Part shown: positions 1 through 64,000 of the stretch, piece after piece
Layout: every line of letters begins with the position of its first letter
Position numbering within the stretch: the stretch's first letter is position 1
Origin: Homoserinimonas sedimenticola
GTDB lineage: Bacteria; Actinomycetota; Actinomycetes; Actinomycetales; Microbacteriaceae
Assembly: GCF_026094475.1 (NCBI RefSeq)
Contig: NZ_JAPELL010000001.1
Coordinates: 2,132,326-2,196,325 of the forward strand
DNA: 64,000 bases
Direction: 5' to 3'
Notes under the pieces: model-generated
What the model saw: only the letters and a program-made list of their open reading frames with translations
Told to the model about the DNA's origin: nothing
The model's database searches: none
Program-made: the position numbers and the translations under genes

Positions 1-434
1 CCATCGGCCTCTTCGCCCTCACGCTCCTGAACCCCGACATCCAGATCCGGGTGCCCGGGGTCGACACGGCCGCACCGACGACCGCCCCCACAGAGGCGCC
101 GACGGATGAACCGCAGGCGGAGCCGTCCCTCAACCCCGAGCTGCCGATCACGGTGCTCAACGGTACGCCGACCGCGGGGCTCGCCACCCAGGTGGGCGAT
201 GCGCTCGAGGCGCAGGGCTGGGCGGGAGCCGCACTCGGCGTCGGCAGCCGGGCGAATGCCGCGGCCGACGACGTCGAGACCACCCAGATCTTCTACAGCG
301 ATCCCGCCAACGAGGGAGCAGCCCGGATGCTCGCAGAGCACCTCGGCGTCGGCGAACTCCGTCTCTCCAACGACTACCCCGCGTCGCCACTGACGGTGTT
401 GATCGGTGCCGACTACGAGCCACCCGCAGCCTGA
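1..434 (+). CDS. LytR C-terminal domain protein (5' truncated)
   Basis: The reading frame is open from base 3 to a TGA at 432-434, and the start lies before the window. The visible part begins with the end of a hydrophobic segment (IGLFALTLL), then a Thr/Ala/Pro/Glu linker, then a domain starting LPITVLNGT. That sequence is typical of the LytR_C domain (PF13399), found outside the membrane in actinobacterial cell-envelope proteins. The remaining sequence (SDPANEGAARMLAEHLG and a final VLIGADYE) fits the end of that fold. The role is probably at the cell envelope, but no enzyme domain is visible, so the exact function is unknown. Confidence 0.75.
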   Translation, partial: IGLFALTLLNPDIQIRVPGVDTAAPTTAPTEAPTDEPQAEPSLNPELPITVLNGTPTAGLATQVGDALEAQGWAGAALGVGSRANAAADDVETTQIFYSDPANEGAARMLAEHLGVGELRLSNDYPASPLTVLIGADYEPPAA

Positions 435-709
435 GACATCCGCTCGATTCGCCCGGAATTGCGGGGCGAGGTCACCGCACGGTTACGCGCCGGTTTAATC
501 TCCTGCCGCTGCGCGTGAGATGTTGAAGTAACTCTCCCCTTTTGACCGCAAGATCGTTACTATCTGGAACTGGTCGCCCATCCGGCTCTATGAGGCACTC
601 GACGCGCGCTTCGTCTCGAACCTGGTGACACGGGTATTACCCACCCGCGTTCGGTGACTCGGCGCCGCACCGCGAGCGCCGTAGAACGGTACACAGCAGG
701 GAGTAACAC
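435..709 (+). promoter_or_regulatory. Upstream region and probable long 5' leader of the cold-shock gene
   Basis: These 275 bases hold no gene. A TANNNT box (TACTAT, 558-563) and an alternative -10-like TTTAAT (494-499) are visible. Use of the first would give a leader of about 140 nt, as is common for cspA-type genes whose leaders sense temperature. No matching -35 box is convincing, so the promoter assignment is tentative. Confidence 0.3.
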
Positions 710-913
710 ATGGCGAACGGATCCGTTAAGTGGTTCAACGCTGAAAAGGGCTACGGATTCATCACCGTCGAGGGTGGGGGGCAGGACGTCTTCGTCCACT
801 ACTCCGCTATCGACATGAGCGGATACAAGGTTCTCGAGGAGGGCCAGCAGGTGACCTTCGAGGTCGGCACCGGCGCGAAGGGCCCCCAGGCGGAGTCGGT
901 CCGCCCGGCCTGA
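710..913 (+). CDS. Cold-shock protein, CspA family
   Basis: This is a complete 67-residue cold-shock domain, the usual length for the family. It has RNP1 (KGYGFITV, about residues 15-22) and RNP2 (DVFVHY, 28-33), the surfaces that bind single-stranded RNA or DNA. The ATG at 710 follows an AGGGAG Shine-Dalgarno at 699-704. It probably acts as an RNA chaperone in the cytoplasm. A strong hairpin follows 39 bases after the stop, so it is likely transcribed alone. A second, longer cold-shock-domain protein lies at 14287-14667. Confidence 0.95.
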
Positions 914-951
914 TCCTCGTCTACAGCAAAACCGAGGCACGCCTCGACCTG

Positions 952-976
952 ACGCCGCTCCCGCCGGGGGCGGCGT
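952..976 (+). terminator. Hairpin after the cold-shock gene
   Basis: A 10-bp stem (952-961 with 967-976, one G-U pair) closes a 5-base loop (962-966). It is GC-rich and followed by only two T, as is common for actinobacterial terminators. It ends 4 bases before the next start codon, so it could also sit at the start of the next transcript. Confidence 0.6.
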
Positions 977-980
977 TAGT

Positions 981-2033
981 GTGTCGCCTGTGATCTCGCG
1001 CCCGCCCTCCCGCAGTCTTGGCGCTGTGGCTGCACTCGCGGCCGTCGCCCTCCTTGCCGGATGCTCGGCCGAGGCTCCCCCGTCGCCTCAAGCCTCCCCG
1101 TCTCCCGACTACACCTCCACCTACGAGGCGACGCCCCCCACCGAGCTCGCGCCTCTGCGGGGGACGAGCGTGCCGGAGGGGTCCCTCCCGCATGCGGCGC
1201 TCGTCGCGAAGATCGACAACCACTGGGATGCCCGCCCCCAGGTGGGCCTCGAGCGCACCGACATCGTCTATGAGGAGCTCGTCGAGGGAGGCATCACCCG
1301 CTATGTCGCGGTGTGGCACAGTGACATTCCCGAGCTGTTGGGGCCGATCCGGTCCATCCGTCCGATGGACCCCGAGATCGCGGGGTCACTCGGCGGCATC
1401 ATCTTCTACGCAGGTGGTCAGCCACGCTTCGTGTCGATGATGCGACAGACCTCGCTGTACAACGCGATCCATGGTCAGCAGGACACCTCGGCGTACATGT
1501 ATCGCTCGGGCGACCGCAGCGCTCCCCACAACGTGATCGTTCGGGCGAAGGAGTTCCTCGCCGCTCACTCCGACATCGCGGCTCCGCCCCAGCAGTTCGC
1601 CTACTCGCTTGACGCCGCCTCATCGACCGCGGCGAAGGAGGGCAGCCCGACCGCAACACTGCGGCTCGCCTTCTCCACGCAGTTCGTTCCCACCTGGACA
1701 TGGGATGCCGCATCCGCCCGCTATCTCCGGTGGCAGGACGGCGCCCCCGATGTCGACAGCGCGGGGGATCAGCTCTCGGCGGTCAATGTCGTCACGCTGC
1801 GCGTGCCGGTGACGAACGGTTACGGGGTGCCGAAGACGGAGCTGCTCGGCAGCGGCGAGGCGTGGATCACGACGGGCGGCGCGACCGTGCACGGCTCGTG
1901 GCACAAGGATTCGATCGCGGCCCCCATCACGCTGCTCGACGATCGCGGCATCACGGTGCGCCTGGGTGCGGGCAACACGTGGGTCGAACTCGTGCCCCTC
2001 GACGGCTCCGTGGCGATCGAGCCGCCCGCCTGA
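981..2033 (+). CDS. DUF3048 domain lipoprotein (YerB-like)
   Basis: The 350-residue product has a signal peptide ending in the lipobox LLAGC (Cys about 28), so it should be lipid-anchored outside the membrane. The body carries the hallmark DUF3048 sequence: VAKIDNHWDARPQVGLERTD, then IVYEELVEGGITRY and the IRPMD block. DUF3048 proteins are widespread in Gram-positives, and their biochemical role is unknown. The GTG at 981 is the only start that keeps the full signal peptide. The gene stands alone between the cold-shock gene and groEL. Confidence 0.9.
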   Translation: MSPVISRPPSRSLGAVAALAAVALLAGCSAEAPPSPQASPSPDYTSTYEATPPTELAPLRGTSVPEGSLPHAALVAKIDNHWDARPQVGLERTDIVYEELVEGGITRYVAVWHSDIPELLGPIRSIRPMDPEIAGSLGGIIFYAGGQPRFVSMMRQTSLYNAIHGQQDTSAYMYRSGDRSAPHNVIVRAKEFLAAHSDIAAPPQQFAYSLDAASSTAAKEGSPTATLRLAFSTQFVPTWTWDAASARYLRWQDGAPDVDSAGDQLSAVNVVTLRVPVTNGYGVPKTELLGSGEAWITTGGATVHGSWHKDSIAAPITLLDDRGITVRLGAGNTWVELVPLDGSVAIEPPA

Positions 2034-2071
2034 TCGGTCACCGCGCGTTCATCTCGCGGCATCCGCGTCGG

Positions 2072-2098
2072 CTTGCACTCGCTGTGGCAGAGTGCCAG
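2072..2098. promoter_or_regulatory. Upstream CIRCE-like operator (HrcA site 1)
   Basis: The sequence is CTTGCACTC, nine bases, then GAGTGCCAG. This fits the CIRCE consensus TTAGCACTC-N9-GAGTGCTAA with two mismatches in each half. It overlaps the putative -35 and -10 of the groEL promoter and lies 6 bases before the better CIRCE copy. Confidence 0.7.
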
Positions 2099-2101
2099 AA
2101 T
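2073..2101 (+). promoter_or_regulatory. Putative groEL promoter
   Basis: A -35 TTGCAC (2073-2078) and a -10 CAGAAT (2096-2101) are separated by 17 bases. Both hexamers lie within or next to the first CIRCE element, and the second CIRCE would cover the transcription start. This layout would let HrcA block initiation at two points. Confidence 0.45.
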
Positions 2102-2104
2102 CAT

Positions 2105-2131
2105 TTAGCACTCTCTCTGCGAGAGTGCCAA
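2105..2131. promoter_or_regulatory. CIRCE operator (HrcA site 2)
   Basis: The sequence TTAGCACTC, nine bases, then GAGTGCCAA differs from the CIRCE consensus only at one right-arm base. CIRCE is the binding site of the heat-shock repressor HrcA. It lies 44 bases before the groEL start, probably in the transcribed leader. Confidence 0.93.
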
Positions 2132-2139
2132 AGAGCTGA

Positions 2140-3810
<1,671 letters not shown>

Positions 3811-3827
3811 GTCCTCGCAGCACCACG

Positions 3828-3858
3828 AAGGGCGGCTCCCCACGGGGAGCCGCCCTTT
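3828..3858. terminator. Bidirectional terminator between groEL and the WXG100 gene
   Basis: A perfect 14-bp stem (3828-3841 with 3844-3857) is rich in GC, with A at the outer left and T at the outer right. The two genes converge on it, so it can serve both strands. Confidence 0.9.
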
Positions 3859-3877
3859 GGCGTTTCTGCCTGCCTTG

Positions 3878-4168
3878 TCAGCGCAGGAACATGCTTGCGT
3901 TCGCCCGCTCAGCCTCCGCGTACTGCTGGCCAGCGCGACCGAGCGCCTGTGTGATGCCCGCGAGGCTCTGCTCGACCTGCTGCTGCGTCGCCCGCCAGTC
4001 GGCGATGACAGCCTGGAAGGCCATCGATGCCTGCCCCGTCCACGCGGACTGCAGGTTCACGAGATGCGACATCATGCCCGCGACCTCGCCCTCGATGCGG
4101 GTGGCGGATGCCCGCAGTGCACTCTCGGCGCCGAGAACGGCGTCGCTGTCGACCTGGTATTGCGTCAT
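3878..4168 (-). CDS. WXG100 family (ESAT-6-like) protein
   Basis: This small helical protein of 96 residues has the Trp-x-Gly turn in the middle (SAWTGQA, Trp about 43), the signature of WXG100 proteins. These form four-helix dimers and are exported by type VII (ESX) secretion. The ATG at 4168 was chosen because GAGGAG lies 7 bases upstream; a longer open frame to 4270 has no such site. No EccC ATPase, partner WXG protein or other ESX component is in the window, so it is an orphan here. The usual C-terminal YxxxD/E export motif is present only loosely (YAEAE). Confidence 0.88.
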   Translation of the reverse strand: MTQYQVDSDAVLGAESALRASATRIEGEVAGMMSHLVNLQSAWTGQASMAFQAVIADWRATQQQVEQSLAGITQALGRAGQQYAEAERANASMFLR

Positions 4169-4485
4169 GGGTGATCTCCTCGCTCCGCGGGCCCGGTTGG
4201 CCCGACTCGCCGTCACGCTAGGGGCACGCTGACGGAGCGGCAGCGTCCGACGTTGTCGCTGTGGACGCACCCCCGACGCGCCCTGAGGGGAGGAGTCGAT
4301 AGCGCTTTCTCAAAGCTTGCTCGGTCTTCCGTGGGCGCCTCGTGTGCGTCTGATCACGAAGAAATCACGTCGGTTCCGTCCTCGTGTCCGCGTGCCTAAC
4401 GTGGCTGCCACGAACGACGGAAAGCAACGGACAGGTTCTCGGATCCATCCTGTCGTTCGCATCGGGAACCCGAATAGGAGGAACC
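4169..4485 (+). promoter_or_regulatory. Intergenic region with promoter element of the first acidic lipoprotein
   Basis: These 317 bases hold no gene. At 4395-4405 is a CCTAACGTGG block that recurs at 5148-5157. In both cases it lies about 90 bases before a lipoprotein start. It contains a TANNNT -10 box (TAACGT, 4397-4402), so it is probably the promoter, and the shared flank may be a regulator site. Confidence 0.45.
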
Positions 4486-5010
4486 ATGATCAAGCGCGAA
4501 AACAGGAACTGGCTGACGACGCTGGCGATCGCTGGGGTGCTCCCACTCACGGCTGCCGGCCTCGCAGGATGCTCGACCGACCCAGAGGAGGCGACCGACG
4601 AGAACGTCGTCGAGGAGAGCGAGGGCAATCTCGATGAGACCCAGGACGACCTCGACGTGGGCGGGCCCTACAACGGGCCGTACGACGATGACTTCACCGA
4701 GGACTATGAGACGTACGTCGGCGAAGAGGTGACACTCACCGCCAACGTCGATACGGTGATCTCCCCCGAGTCGTTCACCATCAGCGGCGTGGAGTCGACG
4801 ACCGTCGAGCCGCTTCTCGTTGTCCACGACGGTGAGGTCACCCTCGAGCAGGGGGAGTCCGTCGAGGTCAGTGGCACAGTCGAGGAAGCTTTCGACCTTC
4901 CCACGGTTGAGGAAGACATGGAGCTCGATCTCGATGACGAGGACTATGCCGACTACGACGCCGACAATTACATCGAGGCGACGAGTGTCGAGATGACCGA
5001 CGAGAGTTGA
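4486..5010 (+). CDS. Acidic lipoprotein, paralogue 1 of 2
   Basis: The 174-residue product starts at an ATG preceded by AGGAGG (4476-4481). Its signal peptide ends in LAGC (Cys29). After a very acidic stretch comes a domain with YETYVGEEVTLTANVDTVI and PLLVVHDGE, which reads like a small OB-type beta fold, then an Asp/Glu-rich tail. It is expected on the outer face of the membrane. The next gene has the same layout and is clearly a duplicate. No known function was recognised. Confidence 0.85.
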   Translation: MIKRENRNWLTTLAIAGVLPLTAAGLAGCSTDPEEATDENVVEESEGNLDETQDDLDVGGPYNGPYDDDFTEDYETYVGEEVTLTANVDTVISPESFTISGVESTTVEPLLVVHDGEVTLEQGESVEVSGTVEEAFDLPTVEEDMELDLDDEDYADYDADNYIEATSVEMTDES

Positions 5011-5025
5011 CGGGACGTGCAGCAG

Positions 5026-5060
5026 AAGGGCGGGCGTCGCGATGCGACGCTCGCCCTTTT
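5026..5060 (+). terminator. Terminator of lipoprotein 1
   Basis: A 15-bp stem (5026-5040 with 5044-5058, one G-U pair), a 3-base loop and a run of four T at the end form a classical intrinsic terminator. Confidence 0.88.
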
Positions 5061-5146
5061 CGCGGTACACGGATCCACGTTCTTCACCGTCGCCTGTGCG
5101 TCAGGTCACGAACGCGTCACACACAGGGAATCCCCCGAAAGGGCGG

Positions 5147-5158
5147 GCCTAACGTGGC
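5147..5158 (+). promoter_or_regulatory. Promoter element of lipoprotein 2
   Basis: This repeats the CCTAACGTGG block seen before lipoprotein 1, with the TANNNT box TAACGT at 5150-5155. It lies 92 bases before the start codon. Conservation of block and distance between the two paralogues suggests they share a promoter type. Confidence 0.45.
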
Positions 5159-5241
5159 GAACGTCTGGCGGCGACATCCAGTACGCACACGGCTCCGGGA
5201 AACCGAGTCGCCCCAGCCCCGGAGTAGGAGACGGAGGAACC

Positions 5242-5772
5242 ATGATCACGCGCAGGAGCAAGAACCGGCTGACAATGCTCGCCATCATCGGCATCTTCCC
5301 CCTTGCAGCCGCAAGCCTCAGCGGTTGCACGACAGGGGTGGACGAGACGGAAGACCCGGTGGACGTGGAAGACGTCACCGAGGGCATGGAGAACACCGAT
5401 GGCGCCGACGCCGAGGACGACCTGCCCGGCGCAGAGTATGACGGCAGATACGACGTGGACTTCGACGACAGCTACGAGACCTACCTCGGTCAGCAGGTGA
5501 CGGTCTCAGCCGAGGTCGGCGAAGTGATCTCGGAGGAGGCATTCACTCTTGGCGACGGGATGACCGTGGCACCCCTGCTCATCGTGCACGAAGGCGCGAC
5601 GACCGTGGAAGAGGGCGACGAGGTCGCGGTGACAGGCTTCGCTCGCGACAACTTCGAACTGATTGAGGCGGAGGAGGAGACCGATCTCGACCTGGAGGAC
5701 GGGCTCTTCGAGGAGTACGAGGGCGACAACTACATCGAAGCGCGCGAGATCAGCATGGCGGCCGAGGAGTAG
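5242..5772 (+). CDS. Acidic lipoprotein, paralogue 2 of 2
   Basis: The 176-residue product has the lipobox LSGC (Cys29). GGAGG lies 5 bases before the ATG. It follows paralogue 1 along its length: YETYLGQQVTVSAEVGEVI, PLLIVHEG and GDNYIEA match the equivalent segments. It should be a lipid-anchored surface protein of unknown function. The acidic linker after the Cys is longer than in paralogue 1. Each copy has its own promoter and terminator, so they may be expressed differently. Confidence 0.85.
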   Translation: MITRRSKNRLTMLAIIGIFPLAAASLSGCTTGVDETEDPVDVEDVTEGMENTDGADAEDDLPGAEYDGRYDVDFDDSYETYLGQQVTVSAEVGEVISEEAFTLGDGMTVAPLLIVHEGATTVEEGDEVAVTGFARDNFELIEAEEETDLDLEDGLFEEYEGDNYIEAREISMAAEE

Positions 5773-5774
5773 CA

Positions 5775-5842
5775 GACGCGGAGTGGCGGGCGACGCGGAG
5801 CGGTGGGCGACGCGGAGTAGCGGCGCCGGCGCCTACTCCGCG
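5775..5842. repeat. Three 17-bp tandem repeats ending in a hairpin
   Basis: Units starting GACGCGGAG begin at 5775, 5792 and 5809 (exact 17-bp period). The last unit merges with a stem of about 15 bp (5811-5827 with 5828-5842, one bulge). That stem contains the stop codon of the convergent histidine kinase gene (5833-5835). It probably ends transcription from both sides. Confidence 0.75.
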
Positions 5843-7569
5843 GTGCGCTCCTGCCGGTCGGTGCGCTCCTGCTGCTCGATATGTTCCTGCTGCTCCGGCT
5901 TCTTCGGCGGTGACGAGACGTAACTGTCGGGCAGGAGCGGAAGCGTGAGGCGGAAGGTGGCGCCGCCGCCCTCCGTGTCGTGCACGCGCACGTCGCCCTT
6001 GTGCGCGTCGACGATCGCGGCGACGATCGCGAGGCCGAGCCCGCTGCCGCCCGTCTCACGGGTGCGGGAGGTGTCGGCCCGCCAGAAGCGCTGGAAGATC
6101 TTCTCGCGGATCTGCGGCGGCACCCCCTCGCCGTGGTCGACGATGTCGAGCTGCGCGATGCGTCGCTGAGCGTCCACCCGCACGACGAGCTCGATGGGGC
6201 TCCCGTCGGGGGTGAAGCGGAGGGCGTTGCCGAGCAGGTTCGTGATGACCTGGCGCAGCTTGTTCTCCTCGCCCAGCACGACGGCCGGCACGACAAGCTT
6301 GATGTCCTCCCGCTTGGAGAGCGGCGTCATGTCAGGCGAGTCCGGGGCGCCGCTGCGGAGGCCGCGCTGGCGTAGCGAACGCAGTCGTGCGAGCTGGGCG
6401 CCCGCGAAGGCGATCGGGCCCGTCGCCGTCGTGGCGGGCCTCTCGGAGGGCTCGGGCGGAGCCTCGATGTTGTCGCCCGGGGGCAGTTCGGGCTCCTCGA
6501 CCTTGACCGTCACCGCGCGGTCCGGTGCCTGCGCCATGGCGTCGAGGGCGGCGTCGTGCGCGAGCGGAAGCAGATCGACAGGGGCGAGGCGCAGGGGCTT
6601 CTTCTCGTCGGCACGGGCCAGCTCGAGGAGGTCCTCGACGAGCTCGCCCATCCGGATCGCCTCCTTCTCGATGCGCTCCATCGCCTGGCCGACATCCTCG
6701 GGCTTCTGGATCGCCCCCATGCGGTAGAGCTCGGCGTAGCCGCGCACCGAGACGAGCGGCGTGCGCAACTCATGGCTGGCGTCGCCCACAAAGCGACGCA
6801 TCTGCTCGATCGTGCGGGCGCGGTCGGCGAAGGCGCGATCGATGCGGCCGAGCATGACGTTGAGCGAGCGGTTGAGGCGCCCGACCTCGGTGTTGGGGGT
6901 CGCGCCCGGGAGGCGCTGGCTGAAGTCGCCGCCCGCGATCGCCGCCGCCGTCGCCTCCACCTCGCGCAGGGGGCGGAAGGTGGATGTCACGAGCACACGG
7001 GTGAGCGCGGCGCTCAGCACCACGACCGAGAGGGCGAAACCGAGGAAGATTGCCGTGTAACGGGCCATCGTCGCATTGACGTCGTCGAGCCGCTGACCGA
7101 TCACCAGGGTCGCGAAGTTGCCCGTATCGGCATTCTCGGCGACAAGGGCCACGACCCGCGTCTGGCTTGTGTGAGTCTCGTTCTGTAGCGTCACCGCCTG
7201 ACCCTGGAACTCGAAGACAGTGGATGCCGTCAGCTCACCCAGCTGGGGACGCAAGTGCTCGTCATCCTCGTCCAGGTTGTCGGCGATGAGTTCACCCGAG
7301 CGGTTCACGAGCGCGACGTAGAAGGAGGTGGGCAGGAAGTTGCCGGTGTCGACCGTGTCCTCATCGAGGTCGATCGCCCACGTGGGAATCTCGGCGGCGG
7401 CAGCGCGGATGTTCTCGTCGACGCGGTTCAGCAGGTAGTCACGCAGCACCGTCATGGTGCCGACGCCGGCCACGAGCAATCCCGCCGTCACGATGAAGAC
7501 GGTGACCCCGGTGATCTTGGTGCGCAGGGACACCGAGTTCCACCACTCCATCGGCTGGTCTCGTGTCAC
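5833..7569 (-). CDS. Membrane sensor histidine kinase
   Basis: The 578-residue product has two membrane segments (about 20-42 and 171-193) around an extracellular sensor of about 130 residues. A HAMP domain (about 194-250), a HisKA domain with phospho-acceptor His266 in ASHELRTP, and an ATPase domain with N box (TNLLGNAL, about 443-450) and G box GGSGLGL follow. It would phosphorylate the regulator encoded 58 bases upstream on the same strand. An unusual 65-residue Pro/Arg-rich insert (about 360-425) splits the front of the ATPase domain. The C-terminus is a Gln/Glu-rich repeat tail. The start is GTG; an ATG 18 bases inside is also possible. Confidence 0.93.
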   Translation of the reverse strand: MTRDQPMEWWNSVSLRTKITGVTVFIVTAGLLVAGVGTMTVLRDYLLNRVDENIRAAAAEIPTWAIDLDEDTVDTGNFLPTSFYVALVNRSGELIADNLDEDDEHLRPQLGELTASTVFEFQGQAVTLQNETHTSQTRVVALVAENADTGNFATLVIGQRLDDVNATMARYTAIFLGFALSVVVLSAALTRVLVTSTFRPLREVEATAAAIAGGDFSQRLPGATPNTEVGRLNRSLNVMLGRIDRAFADRARTIEQMRRFVGDASHELRTPLVSVRGYAELYRMGAIQKPEDVGQAMERIEKEAIRMGELVEDLLELARADEKKPLRLAPVDLLPLAHDAALDAMAQAPDRAVTVKVEEPELPPGDNIEAPPEPSERPATTATGPIAFAGAQLARLRSLRQRGLRSGAPDSPDMTPLSKREDIKLVVPAVVLGEENKLRQVITNLLGNALRFTPDGSPIELVVRVDAQRRIAQLDIVDHGEGVPPQIREKIFQRFWRADTSRTRETGGSGLGLAIVAAIVDAHKGDVRVHDTEGGGATFRLTLPLLPDSYVSSPPKKPEQQEHIEQQERTDRQERTAE

Positions 7570-7627
7570 GACTTCAGGGTACGCGGCGGGGCTGGGCGAA
7601 GCATCCGCCCGGTCTGGGCCAGCGTGA

Positions 7628-8320
7628 TCAGGACTTCTCGACCTTGAGCATGTAGCCGAAACCGCGCTTGGTCTGGATCATCGGCTCCTCCGTGTACTGG
7701 TCGAGCTTGCGACGCAGGTAGGAGACGTAGGACTCGACGATGCCGGCGTCACCGTTGAAGTCGTACTCCCAGACGTGGTCGAGGATCTGCGCCTTCGAGA
7801 GCACGCGGTTCGGGTTGAGCATGAGGTAGCGCAGGAGCTTGAACTCGGTGGGGGAGAGCTCGACCTGGTCCTGGCCGACGGTGACCTCGTGGGTGTCCTG
7901 GTCCATCGTGAGTTCGCCCGCGCGGATGATCGCGTCCTCCTCGTCCTGCATTGTGCGGCGCAGGATCGCCTTGATGCGGGCGACGATCTCGTCGAGGCTG
8001 AAGGGCTTCGTGACGTAGTCGTCGCCGCCGACCGTGAGGCCCGTGATCTTGTCCTCCGTGTCGTCCTTCGCCGTGAGGAAGAGGATGGGCGAGGTGTAGC
8101 CGCTCGAACGCAGGCGCTTGGTCACGCCGAAGCCGTTCATGTCGGGCAGCATGACGTCGAGGATGATGAGGTCGGGCTCCTCCTCCAGCACCGCCGAGAT
8201 GGCCTGCGCGCCATTGCCCACCGCGCGTACGGCGAAGCCGGCGAAGCGGAGGCTCGTGGTGAGAAGGTCGCGGATGTTGGGCTCGTCGTCGACGATGAGA
8301 ATCTTGGGTCCGTCACTCAT
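7628..8320 (-). CDS. OmpR/PhoB-family response regulator
   Basis: The 230-residue product has a receiver domain with acidic pocket DDE (11-13), phospho-acceptor Asp55 (ILDVMLPD), a switch Thr in FLTAKD and Lys105 in YVTKPF. A winged-helix DNA-binding domain (about 135-226, ending RGFGYML) follows. It belongs to the same broad group as actinobacterial TrcR/PrrA regulators. The ATG at 8320 (MSDGPKILIVDDE) is the natural start. With the kinase downstream it forms a two-component system whose signal is unknown. Confidence 0.95.
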   Translation of the reverse strand: MSDGPKILIVDDEPNIRDLLTTSLRFAGFAVRAVGNGAQAISAVLEEEPDLIILDVMLPDMNGFGVTKRLRSSGYTSPILFLTAKDDTEDKITGLTVGGDDYVTKPFSLDEIVARIKAILRRTMQDEEDAIIRAGELTMDQDTHEVTVGQDQVELSPTEFKLLRYLMLNPNRVLSKAQILDHVWEYDFNGDAGIVESYVSYLRRKLDQYTEEPMIQTKRGFGYMLKVEKS

Positions 8321-8396
8321 GGGTTCAGTCTCTGCGAGTTTTCTGTGTGCCGCCTGAATGCCCGCGGGACGCAGGCGAGAGTGGGAACATGGGGGC

Positions 8397-9299
8397 ATGC
8401 GCCACGTCCTCCCGACCCTCACGTCGCCCCTGCGCACCATCGGCGCGCGGGACTTCGACTTCTCGCAGAGGGTCGCCGTCATGGCCATCGTCAACCGCAC
8501 GCCCGACTCGTTCTACGACCGCGGGCGCACCTTTGCGCTGGATGCCGCCGTCGACGCGGCGCTCGCCGCCGTCGAGGCGGGGGCCGACATGGTCGACATC
8601 GGAGGGGTCCCCTTCGCGCCCGGCGAGCCGCTCAGCGCGGAGGAGGAGGCCGAGCGGGTCGTCCCCGTCATCGAGGCCGTGCGCGCGGCATCCGATGTCG
8701 TCGTGTCGGTCGACACGTTCCATGCCGAGGTCGCTCGCCGCAGCATCCTTGCCGGAGCCGACGTCATCAACGACACCACCGGGCTCAGCGATCCCGACAT
8801 GGTGCCCGTCGTTGCGGAGGCCGGCGCCCACCTCGTCATCACGCACAGCCTCGCCGCGCCCCGCACACAGTACGCGCGGCCCAGCTACAGCGATGTCGTG
8901 CGCGAGGTCGCCGGGTTCCTGCACGAACGGGTCGCCGCCGCCGTGGAGGGTGGGGTGCCCGAGGAGCGACTCATCATCGACCCGGGGCCCGACCTCAACA
9001 AGAACACGCTGCACACGCTTGAGCTGGTGCGCCGCTTCGACGAGATCGCGGCCCTCGGCCTGCCGGTGCTCGCTGCCCTCTCCAACAAGGACTTCATCGG
9101 CGAGACGCTCGACGCGCCCAAGTCGGAGCGGCTCGAGGGGTCGCTCGCCGCAGCCGTCACCTGCGTGCTGCAGGGCGCGCGCATCGTGCGCGTGCACGAG
9201 GTCGCCCCGACCGTCGCGGCCGTGCGGATGGCCGAGGCTATCCTCGGCCTGCGTGAGCCCGCCTACCTCAAGCACAACATGGGCGACGCCAATGACTGA
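8397..9299 (+). CDS. Dihydropteroate synthase-like protein (FolP2 type)
   Basis: The 300-residue TIM-barrel protein is of the pterin-binding family: NRTPDSFYD near the start, NDTTG in the middle, KSERLEGSLA near the end. The canonical DIGGESTRPG loop is replaced by DIGGVPFAPG, and the usual met-His loop reads THSLAAP. This divergence resembles mycobacterial FolP2, a paralogue reported to lack folate-synthesis activity. A true folP is presumably elsewhere. Its stop overlaps the start of the next gene, a RibD-C reductase, so the two are probably co-translated. Confidence 0.85.
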   Translation: MRHVLPTLTSPLRTIGARDFDFSQRVAVMAIVNRTPDSFYDRGRTFALDAAVDAALAAVEAGADMVDIGGVPFAPGEPLSAEEEAERVVPVIEAVRAASDVVVSVDTFHAEVARRSILAGADVINDTTGLSDPDMVPVVAEAGAHLVITHSLAAPRTQYARPSYSDVVREVAGFLHERVAAAVEGGVPEERLIIDPGPDLNKNTLHTLELVRRFDEIAALGLPVLAALSNKDFIGETLDAPKSERLEGSLAAAVTCVLQGARIVRVHEVAPTVAAVRMAEAILGLREPAYLKHNMGDAND

Positions 9300-10041
9300 C
9301 GCGATGACAGGCGCGATCCGGATGCTGCAGCTCTACACGGGCCTCGATGACGACGGTCTCGCCTCCGTGTACTCCGTGCGGGACCGCTCGGTGCCCTGGC
9401 TGCGGGTCAACATGGTCTCGACCGCCGACGGTGCTGCGACGCGGGACGGTCTCTCGGGGGGCCTCGGCACAGCGGCCGACCGTCGCGTCTTCTCCGTGCT
9501 GCGCCGGCTCTGCGACGTCATCGTCGTCGCGGCGGGGACGGTGCGAGCAGAGGGCTACTCGGGCCCGCTCGTCGACGAGGCGGGCAGGGCGTGGCGTCGT
9601 GCGGAGGGCCTCTCCGAGCATCCGAGGTTCGCGGTCGTCTCGCGCAGCCTCGACCTCGACCCGGCCGTCCTCGCCGCATCGCCCGAGAGGCCGCTCGTCC
9701 TGACCTGCGAGGACGCGCCGGCCGATCGGCGCGAGGCGCTCGCGGCCGTCGCCGACGTGATCGACTGCGGCGGCGCATCCGTCGACACGCGGCTCATCAA
9801 GGAGCGGCTCGCCGACCGCGGCATGCCGCAACAGCACTGCGAAGGCGGTCCGTCGCTCCTGGGCGCACTCGCGGCTGACGGGACTCTCGACGAGCTGTGC
9901 CTGACCGTGTCACCCACCCTCGAGGGCGGCGCGGCGTCTCGCATCGCGGTGGGGGCGGGTGCGGCATCCGTGCCCCTGCGGCTGGCGCATGTGCTGGCGG
10001 CCGACGACGGCACACTCCTGCTGCGCTACACGCGCGCCTGA
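9292..10041 (+). CDS. RibD C-terminal domain (pyrimidine/dihydrofolate reductase-like) protein
   Basis: The 249-residue product has the RibD_C fold: LRVNMVSTADGAATRDG at the front, DVIVVAAGTVRAEGY in the middle and EGGPSLLGALAADG near the end, the nucleotide-binding part. The family reduces pyrimidine or pterin substrates with NADPH. Related actinobacterial proteins sometimes act as back-up dihydrofolate reductases. The start ATG lies inside the end of the FolP2-like gene (8-base overlap), supporting a pterin-linked role. No deaminase domain is attached. Confidence 0.88.
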   Translation: MTDAMTGAIRMLQLYTGLDDDGLASVYSVRDRSVPWLRVNMVSTADGAATRDGLSGGLGTAADRRVFSVLRRLCDVIVVAAGTVRAEGYSGPLVDEAGRAWRRAEGLSEHPRFAVVSRSLDLDPAVLAASPERPLVLTCEDAPADRREALAAVADVIDCGGASVDTRLIKERLADRGMPQQHCEGGPSLLGALAADGTLDELCLTVSPTLEGGAASRIAVGAGAASVPLRLAHVLAADDGTLLLRYTRA

Positions 10042-10045
10042 ACTG

Positions 10046-11698
10046 TTAGGCCGCGACCTCGAGGCTGTGCGCGTCGAGGATCTCGTAGCTGTAGCCCTGC
10101 TCCGCGAGGAAGCGCTGGCGGTTCTGTGCGTAGTCCTGGTCGACGGTGTCGCGGGCGACGAGCGTGTAGAAGTTCGCGGGCAGTCCCGACTCCTTGGGGC
10201 GCAGCAGCCGCCCGAGGCGCTGGGCCTCCTCCTGCCGTGAACCGAATGAGCCCGAGACCTGAATCGCAACGGTCGCCTCGGGCAGGTCGACCGAGAAGTT
10301 CGCGACTTTCGAGACGACGAGCACCGTGAGCCGCCCATCCCGGAACTCCTGGAACAGCCGCTCCCGCTCCGCGACCGGCGTCGAGCCCGTCAGCTGCGGG
10401 GCATCGAGAGCCTCCGCGAGTTCCTCGATCTGGTCGAGGTATTGCCCGATCACGAGGATGCGCTCGCCCGCGTGCTTGAGCACGAGCTGCTTCACCACAT
10501 CGAGCTTGGCGGGCGCCGTCGAGGCCAGGCGGTAGCGCTCGTCATCGGCGGATGCCGCATACTCGAGCCGAGCATCCTGGGGCAGGTCGATGCGCACCTC
10601 GTAGCAGGAGGCCGGCGAGATGTAGCCCTGCGCCTCGATCTCCTTCCACGGGGCGTCGAAACGCTTGGGGCCGATGAGGCTGAAGACGTCGCCCTCGCGG
10701 CCGTCCTCCCGCACGAGCGTCGCGGTCAGGCCGAGGCGGCGGCGGGCCTGCAGTTCGGCCGTGAGCTTGAAGACGGGGGCGGGGAGGAGGTGCACCTCGT
10801 CGTAGACGACGAGACCCCAGTCGAGCGCGTCGAGAAGCTCGAGGTGGGCGTACTGGCCCTTCCGCTTGGCGGTGAGGATCTGGTAGGTCGCGATCGTGAC
10901 CGGCTTGACCTCCTTCGACTGGCCGGAGTACTCGCCGATCTCCTCCTCCGTCAGGGAGGTGCGCTTGAGGAGTTCCGCGCGCCACTGGCGGGCCGACACG
11001 GTGTTGGTCACGAGGATCAGGGTGTTGGCCCGCACCTCGGCCATGGCACCCGCCCCCACGAGGGTCTTGCCCGCCCCACAGGGCAGCACGACGACACCGG
11101 AACCGTGCTCGGCGAAATTGCGCACCGCATCCTGCTGGTAGGGGCGCAGGTGCCAGCCGCTCTCGTCGAGGTCGAGGTCGATGTCGTGGGGAGTGCCCGG
11201 CGTGTAGCCGGCAAGGTCCTCGGCGGGCCAGCCGAGCTTGAGCAGTTCCTGCTTGACCTGCCCGCGCGCCCACTGCTGCAGCACGACCGTGGTCGGGTCG
11301 CGGCGCTCGAAGAGCAGCTCGGCCACCTTCTTGGCGCGGCCGATCTCGGCGAGCACCGCCGTGTCGGTCGCCCGCAGCAGCAGCGTGCCCTCCTCGTCGC
11401 GCTCGATGCGCAGGCGACCGTAGCGCTCGACCGTCTCGCGGATGTCGACGGCGACACTCTGCGGCGTCGGGAACTTGCTGTAGCGGTCGAGCGTCGCCAG
11501 CATGTCCTCCGCCGTGTGGCCGGCCGCCCGCGCGTTCCACAGGCCCAGCCGTGTGATGCGGTAGGTGTGCACATGCTCGGGGGCACGCTCGAGCTCGGCG
11601 AAGATCGAAAGCTCGTGGCGGGCATCGGCGGCGAGCGGATGCGCGACCTCGAGCAGCACGGTGCGGTCGCTCTGCACAATCAAGGGGCCGTCAGTCAT
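10046..11698 (-). CDS. XPB/Rad25-type DNA repair helicase
   Basis: The 550-residue superfamily 2 helicase has an N-terminal XPB-specific domain (about 1-180), then motif Q (LRPYQQDAV), Walker A PCGAGKT (about 206-212), a DEVH box (VYDEVH), GLTATL, and in the second lobe the VSKVANFSVDLPEA and QRLGRLLRPK motifs. It unwinds DNA using ATP. In bacteria this family is proposed to work in excision repair. The gene downstream on the map (11983-13884, transcribed first) encodes its usual helicase-associated neighbour. ATG at 11698 gives the standard length for actinobacterial XPB. Confidence 0.95.
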   Translation of the reverse strand: MTDGPLIVQSDRTVLLEVAHPLAADARHELSIFAELERAPEHVHTYRITRLGLWNARAAGHTAEDMLATLDRYSKFPTPQSVAVDIRETVERYGRLRIERDEEGTLLLRATDTAVLAEIGRAKKVAELLFERRDPTTVVLQQWARGQVKQELLKLGWPAEDLAGYTPGTPHDIDLDLDESGWHLRPYQQDAVRNFAEHGSGVVVLPCGAGKTLVGAGAMAEVRANTLILVTNTVSARQWRAELLKRTSLTEEEIGEYSGQSKEVKPVTIATYQILTAKRKGQYAHLELLDALDWGLVVYDEVHLLPAPVFKLTAELQARRRLGLTATLVREDGREGDVFSLIGPKRFDAPWKEIEAQGYISPASCYEVRIDLPQDARLEYAASADDERYRLASTAPAKLDVVKQLVLKHAGERILVIGQYLDQIEELAEALDAPQLTGSTPVAERERLFQEFRDGRLTVLVVSKVANFSVDLPEATVAIQVSGSFGSRQEEAQRLGRLLRPKESGLPANFYTLVARDTVDQDYAQNRQRFLAEQGYSYEILDAHSLEVAA

Positions 11699-11774
11699 AA
11701 CGGGCCAGTCTACGCAAGTTGGCTGGGCGGCCTCCTGCCCGGAACCGCACCCGCTTCCGCACCCGCACCAACAG

Positions 11775-11838
11775 CGCGGTGTTTTCTGCTCAGAGCGCGC
11801 GCAAGAAGGGCAGCGTTGAGCAGAAAACACCGCGTTGT
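11775..11838. repeat. Long inverted repeat upstream of the XPB gene
   Basis: A perfect 18-bp arm (11775-11792, CGCGGTGTTTTCTGCTCA) is matched by its reverse complement at 11821-11838 after a 28-base loop. It lies between two genes transcribed in the same direction, close to the XPB start, so it may attenuate transcription. It may also be a REP-like element, since similar structures recur across the window. Confidence 0.85.
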
Positions 11839-11864
11839 TGTGACGGGGCCGGCGCGCGGCTGGG

Positions 11865-11966
11865 GCACGGTGCGAACATGGGGTGCGCGTGCTGCGCAGC
11901 ACGGCGCGAACACGGGGTGCAGATGCTGCGCAGCACGGCGCGAACACGAGGTGCGGATGCCGCTGG
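11865..11966. repeat. Three 34-bp direct repeats
   Basis: Units starting GCACGG at 11865, 11899 and 11933 have an exact 34-bp period with few changes. They lie just after the stop codon side of the helicase-associated gene (which ends at 11983 on the minus strand). There are only three units and no spacers, so this is not CRISPR. Confidence 0.8.
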
Positions 11967-11982
11967 GCACCGCCTGCGGGGG

Positions 11983-13884
11983 CTAGTCCGCCGCCCGCAC
12001 CGCCGTCACGCTCGAGAGCGGCAGGGTGCGCTCAATCTCGCTGCGCCGGTCCCTCGCCCGCATCCGACCCCCCGAGACGCTCGTCGGTTCGAGCTCGTAG
12101 TCGACGACGTCGCCACCCGGCATGCGGATGCTCACCACGAGAGCTGTCTTGGCGCGCGCCGCCGACTCGATCTGCTTGCCGAGCCACGCGGTGTTCGTGG
12201 CATCCGCGTCGTCGTCGCCTGCCTCATCGGCGAGGCGAGTGACGAGTTCGGCGAGGGGGTCGGCAAAGCTGTGCCGGCCCGTGCGGGCGATGCGGTGCCG
12301 GCGCAGGGCGAGCACCTGCCCGCCGTCGTCCTCCGCCGCGACGGGGTAGCGGGCGTCGCTCAACGACCAGAAGACCAGGTCGCGGTCGAAGCGGCTCACG
12401 AGCCGGTGCTCGCTGATGCGGGCGAGGCCGAGGGAGGCGAGCGACTGGTCGACCGCGACGGTTCCCAACAGGTCGGCGTCGTCGGAACGCAGGTAGCTGC
12501 GGGCCCCGTGCGCGGGGTCGTCCGGATCGAGGGTGTCGCCGTCGAGCTCGCCGACGCGCAGCAGGCCGTAGCGTGCGGCGCCCTCCGTGATGAGGTAGTC
12601 GAGGGGCTGCGGGATGCCCGTGCTCGAGATTCCGCTGAGGAACTCGCGCAGACTCTCCGCCGTCTCCCCGGCCGTGAGGGCGCGGTTGACGCTCGCGGCA
12701 GAGATCCGGTAGGTCGTGGCGAGGCCGCGGCCCTCGACGTCGGCGACCACGCGCATCCGCTCGTCGATCGCGGGCTGCAGGGGCCCCGGCGCGACGACGG
12801 AGAGGTCATGCTGCAGGTACACGGTGTCGACCTCGTGCGGCAGGAGGGGGCGGATGACATCCTCGGCCTCGTCGGCCCGGCCGGCGAGAAGGAGGGCACC
12901 CGGGCCGCTGGGGGCCTGCGCCGCCGTGATGCCGAGCAGTTCCGCGTCGCGGGTGTAGGCGGTGACGCGCTCATCCATCCACTCGCCACCGACGGGGTAG
13001 AGCCAGTCGATGTAGGAGCGCAGCCCATCACCCCAGATGGCGTGCGAGCGCTCGCCGAGGAGGTTGCGGATGTCGTCGGGCAGTCGCGAGAACCAGGCCG
13101 CGGTCAGGGCGCGCCAGCGCGTGCTGGTGGGTTGCCCGAGCCACCTGTTGCCCTGCTCGGTCGTCATCCAGCTGCCGCCTTCGCGGCAGACGAGCTCCCC
13201 GCGTTCCGCGAGCGATAGGTAGGCGGAGACAGTGTCGAGGTCGACGAGCATGGTGGCGGCGAGCCGTTTGGCGTCGGGGAGGGCGACCCCACCCTTGGCG
13301 AGTTCCCGTGCGGGCTGCCGCTCGAGTTCGAGCAGCAGTTCCGTCATGGCGCTTGTGGCGGTGAAGGCCCGTTCGGCGGCGAGCTTGTCGATGAAGCGTC
13401 GCTCCACGTCGGGCACCCGCTCGAGCGCCGCACCCGCGTCGTCGCCCGCGAGCTGCTCGAGACTGGGCAGCCCGAAGACCGGCCAGGAGCGAAGCTGGTC
13501 GCACACGGCGTCGAAGCATTCGAATGCGTCGCCGACGCGCCGCGCGAGCAGCAGGCCGGCAGCAGCGTCGAGGTTGTCGCCGACGGCACCCGCATGGGGA
13601 GGCCGCGAGGAGAGGGGGGCGAGGGCATCCGCGATCTCGGTGGGTGTCATGGGGCGCTGTTCGCGCGCGAGGAGCGCGAGGGCGGTGAGCGTGTGGCGGT
13701 CGAGGCGGGTGAGCGCCTGCTGCACGGCGTCGTGGGCGAGTAGGGCGTCGGCGAGGTCGAAGTGGTCACGGATGCTCGCGGTCGCCGCCGGGCTCAGCCC
13801 CAGGTCGCGCGCCCGCAGCCCCGCGAGCAGTTCGTCGTGGGGCATGGCGCGCAGGGTTGCCGCGAGCGTCAGTGTGTTCCCCAT
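11983..13884 (-). CDS. Helicase-associated domain protein (Helicase_C_3)
   Basis: The 633-residue product matches the long actinobacterial proteins encoded beside XPB helicases. It contains the Helicase_C_3-type domain (about 330-450, seen in LLAGRADEAEDVIRPLLP and TVYLQHDLSVVAPGPLQPAID). It has no helicase motifs of its own. The front half is helical and leucine-rich; the middle segment MTTEQGNRWL looks like a winged helix. Its neighbour suggests it partners XPB in DNA repair, but its activity has not been shown. ATG at 13884 was preferred over an open extension to 13917. Confidence 0.85.
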   Translation of the reverse strand: MGNTLTLAATLRAMPHDELLAGLRARDLGLSPAATASIRDHFDLADALLAHDAVQQALTRLDRHTLTALALLAREQRPMTPTEIADALAPLSSRPPHAGAVGDNLDAAAGLLLARRVGDAFECFDAVCDQLRSWPVFGLPSLEQLAGDDAGAALERVPDVERRFIDKLAAERAFTATSAMTELLLELERQPARELAKGGVALPDAKRLAATMLVDLDTVSAYLSLAERGELVCREGGSWMTTEQGNRWLGQPTSTRWRALTAAWFSRLPDDIRNLLGERSHAIWGDGLRSYIDWLYPVGGEWMDERVTAYTRDAELLGITAAQAPSGPGALLLAGRADEAEDVIRPLLPHEVDTVYLQHDLSVVAPGPLQPAIDERMRVVADVEGRGLATTYRISAASVNRALTAGETAESLREFLSGISSTGIPQPLDYLITEGAARYGLLRVGELDGDTLDPDDPAHGARSYLRSDDADLLGTVAVDQSLASLGLARISEHRLVSRFDRDLVFWSLSDARYPVAAEDDGGQVLALRRHRIARTGRHSFADPLAELVTRLADEAGDDDADATNTAWLGKQIESAARAKTALVVSIRMPGGDVVDYELEPTSVSGGRMRARDRRSEIERTLPLSSVTAVRAAD

Positions 13885-13939
13885 GCTTGCCTGCGTTCCG
13901 TCCCCGCGCCGTTGCAAGGACCGTTGGTGTTCGGGCGGT

Positions 13940-14203
13940 CTAACTGCTGCGGTTGGCGCGGGAGCGGCGCACGGCCGTCACGACGAGCAACACGATCGTG
14001 AGCACGAGCGCCACCGGGAGCGCGATGCCGGGCAGCATGATGACGGTCACCCAGAAGGGCCCGACCTCGCCCGCGATCGCGCCCGTCGCGTAGCCGATCA
14101 TGGAGATGGCGAAGCAGACGAGAGCGACGATGACGAGGCCCGCCACCATGAACGCGAGGATGCGCTGGATGCGGTTGGCGGGCTCGGCTGCTGAATTGCT
14201 CAC
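13940..14203 (-). CDS. Small membrane protein, two helices
   Basis: The 87-residue product has two strongly hydrophobic segments (about 15-37 and 48-77) and a basic C-terminus, so it should sit in the cytoplasmic membrane. Similar small proteins are conserved in related actinobacteria, often mislabelled as ABC transporter parts. No transporter motif is present here. It is divergent from the cold-shock-domain gene at 14287. Function unknown. Confidence 0.7.
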   Translation of the reverse strand: MSNSAAEPANRIQRILAFMVAGLVIVALVCFAISMIGYATGAIAGEVGPFWVTVIMLPGIALPVALVLTIVLLVVTAVRRSRANRSS

Positions 14204-14286
14204 GGGTCAAGGATAAGGCCATGCGACCCCGTTAGGCTTAGGTTCTCGGCGCTCAGCGCACGGCACCACGATCGAGAGGTAGGACC

Positions 14287-14667
14287 ATGCCCACCGGCAA
14301 GGTGAAGTTTTACGATGACGACAAGGGCTTCGGCTTCATCAGTTCCGATGACGGCCAGGAGGTCTTCCTGCATGCCTCAGCCCTTCCCGCGGGAGCGACC
14401 GTGCGGTCGGGCACGCGACTCGAGTTCGGCGTCGCGGAGGGTAAGCGGGGAGCGCAGGCGCTGTCGGTTCGCGTGCTGGACGCTCCCCCGAGCATGACGC
14501 GGATGAGCCGCAAGCCTGCCGACGACATGGCGGTCATCGTCGAGGACCTCGTGAAGCTCCTCGACGGCATCGGGGGCAACCTCAAGCGCGGCCGCTACCC
14601 CGACAAGTCGCACGGCGCCAAGATCGCGGCGATGCTGCGCAAGGTCGCGGACGAGTTGGATGCCTGA
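14287..14667 (+). CDS. Cold-shock domain protein with C-terminal extension
   Basis: The 126-residue product has a cold-shock domain in its first 65 residues (GKVKFYDDDKGFGFI and EVFLHASAL are the two RNA-binding motifs). The other 60 residues form a helical basic extension (KLLDGIGGNLKRGRY, KIAAMLRKVADEL) absent from classical CspA. It overlaps the following DUF3027 gene by 8 bases, so the two are translationally coupled and probably cooperate. This pairing is common in actinobacteria; the target RNA is unknown. Confidence 0.9.
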   Translation: MPTGKVKFYDDDKGFGFISSDDGQEVFLHASALPAGATVRSGTRLEFGVAEGKRGAQALSVRVLDAPPSMTRMSRKPADDMAVIVEDLVKLLDGIGGNLKRGRYPDKSHGAKIAAMLRKVADELDA

Positions 14668-15241
14668 GTCGGCCGAGAACCTCGCCGGCCCCGCCGACTT
14701 CGAGCTTGCGCGGGAAGCTCTGCTCGAGATGACGAGCGCCGAGACCATCGGGGAGCCCGCAGGTTCGATCGATGAGGGCCAGGGCACCGTCACGCTGTAC
14801 TTCGACGCGAAGAAGCCCGGCTACCCGGGGTGGCGGTGGACGGTCAGCGTCGCCCATGTCGAGGGCTCGGAACCGACCGTGCTCGAGACCGAACTGACCC
14901 CGGGCGATGATGCTCTCCTCTCGCCCGACTGGGTGCCGTGGGCCGACCGGCTCGCCGACTACCAGGCGGCCCAGGAGGCCGAGCGCGCGGCGGCCGAGGC
15001 GGATGCTGCAGCGGACGAGGACGACGACTCCGACGACGACAGCGATGACGACTACTACGACGACGATCCCGATGATGACGACGCCGCGCTGCTGCACGGT
15101 GGCGACCTCGACGGGGTCGACATCGACGAGATCGCGCCTGATGCAGACGACGAGTCGGACGACGACGAAGACGAAGACGACGACGCGGACGACGACGAAG
15201 ACGACGACGACAGCGAGTCGGACGACGACGAGGAAGAGTAG
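14660..15241 (+). CDS. DUF3027 protein with extremely acidic tail
   Basis: The 193-residue product has a front half matching DUF3027 (YFDAKKPGYPGWRWTVSVAH, then LLSPDWVPWADRL). The rest (from about 105) is almost only Asp, Glu and Ala and must be disordered. DUF3027 proteins are actinobacterial and uncharacterised. The overlap with the cold-shock-domain gene suggests the acidic protein may bind its basic partner or compete with RNA for it; that is inference. Confidence 0.88.
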   Translation: MPESAENLAGPADFELAREALLEMTSAETIGEPAGSIDEGQGTVTLYFDAKKPGYPGWRWTVSVAHVEGSEPTVLETELTPGDDALLSPDWVPWADRLADYQAAQEAERAAAEADAAADEDDDSDDDSDDDYYDDDPDDDDAALLHGGDLDGVDIDEIAPDADDESDDDEDEDDDADDDEDDDDSESDDDEEE

Positions 15242-15285
15242 CCCTCGGCCCTGTCGTTAGTGCCTTATCGTCAGTGCCTTTGTCG

Positions 15286-15522
15286 TTAGCGGCCGTGGCG
15301 GCGCTGCGTGTAGGCGAGGCCGAGGCTGCCGAGCACGATGCCGGCGATGCACGACCATAGCCACATGGTGGGGATCTCGGTTCCGAAGAGTGGCTTCGCC
15401 ACGAGCACGGCGCCGAGGGCCACGAGCCACGCGAGCAGCCCGACGATCATGGGCTTGCGGTCATCCGTGTCGACCGGCTCCGGGTCGGGCCGGCGCTCGG
15501 ATTCCTTCAGCCAGAGGCGCAT
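15286..15522 (-). CDS. DUF2530 membrane protein
   Basis: The 78-residue product has two membrane segments (about 25-42 and 52-71) and a short cytoplasmic front rich in charged residues. It matches the actinobacterial DUF2530 family of unknown function. It starts 8 bases after the serC stop on the same strand, so it is in one operon with serC. The long open frame upstream of its ATG is only the serC shadow. Confidence 0.82.
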   Translation of the reverse strand: MRLWLKESERRPDPEPVDTDDRKPMIVGLLAWLVALGAVLVAKPLFGTEIPTMWLWSCIAGIVLGSLGLAYTQRRHGR

Positions 15523-15529
15523 GAGCCTG

Positions 15530-16657
<1,128 letters not shown>

Positions 16658-16704
16658 CTAAGGGCGACCGCCGACGCTCCCGGCATACCGGGGATGTCGC
16701 CGCC

Positions 16705-16723
16705 ACAGGTTAGGCTAGCCTGA
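16705..16723. promoter_or_regulatory. DtxR/IdeR-type iron box
   Basis: The 19 bases match the IdeR consensus TTAGGTTAGGCTAACCTAA at 15 positions, with the core AGGTTAGGCTA intact. A -10-like TAGGCT (16711-16716) lies inside it, 33 bases before the regulator's start codon. Binding of the Fe-loaded repressor should block that promoter. Confidence 0.75.
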
Positions 16724-16749
16724 ACGCTTGCGGCATCTGGAGGGCGACG

Positions 16750-17445
16750 TTGACCGATCTCATTGACACCACTGAGATGTACCTGCGCACCATCTATGAG
16801 CTTGAAGAAGAGGCCATCATCCCGCTGCGCGCGCGCATCAGTGAGCGTCTCGGTCACTCGGGCCCGACCGTGTCGCAGACGGTCGCCCGCATGGAGCGCG
16901 ACGGGCTTGTCGTCGTCGAGAACGACCGCCACCTCAAGCTGACGCAGGCCGGCCGCGCGAAGGCCGTCTCGGTCATGCGCAAGCACCGGCTAGCCGAGCG
17001 TCTGCTCGCCGACGTGATCGGGCTCGAGTGGTCGCTCGTGCACGAGGAGGCGTGCCGCTGGGAGCACGTCATGAGCGAGCAGGTGGAGCGGCGCATCCTC
17101 GAGATCCTCGGCCACCCCACTCACTCGCCCTACGGCAACCCCATCCCCGGCCTCGACGAGCTGGGGGAGACCCCCACCACGCCGTTCGGCACGGGCGTCG
17201 TCAACATCGTCAATTACACGCTCGGCGCGGTCGGGCCGGTCAGCGGCGAGATCAAGCGCCTCGGTGAGCCCGTGCAGTACGAGGCCGAGCTGCTCGAGCA
17301 GCTGCGCACGGCCGGTGTGGTGCCGGGCGTGAAGGCCAAGTTCTCCGCATCGGGCTCCTACGTGCTGGTCGAGGTCGAGGGCAGCGACGAGGGCATCGAG
17401 CTGCCCAACGAGGTCGCGCAGCACGTGTACGTCGGCATCAAGTAG
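16750..17445 (+). CDS. DtxR/IdeR-family metal-dependent regulator
   Basis: The 231-residue product has the three family domains: a winged helix (about 1-70, MYLRTIYELEEE and GPTVSQTVARMERDGLV), a metal-binding and dimerisation domain (71-140, with HRLAERLLADVIGLEW, EEACRWEHVMS and GHPTHSPYGNPIPG), and a C-terminal SH3-like domain (150-231). It senses Fe(II) or Mn(II) and represses genes by binding iron boxes. The start is an unusual TTG at 16750. A matching iron box sits just upstream, suggesting autoregulation. IdeR is the closer guess than a manganese regulator. Confidence 0.93.
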   Translation: MTDLIDTTEMYLRTIYELEEEAIIPLRARISERLGHSGPTVSQTVARMERDGLVVVENDRHLKLTQAGRAKAVSVMRKHRLAERLLADVIGLEWSLVHEEACRWEHVMSEQVERRILEILGHPTHSPYGNPIPGLDELGETPTTPFGTGVVNIVNYTLGAVGPVSGEIKRLGEPVQYEAELLEQLRTAGVVPGVKAKFSASGSYVLVEVEGSDEGIELPNEVAQHVYVGIK

Positions 17446-17809
17446 GCGTTTACCTTCTCGAAACCCGCTGCTCTGCGGTTTTCGGGCATCCGCGCGTTAC
17501 TCTGGTGTTCTTGCAATTTCGAACCAGATTTCGGGAGAGCGTTATGACTAGGGGTGACTCCATCCGAACCGCGGATGCGCGTCGCCCTGCGCGGGTCATA
17601 GGCGCCGGCGGCCGCCGGTTGTCGATGGCGCAGCACGAGCTCATACGCCCGAGCGGTCGGCGAGGCGCCCTCTTCTGCGCGCCACACCTACAAGGCACTG
17701 CCATTTCGGCGGTGCCTTTTCTCGTTAACGAGGGCGCTCATTCCTGTGGATCGAGGTCGCACGGTTAAGCCCCTGCAAGCCGTGCAGGGCGCAATCGCGA
17801 AGGACAGCA
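17446..17809 (+). promoter_or_regulatory. 364-base leader region of the HNH endonuclease gene
   Basis: No well-supported gene lies here. The region holds a weak hairpin after the dtxR-type gene (17459-17468 with 17475-17484), an open frame from ATG 17544 to 17768 (74 codons, preceded by GGGAGAG), an intrinsic terminator inside that frame (17692-17720) and a perfect 12-base palindrome CTCGTTAACGAG (17721-17732). A terminator between a leader and a gene on the same strand suggests attenuation or a small RNA, but no known riboswitch was recognised. Confidence 0.4.
17692..17720 (+). terminator. Intrinsic terminator ahead of the HNH gene
   Basis: An 11-bp stem (17692-17702 with 17708-17718, one G-U pair), a 5-base loop and a run of four T. 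It lies 90 bases before the HNH start and would stop any transcript coming from upstream. Confidence 0.8.
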
Positions 17810-18307
17810 ATGCGCACGCTCGTATTGAACGCCGGATATGAACCCCTCGCCATCGTCAGTTTCACCCGAGCCATCGTGCTCGTGCTCAACCAGAAGGCGA
17901 CCGTGCTCGCGCATGATGCCGAGCATCCGGTCTATTCGCAGTCGGATGTCTTCGAGAGACCGTCGGTCATCCTGCTCAACCGCTACGTGCGCATCCCGAG
18001 CAGCCGCGCCATCCCCGTGAGTCGGCGCGGGGTGCTGCGCCGCGACGACCAGAAGTGCGCGTACTGCGGCCACCACGCGACCACGATCGACCACGTGCTG
18101 CCGCGCTCCCGCGGCGGGCGTGACACGTGGGAGAACCTGGTGGCGTGCTGCCTCAAGTGCAACAACCTCAAGGGCGACAAGACCCCGCGCGAGATGGGGT
18201 GGACGCTGCTCTCGCGGCCACAGGCGCCGCACGGCACCTCGTGGATGGTGCGCGGGGTGGAGCGGGCGCAGCCGCAGTGGGAGGAGTTCTTGGCGCCTGC
18301 GGCGTAG
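17810..18307 (+). CDS. HNH endonuclease
   Basis: The 165-residue product has an HNH domain in its second half: CAYCG (zinc), TIDHVLPRSRGG (catalytic His), WENLVACC and KCNNLKGDK. These give the two CxxC pairs and the H-N-H core. The front half (MRTLVLNAGYEPLAIVSF) is typical of a conserved stand-alone actinobacterial HNH family. It should cut or nick DNA with a metal ion; the natural substrate is not known. The gene is alone and follows a leader with a terminator. Confidence 0.9.
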   Translation: MRTLVLNAGYEPLAIVSFTRAIVLVLNQKATVLAHDAEHPVYSQSDVFERPSVILLNRYVRIPSSRAIPVSRRGVLRRDDQKCAYCGHHATTIDHVLPRSRGGRDTWENLVACCLKCNNLKGDKTPREMGWTLLSRPQAPHGTSWMVRGVERAQPQWEEFLAPAA

Positions 18308-18341
18308 GACGATTTGCGTACCGCGGCTCGCGGGCACATTC

Positions 18342-18998
18342 TCAGCTGGCGAAGGCTGACACGACTCGTTCGACGGCGGCCGCATCGCCGCTGATCTGCA
18401 TCTGCTCGAGTGGGACCCCCTCGTACAGCACGCCCACCCAGGTCGATGAGTCGCCGCTGACGAGGGCCTGAGCATCCGGGGCGGGCCCCCGCACGATGGC
18501 GAGTTCCGTGGCCCACTGCAGCCGGTAGTCGTAGGGGCGGGCTGTGTCGTGGCGCTCGTCGTGGAGGCGAAGCTCCAGCACCGCTGGCGTCGTGAGGCCG
18601 GATCGGGGGGCCATCGTGAGCATCGACTGCACCGCGGCATCGGGGGTCAGGCCGGACTCGGCCGGATGCCACGTAGGCGAGGCCTGTGCCCAGCGCCCAA
18701 GCGATTCGAACACGGGTCGAAGTTGCTGGCCCCATGCGCTGACCTGGTAGGCCGTTGCGCGTGCCGGGGCGGGCAGCGTGGCCCGGTCGATGAGGCCCGC
18801 CGTCTCGAGTTCGCGAAGCCGCGAGGTGAGCACGGCCGGCGTCACGCCTCGCACTCCTTCCGCGAGCTCGTTGAAGCGTTTGGGGGCGAGCATCAGTTCA
18901 CGCAGGATCGGGTAGGTCCAGCGGTCGCCGATGAGTTCCATCGCGTGGGCGGTGGCGCAGCCGTCGCCGTGGTCGGTGTACGAGCGTTTTGTCGGCAT
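18342..18998 (-). CDS. HxlR-family transcription regulator
   Basis: The 218-residue product has an HxlR winged helix at the front (CATAHAMELIGDRWTYPILREL, RFNELAEGVRGVTPAVLTSRLRELE). An extra C-terminal domain of about 100 residues (LELRLHDERHDTARPYDYRLQW onward) resembles a small ligand-binding SCP2-type fold. It diverges from the hydrolase gene, with two identical palindromes between the start codons, so it most likely controls both genes. Confidence 0.9.
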   Translation of the reverse strand: MPTKRSYTDHGDGCATAHAMELIGDRWTYPILRELMLAPKRFNELAEGVRGVTPAVLTSRLRELETAGLIDRATLPAPARATAYQVSAWGQQLRPVFESLGRWAQASPTWHPAESGLTPDAAVQSMLTMAPRSGLTTPAVLELRLHDERHDTARPYDYRLQWATELAIVRGPAPDAQALVSGDSSTWVGVLYEGVPLEQMQISGDAAAVERVVSAFAS

Positions 18999-19019
18999 CC
19001 GTCCATTCTGCCACTTCTG

Positions 19020-19055
19020 CTATGGACAGCATAGCGAACACTATGTTAGACATAG
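19020..19055. promoter_or_regulatory. Double operator between the HxlR gene and the hydrolase gene
   Basis: Two copies of CTATG-N5-CATAG lie at 19020-19034 and 19041-19055, exactly 21 bp apart, so two dimers would bind the same DNA face. The second overlaps the likely -10 of the hydrolase gene (TAGACA 19047-19052, 6 bases before its ATG). HxlR repression of both directions is the simplest reading. Confidence 0.8.
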
Positions 19056-19058
19056 CAC

Positions 19059-19853
19059 ATGACTACCGCCGCTGCAAGAACTCAAGACTCCGGACTGATC
19101 ACCTCGGCCGATGGCGCCGAGATCGCGTGGAGCCGGACCGGGTCGGGCCCTGACCTCGTGATGGTGCACTGCGTCGCGGTGTCTCGCGCGACGACTCCCC
19201 AGCCGACGCTGCCGGCCGCGCTCGCCGAGCACTTCACGGTGTGGACCTATGATCGCCGGGGCACCGGGCAGAGTGGGAGCGTCGCTCCGTATGCCGTCGA
19301 GAGGGAGTTTGACGACCTCGCGGCCGTCATCGGCCTCGCCGAGGGTCGGCCCGTCACCGTGTATGGCTTCTCGTCGGGGGCGACGCTGGCGATGCTCGCC
19401 GCAGAGGCAGGATTGCCGATCGAGCGGTTGACGCTGCTGGAGCCGCCCCTGATGCCCGACGCCGACCCCGGGTTCGGGATGCGCACCGAGGCGCAGCGTC
19501 TCATCGAGGCCGACCTCGCGGCGGCCCGTCGCTGGTTCGATGTTGAGGTTGTCGGAGTGCCCGCGGAGGTGCTGGAGCAGCTGCCGCCGCACTCTCACGA
19601 GAGCCTGGAGAACACCCGCACGATCGTGCACGAGCTGACCTTCTTGCCTGGCACGCCCCCGGAGCGGTTCGCCGAGTTGGCCACCCCCACGCTGGTGCTG
19701 GCGTCGGATGCCACGGACCCGGGCATGCTCGAGGGCGTGCAGCGCCTGGCTGCCGTGAGCCCGGCGGTCACGTTGGTAGTTCTTCCCGGCGAGTGGCATG
19801 GCCTCGATGACACGACCCTCACCGACGCCATTCGGAGCTTCGTCATCGGCTGA
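19059..19853 (+). CDS. Alpha/beta hydrolase
   Basis: The 264-residue product has the fold's marks: an oxyanion region around MVHCVAVS, WTYDRRGTGQSG, the nucleophile elbow GFSSG (Ser about 107), an acidic residue in LVLASDATD and the final catalytic His in GEWHGL. It hydrolyses a small ester, amide or similar bond; the substrate is unknown. Its ATG is 3 bases after a putative operator, and the mRNA may be leaderless. The divergent HxlR regulator probably responds to its substrate. Confidence 0.9.
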   Translation: MTTAAARTQDSGLITSADGAEIAWSRTGSGPDLVMVHCVAVSRATTPQPTLPAALAEHFTVWTYDRRGTGQSGSVAPYAVEREFDDLAAVIGLAEGRPVTVYGFSSGATLAMLAAEAGLPIERLTLLEPPLMPDADPGFGMRTEAQRLIEADLAAARRWFDVEVVGVPAEVLEQLPPHSHESLENTRTIVHELTFLPGTPPERFAELATPTLVLASDATDPGMLEGVQRLAAVSPAVTLVVLPGEWHGLDDTTLTDAIRSFVIG

Positions 19854-19874
19854 CGCTTTTGGCGTCAGCCCGAG

Positions 19875-20387
19875 TCACCGGCGCTCGACGATGCCCCGGA
19901 TGAACCCGGCCTGCCCCACGTGCTGCAGGTCGTCGCCGATGACGCTGACGAGGCGCACGGCGAGGGTGACGGGCGGGACCCAGTTCTCGTCGACGATGCG
20001 TGCGAGGTCGTCGTCGCTGAGACCGCGCACGTAGTCGAGCGTCCTGGCCGCGACATCCTCGTGGTAGCCGATGAGCTCCTCGGCCGTGACGCCCTGCACC
20101 GCGGCGACCTCGTCGGGCGTCTGCCCGTAGCCGGTGGCGGATGCGTCGAAGGGGAGGCCGAAAGCATCCGCCCAGCCTTTGGTGGCCCAGATCTGCTCGG
20201 CGCCCATGACGTCGGCGATGTGGTCGTCTTGCACGCGGGTGAGGTGCCAGATGAGCCAGGCGATCGTGTTGGACTCGGCGTCGACTCGGTGGGTGAGTTG
20301 CTCGGGGGTGAGGCCGCCGGTGGTCTGGCGCACGGTCTCGCGGATGCGCTCGAAGTGGTCGGCGAGGAGGTCGGTGGCGGTAGACAT
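19875..20387 (-). CDS. DinB-like / DUF664 protein
   Basis: The 170-residue four-helix protein has the family pattern: His in the first helix (ADHFERIRETV), NTIAWLIWHLTRVQDDHI in the second and DDLQHVGQAGFIRG at the end. The three histidines would bind a metal. Related actinobacterial proteins are mycothiol- or bacillithiol-dependent transferases. The start at 20387 was chosen because the family begins there; the open frame runs much further upstream only as a shadow of glycerate kinase. Confidence 0.88.
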   Translation of the reverse strand: MSTATDLLADHFERIRETVRQTTGGLTPEQLTHRVDAESNTIAWLIWHLTRVQDDHIADVMGAEQIWATKGWADAFGLPFDASATGYGQTPDEVAAVQGVTAEELIGYHEDVAARTLDYVRGLSDDDLARIVDENWVPPVTLAVRLVSVIGDDLQHVGQAGFIRGIVERR

Positions 20388-20447
20388 GGGTCCACTCTGC
20401 GTCTGTTGGTGGCGGCGTGACACCCCTCGGCCACCCGCCGTTGAGAA

Positions 20448-20502
20448 GACACATATTCGTCTTCCGCCGCGCCGTTTCGGCTCCTGAAGACGAATATGCG
20501 TC
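20448..20502. repeat. Inverted repeat, GACGCATATTCGTCT family, copy 1
   Basis: A 17-bp arm (20448-20464) pairs with 20486-20502 with one mismatch around a 21-base loop. The same arm sequence recurs at 62010-62065. It lies between the divergent starts of the DinB-like gene and glycerate kinase. Confidence 0.85.
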
Positions 20503-20586
20503 CATTCATCAACGCCGCGACCGGATGCTTCACCCTCGCGAAACTCGGCCGGAACGAGCATCCGCGGCTCTGCGTAGGCTGGCGCC

Positions 20587-21720
20587 ATGCGCGTGGTCTT
20601 CGCTCCGGACTCCTTCAAGGGCACGGCCACGGCCGCCCAGGCTGCCGCGTGGCTGGCGGAGGGGTGGCGCTCGGTGCGGCCGGGCGACGAGCTGGTGCTG
20701 CTGCCGATGGCCGACGGCGGTGAGGGCACGCTGGACGCGGTGCGCGGCGCGGTTCCGGATGCTCGGCGCATGCCGGTCACGGCGACGGGCCCCGACGACC
20801 GCCCCGTCGACACGGAGTGGCTGCTGCTGCCGGACGGCTCGGGCGTGGTCGAGCTGGCGGGGGCGAGCGGCATCCTGCTGCTCGATGAGCTCCGGCCGAC
20901 GTCCGCCCACACGGTGGGGCTCGGCGAGGCGCTCGCGGCAGCGCTCGACTTCGGGGTGACGCGGCTGTTCGTGGCGATCGGTGGGAGCGCGTCGAGCGAC
21001 GGTGGGGCCGGTCTTCTGTCGGCGCTCGGTGCCGTGCTCGTGGATGCGTCGGGCATGCCGGTGCGGCGGGGCAACGAGGGGCTCGGGGGTGTGGCATCCG
21101 TGGACCTGTCGGGGCTGCGCCCGCCGCCGTCGGGCGGGGTGGTCGTCTGGAGTGACGTCAGCAACCCGCTGCTCGGTTCGGAGGGGGCTGTGGCGGTGTT
21201 CGGCGCGCAGAAGGGTGTGACGCCTGAGCTGGCGCCGGCGATGGAGGGCAACCTCGCGCGGTTCGCCGATCTTGTCGAGCCGGCCGTCGGAACACGGCTG
21301 CGGGATGCTGCGGGCGCGGGCGCTGCGGGAGGCACCGGGTTCGGGCTGCTCGCGTGGGGCGCAACCCTCGTCAGCGGAAGCCGCTCCATCGCGCACCTGA
21401 TCGGGCTGCCGTCTGCGGTCGCGTCGGCCGACCTCGTGGTGACGGGCGAGGGGCGGTTCGACGCGCAGTCGGCGCGGGGGAAGGTTGTCACGGCGGTGGC
21501 GGAGATCGCGAGGGAGGTGCCGGTGGCGCTTGTGGCTGGGTCAATCTCTGGCTCGGTCGGCGGCTTTGCTCACCAGGTCTCGTTGTCGGCGCTCGCCGGA
21601 TCGTCGGCTGGCCCTATGGCGGACTCCGAGCGGTGGCTCCGTTCCGCGGGCGCGGAGTTGGCGCAAGACTGGCGACGCGGTCAGGCGCGTTCGCTAGACT
21701 CGATGCGTTCGCCTCTGTAG
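20587..21720 (+). CDS. glxK: Glycerate kinase
   Basis: The 377-residue product belongs to the GK-I family: FAPDSFKGTATA at the front, PMADGGEGTLDA, the IGGSASSDGGAG loop, and GAGAAGGTGFGLLA with ADLVVTGEGRFD near the end. It phosphorylates glycerate with ATP, feeding glycolate or serine breakdown into glycolysis. A TAGGCT -10 box ends 6 bases before the ATG, so the mRNA is probably leaderless. Its last 10 bases, including the stop codon, lie inside the tRNA-Arg gene. Confidence 0.95.
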   Translation: MRVVFAPDSFKGTATAAQAAAWLAEGWRSVRPGDELVLLPMADGGEGTLDAVRGAVPDARRMPVTATGPDDRPVDTEWLLLPDGSGVVELAGASGILLLDELRPTSAHTVGLGEALAAALDFGVTRLFVAIGGSASSDGGAGLLSALGAVLVDASGMPVRRGNEGLGGVASVDLSGLRPPPSGGVVVWSDVSNPLLGSEGAVAVFGAQKGVTPELAPAMEGNLARFADLVEPAVGTRLRDAAGAGAAGGTGFGLLAWGATLVSGSRSIAHLIGLPSAVASADLVVTGEGRFDAQSARGKVVTAVAEIAREVPVALVAGSISGSVGGFAHQVSLSALAGSSAGPMADSERWLRSAGAELAQDWRRGQARSLDSMRSPL

Positions 21721-21782
21721 CTCAATGGAAGAGCACCTCCGTCCTAAGGAGTTGGTTGGGAGTTCGAGTCTCTCCAGGGGCA
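21711..21782 (+). tRNA. tRNA-Arg, anticodon CCU
   Basis: The 72-base cloverleaf folds with acceptor stem GCCTCTG/CAGGGGC (one G-U), D stem GCTC/GAGC, anticodon loop GTCCTAA with anticodon CCT at 21743-21745, and T loop TTCGAGT. CCA is not fully encoded. The outermost anticodon-stem pair is a C-T mismatch. A TAGACT -10-like box at 21695-21700 lies inside the glycerate kinase gene. It reads the rare AGG codon. Confidence 0.93.
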
Positions 21783-21953
21783 CCGTTCGGAATATCGGGT
21801 TCGCGTGAGGTCCAGCGTGGGGATGCTGTCGAAGTGCTCTCCGTCGCCCCGATCTCCGGCGTGTACGACAAGGTCACCAAGGCGCAGGCCAACGACGTCG
21901 CGGCCGAGATGACCTACCGCCTGGGTGTGCTTCTCGGCGAAGCCGCCGACTAG
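21783..21953 (+). pseudogene. Orphan C-terminal gene fragment after tRNA-Arg
   Basis: An open frame runs out of the tRNA to TAG 21951-21953 and encodes about 50 plausible residues (for example GVYDKVTKAQANDVAAEMTY). There is no start codon with a ribosome site; the best is GTG 21834, giving 39 residues. It looks like the tail of a longer protein cut off at the tRNA, as left by integration or deletion. The parent protein was not recognised. It could also be non-coding. Confidence 0.4.
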
Positions 21954-21969
21954 CGGCATACTCGGTGCC

Positions 21970-22173
21970 GTGACGGGAGCGCCGAGCGGATTCGAGTACT
22001 CCATCGTCGGCGGGTCTGTGGAGATACGTCACCACGGTCGCCGCGCGGTGGTGCTCCGCGGTGCCGCGGCCGAGAAGTTCCTCGCGGATGTCGAGCGCCG
22101 CGATCCCCAGCAGGTCATGGCGCGCGCGACAGGCAACTACAAGCGGGGCAACGAGCGCAGGGCGGGGCGGTAG
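21970..22173 (+). CDS. Conserved small basic protein
   Basis: The 67-residue product (FEYSIVGGSVEIRHHGRRAVVLRG, in part) looks like a small beta-rich fold with a helical end and a basic tail (YKRGNERR). Similar short proteins occur in other actinobacteria without known function. The GTG at 21970 is preferred because a CATACT -10 box ends 7 bases before it (leaderless start). It is not related to the HEPN/MNT module downstream. Confidence 0.65.
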   Translation: MTGAPSGFEYSIVGGSVEIRHHGRRAVVLRGAAAEKFLADVERRDPQQVMARATGNYKRGNERRAGR

Positions 22174-22238
22174 CGTCGTTTGCCACGCGCGCCGGAGCAT
22201 CTGAACGGGCCCCTCGACCCGCGCGGGATGGCAAACGC

Positions 22239-22817
22239 CTAGAAGGCGCGTTCGATCGACAGAACGGTCTCTGTGCACATCGTTCGTAGGGCACTCGGGA
22301 CTGGATCGGAGTGATCCGGGTATCTGGCTCCTGCGCTGTTGATGCGAACGGGGTTGAGGCCTCCGCTTCGGGTGACCGCCCTATAGGTTTCCGGCAGGTT
22401 GGGGTCTACATGTGCCCCGCCGTCGAAGTTTGCGGCGTGCAGAACGAACCAAGAGCGGTCGATCGGGGCGTTGTCGAAGTCGAACAGCGGGCTGCGCCAC
22501 CACTGGGCGAATGTACATTCAGACGTCGGAACCCCCGAAACGTGCTTGTACCCGGGCTCGCTTGCGCTGTCCACCCACGGGGGCCCGGCGAATCGCCCCT
22601 GCTCTAAGGGCACTGCAGAGAGCCATGTCATGCGATCTCGCAATCCAAGCTGCGTGAGCAAACTCCTGGACACGGCTGTGTCGTGCACGAGCGTACGGAT
22701 GCCCACCGCTATGCGCTTCGACTCCGAAACGACCCCAGAGTCGAAACTGATTGCAGAGGCTCTCATCCACTCGATTTGCTCGCTGAGGCGCTCCATGAGC
22801 TCGCGTTTGGGCCGCAT
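22239..22817 (-). CDS. Hypothetical protein (orphan, lower GC)
   Basis: The 192-residue product has no recognised domain. It has a motif FVLHAANFDGGAHVDPNLPE and a Trp pair (FAQWWRSPLFDF). Hypothetical proteins with a similar GGAHVD motif occur sporadically in bacteria. Base composition is visibly lower in GC than the neighbours, and the gene lies in the short region after tRNA-Arg, so it may be acquired. No signal peptide or membrane segment is present. The start may be 22817 or the Met seven residues further in. Confidence 0.65.
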   Translation of the reverse strand: MRPKRELMERLSEQIEWMRASAISFDSGVVSESKRIAVGIRTLVHDTAVSRSLLTQLGLRDRMTWLSAVPLEQGRFAGPPWVDSASEPGYKHVSGVPTSECTFAQWWRSPLFDFDNAPIDRSWFVLHAANFDGGAHVDPNLPETYRAVTRSGGLNPVRINSAGARYPDHSDPVPSALRTMCTETVLSIERAF

Positions 22818-22944
22818 CTGCGCAGACTAGCGGTCATCCGAATGGATGCACGCAAGGGAGAACATTGGCGGCAAACGGAGCGTGTGTTGATTCGCCGGCC
22901 GCTCGTGTTGCAGCCACGAGCCGCGAAATCCAGCTTCTCGCTGG

Positions 22945-23175
22945 CTAGCGCCTGCTCAGGCTCGCCTGCCACCGCCGATACTCACGTGTGAAGAGAGCGC
23001 CGGCGACAGCCACGACGCCGAAGTCGTCGACAAATCCCAGCGGGCCGAGGATGAGTTCCGGGATCGCGTCAATCGGCGAGATGGCGTAAATGACGGCGGC
23101 AGCAGCGGCGAACCACGTAGTGGGAGCGATGCGGTGTTCGCCGCTCTTGACCGCGCCGAGAAACCTCCAGAACAT
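22945..23175 (-). CDS. DUF1232 (YkvA-like) membrane protein
   Basis: The 76-residue product has the DUF1232 signature YAISPIDAIPELILGPLGFVDD, with one or two membrane helices. Function is unknown across the family. It diverges from the toxin-antitoxin operon, sharing a short intergenic region that contains the palindrome at 23204. Confidence 0.88.
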   Translation of the reverse strand: MFWRFLGAVKSGEHRIAPTTWFAAAAAVIYAISPIDAIPELILGPLGFVDDFGVVAVAGALFTREYRRWQASLSRR

Positions 23176-23203
23176 GCACTAAGTGTGACGCATCGCCGAA
23201 GGT

Positions 23204-23220
23204 GATAGCGCCGCGCTATC
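23204..23220. promoter_or_regulatory. Palindromic operator of the HEPN/MNT operon
   Basis: GATAGCG-CCG-CGCTATC is a perfect 7+3+7 palindrome. It overlaps a -10 box (TATCAT, 23217-23222) that ends 6 bases before the antitoxin ATG. The encoded antitoxin has an XRE DNA-binding domain, so autoregulation is likely. Confidence 0.75.
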
Positions 23221-23228
23221 ATTCCGAC

Positions 23229-23690
23229 ATGGCTGCAACGGAGGTTGGCAGGGTGCTGCGCCAGCGTCGGCACGAGGCTGGGCTGTCCCAGCGGCAGCTT
23301 GCCGTGCGGTCCGGCGTGCCCCAGCCCAACATCGCCGCGTATGAGAGCGGTCGACGCACGCCTTCGGCCGAGACTCTCACGCGGCTTGAAGAGGCACTGA
23401 GCGTCCCCACCCTCGCGCGGCTCCATGCGGCCCGGGATTCCATCATCGAAGCGGCTGCGCAACGTCGGTTGAGCGAGGTCCGAGTCTTCGGATCGGTCGC
23501 GCGCGGGGCGGCGGGCGCGGGGTCGGACGTGGACCTGCTCGTGCACCCCGAGCCTGAAGCATCCGTCTTCGACCTCGCCGGTTTCATGGCCGAGGTCGAA
23601 GAGCTGCTGGGCGTGGCTGTTGATGTGGTCTCCGATAGGGGAACCGGCCCGACCATGGATCGCATCCGCGGTGAGGCTGTGCCCCTGTGA
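23229..23690 (+). CDS. XRE-MNT nucleotidyltransferase antitoxin (MntA-like)
   Basis: The 153-residue product fuses an XRE helix-turn-helix (about 8-60: LRQRRHEAGLSQRQLA, PQPNIAAYESGRRTP) to a minimal nucleotidyltransferase domain (80-153). The catalytic motif GS-X10-DXD is complete: Gly88-Ser89 and Asp100-Val-Asp102. In MntA/HepT (type VII) modules this enzyme adds AMP to the HEPN toxin and silences it. Its stop overlaps the HEPN gene start by 4 bases. The added DNA-binding domain is unlike the classical MntA and points to operator binding. Confidence 0.88.
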   Translation: MAATEVGRVLRQRRHEAGLSQRQLAVRSGVPQPNIAAYESGRRTPSAETLTRLEEALSVPTLARLHAARDSIIEAAAQRRLSEVRVFGSVARGAAGAGSDVDLLVHPEPEASVFDLAGFMAEVEELLGVAVDVVSDRGTGPTMDRIRGEAVPL

Positions 23691-24022
23691 GCCACGAGGT
23701 GGATCGCACGCGGGCGATCCTCGCGGATATTGCGCGGTTCGCTGTGACTGCGAGGCGCGTCGTCGCCCGGGGGCACGAGCGCTTCATCGACCCGGAGGAT
23801 GACGACCAGCGCCGAATCGCGCGATCACTCGTGGTTGACCTGTCGGCTGCCGCCGATCGGCTGCCCGAGTCTTTTCGTGCCGCACACCCGGAGATCGACT
23901 GGCGTGGCATCCGGGCCGTTCGCAACTTCATCGCCCATGACTATGACGGCACCGACGAGGAGATCCTGTGGCAGGCGATCGCGGTGCAGTTCCCGGTGAT
24001 CGTGGCTGCGCTCATCGAGTGA
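23687..24022 (+). CDS. HEPN-domain toxin (HepT-like, DUF86)
   Basis: The 111-residue helical protein has the HEPN active motif RX4HXY complete: Arg79, His84 and Tyr86 in RNFIAHDY. HepT toxins cut RNA, and Tyr of this motif is the site modified by MntA. GTG start in the sequence GTGA overlaps the antitoxin stop, so the two are co-translated. The gene family is established; toxicity here is inferred. Confidence 0.88.
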   Translation: MSHEVDRTRAILADIARFAVTARRVVARGHERFIDPEDDDQRRIARSLVVDLSAAADRLPESFRAAHPEIDWRGIRAVRNFIAHDYDGTDEEILWQAIAVQFPVIVAALIE

Positions 24023-24101
24023 GCGAACCAGCCCGCCGAATGGACAGCTGCCCTGCGAGCTCGTGGTGGCACATCCCGCTGTGCCCGGGCATACTGCCCG
24101 C

Positions 24102-24338
24102 ATGGACTGGTTGGTCGCTGCTGCCATCATCGGTGGCATGGGCGCGGTCATGTGGGCGCTCGCCATGCTGGGCCGGTGGTTGCGTCGGCGCGGCACGGCA
24201 GGCGCGGCAATCGCGTCAGCGATGGCGACCTACAACGAACTCCATCTTTCGAGCGACCACCGCTCATTCGCGGAGATGAAGGCCGAAGACGAGCGGCGAA
24301 CTCCGGATGTCGCGCCCGACCCCCTGCGCAGGCGATGA
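24102..24338 (+). CDS. Small single-pass membrane protein
   Basis: The 78-residue product has one membrane helix (about 3-22) followed by a basic RWLRRRG segment and a hydrophilic tail. No family was recognised. A CATACT -10 box ends 6 bases before the ATG, so the transcript is probably leaderless. Its stop overlaps the next start (ATGA), indicating co-translation with the FAD monooxygenase. Confidence 0.65.
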   Translation: MDWLVAAAIIGGMGAVMWALAMLGRWLRRRGTAGAAIASAMATYNELHLSSDHRSFAEMKAEDERRTPDVAPDPLRRR

Positions 24339-25474
24339 CGTCCATGCGCGTCCTGATCGCCGGCGCCGGCATTGCCGGCCTCACCGCCGCCGCTCTGCTC
24401 GGTAGGCAGGGCCACGAGGTGCTCGTGGTCGAGCGAGGGGCGGATGCCGCAGCATCCGACGCCGGCTACGCGCTTGCCCTCTGGCCGCACGGCACCCGCG
24501 TGCTGCACTCGGTGGGCGTCTACGAGCAGCTGGTGGCTCGCAGCGCGGCGATGGAGCGGTACACGGCGGGTCGGAGCGACGGCCGGGTGCTCTCGTCGTC
24601 GACGATTCCGCCCGAGGTGACGGAGTTCGGGCACCTGGGGCTCATCCCGCGCGGGGAACTCATCGCGCTGTTGCGGGACGCCGCGTCGGCAGCAGACATC
24701 CGGTACGGCCGCCGTGTGGTCGCAGCGCAGCAGGCCGCCGACCACGTCGAGGTGCAGCTCGATGACGGCAGGGTCGAGAAGGGGGATGTGCTGATCGGCG
24801 CTGACGGAATCGGCTCGGCAGTGCGGTTTGCGGTCGCCGGGCAGGCCCCCCGTTTCGACACGGGCTGGGCGTGCCTGGTGTGGTGGGCGGATGCCGCGCT
24901 CGTCGACCAGGGCGAGGTCACCGAGCGTTGGGCGCCCGGCAGCTTTCTCGGCACCTACCCGTGCCGCGACCGGCTCTGCGTCATTGCGGGCGCACCCAAG
25001 GAGCGCTTCCGCCACCGGGAACGGAACGCGGATGCCGCGGCCGAACTTCTTCGCGCGTACGGGCTCACCGACCCCCGCTGGTCGCCACAGCTCGATGACG
25101 CTCCCACGCTCTGGCCGATGTCTGACGTGCGCGCGCCGCGGTGGGTGTCGGGTCGAATCGCCCTCGTGGGGGACGCCGCCGCCGGGTTCCTCCCCACGGC
25201 GGGAGTCGGGGCATCCATGGCGCTCGAATCGGCGGCAGCGCTCGCCGATGAGCTGTCGCGGACCGACGCCGCATCGGCTCCCAAGTCGCTCGCCCTGTAT
25301 GAGCGCCGCCGGCGCGACCGCACCGAGAGTGCGCAGACGCTCTCCCGACGCCTCGCCCGTGTGACGTTCGTGCGGTCGCGCCCCGTCGCGGCCGTGCGAG
25401 ACCTGATTCTCGCCCGCAGCAGCATCCAGAGCCTCGTCGGGCCGCTGTTGCGCGACCTCGAGCGCCCGATCTGA
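24335..25474 (+). CDS. FAD-dependent monooxygenase
   Basis: The 379-residue product has the flavoprotein hydroxylase marks: GAGIAGLTAAALL for the FAD ADP part (about 9-21), GADGIGSAVR (DG motif) in the middle and ALVGDAAAGFLPTAGVGA near residue 290 for the second FAD motif. It would hydroxylate an aromatic or similar substrate using NAD(P)H and oxygen; the substrate is unknown. The ATG at 24335 overlaps the preceding stop; a second ATG three codons later is possible. Confidence 0.9.
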   Translation: MTSMRVLIAGAGIAGLTAAALLGRQGHEVLVVERGADAAASDAGYALALWPHGTRVLHSVGVYEQLVARSAAMERYTAGRSDGRVLSSSTIPPEVTEFGHLGLIPRGELIALLRDAASAADIRYGRRVVAAQQAADHVEVQLDDGRVEKGDVLIGADGIGSAVRFAVAGQAPRFDTGWACLVWWADAALVDQGEVTERWAPGSFLGTYPCRDRLCVIAGAPKERFRHRERNADAAAELLRAYGLTDPRWSPQLDDAPTLWPMSDVRAPRWVSGRIALVGDAAAGFLPTAGVGASMALESAAALADELSRTDAASAPKSLALYERRRRDRTESAQTLSRRLARVTFVRSRPVAAVRDLILARSSIQSLVGPLLRDLERPI

Positions 25475-25513
25475 GCCTTGTCGCGCCCCGGGTTCGGCTG
25501 CCATGGTGGGCCC

Positions 25514-26362
25514 ATGGATGACGACGTCGAGCTGCTGCTCTCCGGGCCTCGCGGGCGTCGGCTCTGCCTCCGACTGGCGGGCAGCGATCCGGATGTCGCG
25601 AGCACTCTGTTCTCGCTCGCGCAGGAGATGGATCCGAGCAGGGGATCGTCGCGTCGCTATGTCGCCTTCGTCTCGTCCGGCCCGGCCTCTCCGCCGGAGC
25701 CGCCCCCGACCCTCGCTGTGCTGGTCGAGCAGATCCGCTCCCTTCACCGGCCGACGATCACCCGCGCCACCCTGAAGGAGGCGCTCGAGGAGGCCGTCTG
25801 GTCGGCCATGTACTGGCAGCCGCCCTACGGCGAGGATGTTGTCGCCGAGCAGCCGGAGGTGCGCGACGCCCTGCGACCCATCGCCCGCGCGGTCATGTCG
25901 TCGCGGGAGGTGCAGTGGTGGCGGCATCCGGTGCAGAGCGAGCAGTGGGTGATCGACTGGAGCTCGCCCGAGTTCCCCTGGTCCTTGCCGCAGGATGCCG
26001 CGCAGGAGCTTGCCCGCTGGGGTGAGGCCGTGCGGGCCGAGGAGGCCCGAATCGCGGTGGAGGACCCGCACGCCCGCGTCTCGGGGGCGTGGTGGTCGAC
26101 CACGACGGTCACCCCGACGACGGTGGGATGGATTCCAGACGCGCTCGACCTGGTCGAGGATGCGCTCAACTGGGAACAGGCGCGCGTCATACCGGTGCGC
26201 GCCGAGGGTCGGGTGCTCGAGGTGGATGCCGACACGGCCACCATCATCGCGGGCTGGTCGCCCGACACGACCATCTGGTTGCGGGATGTTGCCTACGACC
26301 TCGATGACGCGGAAGAGTGGATGCTCGAACCGCAGCCCCGCGTCTGGTCACGCCGAACGTAG
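25514..26362 (+). CDS. Conserved hypothetical protein, Trp-rich
   Basis: The 282-residue product has many Trp residues (VQWWRHPVQSEQWVIDW, GAWWSTTTV) and an acidic end (DDAEEWMLEP). It has no signal peptide, membrane segment or known catalytic motif. Similar proteins appear in a few other actinobacteria, without function. It is followed by a terminator shared with the convergent Ltp-type gene. The ATG at 25514 has no clear ribosome site. Confidence 0.7.
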   Translation: MDDDVELLLSGPRGRRLCLRLAGSDPDVASTLFSLAQEMDPSRGSSRRYVAFVSSGPASPPEPPPTLAVLVEQIRSLHRPTITRATLKEALEEAVWSAMYWQPPYGEDVVAEQPEVRDALRPIARAVMSSREVQWWRHPVQSEQWVIDWSSPEFPWSLPQDAAQELARWGEAVRAEEARIAVEDPHARVSGAWWSTTTVTPTTVGWIPDALDLVEDALNWEQARVIPVRAEGRVLEVDADTATIIAGWSPDTTIWLRDVAYDLDDAEEWMLEPQPRVWSRRT

Positions 26363-26386
26363 GGATACGCGCCAGCGCCTTAAACG

Positions 26387-26418
26387 GTGAGGGCCTCACC
26401 GAATGACGAGGCCCTCAC
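26387..26418. terminator. Bidirectional terminator
   Basis: A perfect 11-bp stem (26387-26397 with 26408-26418), 10-base loop, between two convergent genes. The T-run is weak, as is usual at this GC content. Confidence 0.8.
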
Positions 26419-26430
26419 AGAAACTGGGTA

Positions 26431-27216
26431 TCAGTCGTTCAGGTGGTCGATCGCGTAGGCGGCTTCCTCGACGGTGAACTTCTCGCCATACTCGCTAACG
26501 AGTTGGTCACGGATGCCCTCGGGCGACATAGCCATCGTCTCCTGGTATGACTTCGCCTTGGCCAGCGCGTTCGCGTTCCAGTCTGCGTCGACGTTGTCAA
26601 CGCCGTACTGGGCCGCCTCCGGCGAGAACTTCTCGCCGTACTCCGACGTGAGCTGGTCGTAGATTCCGGCCTTGCTCATGTGCATGATGTCTGAGTAGCT
26701 CTGTGCCTTGATAAGGGCAGACACATATTCAGCGGGGACAGCTGGCGTCTCGGGCTCAGCAGGCTCCGTCTCTTCAGGTTCCGCGATCGGTTCAGCAGGT
26801 ACCTCCTCAACCTCTGGTTCGGCGGGCTCTGAGATTGACGTTGACGGCTTGTCCAAGGACGCGCTGTTCACCACGGCTCCGATGCCAGCCGTCATACCGA
26901 TCGAGGCGAGCGCGGCCACCCCGCCGAGGACGATTCCCGTCACCGCCAACCCCTTTGACTGCTTCTTCCGCAACGCGAAGATGCCGAGCACGACAGCGGC
27001 GACACCTACTAGGGCGCCAAACACCGGAATCAGGCCGGTGAGGAATGCCACGATGCCGACGATCAGTGCGGCGAGTGCGAGGCCCATGGCCTTCGACGGG
27101 GTCGCTGCGGGCGGGGTCGCTGTTGCTGTGGATGCTGCAGTCTCGGGTGTGTGCTCCGTGGGAGGGGTCTGAGGCGTGGGCTCAGGCGCCGCCCCCGACG
27201 GCTCTGATGTAGTCAT
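26431..27216 (-). CDS. Ltp-family surface protein with DUF4190-like membrane part
   Basis: The 261-residue product begins with a Thr/Pro/Ala-rich cytoplasmic stretch, then two membrane helices (about 45-82, DUF4190-like) and a third (about 92-115). A Glu/Pro-rich outer linker follows, then two copies of the Ltp repeat (SALIKAQSYSDIMHMSKAGI and ALAKAKSYQETMAMSPEGI, each followed by a DQL.SEYGEKF segment). Such repeats occur in host cell-surface proteins and in the phage superinfection-exclusion lipoprotein Ltp. Here the anchor is a membrane segment, not a lipobox. Role unknown; envelope defence is a possibility only. Confidence 0.85.
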   Translation of the reverse strand: MTTSEPSGAAPEPTPQTPPTEHTPETAASTATATPPAATPSKAMGLALAALIVGIVAFLTGLIPVFGALVGVAAVVLGIFALRKKQSKGLAVTGIVLGGVAALASIGMTAGIGAVVNSASLDKPSTSISEPAEPEVEEVPAEPIAEPEETEPAEPETPAVPAEYVSALIKAQSYSDIMHMSKAGIYDQLTSEYGEKFSPEAAQYGVDNVDADWNANALAKAKSYQETMAMSPEGIRDQLVSEYGEKFTVEEAAYAIDHLND

Positions 27217-27509
27217 GCCCGAAGTATGTCAGCCCTGAAGGAAGCCTCACTCTTGCCCGCAGGGGAAGCGCTGGAGCGAGGGAACGCTCTCTCCTTGCGG
27301 AAACGAAACGTTCGCTTGCCCCCGGATCCCCGCTAGCACAGGCATCGGCGCACGCACCATCTCCCAGACCCGGCCGCACTCGGCGGCGGGTCGCGGTCTT
27401 CTCTGTCCCCTGAATTGGGACGCCTTCTGTTCCTCCGACCTACCGAGGTAACCCGACCGGATATAGCGTCCTCCGAAGAGCCAGAGAAGGGCGATGGAAG
27501 GGCGGCAGG

Positions 27510-28298
27510 ATGCACCACCACGGTGAGATTGCGCTCAGCGGCGAGTCGCTGCTGCTCATCCCCTTCGTTTTCGCGGCGGCCATGTACCTCGCCGGCGTCG
27601 TGCTCCAGATGCGGCGTGGGCGGCCCTGGCCGCAGGAACGGACGGCCCTGTGGATGCTCGGGCTCGTGGTCGCGGCATCCGGAGCCCTCGGCCAGCTGGG
27701 GCACAGCAGCTTCGCGGGGCACATGGCGGCGCACCTCGCCGTCGGGATGGTCGCGCCGCTGTTGCTCGTGCTCGGCGCGCCCGTGACCCTCGCCCTGCGC
27801 TCGCTGCACATCGTGCCGGCGCGGCGGCTGAGCCGGCTGCTGCGGAGCATCCCCGCGCGGATGCTGATGAATCCGGTCGTGGCCGCCACACTCAACGTCG
27901 GTGGAATGTGGGTCTTCTATCTGACGCCGCTGTATTCGCTGGCGCAGGGGGCGTGGCTGTTCCACGTGCTTGTCATGGTGCACTTGCTGATCGTCGGCTT
28001 CCTCTTCACGGCGGCGATCGTCACCCCCGATCCCTCGCCGCACCGCTCTTCGTTCGCGCTGCGTGCGGTCGTGCTGCTGCTCGCGCTCGCCGCGCATGCC
28101 GTGCTCGCGAAGTACCTCTACGCCAACCCGCCCGCGGGCGTCGCGCTCGCGGAAGCGCAGGAGGGTGCACAGCTCATGTTCTACGGCGGCGACCTGGTCG
28201 ACCTCGTGCTGCTCGCGCTGCTGGGCGCGCAGTGGTACCGCGTCTCCGGGCGGCGGCTGGCCCGAGCATCCGTCGCCCTGGAGAGGAGAGCGGCGTGA
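27510..28298 (+). CDS. CtaG-type cytochrome c oxidase assembly protein
   Basis: The 262-residue product has about seven membrane helices and matches caa3_CtaG: LGHSSFAGHMAAHLAVGMVAPLLLVLGAP, and the metal-binding His pairs in HVLVMVHLLIVG. It is thought to help insert copper into the oxidase. The 293 bases before it (27217-27509) hold no gene. The DUF2243 gene overlaps its end by four bases, a pair often seen together in actinobacteria. Confidence 0.9.
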   Translation: MHHHGEIALSGESLLLIPFVFAAAMYLAGVVLQMRRGRPWPQERTALWMLGLVVAASGALGQLGHSSFAGHMAAHLAVGMVAPLLLVLGAPVTLALRSLHIVPARRLSRLLRSIPARMLMNPVVAATLNVGGMWVFYLTPLYSLAQGAWLFHVLVMVHLLIVGFLFTAAIVTPDPSPHRSSFALRAVVLLLALAAHAVLAKYLYANPPAGVALAEAQEGAQLMFYGGDLVDLVLLALLGAQWYRVSGRRLARASVALERRAA

Positions 28299-28741
28299 AC
28301 ACCCGCACCTACTGGGGCGCGCTCCTGCTCGGCGTCGCGGCGATGGCGGCGGTCGACGAGATCGTGTTTCACCAGATCCTCGCCTGGCACCACTTCTACG
28401 ACGGCTCGACGACCGCGGTCGCCCTGCTCTCCGACGGGCTACTGCACGCGGGGAAGCTCTTCGCCTTCGTCGCCGGGTTCTTCCTAATGCTCGACGCGCG
28501 TCGCCGCGAGACCTTCCGGGCGGATGCCGCGTGGGCGGGCTTCCTCGTCGGCGCGGGCGCCTTCCAACTCTTCGACGGGCTCATCAACCACAAGGTGCTC
28601 GGCCTGCACCAGGTGCGCTACGACGTGGAGCTGCTGCCCTACGACCTCGCGTGGAACGCGGCCGGGCTCGCACTCCTTGCGGCGGGCATCCTGCTGACCG
28701 TGCGGGCTCGACGCGGGTCCCGGTGCTCCCGCACTCCGTAG
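28295..28741 (+). CDS. DUF2243 membrane protein
   Basis: The 148-residue product has four membrane segments and the family pattern DEIVFHQILAWHHFYD and FQLFDGLINHKVLGLHQVR. Histidines on the membrane surface suggest metal binding. GTG overlaps the CtaG stop (GTGA). DUF2243 function is unknown, but pairing with CtaG suggests a role in respiratory oxidase maturation. The 3' end enters the repeat cluster that follows. Confidence 0.88.
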   Translation: MNTRTYWGALLLGVAAMAAVDEIVFHQILAWHHFYDGSTTAVALLSDGLLHAGKLFAFVAGFFLMLDARRRETFRADAAWAGFLVGAGAFQLFDGLINHKVLGLHQVRYDVELLPYDLAWNAAGLALLAAGILLTVRARRGSRCSRTP

Positions 28742-28885
28742 GGGCCTCGCTGACCCCGGCTCCCGGCGCTCCCGCACGCCGCAGCCTCCTCCCGCACCCC
28801 GAAACGCGTGGGGGCGGGAGACGGTTTCGGGGTGCGGGAGCATGCGGAGGGTCGGCGGTGCGGGTGCGGGAGCGTACGGAGCGTA
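28720..28885. repeat. Cluster of CTCCCGCAC / GTGCGGGAG repeats
   Basis: Three CTCCCGCAC copies (about 28726, 28769 and 28789) are followed by inverted copies at 28832 and about 28865. The central pair forms a perfect 17-bp stem (28789-28805 with 28824-28840). The first copy lies in the last codons of the DUF2243 gene. The structure could stop transcription, but the extra copies resemble a REP cluster. Confidence 0.75.
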
Positions 28886-28928
28886 GGGATCAGCTGCAAT
28901 GTCGGTGGCGGCCACTACCGTATCGCGC

Positions 28929-29759
28929 ATGCCGGAGAGGATTCAGGACTGGTGGGCGCGCCGCCAGTTCTCGCGCGGAACGGAGGTGCCCTACCCGGTC
29001 GGCACCTACCGGGAGGCGTGGGCGCACTACCCCGTGCTCGTCAAGCAGTACCGCCCCGAGTTCAACGACGGCATCACCCTGACGCAGATCCCGCCGGCGG
29101 CCGACGTGCTGCTGCTGTGGCAGTGCGAGGTCGGGCACTACTTCGTGGCGACGCCGACGGAGCAGCGGGAGCGGCCCGGCCGCGAGCGCCGCCGATCCTC
29201 GTGGTGCCCCGAATGCCTCGCGATGGCGAAACCCAAACCCGTGCAGGCGGGCGTGCCCGTCGCGAGCAAGGCGAAGCCGCGCAAACCCGCCCCGGCGATC
29301 TGTCACAAGACACCACAGCTCCCGGCCGGGGAGGCATTCGTGAGTGAATGCGCCCCAAAGCCTGCCTCTGCCGTCGAGGAGCAGTTGCGAGCGGACCTGT
29401 TCGAGCGGCTCGCCCTCACACAGGGCTACACCGCGGTGAAAGTCTCGCGCCCCTTCTTTCAACATCTGGAGGTGTGGCCGGACATCCTGCTACCCGAGCT
29501 GCGGGTGGCGATCGAGTACGACAGCACCGGCCGTCACGGGCTCGAGCACGTCGGCAAGCGGGAGGAGACCGACCGCCGCAAGGACCGCGCCCTGCGTGCG
29601 GCCGGCTGGGAGGTCGTGCGCATTCGCACCGGCAAGCTGCAGCCCATCGGGCCCTACGACCTGCAGATGTCGTCCGTCACGGAGCGCGGACTCACCCGAC
29701 TGGTCGACGTGCTGCGTGACATCCGTGGGCCGTTGATGGTGGACGCCTATCTACGCTGA
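28929..29759 (+). CDS. Zinc-ribbon protein with Vsr/DUF559-like nuclease domain
   Basis: The 276-residue product has a front zinc-ribbon part of the DUF4379 type (TYREAWAHYP, WQCEVGHYFVATPTEQ, WCPECLAMA). The back part resembles a PD-(D/E)XK nuclease: PDILLPELRVAIEYDSTGRH, then DRRKDRALRAAGWEVVRIRTG. The catalytic residues Asp, Glu and the following charged residues are in place. Stand-alone proteins of this form are found in actinobacteria; the DNA target is unknown. An alternative start is ATG 28899. It follows a repeat cluster, so it is transcribed alone. Confidence 0.8.
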   Translation: MPERIQDWWARRQFSRGTEVPYPVGTYREAWAHYPVLVKQYRPEFNDGITLTQIPPAADVLLLWQCEVGHYFVATPTEQRERPGRERRRSSWCPECLAMAKPKPVQAGVPVASKAKPRKPAPAICHKTPQLPAGEAFVSECAPKPASAVEEQLRADLFERLALTQGYTAVKVSRPFFQHLEVWPDILLPELRVAIEYDSTGRHGLEHVGKREETDRRKDRALRAAGWEVVRIRTGKLQPIGPYDLQMSSVTERGLTRLVDVLRDIRGPLMVDAYLR

Positions 29760-29793
29760 GGAGGCGGAGGCAGACGCCCCCGCCCCGCGCGGC

Positions 29794-30216
29794 TCAGCCC
29801 TCCCAGGCGACCGCGACGTCGAGCACCCAGACGACGCCGAAGGGGTCCTTGAGCATGCCGTAAGCGGGGGAGAAGGGCGACGGCGCCAGGCCCTCAATGA
29901 CGGTGGAGCCCTCCGCGAGCCTGCCCCACAGCGACGCGATTTCCTCAATGGCGTCGCCGCGTATCGAGACGAAGAGCGACTTGTCGCCCTGCTCATACGA
30001 CATGCTCGCGGGCACGTCATAGGCCATGATCTGGAAGCCGTTCTCGCCGACGACCTGGCCGAACTTGACCTGCTGTGCCTCCTCCGGCCGCTCAGCACTG
30101 TGGGCCTGCTCGTTCGTGACGATCACGAGCTGGCCACCGAAGACCGAGTGGTAGAACTCGAGCGCCTGGCGAGCGGTGCCGCGGAAGTTGAGGTGAGGGG
30201 TGGTGATGACAGACAT
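29794..30216 (-). CDS. VOC-family protein (PhnB/glyoxalase-like)
   Basis: The 140-residue product has the vicinal-oxygen-chelate pattern: HLNFRGTARQALEFYHSVFGG at the front and YGMLKDPFGVVWVLDV at the end. This group resembles PhnB (3-demethylubiquinone methyltransferase-like). The substrate is unknown. It diverges from a WYL regulator, which may control it. Confidence 0.92.
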   Translation of the reverse strand: MSVITTPHLNFRGTARQALEFYHSVFGGQLVIVTNEQAHSAERPEEAQQVKFGQVVGENGFQIMAYDVPASMSYEQGDKSLFVSIRGDAIEEIASLWGRLAEGSTVIEGLAPSPFSPAYGMLKDPFGVVWVLDVAVAWEG

Positions 30217-30313
30217 GGCTGCTCCTTCGAGATGAGGCCGGAGGTGACCGGCGAGAGCACTCTCGCAGCGGTAGAGGACGATTTCTGTCCTGCACTTCGC
30301 CTAGCCTCTGGTC

Positions 30314-31582
30314 ATGGCCTCCACCGCCCGACTCCTCCGCCTCCTGTCCCTGCTGCAGAGCCGCCGCGACTGGCCGGGTGACGTGCTCGCGGAGCGGCTC
30401 GAGGTCAGCCCCCGCACCGTGCGGCGCGACGTGGACCGTCTGCGCGAAATGGGCTACCGCATCCAGGCCGTCATGGGGCCCGACGGCGGCTACCGCCTCG
30501 ACTCCGGCAGCGAGCTCCCACCCCTCCTCTTCGACGACGAGCAGGTGCTTGCCCTCTCGGTTGCGCTCCAAGCTGCAACCGCCTCCGCGACCGTGGGCGA
30601 GGCCGCCGTGCGCGCCCTCACCACCGTGCGGCAGGTCATGCCCTCGCGACTCCGTCACCGCCTCGATGCGGTCCAATTCACGCCCATCCCCGGGCGAGCG
30701 GATGCCGCGTCCCCCGCGGTCCTCGTCGCACTCTCGGGTGCCATCCGCGCGCGGGAGGTGCTCCGTTTCGACTACACGGGGGAGCGCGGCGAGCAACGGC
30801 GCCGTGTCGAGCCGCATCACCTCGTGACATCCGGGGGCCGCTGGTACCTCGTGGCATGGGACCTCGAGCGCGGCGACTGGCGCACCTTCCGCGTCGATCG
30901 CGTGATGCCCGTCGTGCCGTCGGGGCCGAGGTTCACGCCGCGGGAGGTGCCTGGCGGTGACGTGCAGGAGTTCATCGCTGCCCATTTCAAGGGCGCTGAC
31001 GCCACCAACACGTGGCCGCGCATCGGCAGTGCCATCCTGCACTTACCGGCCTCCACCGTGCGCCCCTTCGCGGGGAATGACACGGTCGAAGACCTCGGCG
31101 ACGAGCGAAGCCGCCTGCGGGCTGGCTCCTGGTCGTGGGCGGCGCTCGCCGCCTCCTTCGGGCGCTTCGACGCGGAGATCGAGGATGCTCAGCCTCGCGA
31201 ACTCACGGAAGCGTTCGCGGCGCTTGCGGAGCGCTACGCGCGAGCCGGCGTGCCGCCTCCGAAACCGCCTAGAGCCGCGACCTCTGGGGTGGACGCCGCG
31301 GCCACCCGGGGTGACCCTGAGCGCATGTCCATGGAAGAGCCTCTCCTCCCGCACCCCGGCAACCGCGACCCCGACGAGGTCGAGACGGGTGCCGCCGACC
31401 CCGGTCGCGGCGCTCCCGAGGCTCCCGTCGATGACGAGCCAGACCTGCTGCCCGAGTCGGCGGCAGCCACGACGGGGGCTACCGCCTCCGAGCTCCCGGA
31501 CGACGTCTCCGAGCAGGAGACGCCCTTCCGCACGCCCGAGCCGGGCGAGTCCGTCGGCACCAACGACCTCGACGACGCCTGA
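30314..31582 (+). CDS. WYL-domain transcription regulator with disordered C-terminal tail
   Basis: The 422-residue product has a front winged helix (about 5-60: LQSRRDWPGDVLAERLEVSPRTVRRDVDRL), a WYL domain (145-220, with the VTSGGRWYLVAWDLERGDWRTFRVDR block) and a WCX-like helix domain up to about 310. The remaining 110 residues are Pro/Glu/Ala/Thr-rich and absent from typical homologues. WYL regulators sense small or nucleotide ligands. A TAGCCT -10 box ends 6 bases before the ATG, so the mRNA is leaderless. The divergent VOC gene is the likely target. Confidence 0.9.
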   Translation: MASTARLLRLLSLLQSRRDWPGDVLAERLEVSPRTVRRDVDRLREMGYRIQAVMGPDGGYRLDSGSELPPLLFDDEQVLALSVALQAATASATVGEAAVRALTTVRQVMPSRLRHRLDAVQFTPIPGRADAASPAVLVALSGAIRAREVLRFDYTGERGEQRRRVEPHHLVTSGGRWYLVAWDLERGDWRTFRVDRVMPVVPSGPRFTPREVPGGDVQEFIAAHFKGADATNTWPRIGSAILHLPASTVRPFAGNDTVEDLGDERSRLRAGSWSWAALAASFGRFDAEIEDAQPRELTEAFAALAERYARAGVPPPKPPRAATSGVDAAATRGDPERMSMEEPLLPHPGNRDPDEVETGAADPGRGAPEAPVDDEPDLLPESAAATTGATASELPDDVSEQETPFRTPEPGESVGTNDLDDA

Positions 31583-31605
31583 GCGTGGTGGGCGGGGAAG
31601 GGAAC

Positions 31606-32118
31606 GTGTCGGCGGTCGCGCTCGTTCCCTGGCATGAGGAGGACCGTCCGCTCCTCGACGCCGCCAACACCCCGGAGATGACCCGGTACCTCGCGGGCCC
31701 TGAGACGGAGGAGCAGCTCGACACGCGGCACGCCCGCTACCTTCGGCTCAGCAGGGCGGGGCTTGCGGGGATGTTCCGCATCGAGGTCGCGGGGGAGTCG
31801 GTCGGTTCGATCGGTTGGTGGCACACCGATTGGCAGAACCAGGAGGTGTGCGAGACCGGCTGGTTCATCGTCCCCTCCGCGCAGGGACGAGGATACGCGT
31901 CGCGCGCCGTCGACCTCATCGTGGAGGAGGCGCGGGCGCACTCGGGGCGCGCACTGCTGCTCGCCTTCCCGAGCGTTGAGAATGCGGCATCCAATGCGCT
32001 GTGCAGCAGGAAAGGCTTCCGGTTCCGGGGCGAGGAGAAGTTCCCGTTCCGCGGGGCTGTGCTGACGGTGAATGCGTGGTCGCTCAGTCTGGACGCGGTG
32101 ACAGGCGAACGGGGGTAG
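31606..32118 (+). CDS. GNAT-family N-acetyltransferase
   Basis: The 170-residue product has the acetyl-CoA-binding loop GWFIVPSAQGRGYASRA and a typical final segment SVENAASNALCSRKGFRF. It resembles RimJ/RimL-type acetyltransferases. GTG 31606 is preferred, because GGGGAAGGGA lies just before it; the frame is also open from GTG 31585, next to the preceding stop. The substrate is unknown. Confidence 0.87.
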   Translation: MSAVALVPWHEEDRPLLDAANTPEMTRYLAGPETEEQLDTRHARYLRLSRAGLAGMFRIEVAGESVGSIGWWHTDWQNQEVCETGWFIVPSAQGRGYASRAVDLIVEEARAHSGRALLLAFPSVENAASNALCSRKGFRFRGEEKFPFRGAVLTVNAWSLSLDAVTGERG

Positions 32119-32161
32119 CCTGACCCCCGGACGAGGCCCGACTGACTGTGAGGGGAGACCT

Positions 32162-34342
32162 GTGGCAGGCAAGACGATCGTCATCACGGGAGCGAGCGAC
32201 GGCATCGGCGCGGCGGCGGCACGGGAGCTCGCTCAGCGCGAGCACGAGGTTGTCGTGGTCGGCCGCTCTGAGCAGAAGACTCGGCGCATCGCCGAAGAAC
32301 TCGGCGCCTCCTTCTACCTCGCCGACTTCGCAAGGCTCACCGAGGTGCGCGAACTGGCGGATGCCCTCGCCCGCGATTTCCCTCGCATCGACGTCTTGGC
32401 CAACAACGCCGGCGGCATCTTCGGCACGAAGCAGCGCACGGAGGACGGCTTCGAGAAGACCTTCCAGGTCAACCACTTGGCGCCGTTCCTGCTGACGAAC
32501 CTGCTGATGGACACCCTGGTCGCAAGCGACGCGACCATCATCAACACCTCGAGCGCGGCAGCCCGCCTCTTCGCGCACCTCGACCTCGACGACCTCAACA
32601 ACGACCGCGGCGTTTCGGCCAACCGCGCCTACGGCAATGCGAAGCTCGCAAACATCCTCTTCACCCGCGAGCTCGACCGGCGTTTCAGCGACCGGGGCGT
32701 GTCGAGTGCGGCCTTCCACCCGGGGGTCGTCGCAACCGAGTTCGCCAACGACACGACAAGCCCCATGCGGATGCTCTACCGCACGCCCCTGCGCTCCCTC
32801 CTCCGCCTTCGCACCCCCGCCGAGGGAGCCCGCGGGCTCGTCGCGCTCGCCGAGGGCGAGCCTGGTAGGGACTGGATCTCGGGCGAGTATTACGAAGACC
32901 AGCAGCTTGCGAAGACCAACCGGCAGGCGTACGACGATGAGGCGTCCCGGCGGCTGTGGGAGGAGAGCGCCGCGATGGTGGGGCTCGCGTCGGAAGCCGA
33001 GAAGGGGGGCCCGGAGCGGGACACGCTCTTCGAGCCGCCGTGCGGACCCGTGCGGGGCCGGGTCGAGGGCCGTGTCATCCGAGTCTCCAACATCCCCTAC
33101 GCGCGGGCCGCCCGCTTCGCGCCACCCGCCCCCGTCGCCGACTGGAGTGAACCGCTCGACGCGACCAGCCCCTCGCCCGCCTGCCCGCAGCTGCCGTCGC
33201 CGGCCCTCGCCGACGCGATGGGCACGGGCCAGTCCTTTGTGGGCGACAGCGAGGACTGCCAGAACCTCACCGTCACCCTGCCCGCCGACCTGCGCCCCGA
33301 CGAGACGCTGCCGGTCATGGTCTTCATCCACGGCGGTTCCTACGTGATCGGCGCGGCCGACATCCCCATGCACGATCCCGCCGCGCTCGTCGCGGAGCAG
33401 CGCGTCATCGTCGTGGGCGTCACCTACCGCCTCGGCATCTTCGGCTTCCTTGCGACGCCTGACGGGCATCCGGCCAATCTCGGGCTTCTCGACCAGATCG
33501 AGGCCTTCCGCTGGGTGCAGCGCAACATCGCTGCCTTCGGGGGCGACCCGTCGCGCGTGACGGCGTTCGGCCAGTCGGCGGGCGCCGACGCGATCGCGAA
33601 CATCATGGCGACCCCGGATGCCCCGCGCCTCTTCTCGAGGGCCATCATCCAGAGTGCGCCGCTCGGCATCGCCCGCGGGCGACGCGAAATGAACGAGGCG
33701 ATGGGGCAGGCCGCTGCGGGCCTCGACACGGAGTCGACCGTCGGCGACGTGCTCTCCCGCCAAGCTCTCGTCACCGTCATCGGCGGGCGCTACGGCCTCC
33801 CCGGGGGCATGCCCTTCGGGCCGCAGGCGGGCCACGCGCCGCTGCCCGAGGAGGACCGGCTCGATGAAGCGCTGGATGCTGCGGCTCCCCACATCGACGT
33901 GCTCATCGGCCACACGGCTCACGAGTCCCGCCTCTTCGCGCCGCAGGTGCAGCGGGTGCAGCGTCTGAACCAGGTGCCGCTCGTGGGGCGCCGCGCCATC
34001 GAGGCGCTCGACGCCGTGCTCACTCGGCTCATCTACGGGCAGGCGTCGCGACGTTTCGCGAGGCGGCACGTGGCCGCGGGCGGGCACGCCCACCACTACG
34101 TCTTCACATGGACGGCGCCCGACAACGAGTTCGGCGCCGCCCACACGGTCGACCTGCCGTTCCTCTTCGGCGATGAGCAGACGTGGCGGCGCTCGAAGAT
34201 CCTCGCGGGGGCGCCGTGGGCGGAGGTCGAGCGTCACGGGAGGCGCATCCGTCAGCTCTGGGCCGACTTCGCACGCGGAGAGGAGCTGCCCGCCCGCGGG
34301 GAGATCCCCGGGGTGCTCACGCACGAGCGGGTGGAGGCGTGA
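32162..34342 (+). CDS. Fusion: short-chain dehydrogenase + type B carboxylesterase
   Basis: A single open frame of 726 residues joins two enzymes. Residues 1-285 are a Rossmann dehydrogenase with TGASDGIG (9-16), NNAGG and the catalytic Tyr157-x3-Lys161. Residues about 290-726 are a type B carboxylesterase with FIHGGSYVIGA (oxyanion), the nucleophile Ser472 in GQSAG, an acidic GHTAHESRLF segment and AHTVDLPFLFG for the catalytic His. Both active sites look intact. No stop or shift is present in the join. GTG start; an AGGGGAGA site precedes it. The exopolyphosphatase gene overlaps its stop. Confidence 0.9.
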   Translation: MAGKTIVITGASDGIGAAAARELAQREHEVVVVGRSEQKTRRIAEELGASFYLADFARLTEVRELADALARDFPRIDVLANNAGGIFGTKQRTEDGFEKTFQVNHLAPFLLTNLLMDTLVASDATIINTSSAAARLFAHLDLDDLNNDRGVSANRAYGNAKLANILFTRELDRRFSDRGVSSAAFHPGVVATEFANDTTSPMRMLYRTPLRSLLRLRTPAEGARGLVALAEGEPGRDWISGEYYEDQQLAKTNRQAYDDEASRRLWEESAAMVGLASEAEKGGPERDTLFEPPCGPVRGRVEGRVIRVSNIPYARAARFAPPAPVADWSEPLDATSPSPACPQLPSPALADAMGTGQSFVGDSEDCQNLTVTLPADLRPDETLPVMVFIHGGSYVIGAADIPMHDPAALVAEQRVIVVGVTYRLGIFGFLATPDGHPANLGLLDQIEAFRWVQRNIAAFGGDPSRVTAFGQSAGADAIANIMATPDAPRLFSRAIIQSAPLGIARGRREMNEAMGQAAAGLDTESTVGDVLSRQALVTVIGGRYGLPGGMPFGPQAGHAPLPEEDRLDEALDAAAPHIDVLIGHTAHESRLFAPQVQRVQRLNQVPLVGRRAIEALDAVLTRLIYGQASRRFARRHVAAGGHAHHYVFTWTAPDNEFGAAHTVDLPFLFGDEQTWRRSKILAGAPWAEVERHGRRIRQLWADFARGEELPARGEIPGVLTHERVEA

Positions 34343-35271
34343 CTCGGGTCGCCGCGTTCGACTGCGGCACCAACTCCCTGCGGCTCCTGATCGCCGACGT
34401 CGACGGCGGCGTGCTGCGCGACATCGTCCGCACCCTCGAGATCGTGCGGCTGGGGCAGGGCGTCGACCGCACGGGGCGATTCGACGATGGCGCCCTCCGG
34501 CGCACCCTCGAGGTGACGCGGCGCTACGGCGAGCTGTGCCGGGAGCACGGGGTGGAGCGGATGCGCTTCGTCGCGACATCCGCCACTCGTGACGCCGCGA
34601 ACCGTGACGAGTTCTTGAGCGGCGTGCGTGACATCCTCGGGATCGAGCCGGAGGTGATCGCGGGCTCGGAGGAGGCGGAGCTGTCGTTCTTGGGCACGCT
34701 CAGTGCGGTGCGAGGGGCGGATGTCGCCTCCCCCGCCAGCCGTCTCGTCGTCGATATCGGGGGAGGGTCGACGGAGCTCGTCCTGGGCACGGTGACGCCC
34801 GAGGCGGCGCACTCGATGGACGTGGGCAGCGTGCGGCTGACGGAGCGGCACCTCCGCAACGACCCGCCGACGGCAGACGAGCTGGCGGGTGTGCGCCGGG
34901 ATGTCGAGGCGGCCCTCAATGCGGCGCCCGTCGACCTGAGCGCGGCCGAGGAGGTCGTCGGGGTCGCGGGCACGATCACGACGGTCACGGCCCACGCCCT
35001 CGACCTTCCGCGCTACGACCCCGACGCCATCAGCGGCTCGCGTCTTCCCCTGCAGCAGGTGCTCGCCGCCTGCGACTCCCTCGCGAGCATGCCGCGCGAG
35101 CAGCGTGCCGCCCTGCCCTACCTGCACCCGGGCAGGGTCGACGTGATCGCGGCCGGCGCCGTCATCTGGTCCACCGTGCTGGAGAGGGCGGTCGCGGCGG
35201 GCAGCCCGCTCGAGTGGGTTGTCACGAGCGAGCACGACATCCTCGATGGGGTCGCGCTCTCCCTGGCGTAG
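34339..35271 (+). CDS. Exopolyphosphatase / guanosine pentaphosphatase (Ppx/GppA)
   Basis: The 310-residue product is an ASKHA-fold phosphatase: AAFDCGTNSLRLLIADVD at the front, ATSATRDAANRDEF, VVDIGGGSTELV for phosphate binding, and GVAGTITTVTAHAL near residue 215. It removes phosphate from polyphosphate or pppGpp, linking it to the stringent response. Length matches actinobacterial Ppx1/2. GTG in GTGA overlaps the preceding esterase stop, so it is co-translated with it. Confidence 0.94.
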   Translation: MTRVAAFDCGTNSLRLLIADVDGGVLRDIVRTLEIVRLGQGVDRTGRFDDGALRRTLEVTRRYGELCREHGVERMRFVATSATRDAANRDEFLSGVRDILGIEPEVIAGSEEAELSFLGTLSAVRGADVASPASRLVVDIGGGSTELVLGTVTPEAAHSMDVGSVRLTERHLRNDPPTADELAGVRRDVEAALNAAPVDLSAAEEVVGVAGTITTVTAHALDLPRYDPDAISGSRLPLQQVLAACDSLASMPREQRAALPYLHPGRVDVIAAGAVIWSTVLERAVAAGSPLEWVVTSEHDILDGVALSLA

Positions 35272-35280
35272 CGCGAGACC

Positions 35281-35296
35281 GGATGCCGCGGCATCC
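35281..35296. terminator. Perfect 16-base palindrome after ppx
   Basis: GGATGCCGCGGCATCC is a perfect palindrome 9 bases after the stop codon. It can fold as a short hairpin and may help end transcription, but it lacks a T-run. Confidence 0.35.
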
Positions 35297-35398
35297 GCTT
35301 GGCGCATTCCCCAGCCCGATCGTGCGATTCGCGCGCCCGACAGTGTGCCAGCCACGAAGATTGGCGCCGCCGAGGGTGGCCCACGCTAGCCTCTCGCC

Positions 35399-37177
35399 AT
35401 GAGTGACTACCGACCTCCCACGCAAGACGCCGCCTTCGTTCTCCGCCACGTCGTGGGCTACGACGACATCGCCCAGTACCCCGAGTATGAGCACGCCGAT
35501 CTCGACACCGTCGTCGAGCTGCTCGAGCAGAGCGGGGAGTTCATGACCGAGGTCATCGCGCCGACGAACCGCGCGGGTGACGTCGAGGGTTCGAAGCTGC
35601 AGGCGGATGGCACCGTCAAGACGCCGACCGGCTTCAAGGGTGCCTACGACAAGCTCGTCGAGTCGGGCTGGGCTTCGCTGCAGTTCCCGGAGGAGTTCGG
35701 GGGCGGCGGCTTCCCGTGGCTCATCGGCCTCACCATCCAGGAGCAGCTGCTGGCCGCCAACATGGGCTTCGGCATGTGCCCGCTGCTCACGCAGGGTGCG
35801 ATCGACGCCCTCCTGCACTACGGTTCGCCGGAGCAGAAGCAGCGCTTCCTGCCCAAGATGATCAGCGGTGAATGGTCGGGCACCATGAACCTGACCGAGC
35901 CGCACGCCGGATCGGATGTCGGCGCCCTCACGACCAAGGCCGTGCCCAATGACGACGGCACCTACTCGATCACAGGCCAGAAGATCTTCATCAGCTGGGG
36001 CGACCAGGACCTCACCGACAACATCATCCACCTCGTGCTCGCCCGCACGCCCGGCGCCCCCGCCGGCACGAAGGGCATCTCGCTCTTCATCGTGCCCAAG
36101 TACACCCTCAACGATGACGACTCGATCGGCGAACGCAACGGGGTGCACACGGTCTCGCTCGAGGAGAAGATGGGCATCCACGCCTCCCCGACCTGCGTGC
36201 TCTCCTACGAGAACGCCAAGGGCTACCTCGTGGGCGAGGAGAACCAGGGCATGCGGGTCATGTTCGTCATGATGAACAGCGCCCGCATCTCGGTCGGCAT
36301 GCAGGGCCTCGCGGTGGGGGAGCGCGCCTACCAGGCGGGACTCGAATACGCGAAGGGTCGCATCCAGGGTCGCCTTGTCGGGGCGACGCAGGATTCGCCC
36401 ATCATCGACTACCCCGATGTGCGCCGCATGCTCATGACGCAGAAGGCCTACCTTTCGGCGCTGCGCCGCATCATCTACCTCAACGGCGTCTACATGGACA
36501 AGGCGCTCTATGCGCCGGATGCTGCGGAGCGGGCGCGTGCGGAAGAGCGCGCCGCCCTCCTCACCCCCATCAGCAAGGCGTTCGGCACCGACCTCGGCAA
36601 CGAGATCACGTCGCTGACGGTGCAGATCCACGGCGGCATGGGCTTCATCGAGGAGACGGGAGTCTCGCAGTACATGCGCGACATCCGCATCGCCTCGATC
36701 TACGAGGGCACCAACGGCATCCAGGCCGCCGACTTCGTCGGCCGCAAGATGGGCACGCGCAACGGCGCATCGTTCCTCGAGTTCATCGCCCACATGCGCG
36801 AGGTGGAGGGCAAGCTCGAGGCGGCGGGGGAGAGGTTCGCGAGCATCCGTGCCGAACTCGGTCGCCAGTTCGAGGCACTCGAGGGCACGACCGGCTACCT
36901 GCTGAAGACGGGCGCCGCGAGCGACTTCACCTCGGTGCTGGCGGCGTCGACGCCGTTCCTGCGGCAGTGGTCACTCGTGGTCGGCGGCTGGCTCATGGCC
37001 GAGTCGGCGCTCGCCGCGGCCGCGCTCGACGACGCCAAGCAGGCGGAGAGCCAGTTCGTGCTCGCGCGCTTCTACATCGAGCAACTCATGCCGGCGGCGA
37101 GCGGTCTCGTGGGTGCCATCACGGCCGGAGCCGACGACCTCTTCGCGCTCGACGCCGGGGCTCTGCTCAACGGCTGA
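35399..37177 (+). CDS. Acyl-CoA dehydrogenase
   Basis: The 592-residue product is of the long form with a C-terminal extension. It has the LTEPHAGSDVG flavin loop, GQKIFISWGDQDL and catalytic Glu436 in IYEGTNGIQA. It oxidises acyl-CoA to enoyl-CoA in fatty-acid breakdown. The next useful partner in the window is the 2,4-dienoyl-CoA reductase at 42321. TAGCCT (35387-35392) ends 6 bases before the ATG, so the mRNA is leaderless. Confidence 0.95.
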   Translation: MSDYRPPTQDAAFVLRHVVGYDDIAQYPEYEHADLDTVVELLEQSGEFMTEVIAPTNRAGDVEGSKLQADGTVKTPTGFKGAYDKLVESGWASLQFPEEFGGGGFPWLIGLTIQEQLLAANMGFGMCPLLTQGAIDALLHYGSPEQKQRFLPKMISGEWSGTMNLTEPHAGSDVGALTTKAVPNDDGTYSITGQKIFISWGDQDLTDNIIHLVLARTPGAPAGTKGISLFIVPKYTLNDDDSIGERNGVHTVSLEEKMGIHASPTCVLSYENAKGYLVGEENQGMRVMFVMMNSARISVGMQGLAVGERAYQAGLEYAKGRIQGRLVGATQDSPIIDYPDVRRMLMTQKAYLSALRRIIYLNGVYMDKALYAPDAAERARAEERAALLTPISKAFGTDLGNEITSLTVQIHGGMGFIEETGVSQYMRDIRIASIYEGTNGIQAADFVGRKMGTRNGASFLEFIAHMREVEGKLEAAGERFASIRAELGRQFEALEGTTGYLLKTGAASDFTSVLAASTPFLRQWSLVVGGWLMAESALAAAALDDAKQAESQFVLARFYIEQLMPAASGLVGAITAGADDLFALDAGALLNG

Positions 37178-37182
37178 CGTCA

Positions 37183-37261
37183 CGCGGGTTGAGTAGCGAA
37201 GCGTATCGAAACCGCGGGACCCAGATTTCCGGGTTTCGCTGCGCTCGCTACTCAACCCGCG
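37183..37261. repeat. Inverted repeat between convergent genes (CGCGGGTTGAGTAGCGA)
   Basis: A perfect 17-bp arm (37183-37199) pairs with 37245-37261 around a 45-base loop. A further copy of the arm (CGCTACTCAACCCGTG) at 37274-37287 forms the last codons and stop of the GGDEF-EAL gene. The inner sequence holds a smaller inverted repeat (CGAAACC/GGGTTTCG). Confidence 0.85.
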
Positions 37262-37278
37262 GTGGGGGAGCCCGCTAC

Positions 37279-39150
37279 TCAACCCGTGGGAACGGCGGTG
37301 GGATCGCCGAGGAGCGACAACAGCTCCTGTGAGGTGATCGGCTTCGCGATCAGGTAGCCCTGGGCGCGGTCGCAGCCGAGTCGAGCGAGCGCCTCGAACT
37401 GCTCCTGCGTCTCGACCCCCTCCGCGATGACGCGCACATCCAGGCCGCGACTGAGGCCGATGATGGCGGCGACCAGTTTCTCGCCGCCATCGTCGATCTT
37501 GGCGACGAAGGAGCGGTCGACCTTGAGTTCGGTGACGGGGAGGTTGCTGATCTGGGTCAGTGACGAATAGCCGGTGCCGAAGTCGTCGATCGATACGGCG
37601 GCACCCAGGCTAGAGATGGCGTTCAGCTCGGCCTGCGCGATGCTCTGATCTGTCACGACCTTTGACTCGGTCACCTCGATCGTGAGCATGTGCGCCGGGA
37701 AGTCGAGGGTGCAAAGCGCCGCGGCGACGGATGTCGCGAACCCGGGCTTCTCCAGCTGCACGACGGAGGCGTTGACGGAGACCTCGATGCTTCGGCCGAG
37801 TTGGTTCCACGTGAGCGCGTCGCGGCAGGCCGAGAGCAGGATGTGCTCCCCGATCTGCGTGATAGTGCCGTTCTCCTCCGCGAGTGCGATGAAGCGATCG
37901 GGTCGCACGAGGCCCAGCGTCGGGTGCCGCCATCGGGCGAGCGCCTCGACCGCGACGATCCGCCCCGAGGCGATGTCGACCTGCGGTTGGTAGACGGCGA
38001 AGATCTCGCCCCGCTCGACGGCGCCGTGCAGGTCGGTGTCGAGGGTGAGCTCGTCGTGCGAGCCGCTGCTGCCGCGTGTGGACCGCCGCGACTCCTTCGT
38101 ATCCATCAGGTCGGTCTCGGCCACTGCTGTGAGGCGTTGCGCGCGCTCGGCGGGCGAACCTTCCGTCTCAAGCCTGCCGAGGGCGGCCCAGCCGATCGAG
38201 AGCGAGAGCACAACGTCGTGGTCGTCGATCGCGAAAGGCTGACTGAACGAACGCTGGATGCGGGCGACTGCGGGCGCGATCTCGTCATAGCTGTTGGACT
38301 TGGCGAAGGCGATGGCGAACTCGTCCCCGCCGTACCGCGCCACAACGTCCCCCGCCCGCACGGCGGCGCGGAGCCGGTCCGCCGCCTCGATCAGAACTGC
38401 GTCGCCCGCTGCCTGCCCCATGCGGTCGTTGAGCCGCTTGAAACGGTCGATGTCGCAGACCATGACGACGGTACCCGCGCCTGTGGCATCCGCCTGTTCG
38501 ATCATGCGTGCGAGCGAACGCTCGAAAGCCACCCGGTTGGGCAGTCGGGTGACGCGGTCGTGCTGTACGTTCCACTCGATCTCGCCCGCGAGCCGGTTGT
38601 TGTCGAGGGCGACACCCGCCAGGCCGGCGAGGCCGGTGAACCGGCTACTCACGGTGTCATCGAGACGGGCGGGCGGGTCTGACTCGGCCCAGTGCGCTGC
38701 GACGAAGCCCATGGAGCGGCCCGCGACCGTGATGGGAACCAACGCGAGGGCGCGGATGTCGAAACCGACCACGATCTCGTGTGTCCAGCTGTTCGTGCTC
38801 TCGTCGAGCAGGACGGGCGCTCCGATTTCCATCAGTTCGCGCAACTCGGGGGCAGGGAACGGAGTGCCCGCCCACAGTTCGAGGCGCCGCCGCGTGTCAC
38901 CGGTCCACCCCGCTATCGCGGAGACGACGAACATGTTGGTGGTCTCGTCCCAGAGGATGACGGCGCCACGGTCGGCCTGACAGACGGTCGGCACAGCATC
39001 GGCGATGATGCGGGAGACGGCAGGCAGGTCGGTCGGTTCGCATAGCGCCCGCGCCACCGAGAGCAGCATCTCGCTCGTGTCGCGCTGCCGCTCCAACTCC
39101 GCGGCGGCAGCGGCGTCGAACACTCGCACTTCGTCGTCGTCCGTGGTCAC
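37279..39150 (-). CDS. Cyclic-di-GMP signalling protein: GAF-GGDEF-EAL
   Basis: The 623-residue cytoplasmic protein has a GAF sensor (about 25-180), a GGDEF domain with YGGDEF (274-278) and the product-inhibition site RAGD five residues before it, and an EAL domain with VEALARW (402-404), ESKVV, DDFGTGYSS and EGVETQ. Both active sites look complete, so it could make and break c-di-GMP. The GTG at 39150 follows GGAAGG; the open frame upstream extends much further without support. It is monocistronic. Confidence 0.93.
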   Translation of the reverse strand: MTTDDDEVRVFDAAAAAELERQRDTSEMLLSVARALCEPTDLPAVSRIIADAVPTVCQADRGAVILWDETTNMFVVSAIAGWTGDTRRRLELWAGTPFPAPELRELMEIGAPVLLDESTNSWTHEIVVGFDIRALALVPITVAGRSMGFVAAHWAESDPPARLDDTVSSRFTGLAGLAGVALDNNRLAGEIEWNVQHDRVTRLPNRVAFERSLARMIEQADATGAGTVVMVCDIDRFKRLNDRMGQAAGDAVLIEAADRLRAAVRAGDVVARYGGDEFAIAFAKSNSYDEIAPAVARIQRSFSQPFAIDDHDVVLSLSIGWAALGRLETEGSPAERAQRLTAVAETDLMDTKESRRSTRGSSGSHDELTLDTDLHGAVERGEIFAVYQPQVDIASGRIVAVEALARWRHPTLGLVRPDRFIALAEENGTITQIGEHILLSACRDALTWNQLGRSIEVSVNASVVQLEKPGFATSVAAALCTLDFPAHMLTIEVTESKVVTDQSIAQAELNAISSLGAAVSIDDFGTGYSSLTQISNLPVTELKVDRSFVAKIDDGGEKLVAAIIGLSRGLDVRVIAEGVETQEQFEALARLGCDRAQGYLIAKPITSQELLSLLGDPTAVPTG

Positions 39151-39279
39151 AGTGCCTTCCGTCGCTCCACCGCCGGGGTGGGATCGCGGGCCTCGGGTAT
39201 GCCCATGACAAGTGTCGCACGGACGGGCGGGAGATGACCCGTTCACCCCAAGACACCGGCGGGCAATACGTTCGGTGCT

Positions 39280-40557
<1,278 letters not shown>

Positions 40558-40614
40558 GCTGCGAAGCCGCCGCGAGGCCTCCCTCGCGGGCGAGATCGGG
40601 AGCACCATGGAGCC

Positions 40615-40815
40615 ATGAATGACATGACGCGCGACGCCGCCGAGGAGCCCAGCTTCGAGGAGAAGCGGCACGACCAGCTCACCTCGGCGCCCGACGCAGA
40701 TGAATCCGATGCTGCGCCCCGCATCGACGTGACGGAGAAGGCCGACGGTGTGAAGCGCATCGATTGGCGCGATGACGCCGAGGTGCGGCCCGGCGAGGCA
40801 CACGACGAGGAGTAG
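40615..40815 (+). CDS. Small acidic hydrophilic protein
   Basis: The 66-residue product has no membrane or signal segment and has many Asp/Glu residues. A motif RIDVTEKADGVKRIDW is the most ordered part. It follows the permease gene by 57 bases. Similar short proteins are found in related genomes; function unknown. The ATG lies 6 bases after a CACCAT -10-like box. Confidence 0.55.
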   Translation: MNDMTRDAAEEPSFEEKRHDQLTSAPDADESDAAPRIDVTEKADGVKRIDWRDDAEVRPGEAHDEE

Positions 40816-40839
40816 GCCCGGCGCGGAGTGGGCCCGAGG

Positions 40840-41406
40840 CTAGGCGGGAAGCAGGGCGCAGGCCCGTCGTGACGCCATCGCCCGCAGCTCGGGCGCGAAG
40901 TCGATGAACGACGAGCGGATGCGCGGGTCGGCCGCGTGCGCGTCGAGGCCCGAGAGGTCGAAGACGAGCCGTGCCGTGCCATCCGGCGCGATCGCGGGTG
41001 AGCCGGGATAGCTGCAGAGGCGGCGCATCGCCGCGAGGGAACGGTGATTGCGCGCCCGCACGACGGCGACGAGCGGTAGCCCCAGGGTCTGGAATGCGGC
41101 CGCAAGTGAATGCTTCAGCACACGGTTGAGGCCGGTTCCGCGCCGCTCGGGGGCGAGGTAGGTGCTCGTCTCAAAGCGGCGCTCCGAGTCGTTGCGTACG
41201 ACCCCGAGGAACCCGACGGGCTCATCGCCCTGGAGTACCCAGACGAAGCGGCGGCGGGAGGAGGTCAGGGCGAGGTCCACATAGGAGTCGAGGGTGTCGC
41301 ATCCGGCGATGGGCCAGTCCCAGCCGCCCGCGAGCACGGCCGTGTGCTCGCGCGTGGCGACCTCGGCGGGCAGAACCCGCAGTCGCGATACGCGATCAGC
41401 AGTCAC
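40840..41406 (-). CDS. GNAT-family N-acetyltransferase
   Basis: The 188-residue product has VGFLGVVRNDSERRFETSTYLAPERRGTG, where the acetyl-CoA loop (RRGTGLNRVLK) follows the beta bulge. The substrate is unknown. It starts with GTG at 41406. The gene is monocistronic. Confidence 0.85.
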   Translation of the reverse strand: MTADRVSRLRVLPAEVATREHTAVLAGGWDWPIAGCDTLDSYVDLALTSSRRRFVWVLQGDEPVGFLGVVRNDSERRFETSTYLAPERRGTGLNRVLKHSLAAAFQTLGLPLVAVVRARNHRSLAAMRRLCSYPGSPAIAPDGTARLVFDLSGLDAHAADPRIRSSFIDFAPELRAMASRRACALLPA

Positions 41407-41606
41407 GTCCCGAGGGTAGGTCGCGGCGCGGCCGCGCGACGAGGAACAGCGGATGAATGCTGCGCTAACGGCTCATAGCAGGATGCGGGCTGGGCGCCCG
41501 GTGAGTCCCGGGTGGGAAAGCCCGCACAAAGGCTACCCCTCGGTTGAGATCGTGCGGCGAGTGCGAGAGCGTGGAAGCCCCCGCCCACGAAACGGAAGGA
41601 TCAGCA

Positions 41607-41894
41607 ATGCTTACCCTCACCGAGACCGCAAGCAACGTCGTCAAGGCCATCATCGACCAGAACCCCGAGGTGGAGAACGCCGGGCTCCGCATCAACTCGC
41701 AGGGTGCCGACGCTGCCGAGTTGGGCGTCGCCGTCGTTGAGGCCCCCGAGGCGAGCGACCAGGTGCTCGAGCAGGACGGCGCCCGCGTCTTCCTCGACGA
41801 GGGTGCGACGGTCGCTCTCGCCGACAAGGTGCTCGACGCTCAGGTCGGCAGCGATGGCAGCGTGAGCTTCGCGATCGGCCAGCAGGCCCAGTAG
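41607..41894 (+). CDS. HesB/IscA-like protein without cysteines
   Basis: The 95-residue product has the A-type carrier fold pattern (LTLTETASNVVKAII at the front, GLRINSQ, VFLDEGATVALADKVLDAQV). Typical IscA/SufA proteins bind iron-sulphur clusters by three conserved Cys; none is present here, nor any Cys at all. Such degenerate copies are common in actinobacteria, often labelled HesB. It may act as a scaffold or have another role. ATG at 41607 has GGAAGGA 6 bases upstream. Confidence 0.85.
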   Translation: MLTLTETASNVVKAIIDQNPEVENAGLRINSQGADAAELGVAVVEAPEASDQVLEQDGARVFLDEGATVALADKVLDAQVGSDGSVSFAIGQQAQ

Positions 41895-41897
41895 CGA

Positions 41898-42299
41898 CTA
41901 TTCCAGGTAGCGGGCGAGGTACTCGCGTTCGGGCTTCGTCAGCGCGCGTGAGGCCCCGCCCGCATCCATCGCCACCATGACGGTCGTCGCCTCGACGACG
42001 ACCTCACCCTCCTGCACACCCACATACGACATCGTGTAGGACTTCGTGCCGATCGCGGCGATCCCCACGCGGATGCTCAGCTCCGGCCCGTACTCGATCG
42101 GGCGCCGGTAGTGCGTGGTGGCCGAGGCGACGAGCGGCCCCGGCTCGAAGCTCGTGATGCCGTGCTCCCTGATGGCCCTGCGTCGCCACACGACTCTCGC
42201 CTCTTCCAACAGCGTGCCGACTCGCACGTTGTTGACGTGACCGTTCAGGTCTTGGTCCGCCCAGCGGAGCGGCACGACGATCTCGAAGACTTCGGGCAT
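41898..42299 (-). CDS. Acyl-CoA thioesterase (4HBT hot-dog fold)
   Basis: The 133-residue product has the family motif RWADQDLNGHVNN, where Asp is catalytic. It hydrolyses acyl-CoA thioesters. It converges with the HesB-like gene, separated by 3 bases, and is followed on the same strand by the 2,4-dienoyl-CoA reductase across 21 bases (reading from 44360). A joint fatty-acid role is likely. Confidence 0.9.
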   Translation of the reverse strand: MPEVFEIVVPLRWADQDLNGHVNNVRVGTLLEEARVVWRRRAIREHGITSFEPGPLVASATTHYRRPIEYGPELSIRVGIAAIGTKSYTMSYVGVQEGEVVVEATTVMVAMDAGGASRALTKPEREYLARYLE

Positions 42300-42320
42300 G
42301 CCCTCGATGCTAGGCCCCGG

Positions 42321-44369
<2,049 letters not shown>

Positions 44370-44493
44370 CTAGCGGGCGAGGCATCCGCCCCCACTTCGG
44401 TTATTCAGGAACGACAGGCACGGATGCCCGCTGATGGGGGCGTTTTGGCAGACCACCACATCGGGTTTCCTGAATTTCCGCGAGCCCCAAAGG

Positions 44494-44551
44494 CGAGTTG
44501 CCCACTTCGGGGCTTCCCGACGACGGGGAAAGGCCAAAAGTGGGCAACTCG
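44494..44551. repeat. Inverted repeat (CGAGTTGCCCACTT)
   Basis: A perfect 14-bp arm (44494-44507) pairs with 44538-44551. A TTTCCTGAATTTCC motif before it (44466-44479) is shared with the repeat at 58591-58693. It lies between the FadH start and the pobA stop, both on the minus strand. Confidence 0.8.
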
Positions 44552-44564
44552 GGAAGAGGCCGGG

Positions 44565-45755
44565 CTAGTTGTAGCTCACGTCGAAGGGCCAGCCGGTGTA
44601 CGCCTCCGCCAGGTACGTGCGCCCCGCCTCGGAGCTGGTCACCATCTCGAGCTCGCCGTAGCGGCGCTGCTGGTCGAAGGGGTGCTCGTCGGGGGTCGCG
44701 TGCAGCATCGACGTCATCCAGTAGGAGAACTGCTGCCCGCGCCAGATGCGCTTGAGGGCGGTGGGGGCGTAGTTGTCGAGCTTCTCGGTGCTGCCGTTGT
44801 CGTAGTAGGCGGCCATGGCGTCGGCGAGCACGAGCACGTCGGCGACGGCCAGGTTCATGCCCTTGGCGCCGGTGGGCGGCACGGTGTGGGCGGCGTCACC
44901 CGCGAGGAACATGCGGCCGTACTGCATCGTCTCGCAGACGTAGCTGCGGAACTGCAACACGTCCTTCTGGAAGATGGGCCCCTGCTTGAGCTCGGTGCCG
45001 GCGACGCGGCTCTGCAGTTCCTCCCAGATCTGCTCGTCGCTCCAATCCTCCGTGCTGGTCTCGTTGGGCACCTGGAAGTACATGCGCTGCACCGTGTCGC
45101 TGCGCTGGCTGATGAGGGCGAAGCCGCGGTCGCCAGCCGAGTAGATGAGCTCGTCGGCGCTGGGCGGCGCCTCGCAGAGGATGCCGAACCAGGCGAAGGG
45201 ATAGGGGCGGAAGAAGTCGCGGCGTTCCGTCTCGGGGATCGACCACTTGGCGATGCCCTGCGAGCCGTCGGTGCCGCCGATGAAGTCACATTCGAGAAGG
45301 AAGTCGCGCCCCTCGGAGTCGGTGAAGCTGATGCTGGGGCTGTCGCTGAGCTGTCCGTGCAGGTCGGCGTTGCTCACGCCGAACCGGATGTCGGCTCCCG
45401 CGTCGAGGCGCGAGGCGATGAGGTCGATCAGCACCTCGTGCTGCGGGTAGAGGTACACGGAGCGGCCGACAAGCCCGGGGAAGTCGATGCGGTGACCCTC
45501 GCCCTGGAAGCGCAGCTCGATGCCGTCGTGCTTATGGCCGTCGCGCAGCACACGGTCGGAGACACCCGTGTTCACGAGCACGTCGACGGTGCCCTGCTCG
45601 AGGATGCCCGCGCGGATGGTCTTCTCGATCTCCTCGCGGCTGCGCTTGTCGATGACAACCGACGAGATTCCGGCGCGGTCGAGCAGGTGGGAGAGCAGCA
45701 GGCCTGCGGGGCCCGCCCCGATGATGCCAACCTGGGTGCGGATCGTCTCGCTCAT
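44565..45755 (-). CDS. pobA: 4-hydroxybenzoate 3-monooxygenase PobA
   Basis: The 396-residue flavoprotein is of PobA length. It has GIIGAGPAGLLLSHLL (FAD), GTDGSQG (DG motif, with the family's GGTDG), LAGDAAHTVPPTGAKGMNLAVAD (second FAD motif) and the substrate-loop Tyr residues. It hydroxylates 4-hydroxybenzoate to protocatechuate using NADPH and oxygen. It is preceded on the same strand by an IclR regulator and a 21-base palindrome. No ring-cleavage gene (pca) is in the window. Confidence 0.94.
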   Translation of the reverse strand: MSETIRTQVGIIGAGPAGLLLSHLLDRAGISSVVIDKRSREEIEKTIRAGILEQGTVDVLVNTGVSDRVLRDGHKHDGIELRFQGEGHRIDFPGLVGRSVYLYPQHEVLIDLIASRLDAGADIRFGVSNADLHGQLSDSPSISFTDSEGRDFLLECDFIGGTDGSQGIAKWSIPETERRDFFRPYPFAWFGILCEAPPSADELIYSAGDRGFALISQRSDTVQRMYFQVPNETSTEDWSDEQIWEELQSRVAGTELKQGPIFQKDVLQFRSYVCETMQYGRMFLAGDAAHTVPPTGAKGMNLAVADVLVLADAMAAYYDNGSTEKLDNYAPTALKRIWRGQQFSYWMTSMLHATPDEHPFDQQRRYGELEMVTSSEAGRTYLAEAYTGWPFDVSYN

Positions 45756-45804
45756 GGCGACTCCTTCGTCTGTGCGGCGGTGCCGCGGATGTCACGGGCG
45801 CCGG

Positions 45805-45825
45805 TTACTCGCAACCCACGAGTAA
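45805..45825. promoter_or_regulatory. Palindromic operator in the pobA promoter region
   Basis: TTACTCG-N7-CGAGTAA is a perfect 21-bp palindrome 50 bases upstream of the pobA start. It is a likely binding site for the IclR regulator encoded next to it. Confidence 0.7.
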
Positions 45826-45865
45826 TTCTGGGTTTCGGTCCCCTGTCGGCAAAGCGGCTTCCCGC

Positions 45866-46633
45866 TCAATGGGAAAGATTCTGCGAGGCCCGCATGGCCT
45901 TGGTGATGCCGGCGGCGGCGGATTTCAGGTAGACGACCGCGGCATCCGGGTCACCGTAGTCGCGCGGAAGCACGACCGAGAGCGCCGCAATCGTGACGCC
46001 GCCCGGGCCCTTGACGGGAACTGCGACGCCGAGACTTTCGGGCGCGATGTAGCCGGGGGCGATCACGTGGCCGACGCGACGGATCTCGGCAATCATGGCG
46101 CGCAGCCGCACGGGGTCGACGACCGTCTCGGCGGAGCGGCGCATGAGACGGCCGGAGAGCACGCGGTCCTGGAGGTCCGCATCGGCGAAGGCGAGCAGGA
46201 TGAGGCCCGAGGAGGAGGCGTGGAGGGGAAGCCGCCCCGCGATGCGGGTGATGTTGGCGCCGGAGTCACGGCTCGAGAGGCGCTCGATGAAGAGGGCCTC
46301 GTCGTCTTCGAGCACGGCGAGCTGCGTGTGCTGGCGCACCTTGGCCTGCACGTCCTCCATGAAGGGGATCGCGATCTGTCGCAGGCGCAGCGCCTGGGAG
46401 CCGCGCATCGCCAACTCCCATAGGTGCATGCCGATGTGCACGTTGCCGCGCTCGTCGCGTTCGAGCAGCCCGTGCTCACTCAGTTCCGTCACGAGGCGGT
46501 GCGTCGTCGACGACGGGATGCCCGTGCGACGTGCAATATCGGAGACGCTGCGACTCGTGCGATCCGTGTCGAAGGTCTCGAGGATGCGCACGACCCTCGT
46601 GATGAGGGAGTCACCACTGGGCGAGTTTGCCAT
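45866..46633 (-). CDS. IclR-family regulator, probable controller of pobA
   Basis: The 255-residue product has the IclR winged helix at the front (ILETFDTDRTSRSVSDIARR, PSSTTHRLVTELSEHGLLERDE) and the effector-binding domain (about 85-250, HASSSGLILLAF, MIAEIRRVGHVIAPGYIAPESLGVAVPV). PobR and PcaU of other bacteria are in this family. It lies 110 bases upstream of pobA, on the same strand, with a palindrome in between. Confidence 0.92.
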   Translation of the reverse strand: MANSPSGDSLITRVVRILETFDTDRTSRSVSDIARRTGIPSSTTHRLVTELSEHGLLERDERGNVHIGMHLWELAMRGSQALRLRQIAIPFMEDVQAKVRQHTQLAVLEDDEALFIERLSSRDSGANITRIAGRLPLHASSSGLILLAFADADLQDRVLSGRLMRRSAETVVDPVRLRAMIAEIRRVGHVIAPGYIAPESLGVAVPVKGPGGVTIAALSVVLPRDYGDPDAAVVYLKSAAAGITKAMRASQNLSH

Positions 46634-46645
46634 GCGCCTAGAGTC

Positions 46646-47302
46646 TCACGGCCCGAAGGTTGGCGGGCTGATGGTGAAGAGAAGGGCGGGCAACGCGATG
46701 GCAGCGATGACCCCGAGCACGACCGGTGCGACCTGGAGGCAGATGTAGACGACGAGCGGCGCGGCCCCGCGCCCGGTCTCGCCGTGAGCGTGCACCGTGC
46801 GGATGATCAGGTAGACGAGGGGGCTCAGGAGCAGCCACCACGGGGATGCAGCGCGGCCGTGACCTAGCTGGCGGAGGGCCGAGCGGTCGTTGAATGCGAA
46901 CACGATGGTCAGGATGAGTGTCACGAGGGCGGCACCGACCAGGTAGCCCATGAAGCCCAGGATCCCCGCGTCCGTCGTGTATCCGGCGAGGTAGCCGAGG
47001 ACTTGCTCGAAGCCGAAGATCGCGACCGCGCCCGGCCATATGAGGACGCCCAGGATGACAGGCAGGAAGATCATCCACCACACCCAGCGGGTGTTGCTCG
47101 TCGGCGGAGCAGCACGCCAAGTGCGCGGCTGCGTGCTGAAGGGAGCCACCGAGGGTGCGGGGGTTGCGGCGGACGTGCTGGGCTGCCCCAGGCCCGTGCC
47201 GAGCTGCTGGCCGAAGGAGGGCAGCGAGGCGCGCCACTCGTCTTCGGTCATCGCGCGCGGGTCCCGCGGCGCCGACGAGTAGTCGTGTCCAGTTGTGCTC
47301 AC
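46646..47302 (-). CDS. Membrane protein with Pro/Ser-rich front
   Basis: The 218-residue product has a hydrophilic, Ser/Pro/Thr-rich first 70 residues, then about four membrane segments (WWMIFLPVILGVLIWPGAVA and later). No family was recognised. It starts with GTG. The front resembles the tails of the DUF2510 protein next to it, so they may be related in role. Confidence 0.75.
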   Translation of the reverse strand: MSTTGHDYSSAPRDPRAMTEDEWRASLPSFGQQLGTGLGQPSTSAATPAPSVAPFSTQPRTWRAAPPTSNTRWVWWMIFLPVILGVLIWPGAVAIFGFEQVLGYLAGYTTDAGILGFMGYLVGAALVTLILTIVFAFNDRSALRQLGHGRAASPWWLLLSPLVYLIIRTVHAHGETGRGAAPLVVYICLQVAPVVLGVIAAIALPALLFTISPPTFGP

Positions 47303-47397
47303 GCCGGGCCCCCTCCGGTCTGCGTCTGCGACGGTCGCTTCACGATAGCGAGGCGAGAAACCGTCACGGCATCCCCGTTTCGGGGGTGAGGACGGGT

Positions 47398-47829
47398 TCA
47401 GCCCCGGTGTCGCCCCTTCGCGGTCGTGGGGGTAGTGCGGGTAGTGGCGGGTGCGGCGGGCGGCGTGGGCGGAGGGCCGTCGACGGCGGGGGTCTGCTCC
47501 TCGGCCGCAGGGGGCAGGCCGAAGGGCAGTTTGTGGGCGAGGGCGGCGAGACCGCGCCCCAGCCGGGCGGCCGTGCGGATGCGACGGGGCGCGGGCACGG
47601 CGACCGCCTCGTCGCTCGTCTCAACCTTCTCCGGCAACGTCTTCTTCTCCGTCAGCGTCTTGGAACTCTTCGTCTCGATGAGGTCGTCGACGTCGTAGAC
47701 GGGCGCGGGCCGTTGGAAGGGTGCCGTGTGCTGCGTCCACGTCTTGCCATCCCACCACCGTCGGTGGTCCGCCCCGCTCGGGTCGGGGTACCAGCCTGCG
47801 GGGAGGCGGATGTTGTGGAGGTCTGGCAT
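47398..47829 (-). CDS. DUF2510 protein with basic tail
   Basis: The 143-residue product has the DUF2510 motif at the front (LPAGWYPDPSGADHRRWWDGKTWTQHTA), found on many actinobacterial envelope proteins. The rest is Pro/Thr/Lys-rich, without membrane segment. The much longer open frame that extends upstream is a shadow of neighbouring genes. It should be cytoplasmic or membrane-associated; function unknown. Confidence 0.8.
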   Translation of the reverse strand: MPDLHNIRLPAGWYPDPSGADHRRWWDGKTWTQHTAPFQRPAPVYDVDDLIETKSSKTLTEKKTLPEKVETSDEAVAVPAPRRIRTAARLGRGLAALAHKLPFGLPPAAEEQTPAVDGPPPTPPAAPATTRTTPTTAKGRHRG

Positions 47830-47988
47830 CGCCGTGTGTCGTCCCTTCGCCGCGTGTGTCTCCAGTCTCTCGCGAGTGCGGTCGTCACGGACGGGTGAAT
47901 CGCACAGTTTCGTGGGGAAAAACGTGGGCGAATCCTCATGGGCAGGCGCGTTCAGGCAACCGTGAGGTCGGGGCCGCACCATGACCGC

Positions 47989-48210
47989 ATGACTGACACA
48001 CAGGATGGCCCCATCGAAGACGGCAGCGGCGACGCGAGCAATGACGAGCAGCTGCGCGGCATCGTCGAGCAGGTGCGCCACGACGTCGCATCGGGCCGCA
48101 GTCACGACACGGTGCTCGAGGAGCTCCGCCAGCGCACGGGCGAGACAGGCATCGAGGTGAGTGACGAGCGGCTGCGGCAGATCGCCGCGGATATCGCCGA
48201 GGGCCGCTGA
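47989..48210 (+). CDS. Small helical hypothetical protein
   Basis: The 73-residue product (ELRQRTGETGIEVSDERLRQ in part) is charged and helical. Similar short proteins are found in related genomes, without function. ATG at 47989 is one of two close ATGs (the other, at 47981, is in another frame). It precedes the Stealth gene by 81 bases and could be part of its transcript. Confidence 0.6.
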   Translation: MTDTQDGPIEDGSGDASNDEQLRGIVEQVRHDVASGRSHDTVLEELRQRTGETGIEVSDERLRQIAADIAEGR

Positions 48211-48291
48211 CCCCCCCTGCCGGGATATGCTGGGGGAAGGCTGACGGGCCTGCCGGATCGCCGGTGCCCAGGCTCGAAGGATTGGGCCGAC

Positions 48292-50061
48292 ATGAACGTC
48301 TTCTCTTCTCTCTCTCGCGAAGGCAACGCCGCCCCCGCCGACCCCGCTGTCGTTGTGACGCGCTCCGGCATGCTCACGATCGTGGGCTCGGGCGTGACGC
48401 CGTGGCAGGCGTTCCGCGAGGACCTCGACTTCGTGCGGGCGGTGCTTGAGGGTGCCGGCATCGACTTCTTCCTTGTGCGCGACACGGACCCGCGCCCGAC
48501 GGTCGTGGTCGATTGGGCCGACCGCGGGCGGCTCGCCGCCGCGCTCGCCGCGGCCTGCCGTCAGGAGCCCTTCTATTCGCGCACCGAGAAGATGGCGAAG
48601 GCGGCGAAGGCTGACATCGCCGCGAGGGCGCGTGGTGTGGTGAGCGGGACCGCAAGCGAGCACATCGAGCTCGCGGCATCCGATTCGGCGGGCGCCGACC
48701 CCGTGCTCTTCTCCGCCGAGAACGAGGCGGATGTCGCTGTCACCCCGATTCTCGATGCGGTGACGCCGTCCCTTCCCGAGCGTGTCGCCCTTCTCGCACA
48801 CGGCAGGCTGTCGCGCGACCGTTCGGCCCGCGCCTTCACCCTCTTCCGCCCGCGCGAGGCGCAGACGGGGACCCTGCGTTACGGCGCCGAATGCGGCGTG
48901 CCCCTCGAGCTGTGGCAGCACGTCGAGAGCCGCCGGGTGCGACCTGTGGGCGACGGGGGCGCGACGCTCGTGGTCGATGATGTGATCGCCCCGCGCCCCA
49001 ACGTGCTCCTGCGGCACAGCACGCCGAGCGCCGAGCTGGAGCGTGCCACGGTCGAGCTGTACGGCGAGGAGTGGCCGACCCTGAAGGGCATGTTCGACAC
49101 GACGAGCGACGATGTGACCTTCGACATCGACATCGTCTTCTCGTGGGTGGATGGGTCGTCGGCCGAGTTCCAGCGTCAGCGGGCGAAGCGTATGGCGAGC
49201 TACGTGGTTGGTGAGGGCGACGACCACGAGGCCCGATTCCGTCAGCTCGACGAGCTGAAGTATGCGATGCGTTCCGTGCACCTCTTCGCGCCGTGGATCC
49301 GCAACATCTACATCGTGACGGACTCTCCGCGCCCCGAGTGGTTGGCCGAGCATCCGCGGGTCTCTGTGCTGCGCAGCGAGGAGTTCTTCAGGGACCCCTC
49401 GGTGCTGCCCACCCACAACTCGCACGCCGTCGAGAGTCAGCTGCACAACATCAAGGGGCTCAGCGAGCACTTCCTCTATTCCAACGACGACATGTTCTTC
49501 GGTCGCGCTGTGGGGCCCGAGATGTTCTTCTCGCCGGGCGGGGTGAGCAAGTTCATCCTCTCCAACACGCGCATCGGTGTCGGCGAGCGCAATCCGAACC
49601 GCAGCGGTTTCGAGAATGCGGCGCGCGTCAACCGCGAGGTGCTGCGCGAGCGTTTCGGGGTGACGATCACGCGTCACCTGGAACATGCGGCGGCTCCCTT
49701 GCGGCGCTCTGTGCTGCGCGAGCTCGAGGCGGAGTTCCCGGAGGAGTTCGCCCGCACGGCGGCCGCGCAGTTCCGCCAGGCGACGGATGTCTCGGTCACG
49801 AACTCGCTCTACCACTACTACGCACTCATGACCGGGCAGGCGGTGACGCAGCCCGAGGCGAAGGTGCGCTACGTCGACACGACAGCCCGCGAGGGGGTCA
49901 AGCGGATGCGGCAACTGCTGAAGCGCCGCAACCACGACTTCTTCTGCCTCAACGACGGTTCGTTCCCCGAGCTCGACGGCGAGGAGCGGGCGCAGGCGGT
50001 GCGCTGGTTCCTGGAGCGCTACTTCCCCATCCCGGCTCCGTGGGAGCGCCCCGCGGTCTAG
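48292..50061 (+). CDS. Stealth-family capsular polysaccharide phosphotransferase
   Basis: The 589-residue product carries the conserved Stealth regions: CR1 [13 protein letters not shown] (about 279), CR2 [25 protein letters not shown]3 [33 protein letters not shown] and CR4 LNDGSF. These enzymes move a sugar phosphate from a nucleotide sugar to a growing polysaccharide. The first 270 residues are a separate, unrecognised domain. No capsule genes lie near it. The gene end overlaps the convergent metallophosphoesterase gene by 4 bases. Confidence 0.92.
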
Positions 50062-51002
50062 GTCGTGACGAGCTCCAGCTGCTGAGTCGTGAGCGGCGGT
50101 TCGGGGCGCACGTGGCCGTTGGCGGCGGGCCGGATGCTCACGCCGTGCTCTGCGAGGATGCGCGCCGTCTGCGCTGCCGACGTGTAGGAGAGCGTCGGCG
50201 TCGCGGCGACGGGAACGACGGTGTGCAGCACGGTCTCGTCGTAGACGTGGATGAGGTTGTAGGACTGGGCGCCGTCACGCGGCATGGTGGACCCGACCTC
50301 GCCCGCAAGGTCCTGCGTGTAGCAGGTGGCCGAGGCGACCGAGACGGGAATGCCGGCGAAGGTCGCCGTCGTCGAGTAGTGCAGGTGACCGGCGATGATG
50401 CTGCGGATGTCGGACCCCCGCACGACCTCCGCGAGGGCGCTCTGGCTGCGCAACTCCACGAGCACCGCGAGGTCCTGCACGGTGGGCACGGGAGGGTGGT
50501 GCATGGCAAGGATGGTGCCGTGTGGCGCAGGGGAGGCGAGTTCCTCCGCGAGCCAGTCGAGTTGGCTCTCCGTGACTTCGCCGTGGTGATGGCCGGGGAC
50601 GGTCGAGTCGAGCGTGATGATGCGCAGGCCGTTGATGTCGTGCACTCGGTCGATGGGGCGCATGGAGGGGAGCTGGTCGAGAAGTTCCCTCCGGAAGGCG
50701 CCGCGGTCATCGTGGTTGCCCATCACCCAGATGACCTGAGCGCCGAGGCGCTCGGCGGCGGGCTCGACGATCGAGCGGAGCCGTACGTAGGCCTCGGGCT
50801 CGCCGTGGTCGGCGAGGTCGCCCGTGAAAACGATGGCCTCGGGCCTGGCTCCGGAGGCTTCAAGGCGGGCGAAGAGCTCCACGAGACGAGCCTCGCTGTC
50901 GACGCTGTCATAGAGTCTGCGTCCCCCCGCGAGCAGGTGGGTGTCGCTGAGGTGAAGGATGAAGTGGTCTGGCCGCGGGTAGGCGGCCGTATAACCGGCC
51001 AT
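50058..51002 (-). CDS. Metallophosphoesterase (CpdA-like)
   Basis: The 314-residue product has the full metal-binding set: [25 protein letters not shown] and AGHLHYS. It resembles class III cyclic nucleotide phosphodiesterases, but these motifs also fit other phosphodiesterases. It is convergent with and overlaps the Stealth gene. The tail (about 265-314) is an extra segment with no clear role. Confidence 0.9.
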
Positions 51003-51208
51003 GCGCCAAGTCCATCACCTCAGTTCGAACGGCGCCTTAACAATTTGCGGCGATTCGCACCCCAGTTCGGGGCGCAGCTCTGTGTTTCGCCACCCATTAA
51101 GGGGGCTGCCGCACCGATACATCGCCCTGTTTACTTAATGACTACCCGAAGAGGCCCACAGGCCTGACCCGAATCTTTCATCGACGAGAGATGCACTGGA
51201 GGCGCACA

Positions 51209-51739
51209 ATGCCCGAGCTCGTGACGACCCGCCCGACCCGTCGCTTTGCAGCACGAGTGAGTCATGCTTCTGCGGCCGTCGTCGTGCTCGGGGTCGTCGC
51301 CACCCTCGTCGGATGCTCGGGGGGCACGGAGGAGCCGGCGGCACCGCCCGCCAACACCGATGTGGGCAAGGCGTTCACGAGCGAAGACGGGCTCGCGGTA
51401 TCGGTGACCCGGCGCATCTGCGGCATCAGCGGCGTCGGTGAGCACAAGCCTGAGTTCACGCCCGTCGGCCAATACTGCACGGTCGGCGTGAACGTCGACA
51501 ACGGGACGGGTGAGAGCGTGGACCTCACGCAGCTGAAGGTGAGCGGCTTCGCGGCCGACACGCAGTACTTTCCCGACTACTGGGCGGGTAACGCGGCCGA
51601 TGGCGGCATGATCGCTCTGGAAGCGGGTGAGTCGATCGAGTCGACCCTCTTCTTCGATGTCCCCAAGGGGCAGCTGCTCGAGAGCGTCACCCTGACGAGC
51701 CCGTGGGAGGGCATCGAGTCCTTCGAGGTCTCCTTCTAG
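51209..51739 (+). CDS. Lipoprotein with DUF4352-like domain
   Basis: The 176-residue product has a lipobox LVGC (Cys about 36). The rest is a beta-sandwich: KAFTSEDGLAVSVTR, YCTVGVNVDNGTGESVDL, SIESTLFFDVPKG, as in DUF4352 (telomeric repeat-binding-like fold). It should be anchored outside the membrane. The ATG at 51209 has GGAGG 7 bases upstream; ATG 51191 is weaker. Function unknown. Confidence 0.83.
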   Translation: MPELVTTRPTRRFAARVSHASAAVVVLGVVATLVGCSGGTEEPAAPPANTDVGKAFTSEDGLAVSVTRRICGISGVGEHKPEFTPVGQYCTVGVNVDNGTGESVDLTQLKVSGFAADTQYFPDYWAGNAADGGMIALEAGESIESTLFFDVPKGQLLESVTLTSPWEGIESFEVSF

Positions 51740-51810
51740 GCGGCATCCCCCGATCGGCGTCACCCCCGCGGGGGACGTCTTCGCGACGCATCCGGTTTAT
51801 CGTGGGCGGC

Positions 51811-53574
51811 ATGAATCGCGTCGCCGCCGCCCTCACGACCGCGGTGCTCGCCCTGCTGGGCGCAGCCGCACCCGTCACATCGGCTCACGCCGATGTGGAG
51901 GACTTCGAGTTCGCGAGCTTCCACGCCGACTACCACCTCGGCACCGACGAGGAGGGCCACTCGACCCTGCGGGTGGTCGAGACGATCGTGGCCGTGTTCC
52001 CCGACTTCGACCAGAACCGCGGCATCATTCGCACGATTCCTGACCGCTATGACGGGCATCCGATAAACCTGGAGATCGCGTCGGTCACCGACGAGACGGG
52101 GGAGCCGGTCGAGTACGAGGAGGACTCGGGCGACGACAGCGTAGAGCTCGCCCTCGGCGGCGACGACTACGTGCACGGCGAGCAGACCTACGTCATCGAG
52201 TACACGGCGGAGCATGTCACTCGGCACTACGCGGACACCGAGGCGGACGAGTTCTATTGGGACGTCAACGGCACGGAGTGGGCGCAGCCCTTCCGCGAGG
52301 TCAGCGCGACGGTGCATCTCGAGGAGGGACTGGAAGAACAGCTCACGGGCAACGTCACCGCCGTGTGGGGTTTCGAGAACGAGCAGAACCCCGCCGAGGT
52401 CGACGGCCTCACCTTCACGGCCACCGATCTCGAGCCCGGCCAGACCCTCAGCTTCGCGATCGGCTTCGAACCCGGAACCTTCGTGCCCCGCGAGAGCGGC
52501 TACTTCGCCTCGCCCTGGCCGACCCTCTCGCTGCTGGGTGCACTCGCAGCCCTGGCCGCCCTCGCCTGGGCGGCCACCGTGCGGCGGCGGCACCTGCGAG
52601 ACGAGCCCGGCCGCCCCACGATCATCGCCGAGTATGCGCCCCCAAAAGACGCGAACCTGCTCACCTCGGCGCTCCTCGCTGGTGTCTCGGCCAAGACGGT
52701 GCCCGCCCAGGTGATCGACTTCGCGGTGCGCGGAAAGCTGCGGGTGCTGGAGGAAGGCGAGAAGCCGCTCCTCGGATCGCAGAAATACACGCTCGAGTTC
52801 GTCACAGCAGAGGGCACGGATGAGCAGGAGCGTGAGTTCCTGAACGCGCTCTTCGGCGACAGGCTCACCCGCGGGGAGCGTCGCACGCTCGGCACGACCG
52901 ACTCCAAGGCCGCCAAGCGTCTCGGCGAGCTCACACAGCGGGTCACGAAGGATGCGACGGCGCGGGGGTACCGCAAGCCCTACCCCGCGGCATCCGCTGT
53001 GCCCGCCATGGTGCTCGCGGGCGCCGGCGCGCTCGCCGCGCTCGTCTTCGGCATCATCGCGCTCGAGGAGGCCTACGGATGGCCGTGGCCGCTCGTGCAG
53101 CTGATCGTGGGCGGTGCCGCCGCGGTCGTCGCCGTCATCCTGCTCGCGCGCGTGCCCCTCACGGCGCGCGGTGCGGAGGTGCGCGACCACATGAAGGGGC
53201 TCGACGAGTACATCACGCTGGCGGAGGCAGACCGCATCCGCTACCTGCAGTCGCCCGAGGGCGCCCTGCGTGAGCCGGTCGCGACGGATGACCCCGCCCA
53301 ACTCGTGCGCCTGGGCGAGAGGCTGCTGCCCTACGCCATGCTCTTCGGCCACGAGAAGGAGTGGGCGGAGGAGCTCGGCCGACTCTACGAGCAGGCGGGG
53401 GAGCAGCCCGGCTGGTACGTCGGCATGGCGCCCTTCAATGCGGCGATCTTCGCGAACTCGATCGGCTCGGTGGGCACGAGCAGCGCCTCGACCTTCAGCT
53501 CGTCGTCGGGCGGCTCCACGGGCGGTGCCGTCGCGGGCGGCGGCGGTGGTGGCGGTGGCGGGGGAGGCCGCTAG
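51811..53574 (+). CDS. DUF2207 membrane protein
   Basis: The 587-residue product has a signal peptide (about 1-27), a large outer beta domain with YHLGTDEEGHSTLRVVETI and NRGIIRTIPDRYDGHP (DUF2207 hallmark), a membrane helix (about 235-252), a cytoplasmic winged-helix-like part, two more helices (about 393-412 and 428-448), and a Gly/Ser-rich tail. The family is common in actinobacteria, without known function. A TATCGT box ends 7 bases before the ATG (leaderless start). Confidence 0.9.
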   Translation: MNRVAAALTTAVLALLGAAAPVTSAHADVEDFEFASFHADYHLGTDEEGHSTLRVVETIVAVFPDFDQNRGIIRTIPDRYDGHPINLEIASVTDETGEPVEYEEDSGDDSVELALGGDDYVHGEQTYVIEYTAEHVTRHYADTEADEFYWDVNGTEWAQPFREVSATVHLEEGLEEQLTGNVTAVWGFENEQNPAEVDGLTFTATDLEPGQTLSFAIGFEPGTFVPRESGYFASPWPTLSLLGALAALAALAWAATVRRRHLRDEPGRPTIIAEYAPPKDANLLTSALLAGVSAKTVPAQVIDFAVRGKLRVLEEGEKPLLGSQKYTLEFVTAEGTDEQEREFLNALFGDRLTRGERRTLGTTDSKAAKRLGELTQRVTKDATARGYRKPYPAASAVPAMVLAGAGALAALVFGIIALEEAYGWPWPLVQLIVGGAAAVVAVILLARVPLTARGAEVRDHMKGLDEYITLAEADRIRYLQSPEGALREPVATDDPAQLVRLGERLLPYAMLFGHEKEWAEELGRLYEQAGEQPGWYVGMAPFNAAIFANSIGSVGTSSASTFSSSSGGSTGGAVAGGGGGGGGGGGR

Positions 53575-53600
53575 CAGGGGGTGGCTAGTACCCTAGATCG

Positions 53601-54530
53601 GTGCCTCGCAGTCCCCTGAACCCCTCGCCCTACGAGGTGCTCGGCGTCGCCCCGACCGCGAGCCACGATGAGCTCCGCAGGGCATACCGGCGGATGCTGC
53701 GCGAGACCCACCCCGACACCGGCGGTGACGCGGCACGCTTCCACGCCGTGCAGCACGCCTGGGAGCTCGTCGGCACCCCCGAGGATCGCGCCGTCTACGA
53801 CAGCGGCCGCCCCACGCGCGGCGAGCAGGCGCGAGCAACCTGGGCACCCGCGCCGCCGCGCCGCCCCTCCGAGAGTCGTCCGCAGGCACGCACCTACGGG
53901 CATCCGGGCGGCCTCAGTCGCGAGCACTACCTCGAGCTCATGCGGGAGTGGGTCGGCCGGGGCGCCGCGCTCCCCGACCCGTACGACCCCGCACTCGTGC
54001 GCTCGGCGCCCCGCGACATCCGCCACCTGCTGGCCAACGCCCTCGCGGAGGAGGCGACGGCGACGCAGGCGGCCTCGCTCGGAATCGCCTACACCGTGTG
54101 GCACGACGTCGCGACGGATGCCCCGGGCGACCCCTGGGCGTCGAAGCTCGACCACGTCGTGCTGGGGCCGAGCGGGCTCTTCGCCGTACAGTCGGAGGAC
54201 TGGGGCGCTCCCGTCCGGGTGAAGCGCAACGAGATCGTGGGGGAGGCCATCGCCCCGGGCGAGCGGCCGATGCACTCACTGTCGCTGCGGGCGAAGTCGG
54301 TCGCGCGTGCGGCCCGCGTCAAGTTCACGACCCTCGTCGTGGTCGTTCCCGATGATGCCATCGATGAGGCGCTCACGGTCGGGCGGATGCGCGGGCTCAC
54401 GAGTGTCGTCGTGCAGCGTTCCCGGCTTCCGGGCGTGCTCCGGGGCGACCTTGCGGATGCGCCCCTCCTCGGCGGGACCGAACTCTTCGAGGTGCGGACG
54501 CGCCTGCAGGCGAGCATCCGCTTCACCTGA
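53601..54530 (+). CDS. J-domain protein with NERD-like C-terminal part
   Basis: The 309-residue product has a DnaJ J domain at the front (YEVLGVAPTASHDELRRAYRRML, HPD at about 37-39) and a linker. A C-terminal region resembles the NERD nuclease-related fold (LDHVVLGPSGLFAVQSEDWG). The Lys expected in the NERD active site is replaced (QSEDWG). It could recruit DnaK to some substrate. GTG start; the TACCCT box ends 6 bases before it, so it is leaderless. It is 26 bases after the DUF2207 gene. Confidence 0.85.
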   Translation: MPRSPLNPSPYEVLGVAPTASHDELRRAYRRMLRETHPDTGGDAARFHAVQHAWELVGTPEDRAVYDSGRPTRGEQARATWAPAPPRRPSESRPQARTYGHPGGLSREHYLELMREWVGRGAALPDPYDPALVRSAPRDIRHLLANALAEEATATQAASLGIAYTVWHDVATDAPGDPWASKLDHVVLGPSGLFAVQSEDWGAPVRVKRNEIVGEAIAPGERPMHSLSLRAKSVARAARVKFTTLVVVVPDDAIDEALTVGRMRGLTSVVVQRSRLPGVLRGDLADAPLLGGTELFEVRTRLQASIRFT

Positions 54531-54531
54531 G

Positions 54532-54960
54532 TCAGGCCCGCTCGACCTCCCGATCGGCGATCTTCGTGAGGAGAGTGTCGAGCAGCAGGATCTCCTGCGG
54601 GCTCAGGGCGCTCGTGAGCAGCTCGTTCACGCGGATCGAGGCAGGCCTCAACTCCTGGTGGATGCTCCGACCCTGCTCCGTGACAGTCACGGTCTTGCGT
54701 CGCCTGTCCTTCGTGTCCCGCTCCGTCGCGACAACCCCCTGGCGCTCCATGCGCCGTAGGAGTTCGGCGAGGGTGGACTTGTCGAGGTGCGCGAGCTGTG
54801 CGAGTTGGTTCTGGGGAAGCCCGCCATTCTCGCAGAGGGCGTGCAACACGCCGAACTGCACGGGGCTAATGTCTGCCGAGGCATATTCCTGCCAGAGCGC
54901 GTTGTATGCCTGATAGGCGCGTCGCAGCGCGTGATTGCGATATGCACCGTCCGTAGACAT
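54532..54960 (-). CDS. MarR-family regulator 2
   Basis: The 142-residue product has the MarR winged helix (LPQNQLAQLAHLDKSTLAELLRRMERQGVVATER and DTKDRRRKTVTVTEQG). It is a paralogue of the next gene, same direction, about 95 bases apart. Small palindromes in between fit autoregulation. ATG at 54960 was chosen; the frame is open to 55020. Confidence 0.9.
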   Translation of the reverse strand: MSTDGAYRNHALRRAYQAYNALWQEYASADISPVQFGVLHALCENGGLPQNQLAQLAHLDKSTLAELLRRMERQGVVATERDTKDRRRKTVTVTEQGRSIHQELRPASIRVNELLTSALSPQEILLLDTLLTKIADREVERA

Positions 54961-54989
54961 CGTTCCCCGCCGGTTCCTTCGTGGCTCGC

Positions 54990-55048
54990 GCATATCGCGC
55001 GTATGCTCCCCCGGGAACACTTTAGCTCAACACTGCTGCATACGTATG
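54990..55048. promoter_or_regulatory. Palindromes between the two MarR genes
   Basis: GCATA-N7-TATGC (54990-55006) and the perfect CATACGTATG (55039-55048) lie upstream of MarR 2 and after MarR 1. They share GCATA/TATG half-sites, as expected for MarR dimer operators. Confidence 0.5.
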
Positions 55049-55055
55049 TATGTCG

Positions 55056-55493
55056 TTACTCGACGGCCTGCGCGACGTCCGACTCCAGAAGCTTCACCAA
55101 CGTCTCGTCGAACTTCTCGACCTCGTCGTCGGCGAGGCCATCCACCATGATGTCGTTGACCCGCGTGGCGGCCTCGAGGAGATCGTCATGAATGCGACGC
55201 CCTTCCTCGCTGAGCGACACCACCTTGCGACGCCCGTCGTGTTCGTCGCGTCGCGTCGTGACGAGGCCCTGATCCTCCAGGCGCCTCAGGAGGTCCGCCA
55301 AGGAGGACTTGTCGATCTGGGCCCGGTGCAGCAGATCCCGCTGACCCATCTCCCCGTGCCGGTTGAGACACCACAGCACGCAGTAGGCGACAGAGGTGAT
55401 CTCAGAGGAGACATGCTCATGCCAGAGGGAGCTGTGCACGTGAAGCATTCGCCGCATTCGGGTAGCGCGGTAGGGGGGATGACCGTCGTCCAT
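55056..55493 (-). CDS. MarR-family regulator 1
   Basis: The 145-residue product has the MarR winged helix (RDLLHRAQIDKSSLADLLRRLEDQGLV, DEHDGRRKVVSLSEEG). It is the first of two MarR paralogues on this strand and diverges from a membrane-protein/nitroreductase operon. MarR proteins often sense aromatic compounds; the nitroreductase would be a fitting target. Confidence 0.9.
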   Translation of the reverse strand: MDDGHPPYRATRMRRMLHVHSSLWHEHVSSEITSVAYCVLWCLNRHGEMGQRDLLHRAQIDKSSLADLLRRLEDQGLVTTRRDEHDGRRKVVSLSEEGRRIHDDLLEAATRVNDIMVDGLADDEVEKFDETLVKLLESDVAQAVE

Positions 55494-55662
55494 GATCGGT
55501 GACCTTCGGGTGAGTGCGCGAACCGCGGGTATACGGAAGAGCGCTCGTAATGCGAACTATATTGCAGAGCAGGCACCATGTTCAGATGCATTTTGCGGAT
55601 GCCTGAATGTGAGCCGAGAGTCTGCTCCACGCGGGCACGAGCGGGTCGATCATGAGGGGCAC

Positions 55663-55992
55663 ATGGACACGACACTCACCACCGCTGCTTGCCTCAGCTA
55701 CACCGCGAACGCCGCCCTGGGGGCCGGGGTCGCAGGGGGAGTCATCGACACGGGGCATGCGCGCTGGGTGCACCACGCTCTCTATATCTCGACACTCGCC
55801 CTGACCTCCCTCGCCGTCGTCAGCGGCATCCGTCACCGCCGCATCGCGGCATGGCTGCTCATGCCCGCACTGCTGCCCCTCGCCGCACTCCCGCGGACGA
55901 GGGGACGCGGGCGCGAGCATCCGCTCATCGCCCTCACGGCGGCGCCGGCCTACGTGAGTGCCGTGATCGCCACGGTGAGGAGGGCCGCATAG
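55663..55992 (+). CDS. Small membrane protein, three helices
   Basis: The 109-residue product has three to four hydrophobic segments (about 5-27, 38-57, 62-78, 87-106). No known family was recognised. The ATG at 55663 has GAGGGG 4 bases upstream. Its stop overlaps the GTG of the nitroreductase by one base (TAGTG), so the two are co-translated. Confidence 0.75.
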
Positions 55993-56801
55993 TGGATCTC
56001 TTCGACGCCATCCGCCGCCGCAAGACCACCAATGGCCCCTTCCTGCCCGACCCCGTCTCGGAGGAACACCAGCGGCTGCTCATGGAACTCGCGGGGCGCG
56101 CCCCCTCCCAACTCAACAGCCAGCCCTGGCGCTTCGTGCTCATCGAGAACCGCGACACGATCGAGAAGGTCGCGGACATCAGCGGCTCGAGCATGACCGA
56201 GGCGATGTCGAACGGCACCTTCTTCGAGCGCTACAAGCCCTACTTCAGGTTCAGCAAGGAGGAGATGGCGCAGCGTCGCGACGGGATGCTCTTCGACAAG
56301 CTCCCTGCCCCGTTGCGGCCCTTCACCTCGCAGGCCTTCACGCCCGGCGGGCAGAAGCTCATGAACTCGCTGCGCGTGCCGCAGACCCTCGGCAAGGAGA
56401 ACCGCAAACTTGTGGCCGGTTCTCCGCTGCTGCTCGGCGTCATGCTCGACCGCAGCGAGTACCGCCCGGGCGAGCTCTCGTCGTTCTACTCCATCTTCAG
56501 CATGGGGGCGGCGATGGAGAACATCTGGCTTGCGACAGGTGCGCTCGGCATGGGCATCCAGTTCGTCTCCTTCCCCATGGAAGTGCCCGGACGCTGGGCG
56601 GAGATCGAAACGCTGCTCCAGGTGCCCGACGAGCTCGAACTCATGGCGGTCTACCGCCTCGGCTACCTCCCCGAAGAGCAGCGCCGGCCCGCCATCGACT
56701 GGTCCAGCCACGAACGCAAGCTGCCCTCACAATATGTGTTCTCTGAGAACTGCCGTACACCCCGAACTGGGTGGGACGAGGCATCCACCTCCTCGCCGTA
56801 G
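55992..56801 (+). CDS. Nitroreductase-family oxidoreductase
   Basis: The 269-residue flavoprotein has the family front [33 protein letters not shown] for FMN binding, and [28 protein letters not shown]. It reduces nitroaromatics, quinones or similar compounds with NAD(P)H. Its C-terminus is a little longer than the usual. It starts with GTG and is linked to the small membrane protein before it; a MarR gene diverges from the pair. Confidence 0.92.
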
Positions 56802-56837
56802 GCTGGAGCACACTCTCGAGCGTGATTGAGGTACGCA

Positions 56838-57530
56838 GTGAAAGTCGTCAGCTACAACCTTCGGAAGCACCGCGCGATCGGCGAGATCAGCGCACTCGCA
56901 GAAGAGCACGACCTCGACCTCCTCTGTCTGCAGGAGGCCGACACGACCGTGCTGCCCGCCGAGGTTGGGGGGCTCCACCTCGCCGACGCGACCCGGCGCA
57001 ACCGGCTCGGCCTCGCCGTCTACTACCGTCGAGACCGCTTCACGGCCCTCGACACGAAAGCCTTCGAGCTCAAGAAGTCACTGCACGACCACCTGCTCAA
57101 GCCCGCCCACGAGCGACTCCTCGGCAGCCACCTGATCGACCTCAAGCACGAGCGCGAACTCATCGTCGCCTCCTTCCATGCGGCGCCCCTCACGGCGCTC
57201 AACTCACTTCGGCGCGAGCAGATCCGCGTCGCCCATGAGCAACTGCACGAAATGGGGCCCGGCCTGCCCACCCTCATGGTCGGCGACTACAACTACCCCG
57301 TCTTCAAGAACCAACTCACCCGGCACATCGGCCAGTCCGGCTACGACCTCACCCTCAGCGACACCCGCACCTACACGCGCTACAAGTTCTTCCGCGGACA
57401 CTTCGACCTCGCGACATCCATGGGGCTCGACATCGACAGTGTCGAAACGCTGCCGCGCGGCACCTCCGACCACATGCCGATCCTCGTCACCGCCACCTAT
57501 CGCGAGCAAGCGCAAGCCAAGACCGCCTGA
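56838..57530 (+). CDS. Endonuclease/exonuclease/phosphatase family protein
   Basis: The 230-residue product has the fold's catalytic marks: SYNLRKH (Asn), LCLQEAD (Glu), VGDYNYPVF (Asp-x-Asn) and SDHMPI (Asp-His). It is a metal-dependent phosphodiesterase on nucleic acid, lipid or small molecules; the exact target is unknown. GTG at 56838 has GAGG 6 bases upstream; TTG at 56826 is also open. TAGGCT at 56799-56804 could be its -10, inside the end of the preceding gene. Confidence 0.85.
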   Translation: MKVVSYNLRKHRAIGEISALAEEHDLDLLCLQEADTTVLPAEVGGLHLADATRRNRLGLAVYYRRDRFTALDTKAFELKKSLHDHLLKPAHERLLGSHLIDLKHERELIVASFHAAPLTALNSLRREQIRVAHEQLHEMGPGLPTLMVGDYNYPVFKNQLTRHIGQSGYDLTLSDTRTYTRYKFFRGHFDLATSMGLDIDSVETLPRGTSDHMPILVTATYREQAQAKTA

Positions 57531-57548
57531 GTAGGGGCTTAGCACAGG

Positions 57549-57576
57549 TTAACGCGGGCGCCGACGCGCGTACCCT
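57549..57576 (+). promoter_or_regulatory. Putative promoter of the DarT-like gene
   Basis: TTAACG (57549-57554) and TACCCT (57571-57576) are separated by 16 bases, 52 bases before the start codon. Confidence 0.4.
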
Positions 57577-57627
57577 TGAGGGAGGCATCCGCAGCACCCG
57601 CGATGCCGACACGAAAGGCCCCACCGC

Positions 57628-58539
57628 GTGAGCGAATGCATCCACGGACTCGATGAACAATTGTGCGACGTCTGCTCGCCCAAGCCCGCACCCGTCGCAC
57701 CGCCCGTGAAGCGCGCGCCGCGCGCGTCAACCCCATCGCTACGCAGTGGAGGGCCCGCTGTACGCTCCCCACGCGCCCCAGGGCGTGTCGCCGGCGCCCC
57801 CACCGCCGCAGGCAAACCCGTGGATGTCGCGGGGCACCGCATTTTCCACCTCACCCACGTGCGCAACTTCGCCGCCATCGCTGAAAGCGGTGCCCTCGCC
57901 CCCTCCACGGCCGGCGGAGAACCCGAGTTCGACCTCAGCGCCCCCCAGCACCGCGAACAGCGCCGCACGGCGACACTGCCCGAGACGGTTACCGCGGCCG
58001 ACACTGCAGCGATCGGAGTCGCCGTCTCCGCCGAGACCGGTGCGGATGCTGCGGCCGCCTCCCACGAGCCCGCCGCCGCGCACACCGTCGCCGACTGCGT
58101 CCCCTTCTTCGCCACGCCCGAGTCGAGCCTGTGGAACGACCTGCGCACGGGCGCACCCGATCCCCGGCTGAGTGCCGCCGCCCGCAGCAGCTCCGCCTCC
58201 GACTACGTGCTGCTCGCCACGACCGTCGGCGAGGTCGAGAAAGCCGCCACCCTCGTGCTCGCGCTCGACGAGGCATCCGCGCCGACCACCCCCATGACGG
58301 CCGACCCGGTCGCCGTGCGGCGGGAACTGCGCCGGCTCATCTCCCTCGACGCGGGTGACGGCGAAGACTCGCCCCTGGCGGCCGTCGAGATCCTCGCCGC
58401 GGGACCCGTGCCCCTCGAGGTCGTCTCGCTCATCGGTGTCGCCAACTCCAAGGCGCGCGACGAGGTCAAAGCAGTGCTGCGCGATGCGGGGCTCGACATC
58501 CGCGTCGCCGTCTACCCGCCGTGGTTCGGCCGCGGCTGA
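57628..58539 (+). CDS. DarT-like (DUF4433-type) ADP-ribosyltransferase family protein, orphan
   Basis: The 303-residue product has a short Cys/His front (CIHGLDEQLCDVC, likely a zinc knuckle), an Ala/Pro linker to residue 66, and a region that fits the DarT core: HRIFHLTHVRNFAAIAESGAL (NAD-binding His/Asn), VPFFATPESSLWNDL, and AAVEILAAGPVP, where Glu244 matches the expected catalytic Glu. DarT modifies thymidine in single-stranded DNA. No DarG macrodomain antitoxin lies beside it. Membership is inferred from pattern, not from a search. Confidence 0.65.
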   Translation: MSECIHGLDEQLCDVCSPKPAPVAPPVKRAPRASTPSLRSGGPAVRSPRAPGRVAGAPTAAGKPVDVAGHRIFHLTHVRNFAAIAESGALAPSTAGGEPEFDLSAPQHREQRRTATLPETVTAADTAAIGVAVSAETGADAAAASHEPAAAHTVADCVPFFATPESSLWNDLRTGAPDPRLSAAARSSSASDYVLLATTVGEVEKAATLVLALDEASAPTTPMTADPVAVRRELRRLISLDAGDGEDSPLAAVEILAAGPVPLEVVSLIGVANSKARDEVKAVLRDAGLDIRVAVYPPWFGRG

Positions 58540-58590
58540 GGTCTCGGCCCGTCTTACGAAGCATCACGTGCTTCGCGCCCGCGCCCTTTC

Positions 58591-58693
58591 GGAAATTCAG
58601 GAAATCTGCCTCTCCGAGGGCCGAAACCGGGCGGTGCTGCGCCGATCTGCCGCGGATTTCCTGAATTTCCGCGGCTGCATTTCCTGAATTTCC
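58591..58693. repeat. GGAAATTCAGGAAAT inverted repeats between convergent genes
   Basis: One copy at 58591-58605 is inverted relative to two copies of ATTTCCTGAATTTCC at 58656-58670 and 58679-58693. The loop is about 50 bases. The motif TTTCCTGAATTTCC also occurs at 44466-44479. Convergent genes end on both sides, so termination is possible. Confidence 0.85.
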
Positions 58694-58726
58694 GTGAGGC
58701 TCGGGCTAGTTCTGTGGCGGCCCGGG

Positions 58727-59674
58727 CTAGAGCAGGGGGCCGACCGCCGCGACGACGCGCTCCCGCAGGGCGTTGCCCCGCTCGCTGAAGTCCCGTTGGC
58801 GACGCACATACTCGGCCTTGCCCTCCGGCGTCTCGATCGCGACCGGCTCGTAGCCCCACTCCCGCAGATCGTAGGGTGACGCCTGCATGTCGAGCTCGCG
58901 GATGTCACGGGCCAACTCGAACGCGTCCAAGAGCACCTCGCCCGGCACGAGCAGGCCAAGCTTGGTCACCCACTTGTAGACGTCCATGCCCGCGTGCAGG
59001 CAGCCGGGCTGCTCCAGCTCGGGTTGGTTCTGCCGCGTCGGGGCGAGCCGGTTGCGCGGCACCGCCTCGGGCGTGAAGAAGCGGAACGCGTCGAAGTGGC
59101 TGCACGAGATGCGGTGCCCCTCGACGACCTCGTCGGTGCCGGTCGCCCCGAGACGCAGCGGCACCGTGTGACGGGTCTCGTCGGAGCGGTACACCATCGC
59201 CCACTCGTGGAGCCCGAAGCATCCGAAGTTCGCCTGCCTCTCGGCCGTGCGCTGCAGCAGTGACGTGATGAAGCGGATGCTCGAACCGCGCGCCTGCAGC
59301 AGGCCCTCCGTGTCGACGCGCACGTCGTCGCCGTCGGCCCGGTACCACTTCCAGCCGGCGCGCTCCTCGCTCGCCGCGCCCTCGAGGGTGACGCCTGCGC
59401 CGGGGTGCCAGCGGCGCAGGGTGGTCGGCCGCACCGGGTAGTAGGTGAAGAGGAAGTCCTCCACGGGATGCTTCGCGCCCGTCTGCTGCCGCGCGCGCCA
59501 GCCCGCCGTCACGGCGTCGGCCCGTTCCTGGTGGGCCGCCTCCCGCGCCCGCCATGCTTCATCATTCAGGAACTCGCGCGCGTGAGCCTCTTCATCATTC
59601 AGGAATGTCGGGCGAGTTGAGGGGCGGATGGCTGCCTCCAGCGCGACATCCGTCACTTGAGCCACTCTGGTCAC
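58727..59674 (-). CDS. Putative 3-methyladenine DNA glycosylase
   Basis: The product (315 residues from GTG 59674) matches proteins labelled 3-methyladenine DNA glycosylase in actinobacteria: EAWRAREAAHQERAD, AKHPVEDFLFTYYPVRP, FGCFGLHEWAMVY, GCLHAGMDVYKWVTKL and SPYDLREWGYEPV. The homologous part starts at about residue 40. The first 40 residues include two copies of the repeat-encoded peptide FLNDE and may be spurious; the true start could be inside. Catalytic activity is not proven for the family. Confidence 0.7.
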   Translation of the reverse strand: MTRVAQVTDVALEAAIRPSTRPTFLNDEEAHAREFLNDEAWRAREAAHQERADAVTAGWRARQQTGAKHPVEDFLFTYYPVRPTTLRRWHPGAGVTLEGAASEERAGWKWYRADGDDVRVDTEGLLQARGSSIRFITSLLQRTAERQANFGCFGLHEWAMVYRSDETRHTVPLRLGATGTDEVVEGHRISCSHFDAFRFFTPEAVPRNRLAPTRQNQPELEQPGCLHAGMDVYKWVTKLGLLVPGEVLLDAFELARDIRELDMQASPYDLREWGYEPVAIETPEGKAEYVRRQRDFSERGNALRERVVAAVGPLL

Positions 59675-59749
59675 CGCGAACTCCTGAATGATGAAGGGGC
59701 ACGGCCGCGGTGGGTAGCGCCGTCTGGGCGAAAGTTCCTGAATGATGAA
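59558..59749. repeat. Four TTCATCATTCAGGAA repeats, two in each orientation
   Basis: Copies at 59558-59572 and 59591-59605 (33 bases apart, inside the glycosylase reading frame) face inverted copies at 59682-59695 and 59735-59749. They can form two nested hairpins. The pair inside the gene encodes FLNDE twice. Confidence 0.9.
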
Positions 59750-59758
59750 AACGGCACG

Positions 59759-61963
59759 CTACGCAAGACCCCACACGTCGAGCATCCACGCGAGCTCCCA
59801 CGCGCGCTCCTGCCAGGCCTTGTAGCGGCCGCTGACGCCGCCGTGCCCCGCCTCCATCTCGATCTTCAGCAGCACGGGCGCGCCGACCTCGCGCAGCCGC
59901 GCCACCCACTTGGCGGGCTCGACGTAGAGCACTCGGGTGTCGTTGAAGCTCGTGACGGCGAGGATGCGCGGGTACGCGGCATCCGTCACGTTCTCGTACG
60001 GCGCATACGACTTCATGTAGGCGTACACCTGCGGGTCGCCGAGGGGGTTGCCCCATTCGTCCCACTCGACGACCGTGAGCGGAAGCTCCGGATCGAGGAT
60101 GCTCGTGAGCGGGTCGACGAAGGGCACCGCCGCGAGGATGCCCGCGAAGAGCGTCGGCGCGAGGTTCGCGACGGCTCCCATGAGCAGGCCGCCCGCGCTG
60201 CCGCCCTCCGCGATGAGCTTCTCGGGGCTCGTAACGCCCGTGTCGACAAGGTGCTGCGCGCACGCAACGAAGTCGGTGAAGGTGTTGCGCTTCGTGAGCG
60301 TCTTGCCGTGCTCGTACCAGTCGCGGCCCATCTCGCCACCGCCGCGCACGTGGGCGACGGCGAAGACGACGCCGCGGTCGAGCAGGCTCACCCGCGCGAT
60401 CGAGAAGCCCGGGTCGATGCTGTGCTCGTAGGAGCCGTAACCGTAGAGGAGCGTCGGCGCGTTCTCGGGCGTCACGTCGCGGCGGTGCACGAGCGAGATC
60501 GGCACGCGCGTGCCATCCTCCGCCGTCGCCCACTCGCGGCGCTGCACATAGTCGGCGGGGTCGTAGCCGCCCTGCACGGGCTGCTGCTTGAGCACGCGCA
60601 CGTCGCCCGTCGCGACCGTGTAGTCGCTCACGGTGCTCGGGGTCACGAAGCTCGTGTAGCCGATGCGCACGGTCGGCTGCTCCCACTCGGGATTGCCGGT
60701 GGCGCCGACCGCGAAGAGTTCCTCGTCGAACTCGAGCTCGGTGAAGGCGGGGTCGCCGTCGAGCCGGGCGACGGCGAGCCGCGGCAGCGCCTCCCGCCGG
60801 TACTCGAGCACGAGGTGCGAGGCGAAGGCGTCAACATCCTCGAGACGGATGCCCGGCCGGTGCGGCACGAGCACGCGGCGCTCACCGAGCGGGTCGGATG
60901 CCGCGACATCCGCCAACTCAAAGTCGAGGGCGCCGTCGTTGTGAAGCACCAGCAGGCGGTCCTCCCCGCCCAGCACGGCGTGCTCGATCGAGTACTCGAC
61001 GCCCTCGCGCCGCGGCCACACGACGCGGAACTCGCCCGTGGGGTCGTCGGCGTCGAGGATGTGGGCCTCGCTCGTGATCTTGGATCCCAGCTCGATGACG
61101 ATGTAGCGGCGGCTGCGGGTGAGCCCGGCGCCCACCCAGTAACGCTCGTCGGGCTCGTGGAAGACCTTGACGTCCTCGCTCGCCGGCGTGCCCACCTCGT
61201 GCCGCCAGACCGTGTCGGGTCGCCAGGCGTCATCCACCGTCGTGTAGAAGATGTAGCGGCCGGTCGCGTCGAAGAAGGCGCCGGGGGCGGTGCCCTCGAT
61301 GGTCTCCTCGGGCGGGGGAGCGGGGGTGTCGATGGGGGCGTCGATCTCGGCCGGGTCCGGGTGACTGTCGCCCGAGTCATCGTTCGCGAGCGGCCGCACC
61401 CGCACGGCGTAGCGTTCATCGCCGACGCGGTCGACGCCCCACAGCATGAGCGTGCCGTCGGCGGAGACGTCGAAGCTGCCGAGCGCGAAGAACTCGCTGC
61501 CCTCCGCCTCCGCGTTGCTGTCGAGCAGCACTTGCTCGTCGGGCAGGCCGGAGCCGTCCTCCGGCAGCTGCGGCGTGGACCAGTCCTGCGGGTCGGCGAT
61601 GGGCGCGCGGCAGTGGATCGCATACTGCTGCCCCTCGACCGTGCGGCTGTAGTACCACCAGTCGCCCTCGCGCACCGGCACCCCGAGGTCGGTCTCCTTG
61701 ACGCGCCCCTTGATCTCCTGGAAGAGCTGCTCGCGCAACTCGGCAAGGTGGGCGGTCGCGGCATCCGTGTGGGCGTTCTCCGCCTCGAGGTGGGCGACGA
61801 CCTCGGGGCTCTCCTTCTCGCGCAGCCACTCATACTGGTCGACGAAGGTGTCGCCGTGGTGGGTGCGCTCGATGGGCTTGCGAGCGGCGACCGGCGGCGT
61901 CTTCGAAAGCGGGGCGGATGCTTCGGCTCGGGTGTCTGCGGCGTTAATGTCTGTGTGCGGCAC
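59759..61963 (-). CDS. ptrB: Oligopeptidase B-type serine peptidase (S9)
   Basis: The 734-residue product has a front beta-propeller (about 70-440; YEWLREKESPEVVAHLEAEN at the start) and an alpha/beta hydrolase end. The nucleophile is Ser589 in GGSAGG, with the acidic residue in SFNDTRVLYVEPAKW and the His in EAGHGG. It cuts short peptides after basic residues. GTG at 61963 has GGAGG close upstream; the frame extends to a TTG at 62014 inside a repeat and is less likely. Confidence 0.93.
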   Translation of the reverse strand: MPHTDINAADTRAEASAPLSKTPPVAARKPIERTHHGDTFVDQYEWLREKESPEVVAHLEAENAHTDAATAHLAELREQLFQEIKGRVKETDLGVPVREGDWWYYSRTVEGQQYAIHCRAPIADPQDWSTPQLPEDGSGLPDEQVLLDSNAEAEGSEFFALGSFDVSADGTLMLWGVDRVGDERYAVRVRPLANDDSGDSHPDPAEIDAPIDTPAPPPEETIEGTAPGAFFDATGRYIFYTTVDDAWRPDTVWRHEVGTPASEDVKVFHEPDERYWVGAGLTRSRRYIVIELGSKITSEAHILDADDPTGEFRVVWPRREGVEYSIEHAVLGGEDRLLVLHNDGALDFELADVAASDPLGERRVLVPHRPGIRLEDVDAFASHLVLEYRREALPRLAVARLDGDPAFTELEFDEELFAVGATGNPEWEQPTVRIGYTSFVTPSTVSDYTVATGDVRVLKQQPVQGGYDPADYVQRREWATAEDGTRVPISLVHRRDVTPENAPTLLYGYGSYEHSIDPGFSIARVSLLDRGVVFAVAHVRGGGEMGRDWYEHGKTLTKRNTFTDFVACAQHLVDTGVTSPEKLIAEGGSAGGLLMGAVANLAPTLFAGILAAVPFVDPLTSILDPELPLTVVEWDEWGNPLGDPQVYAYMKSYAPYENVTDAAYPRILAVTSFNDTRVLYVEPAKWVARLREVGAPVLLKIEMEAGHGGVSGRYKAWQERAWELAWMLDVWGLA

Positions 61964-62009
61964 CCCTCCACTATTGCAAACCGGTCTCCGCCTCGTCCTG
62001 ACTTGAGCG

Positions 62010-62065
62010 GACAAATATTCATCTAGAGACCGGGTCTCGGCCGCCCTAGGAGACGAATATGCGTC
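62010..62065. repeat. Inverted repeat, GACGCATATTCGTCT family, copy 2
   Basis: Arm 62010-62024 (GACAAATATTCATCT) pairs with 62051-62065 (AGACGAATATGCGTC) at 12 of 15 positions. The right arm is identical to part of the repeat at 20486-20502. A TTGAG/CTCAA flank extends both copies. Confidence 0.8.
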
Positions 62066-62100
62066 TACTCAACGCTCCGCGCGGGTCGTCGCGGCACTGC

Positions 62101-63114
62101 TCAGAACCCGGGCACGCGCTCGTTCGCGGGCGGCGGCCCCGGAGGAGTGCCGTCCCCGAAGGGGCGGCCCCCGAGCTGCTCCCGGTCGTGCGGGGTGCGC
62201 CACCACGTGGCATCCGGCCCCTTAGGTGTGATCTGGGTCGGGTTGATGTCGACGTGCGTCACGTAGTAGTGCGCCTTGATCTGCTCGAAGTCGATCGTGT
62301 CGCCGAAGCCGGGCGTCTGGAAGAGATCGCGCGCGTAGGCGCCCAGCACCGGCATCTCGGCGAGCTTGTTGCGGTTGCACTTGAAGTGCCCGTGGTAGAC
62401 AGCGTCGAAGCGGGCGAGGGTCGTGAAGAGGCGGATGTCCGCCTCCGTGATCGTGTCGCCCACGAGGTAGCGCTGCCGCGACAGGCGCTCCTCGAGCCAG
62501 TCTAGGCGGGCGAAGAGGGTGTCGTAGGCGCGCTCGTAGGACTTCTGGCTGCCCGCGAAACCGCACTTGTAGACGCCGTTGTTGACGTCGTGGAACACCA
62601 GCTCAGCGACCTCGTCGATTTCGTCGCGCAACTCCGACGGGTACAGGTCGGGCGCGCCCTCGCGGTGGAACTCGCCCCACTCGAGCGAGAAGTCGAGCGT
62701 GATCTGCGGGTAGTTGTTGGTGACGACCATGCCGCTCGGCACATCCACGATCGCGGGCACCGTGATGCCGCGCGGGTAGTCGGCGAAGCGGCGGAAGTAC
62801 GCCTCCTGCAGCCGCTCGATGCCCAGCACGGGGTCGCGCCCATCGGGGTCGAGGTCGAAGGTCCAGGAGCGCTTGTCGTGCGTCGGCCCTGGCAGGCCGA
62901 GGGAGATCACATCCTCGAGGCCGAGCAGGCGGCGCACAATCGTCGTGCGGTTCGCCCACGGGCAGGCGCGGGCGGCGACCAGGCGGTAGCGTCCCGCCTC
63001 GACGGGCCAGCCGTCGCGACCGTCGCGCGTGATCCTGTCCTCGATGTAGTTGGTGTCGCGGTCGAACTCCTGGCCGGGCGTCACATAACTAGGGGTGTGG
63101 TCGCTGTCGCTCAT
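62101..63114 (-). CDS. Glutathionyl-hydroquinone reductase-type GST (Xi class)
   Basis: The 337-residue product has the Xi-class catalytic motif RACPWANR (Cys51), RSWTFDLDPDGRDPVLG, VPAIVDVPSGMVVTNNYPQI and YHGHFKCNRNKL. In actinobacteria the thiol is probably mycothiol. It reduces thiol-quinone conjugates during detoxification. ATG at 63114 (MSDSDHTPSYV) was chosen over the longer open frame. Confidence 0.92.
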   Translation of the reverse strand: MSDSDHTPSYVTPGQEFDRDTNYIEDRITRDGRDGWPVEAGRYRLVAARACPWANRTTIVRRLLGLEDVISLGLPGPTHDKRSWTFDLDPDGRDPVLGIERLQEAYFRRFADYPRGITVPAIVDVPSGMVVTNNYPQITLDFSLEWGEFHREGAPDLYPSELRDEIDEVAELVFHDVNNGVYKCGFAGSQKSYERAYDTLFARLDWLEERLSRQRYLVGDTITEADIRLFTTLARFDAVYHGHFKCNRNKLAEMPVLGAYARDLFQTPGFGDTIDFEQIKAHYYVTHVDINPTQITPKGPDATWWRTPHDREQLGGRPFGDGTPPGPPPANERVPGF

Positions 63115-63199
63115 GCCTCGACGGTACCTCGCACCCGTGCATCCGCCCTGTGACGTCCCGTGACGGGGCTCACAGCGCCCGCTTCTAGGCTGGGCCGTG

Positions 63200-63787
63200 A
63201 TGAGCTCCATACTTGCCGGCCGTCGCGCCGAGACATCCGTTCCCATCGACGACGTGCACGCCACCCGCTGGAGCCCGCGCGCCTTCGACCCGGAGGCGAC
63301 GATCGACGAGGCGACTCTTGCGACCGTGCTCGAGGCGGCCCGCTGGGCCCCGTCCGCGCGCAACGCGCAGCCGTGGCGCTTCGTCGTGGGTCGTCGCGGC
63401 ACGGCCACGCACGCCGCTCTCGCCGAAAACCTCATGGGCTTCAACCGCGAGTGGGCGCCCGCCGCGAGCGCGCTCATCCTGAACATCGCAGTGACGAAGG
63501 ATGCCGCGGGCGACCGCCTGCGCTGGGCGGAATACGACCTCGGCCAGGCGGTGGCCCACCTCACGCTGCAGGCTCAGCGGCAGGGGCTGCACAGTCACCA
63601 GATGGGCGGCATCGAGGTCGAGGGCCTGCGGCAGGCGTTCGACCTCGGGGAACATCTGGTTCCCGTGTCGATCACGGCGCTCGGTGTGCTCGGGGACCCG
63701 CAACGCCTGCCAGAGAGGCTGCGCCTGCGCGAGCTCGCGCCCCGTGAGCGCCTGCCGCTCAACGAGTTGGTGCTCGCGCGCGACTGA
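63200..63787 (+). CDS. Nitroreductase-family protein
   Basis: The 195-residue product has the FMN-binding front ATRWSPRAFDPEATI and RWAPSARNAQPWRFVVGRRG, and the second helix DLGQAVAHLTLQAQRQGLHSHQMGG. It reduces nitro or quinone compounds. ATG 63200 follows a GTG at 63197. A TAGGCT -10 box (63186-63191) ends 5 bases before the GTG, so the transcript is leaderless. It diverges from the GST gene, and both fit detoxification. Confidence 0.92.
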   Translation: MSSILAGRRAETSVPIDDVHATRWSPRAFDPEATIDEATLATVLEAARWAPSARNAQPWRFVVGRRGTATHAALAENLMGFNREWAPAASALILNIAVTKDAAGDRLRWAEYDLGQAVAHLTLQAQRQGLHSHQMGGIEVEGLRQAFDLGEHLVPVSITALGVLGDPQRLPERLRLRELAPRERLPLNELVLARD

Positions 63788-63795
63788 GGTGCGCG

Positions 63796-63863
63796 ACTGA
63801 GGGCCAGCTAGCACTGAGGGCCGGCTAGCACTGAGGGCCGGCTAGCACTGAGGGCCGGCTAGC
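63796..63863. repeat. Four 17-bp tandem repeats
   Basis: ACTGAGGGCCGGCTAGC begins at 63796, 63813, 63830 and 63847, with one change in the first unit. The last unit contains the stop codon of the mycoredoxin gene (63859-63861). The unit contains the palindrome GCCGGC, so several small hairpins may form. Confidence 0.95.
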
Positions 63864-64000
63864 TCAGGCGCGACTTGACGTCGGCGAGCGAGGGGTTGGT
63901 TGCGGTCGAGCCGTCGGGGAAGATGACGGTCGGCACGGTCTGGTTGCCGCCGTTGACGGATGCCACGAGCTCCGCGGTTCCCGGAACCTGCTCGATGTTC
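63859..64000 (-). CDS. Mycoredoxin/glutaredoxin-like protein (5' part beyond the window)
   Basis: The visible last 46 residues include VASVNGGNQTVPTVIFPDG and NPSLADVKSRLS, typical of the end of mycoredoxin: the cis-Pro TVPTVIF loop, then GS/T-NPS. It reduces proteins joined to mycothiol. The active CxxC would be beyond the window. Its stop lies in the tandem repeat array. Confidence 0.85.
   Translation of the reverse strand, partial: NIEQVPGTAELVASVNGGNQTVPTVIFPDGSTATNPSLADVKSRLS

Follow-up and report, generated by a model that had tools for sequence, protein, structure and literature searches.

A stand-alone DarT-fold protein with an N-terminal Cys/His finger in Microbacteriaceae

The toxin DarT is known to kill when its eraser, DarG, is missing. 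The architecture of the DarT2 active site is described in excerpts of two papers (PMC9967889, PMC11543638), according to which a trio of residues (H13, T15, N19) holds the adenine-side ribose, catalysis depends on R51 and E160, Y71 and M78 respectively stack on the nicotinamide and stabilise the oxocarbenium ion, H119 locks the thymidine in place and the ARTT loop supports the single-stranded DNA (ssDNA). The M. tuberculosis DarT–DarG pair is presented as a regulator of replication and transcription in the excerpted text of PMC12170906 (EMBO J 2025), which makes a physiological role for a DarT plausible, though DarG is present in that system. Here we describe ZnDarT, encoded in a 64,000-nucleotide stretch of Homoserinimonas sedimenticola DNA (the window). 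The protein belongs to the DarT superfamily, yet it fails five tested features of the DarTG2 toxins. A literature search of titles and the starts of abstracts, with preprints and most subscription papers outside its reach, returned no description of a zinc-finger DarT or of a DarT from Microbacteriaceae.

Domain architecture of the ZnDarT family

57628–58539, + strand: ZnDarT gene, an open reading frame with a Pfam DarT match (E 1.9e-12) and 80 relatives
57634–57681, + strand: zinc-finger-like motif E3-C4-x-H6-G7-x5-C13-x2-C16-x-P18, conserved in 81/81
57682–57837, + strand: disordered basic Ala/Pro linker (residues 19–70), from charge, pI and pLDDT
57838–58527, + strand: DarT-fold ADP-ribosyltransferase domain (residues 71–300), from the AF2 model, Foldseek and VIA
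57976–58080, + strand: insertion (about residues 117–151), from the alignment; mean pLDDT 62–67 over residues 121–150

The ZnDarT reading frame starts with GTG and encodes 303 residues. Pfam DarT (PF14487, formerly DUF4433) matches the protein at 47.8 bits, above its cut-off of 22.5, and the PADLOC DarT model matches it with an E-value of 3.8e-14; the NCBIfam equivalog toxin_DarT scores 43.6 bits, below the 150 that it requires. As a single sequence the window protein found no match in the PDB. A profile of 42 relatives retrieved the DarTs of Thermus (7omv, 6.2e-18) and M. tuberculosis (7yk3, 3.4e-16) and Thermosipho DarTG (7omu, 1.2e-4). Pfam DarT is matched by all 42 family members scanned (E up to 1). 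The AF2 model of the window protein has a mean pLDDT of 85.8; Foldseek matches it to 7omy at an E-value of 1.3e-14, and VIA superimposes it on 7omv with a Z-score of 22.8 (rmsd 3.2, 202 residues), on 7yk3 with 22.4 and on DarT1 (8baq) with 14.8, the next fold after the DarTs being tRNA 2'-phosphotransferase at 9.0. HMM search and structure model therefore agree with the original prediction, made from the sequence, of a DarT/DUF4433 fold, and an ADP-ribosyltransferase fold is present in the predicted structure. Ten of the 42 members also weakly match DUF7002 (PF22531; best E 0.00088), which the window protein itself does not, hinting that this family of unknown function may be remotely linked to DarT.

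Scanning of genome contigs gave 152 relatives, and 80 of these loci, together with the window, make up the 81 rows of the family analyses. By record title, nearly all 80 are Microbacteriaceae (Agromyces, Cryobacterium, Salinibacterium, Microcella, Lacisediminihabitans and others), a few being labelled as actinobacterium only.

The extreme N-terminus of all 81 proteins carries a CxHGx5CxxC motif, within which E3, C4, H6, G7, C13, C16 and P18 are kept in every row. A start codon lies 3–5 codons ahead of the first Cys in 81/81, and the finger is therefore most likely the true N-terminus. Residues 1–20 have mean pLDDT values of 78–86, and the finger is acidic (pI 4.3) and may bind zinc. The linker that follows comprises about 50 residues, mostly Ala, Pro and Arg, with a net charge of +8 as delimited for the family comparison, a pI of 12.0 over residues 19–70 and mean pLDDT values of 50–69 over residues 21–60. 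Family linkers span 36–75 residues and carry a net charge of +3 to +10 in 81/81. A Cys/His front had been anticipated, and C4, H6, C13 and C16 are indeed present and conserved throughout; the long Ala/Pro linker proposed with it is Ala/Pro-rich as described, but that description was incomplete, since the segment is also basic. Among 15 family rows shown, the insertion at about residues 117–151 occurs in the window protein and one relative (L001).

Elsewhere in the window's own genome the finger pattern has a single match, in a 19-residue frame and not above the control count, and four matches in viral contigs fall in short open reading frames that have no DarT domain. A similar CxHGx5CxxC finger lies near the N-terminus of a 125-residue open reading frame with an unrelated body in another actinobacterium (L131, the finger-only match of genome G186 in a phylum sample) and near the N-termini of 74-residue frames on two viral contigs (L133, L134). 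These occurrences suggest that the finger is a portable mini zinc-finger module.

Active site

57961–57963, + strand: R112 (DarT2 R51), Arg in 81/81 family and 28/28 canonical rows
58132–58134, + strand: W169, just after the Met78 position, Trp in 81/81 family and 0/28 canonical rows
58270–58272, + strand: E215, at the base-locking position of DarT2 H119, from the alignment and hhalign
58297–58386, + strand: shortened, non-basic acceptor (ARTT-type) loop before E254, from the alignment
58387–58389, + strand: E254, catalytic Glu (DarT2 E160), Glu in 81/81 family and 27/28 canonical rows

To compare the active site, all 81 family rows were aligned to 28 canonical DarTs. The canonical profile recovered 16 of the 18 non-family loci (L104–L121, without L120 and L121), from which three fragments (L112, L118, L119) and a copy of L093 (L110) were dropped. 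The resulting 20 canonical rows, which include six plasmid DarTs, L093 and the Thermus segment, were joined by eight more plasmid DarTs.

Residues R71, H74, T76, H77, N80, R112, W169, E254, R277 and V293–F300 are invariant in the family, and for H74, T76, N80, R112 and E254 this holds even in members that are only about 31% identical to the window protein. His74 and Asn80, both named beforehand as residues whose conservation should be checked, are thus present in 81/81. The catalytic Glu is likewise kept in all 81 sequences, but it is E254 and not the Glu244 originally proposed, residue 244 being an Asp in a non-conserved stretch. The position of DarT2 H13 is His in 17 of 28 canonical DarTs and in the whole family, and the sole canonical row that lacks Glu at E160 is the E160A crystal construct.

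The residues surrounding this core differ. At the Y71 position, Tyr in 27/28 canonical DarTs, the family has Phe (43 members, including the window protein), Leu (18), Ser (11), Tyr (7) or Val (2). Met occupies the M78 position in 25/28 canonical rows and in 1/81 family rows, where the window protein has Leu. From the M71/F72 pair of DarT1, as described in the excerpt of PMC11543638, the adjacent W169 is a candidate nicotinamide-stacking residue. The H119 position is Asn (18), His (9) or Ser (1) among the canonical DarTs; the family has Asp in 77 members, Glu in two (the window protein and L001), and Ala and Tyr in one each. Aligning the family consensus with one canonical DarT in hhalign paired the same Asp with Asn and the catalytic Glu with Glu. 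Around this position the window protein reads ALDEAS where the family consensus is TDGDAA. The loop that precedes the catalytic Glu measures 22–30 residues in the family (median 26) and 29–55 in canonical DarTs (median 35), and its last nine positions hold 0–2 basic residues (median 0) as against 2–5 (median 3). By alignment, then, the family conserves the NAD+ site and catalytic pair more strictly than canonical DarTs do, and the features used for thymidine and DNA recognition are systematically replaced. Replacement of the base-recognition and acceptor-loop features, which the original prediction had overlooked, argues against classical modification of ssDNA thymidine.

Antitoxin search, inheritance and gene neighbourhood

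No DarG gene adjoins ZnDarT, as had been noted from the sequence, and the window's own genome (99.99% complete) contains no Macro, NADAR or ADP_ribosyl_GH match at E-values up to 0.001; an unlinked macrodomain antitoxin in this genome is thereby rejected. A DarG-type macrodomain was found at none of the 80 relative loci, searched up to about 6 kb on each side where the contig allows, and the same search detected a DarG-like domain in 15/15 control loci. DarG-like macrodomains are also present at 14 of the 16 extra-family loci recovered by the canonical profile, and each of the 14 plasmid DarTs retrieved has a macro-domain gene beside it. Of 150 evenly sampled Microbacteriaceae genomes, 78 have a DarT-like match, counted by profile irrespective of the finger and including one weak single match (G099, 2.0e-5). 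Both DarT-like and Macro matches occur in 31 genomes, DarT-like only in 47, Macro only in 13 and neither in 59. Macro matches are commoner with a DarT-like match (31/78) than without one (13/72; Fisher p 0.004, with genome size and kinship uncontrolled). Part of the family could therefore have an unlinked eraser, and this co-occurrence counts against the simplest antitoxin-free reading.

In samples of the phylum (296 and 396 genomes), the Pfam model gives a higher score than the family profile to most of the matches that lie outside the family. A tree built by a quick method, in which long branches were flagged, places the ZnDarT and canonical rows on opposite sides of one branch (SH-aLRT 100). 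The 18 rows from Agromyces make up one starred clade and the four from Microcella/Yonghaparkia a second, and this grouping by genus points to mostly vertical inheritance. A tblastn search of plasmid and phage records gave no match to ZnDarT; in viral contigs, none of 78 candidate stretches from a scan with the 42-member profile was confirmed as a relative, and a scan with a canonical DarT query found none. The window's own genome has one DarT match. In one Lacisediminihabitans changchengi assembly, two different contigs (L039, L043) encode identical DarT-like proteins, either a recent duplication or an assembly artefact.

The ratio dN/dS is 0.10–0.37 in the 12 closest pairs listed, which are under purifying selection. 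We relied on these pairs because divergent pairs were judged saturated; taken across the full set of 2410 pairs with dS of 0.05–1.2, the median ratio is 0.59, and the window protein and L001 differ by dN 0.21 and dS 0.68. The two proteins are 67% identical. Identity to L001 is 81–93% for the products of the EEP-family gene, the S9 peptidase, nitroreductase and right-hand neighbour genes, and two genes that we take to be glutathione-transferase-like and DnaJ-like, and it is lower than that of ZnDarT for two MarR genes (54% and 60%) and a membrane-protein gene (60%). ZnDarT thus evolves faster than most of its neighbours, which an arms race could fit.

Directly upstream, the EEP gene ends 97 bases before ZnDarT, and its assignment to that family, proposed earlier, is borne out by an Exo_endo_phos match (E 2.3e-8). 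An EEP gene lies near ZnDarT in 17 of the 80 loci (L001 and Cryobacterium), sometimes on one side and sometimes on the other, and its distance varies. The convergent gene downstream (58727–59674, − strand, 315 residues), labelled earlier as a putative 3-methyladenine glycosylase, matches nothing in Pfam above cut-off and nothing in NCBIfam at E-values up to 1; its only homologue among the 80 loci is in L001 (81% identical). Neither gene is a conserved partner, and the idea that these neighbours form a DNA-acting unit finds no support. Clustering of the open reading frames of the 80 loci revealed no neighbour common to most; two 58-locus clusters consist of minus-strand frames over or beside ZnDarT and are read as antisense frames.

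57570–57576, + strand: −10-like element GTAnCnT, conserved upstream of ZnDarT

Among the 81 upstream regions, 70 have GTAnCnT between −95 and −12 relative to the start codon (median position −62), and 75 have CGTAnn(n)T. Mononucleotide shuffles gave means of 4.2 and 7.4, respectively, and random windows of the same size a mean of 1.7/80 for GTAnCnT. This element is probably the −10 element of a promoter belonging to ZnDarT itself. SOS sites follow the GAAC-N4-GTTC or RecA-NDp-type pattern; neither was found in the 81 upstream regions (160 bases each), which were scanned for signs of SOS regulation.

We also observed a dispersed repeat with the core TTCCTGAATKWYS, present in 52 copies in the window's own genome, 26 per strand (0 for the reversed-pattern control). 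Its two main types are TTCCTGAATTTCC and TTCCTGAATGATG, and copies are often arranged as minus-then-plus arms, some 65–120 bases apart. Two clusters of the repeat, at 58590–58694 and 59559–59746, form strong predicted hairpins (z −4.9 and −6.3). One lies between the 3' ends of ZnDarT and the convergent gene, and the other straddles the start of the convergent gene and extends into its coding sequence. The predicted N-terminus of the 58727–59674 product holds translated repeat copies (FLNDE twice). The repeat is possibly a REP/MITE-like element.

Function and comparison with described systems

We consider it somewhat probable that ZnDarT is a stand-alone chromosomal DarT-fold ADP-ribosyltransferase, established in many Microbacteriaceae, whose altered target recognition lets it do without an antitoxin. 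Best read, the gene is mostly vertically inherited and is not a toxin–antitoxin module, and its changed target is probably nucleic acid, activity and target both being inferred. The CxHGx5CxxC finger and basic linker would hold the enzyme on nucleic acid, and the DarT domain would bind NAD+ through H74, T76 and N80. R112 and E254 would polarise and cleave the nicotinamide bond in the manner of DarT2 R51 and E160, with W169 taking over nicotinamide stacking from the lost Tyr71, as F72 does in the guanine-specific DarT1. Asp or Glu at position 215, in place of the thymidine-locking His or Asn, may select another acceptor, plausibly an exocyclic amine of guanine, adenine or cytosine in DNA or RNA. 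Such a protein would act as a housekeeping modifier, leaving a mark that is infrequent, does no harm or is taken off by some other enzyme. The DarT fold, the orphan state and the housekeeping role suggested at the outset are all supported. More tentatively, and possible but not probable in our view, the family carries a domesticated DarT that, as part of normal physiology, marks DNA or RNA with ADP-ribose elsewhere than on thymidine, guided by the finger and with no known eraser; the chemistry of a toxin fold would then have been turned into housekeeping modification of nucleic acid. Counting against the stand-alone enzyme, the Tyr71 position is Leu or Ser in 29/81 members, a possible sign that NAD+ cleavage is weak or lost; around position 119 the window protein differs from the family consensus, and it carries an insertion; and the proposed target class derives from one alignment position and the loop.

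A relative without catalytic activity, serving as a sensor or scaffold through binding of NAD+, ADP-ribose or nucleic acid, would account for the loss of Tyr71 in many members and of Met78 in nearly all, and for the divergence of the window protein around position 119. It is nevertheless unlikely, with H74, T76, N80, R112 and E254 kept in 81/81 down to about 31% identity and dN/dS of 0.10–0.37 in the 12 closest pairs listed; the earlier suggestion of an inactive relative is disfavoured on the same grounds of invariant NAD+ and catalytic residues and purifying selection. The target of the enzyme might instead be a protein or small molecule, the finger serving as a protein–protein docking element. 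The lost basic acceptor loop that is used for DNA, the Asp or Glu in the acceptor pocket and the acidic finger (pI 4.3) would suit such a target, but the nearest solved relatives are all DNA-acting DarTs and the linker is basic, and we regard this as less likely still.

We give least weight to a genuine ssDNA-thymidine DarT that is retained as a one-gene toxin against phage or stress and lies dormant, held inactive by finger and linker until infection or zinc or DNA stress, and that for this reason requires no DarG; we think it improbable. The invariant catalytic Arg and Glu, the PADLOC DarT match (E 3.8e-14) and an evolution faster than that of most neighbours are what such a toxin would lead one to expect. 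Against these stand the replacement of the thymidine-locking residue, Tyr71, Met78 and the basic acceptor loop, a linker whose net charge of +3 to +10 is wrong for a DNA-mimic inhibitor, the grouping of the gene by genus with none found on plasmid, phage or viral records, and the conserved −10-like element upstream.

The label 'toxin DarT' on these genes may mislead as to function. A conserved and seemingly competent DarT-fold enzyme, in a genome where no ADP-ribose eraser is recognised, offers a natural test of a constitutive nucleic-acid ADP-ribosylation mark and of the residues that determine base choice among DarTs. The family also yields two precise predictions, nicotinamide stacking by W169 and acceptor selection by D/E215.

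Among described systems, tRNA 2'-phosphotransferase (Tpt1/KptA) shares the core of its NAD+-using fold with ZnDarT, although the match is much weaker (Z 9.0 or less) and covers 87–107 residues. DarT1 (E. coli C7, 8baq), which is guanine-specific and paired with NADAR, shares the fold at Z 14.8. Most ZnDarT members resemble it in lacking the stacking Tyr, and, on the excerpted account in PMC11543638, in having an aromatic residue directly after the M71/Met78 position (F72 in DarT1, W169 in ZnDarT). They differ from it at the base-coordinating Asn, for which N104 is taken from that paper and not from our alignment, and where 79/81 family members have Asp or Glu. The window's own genome, moreover, has no NADAR match, and ZnDarT is closer overall to DarT2. 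With DarT2 (Thermus sp. 2.9, 7omv–7on0; M. tuberculosis, 7yk3; PF14487) it shares the fold at Z 22.8 and 22.4 and keeps the equivalents of H13, T15, N19, R51 and E160. Unlike DarT2, it has no DarG, the equivalents of H119, Y71 and M78 are changed, the acceptor loop is shorter and not basic, an N-terminal Cys/His finger and basic linker are added, and the gene is chromosomal and mostly vertically inherited. ZnDarT is thus most likely a DarT in its chemistry that differs from DarT in its target and its biology.
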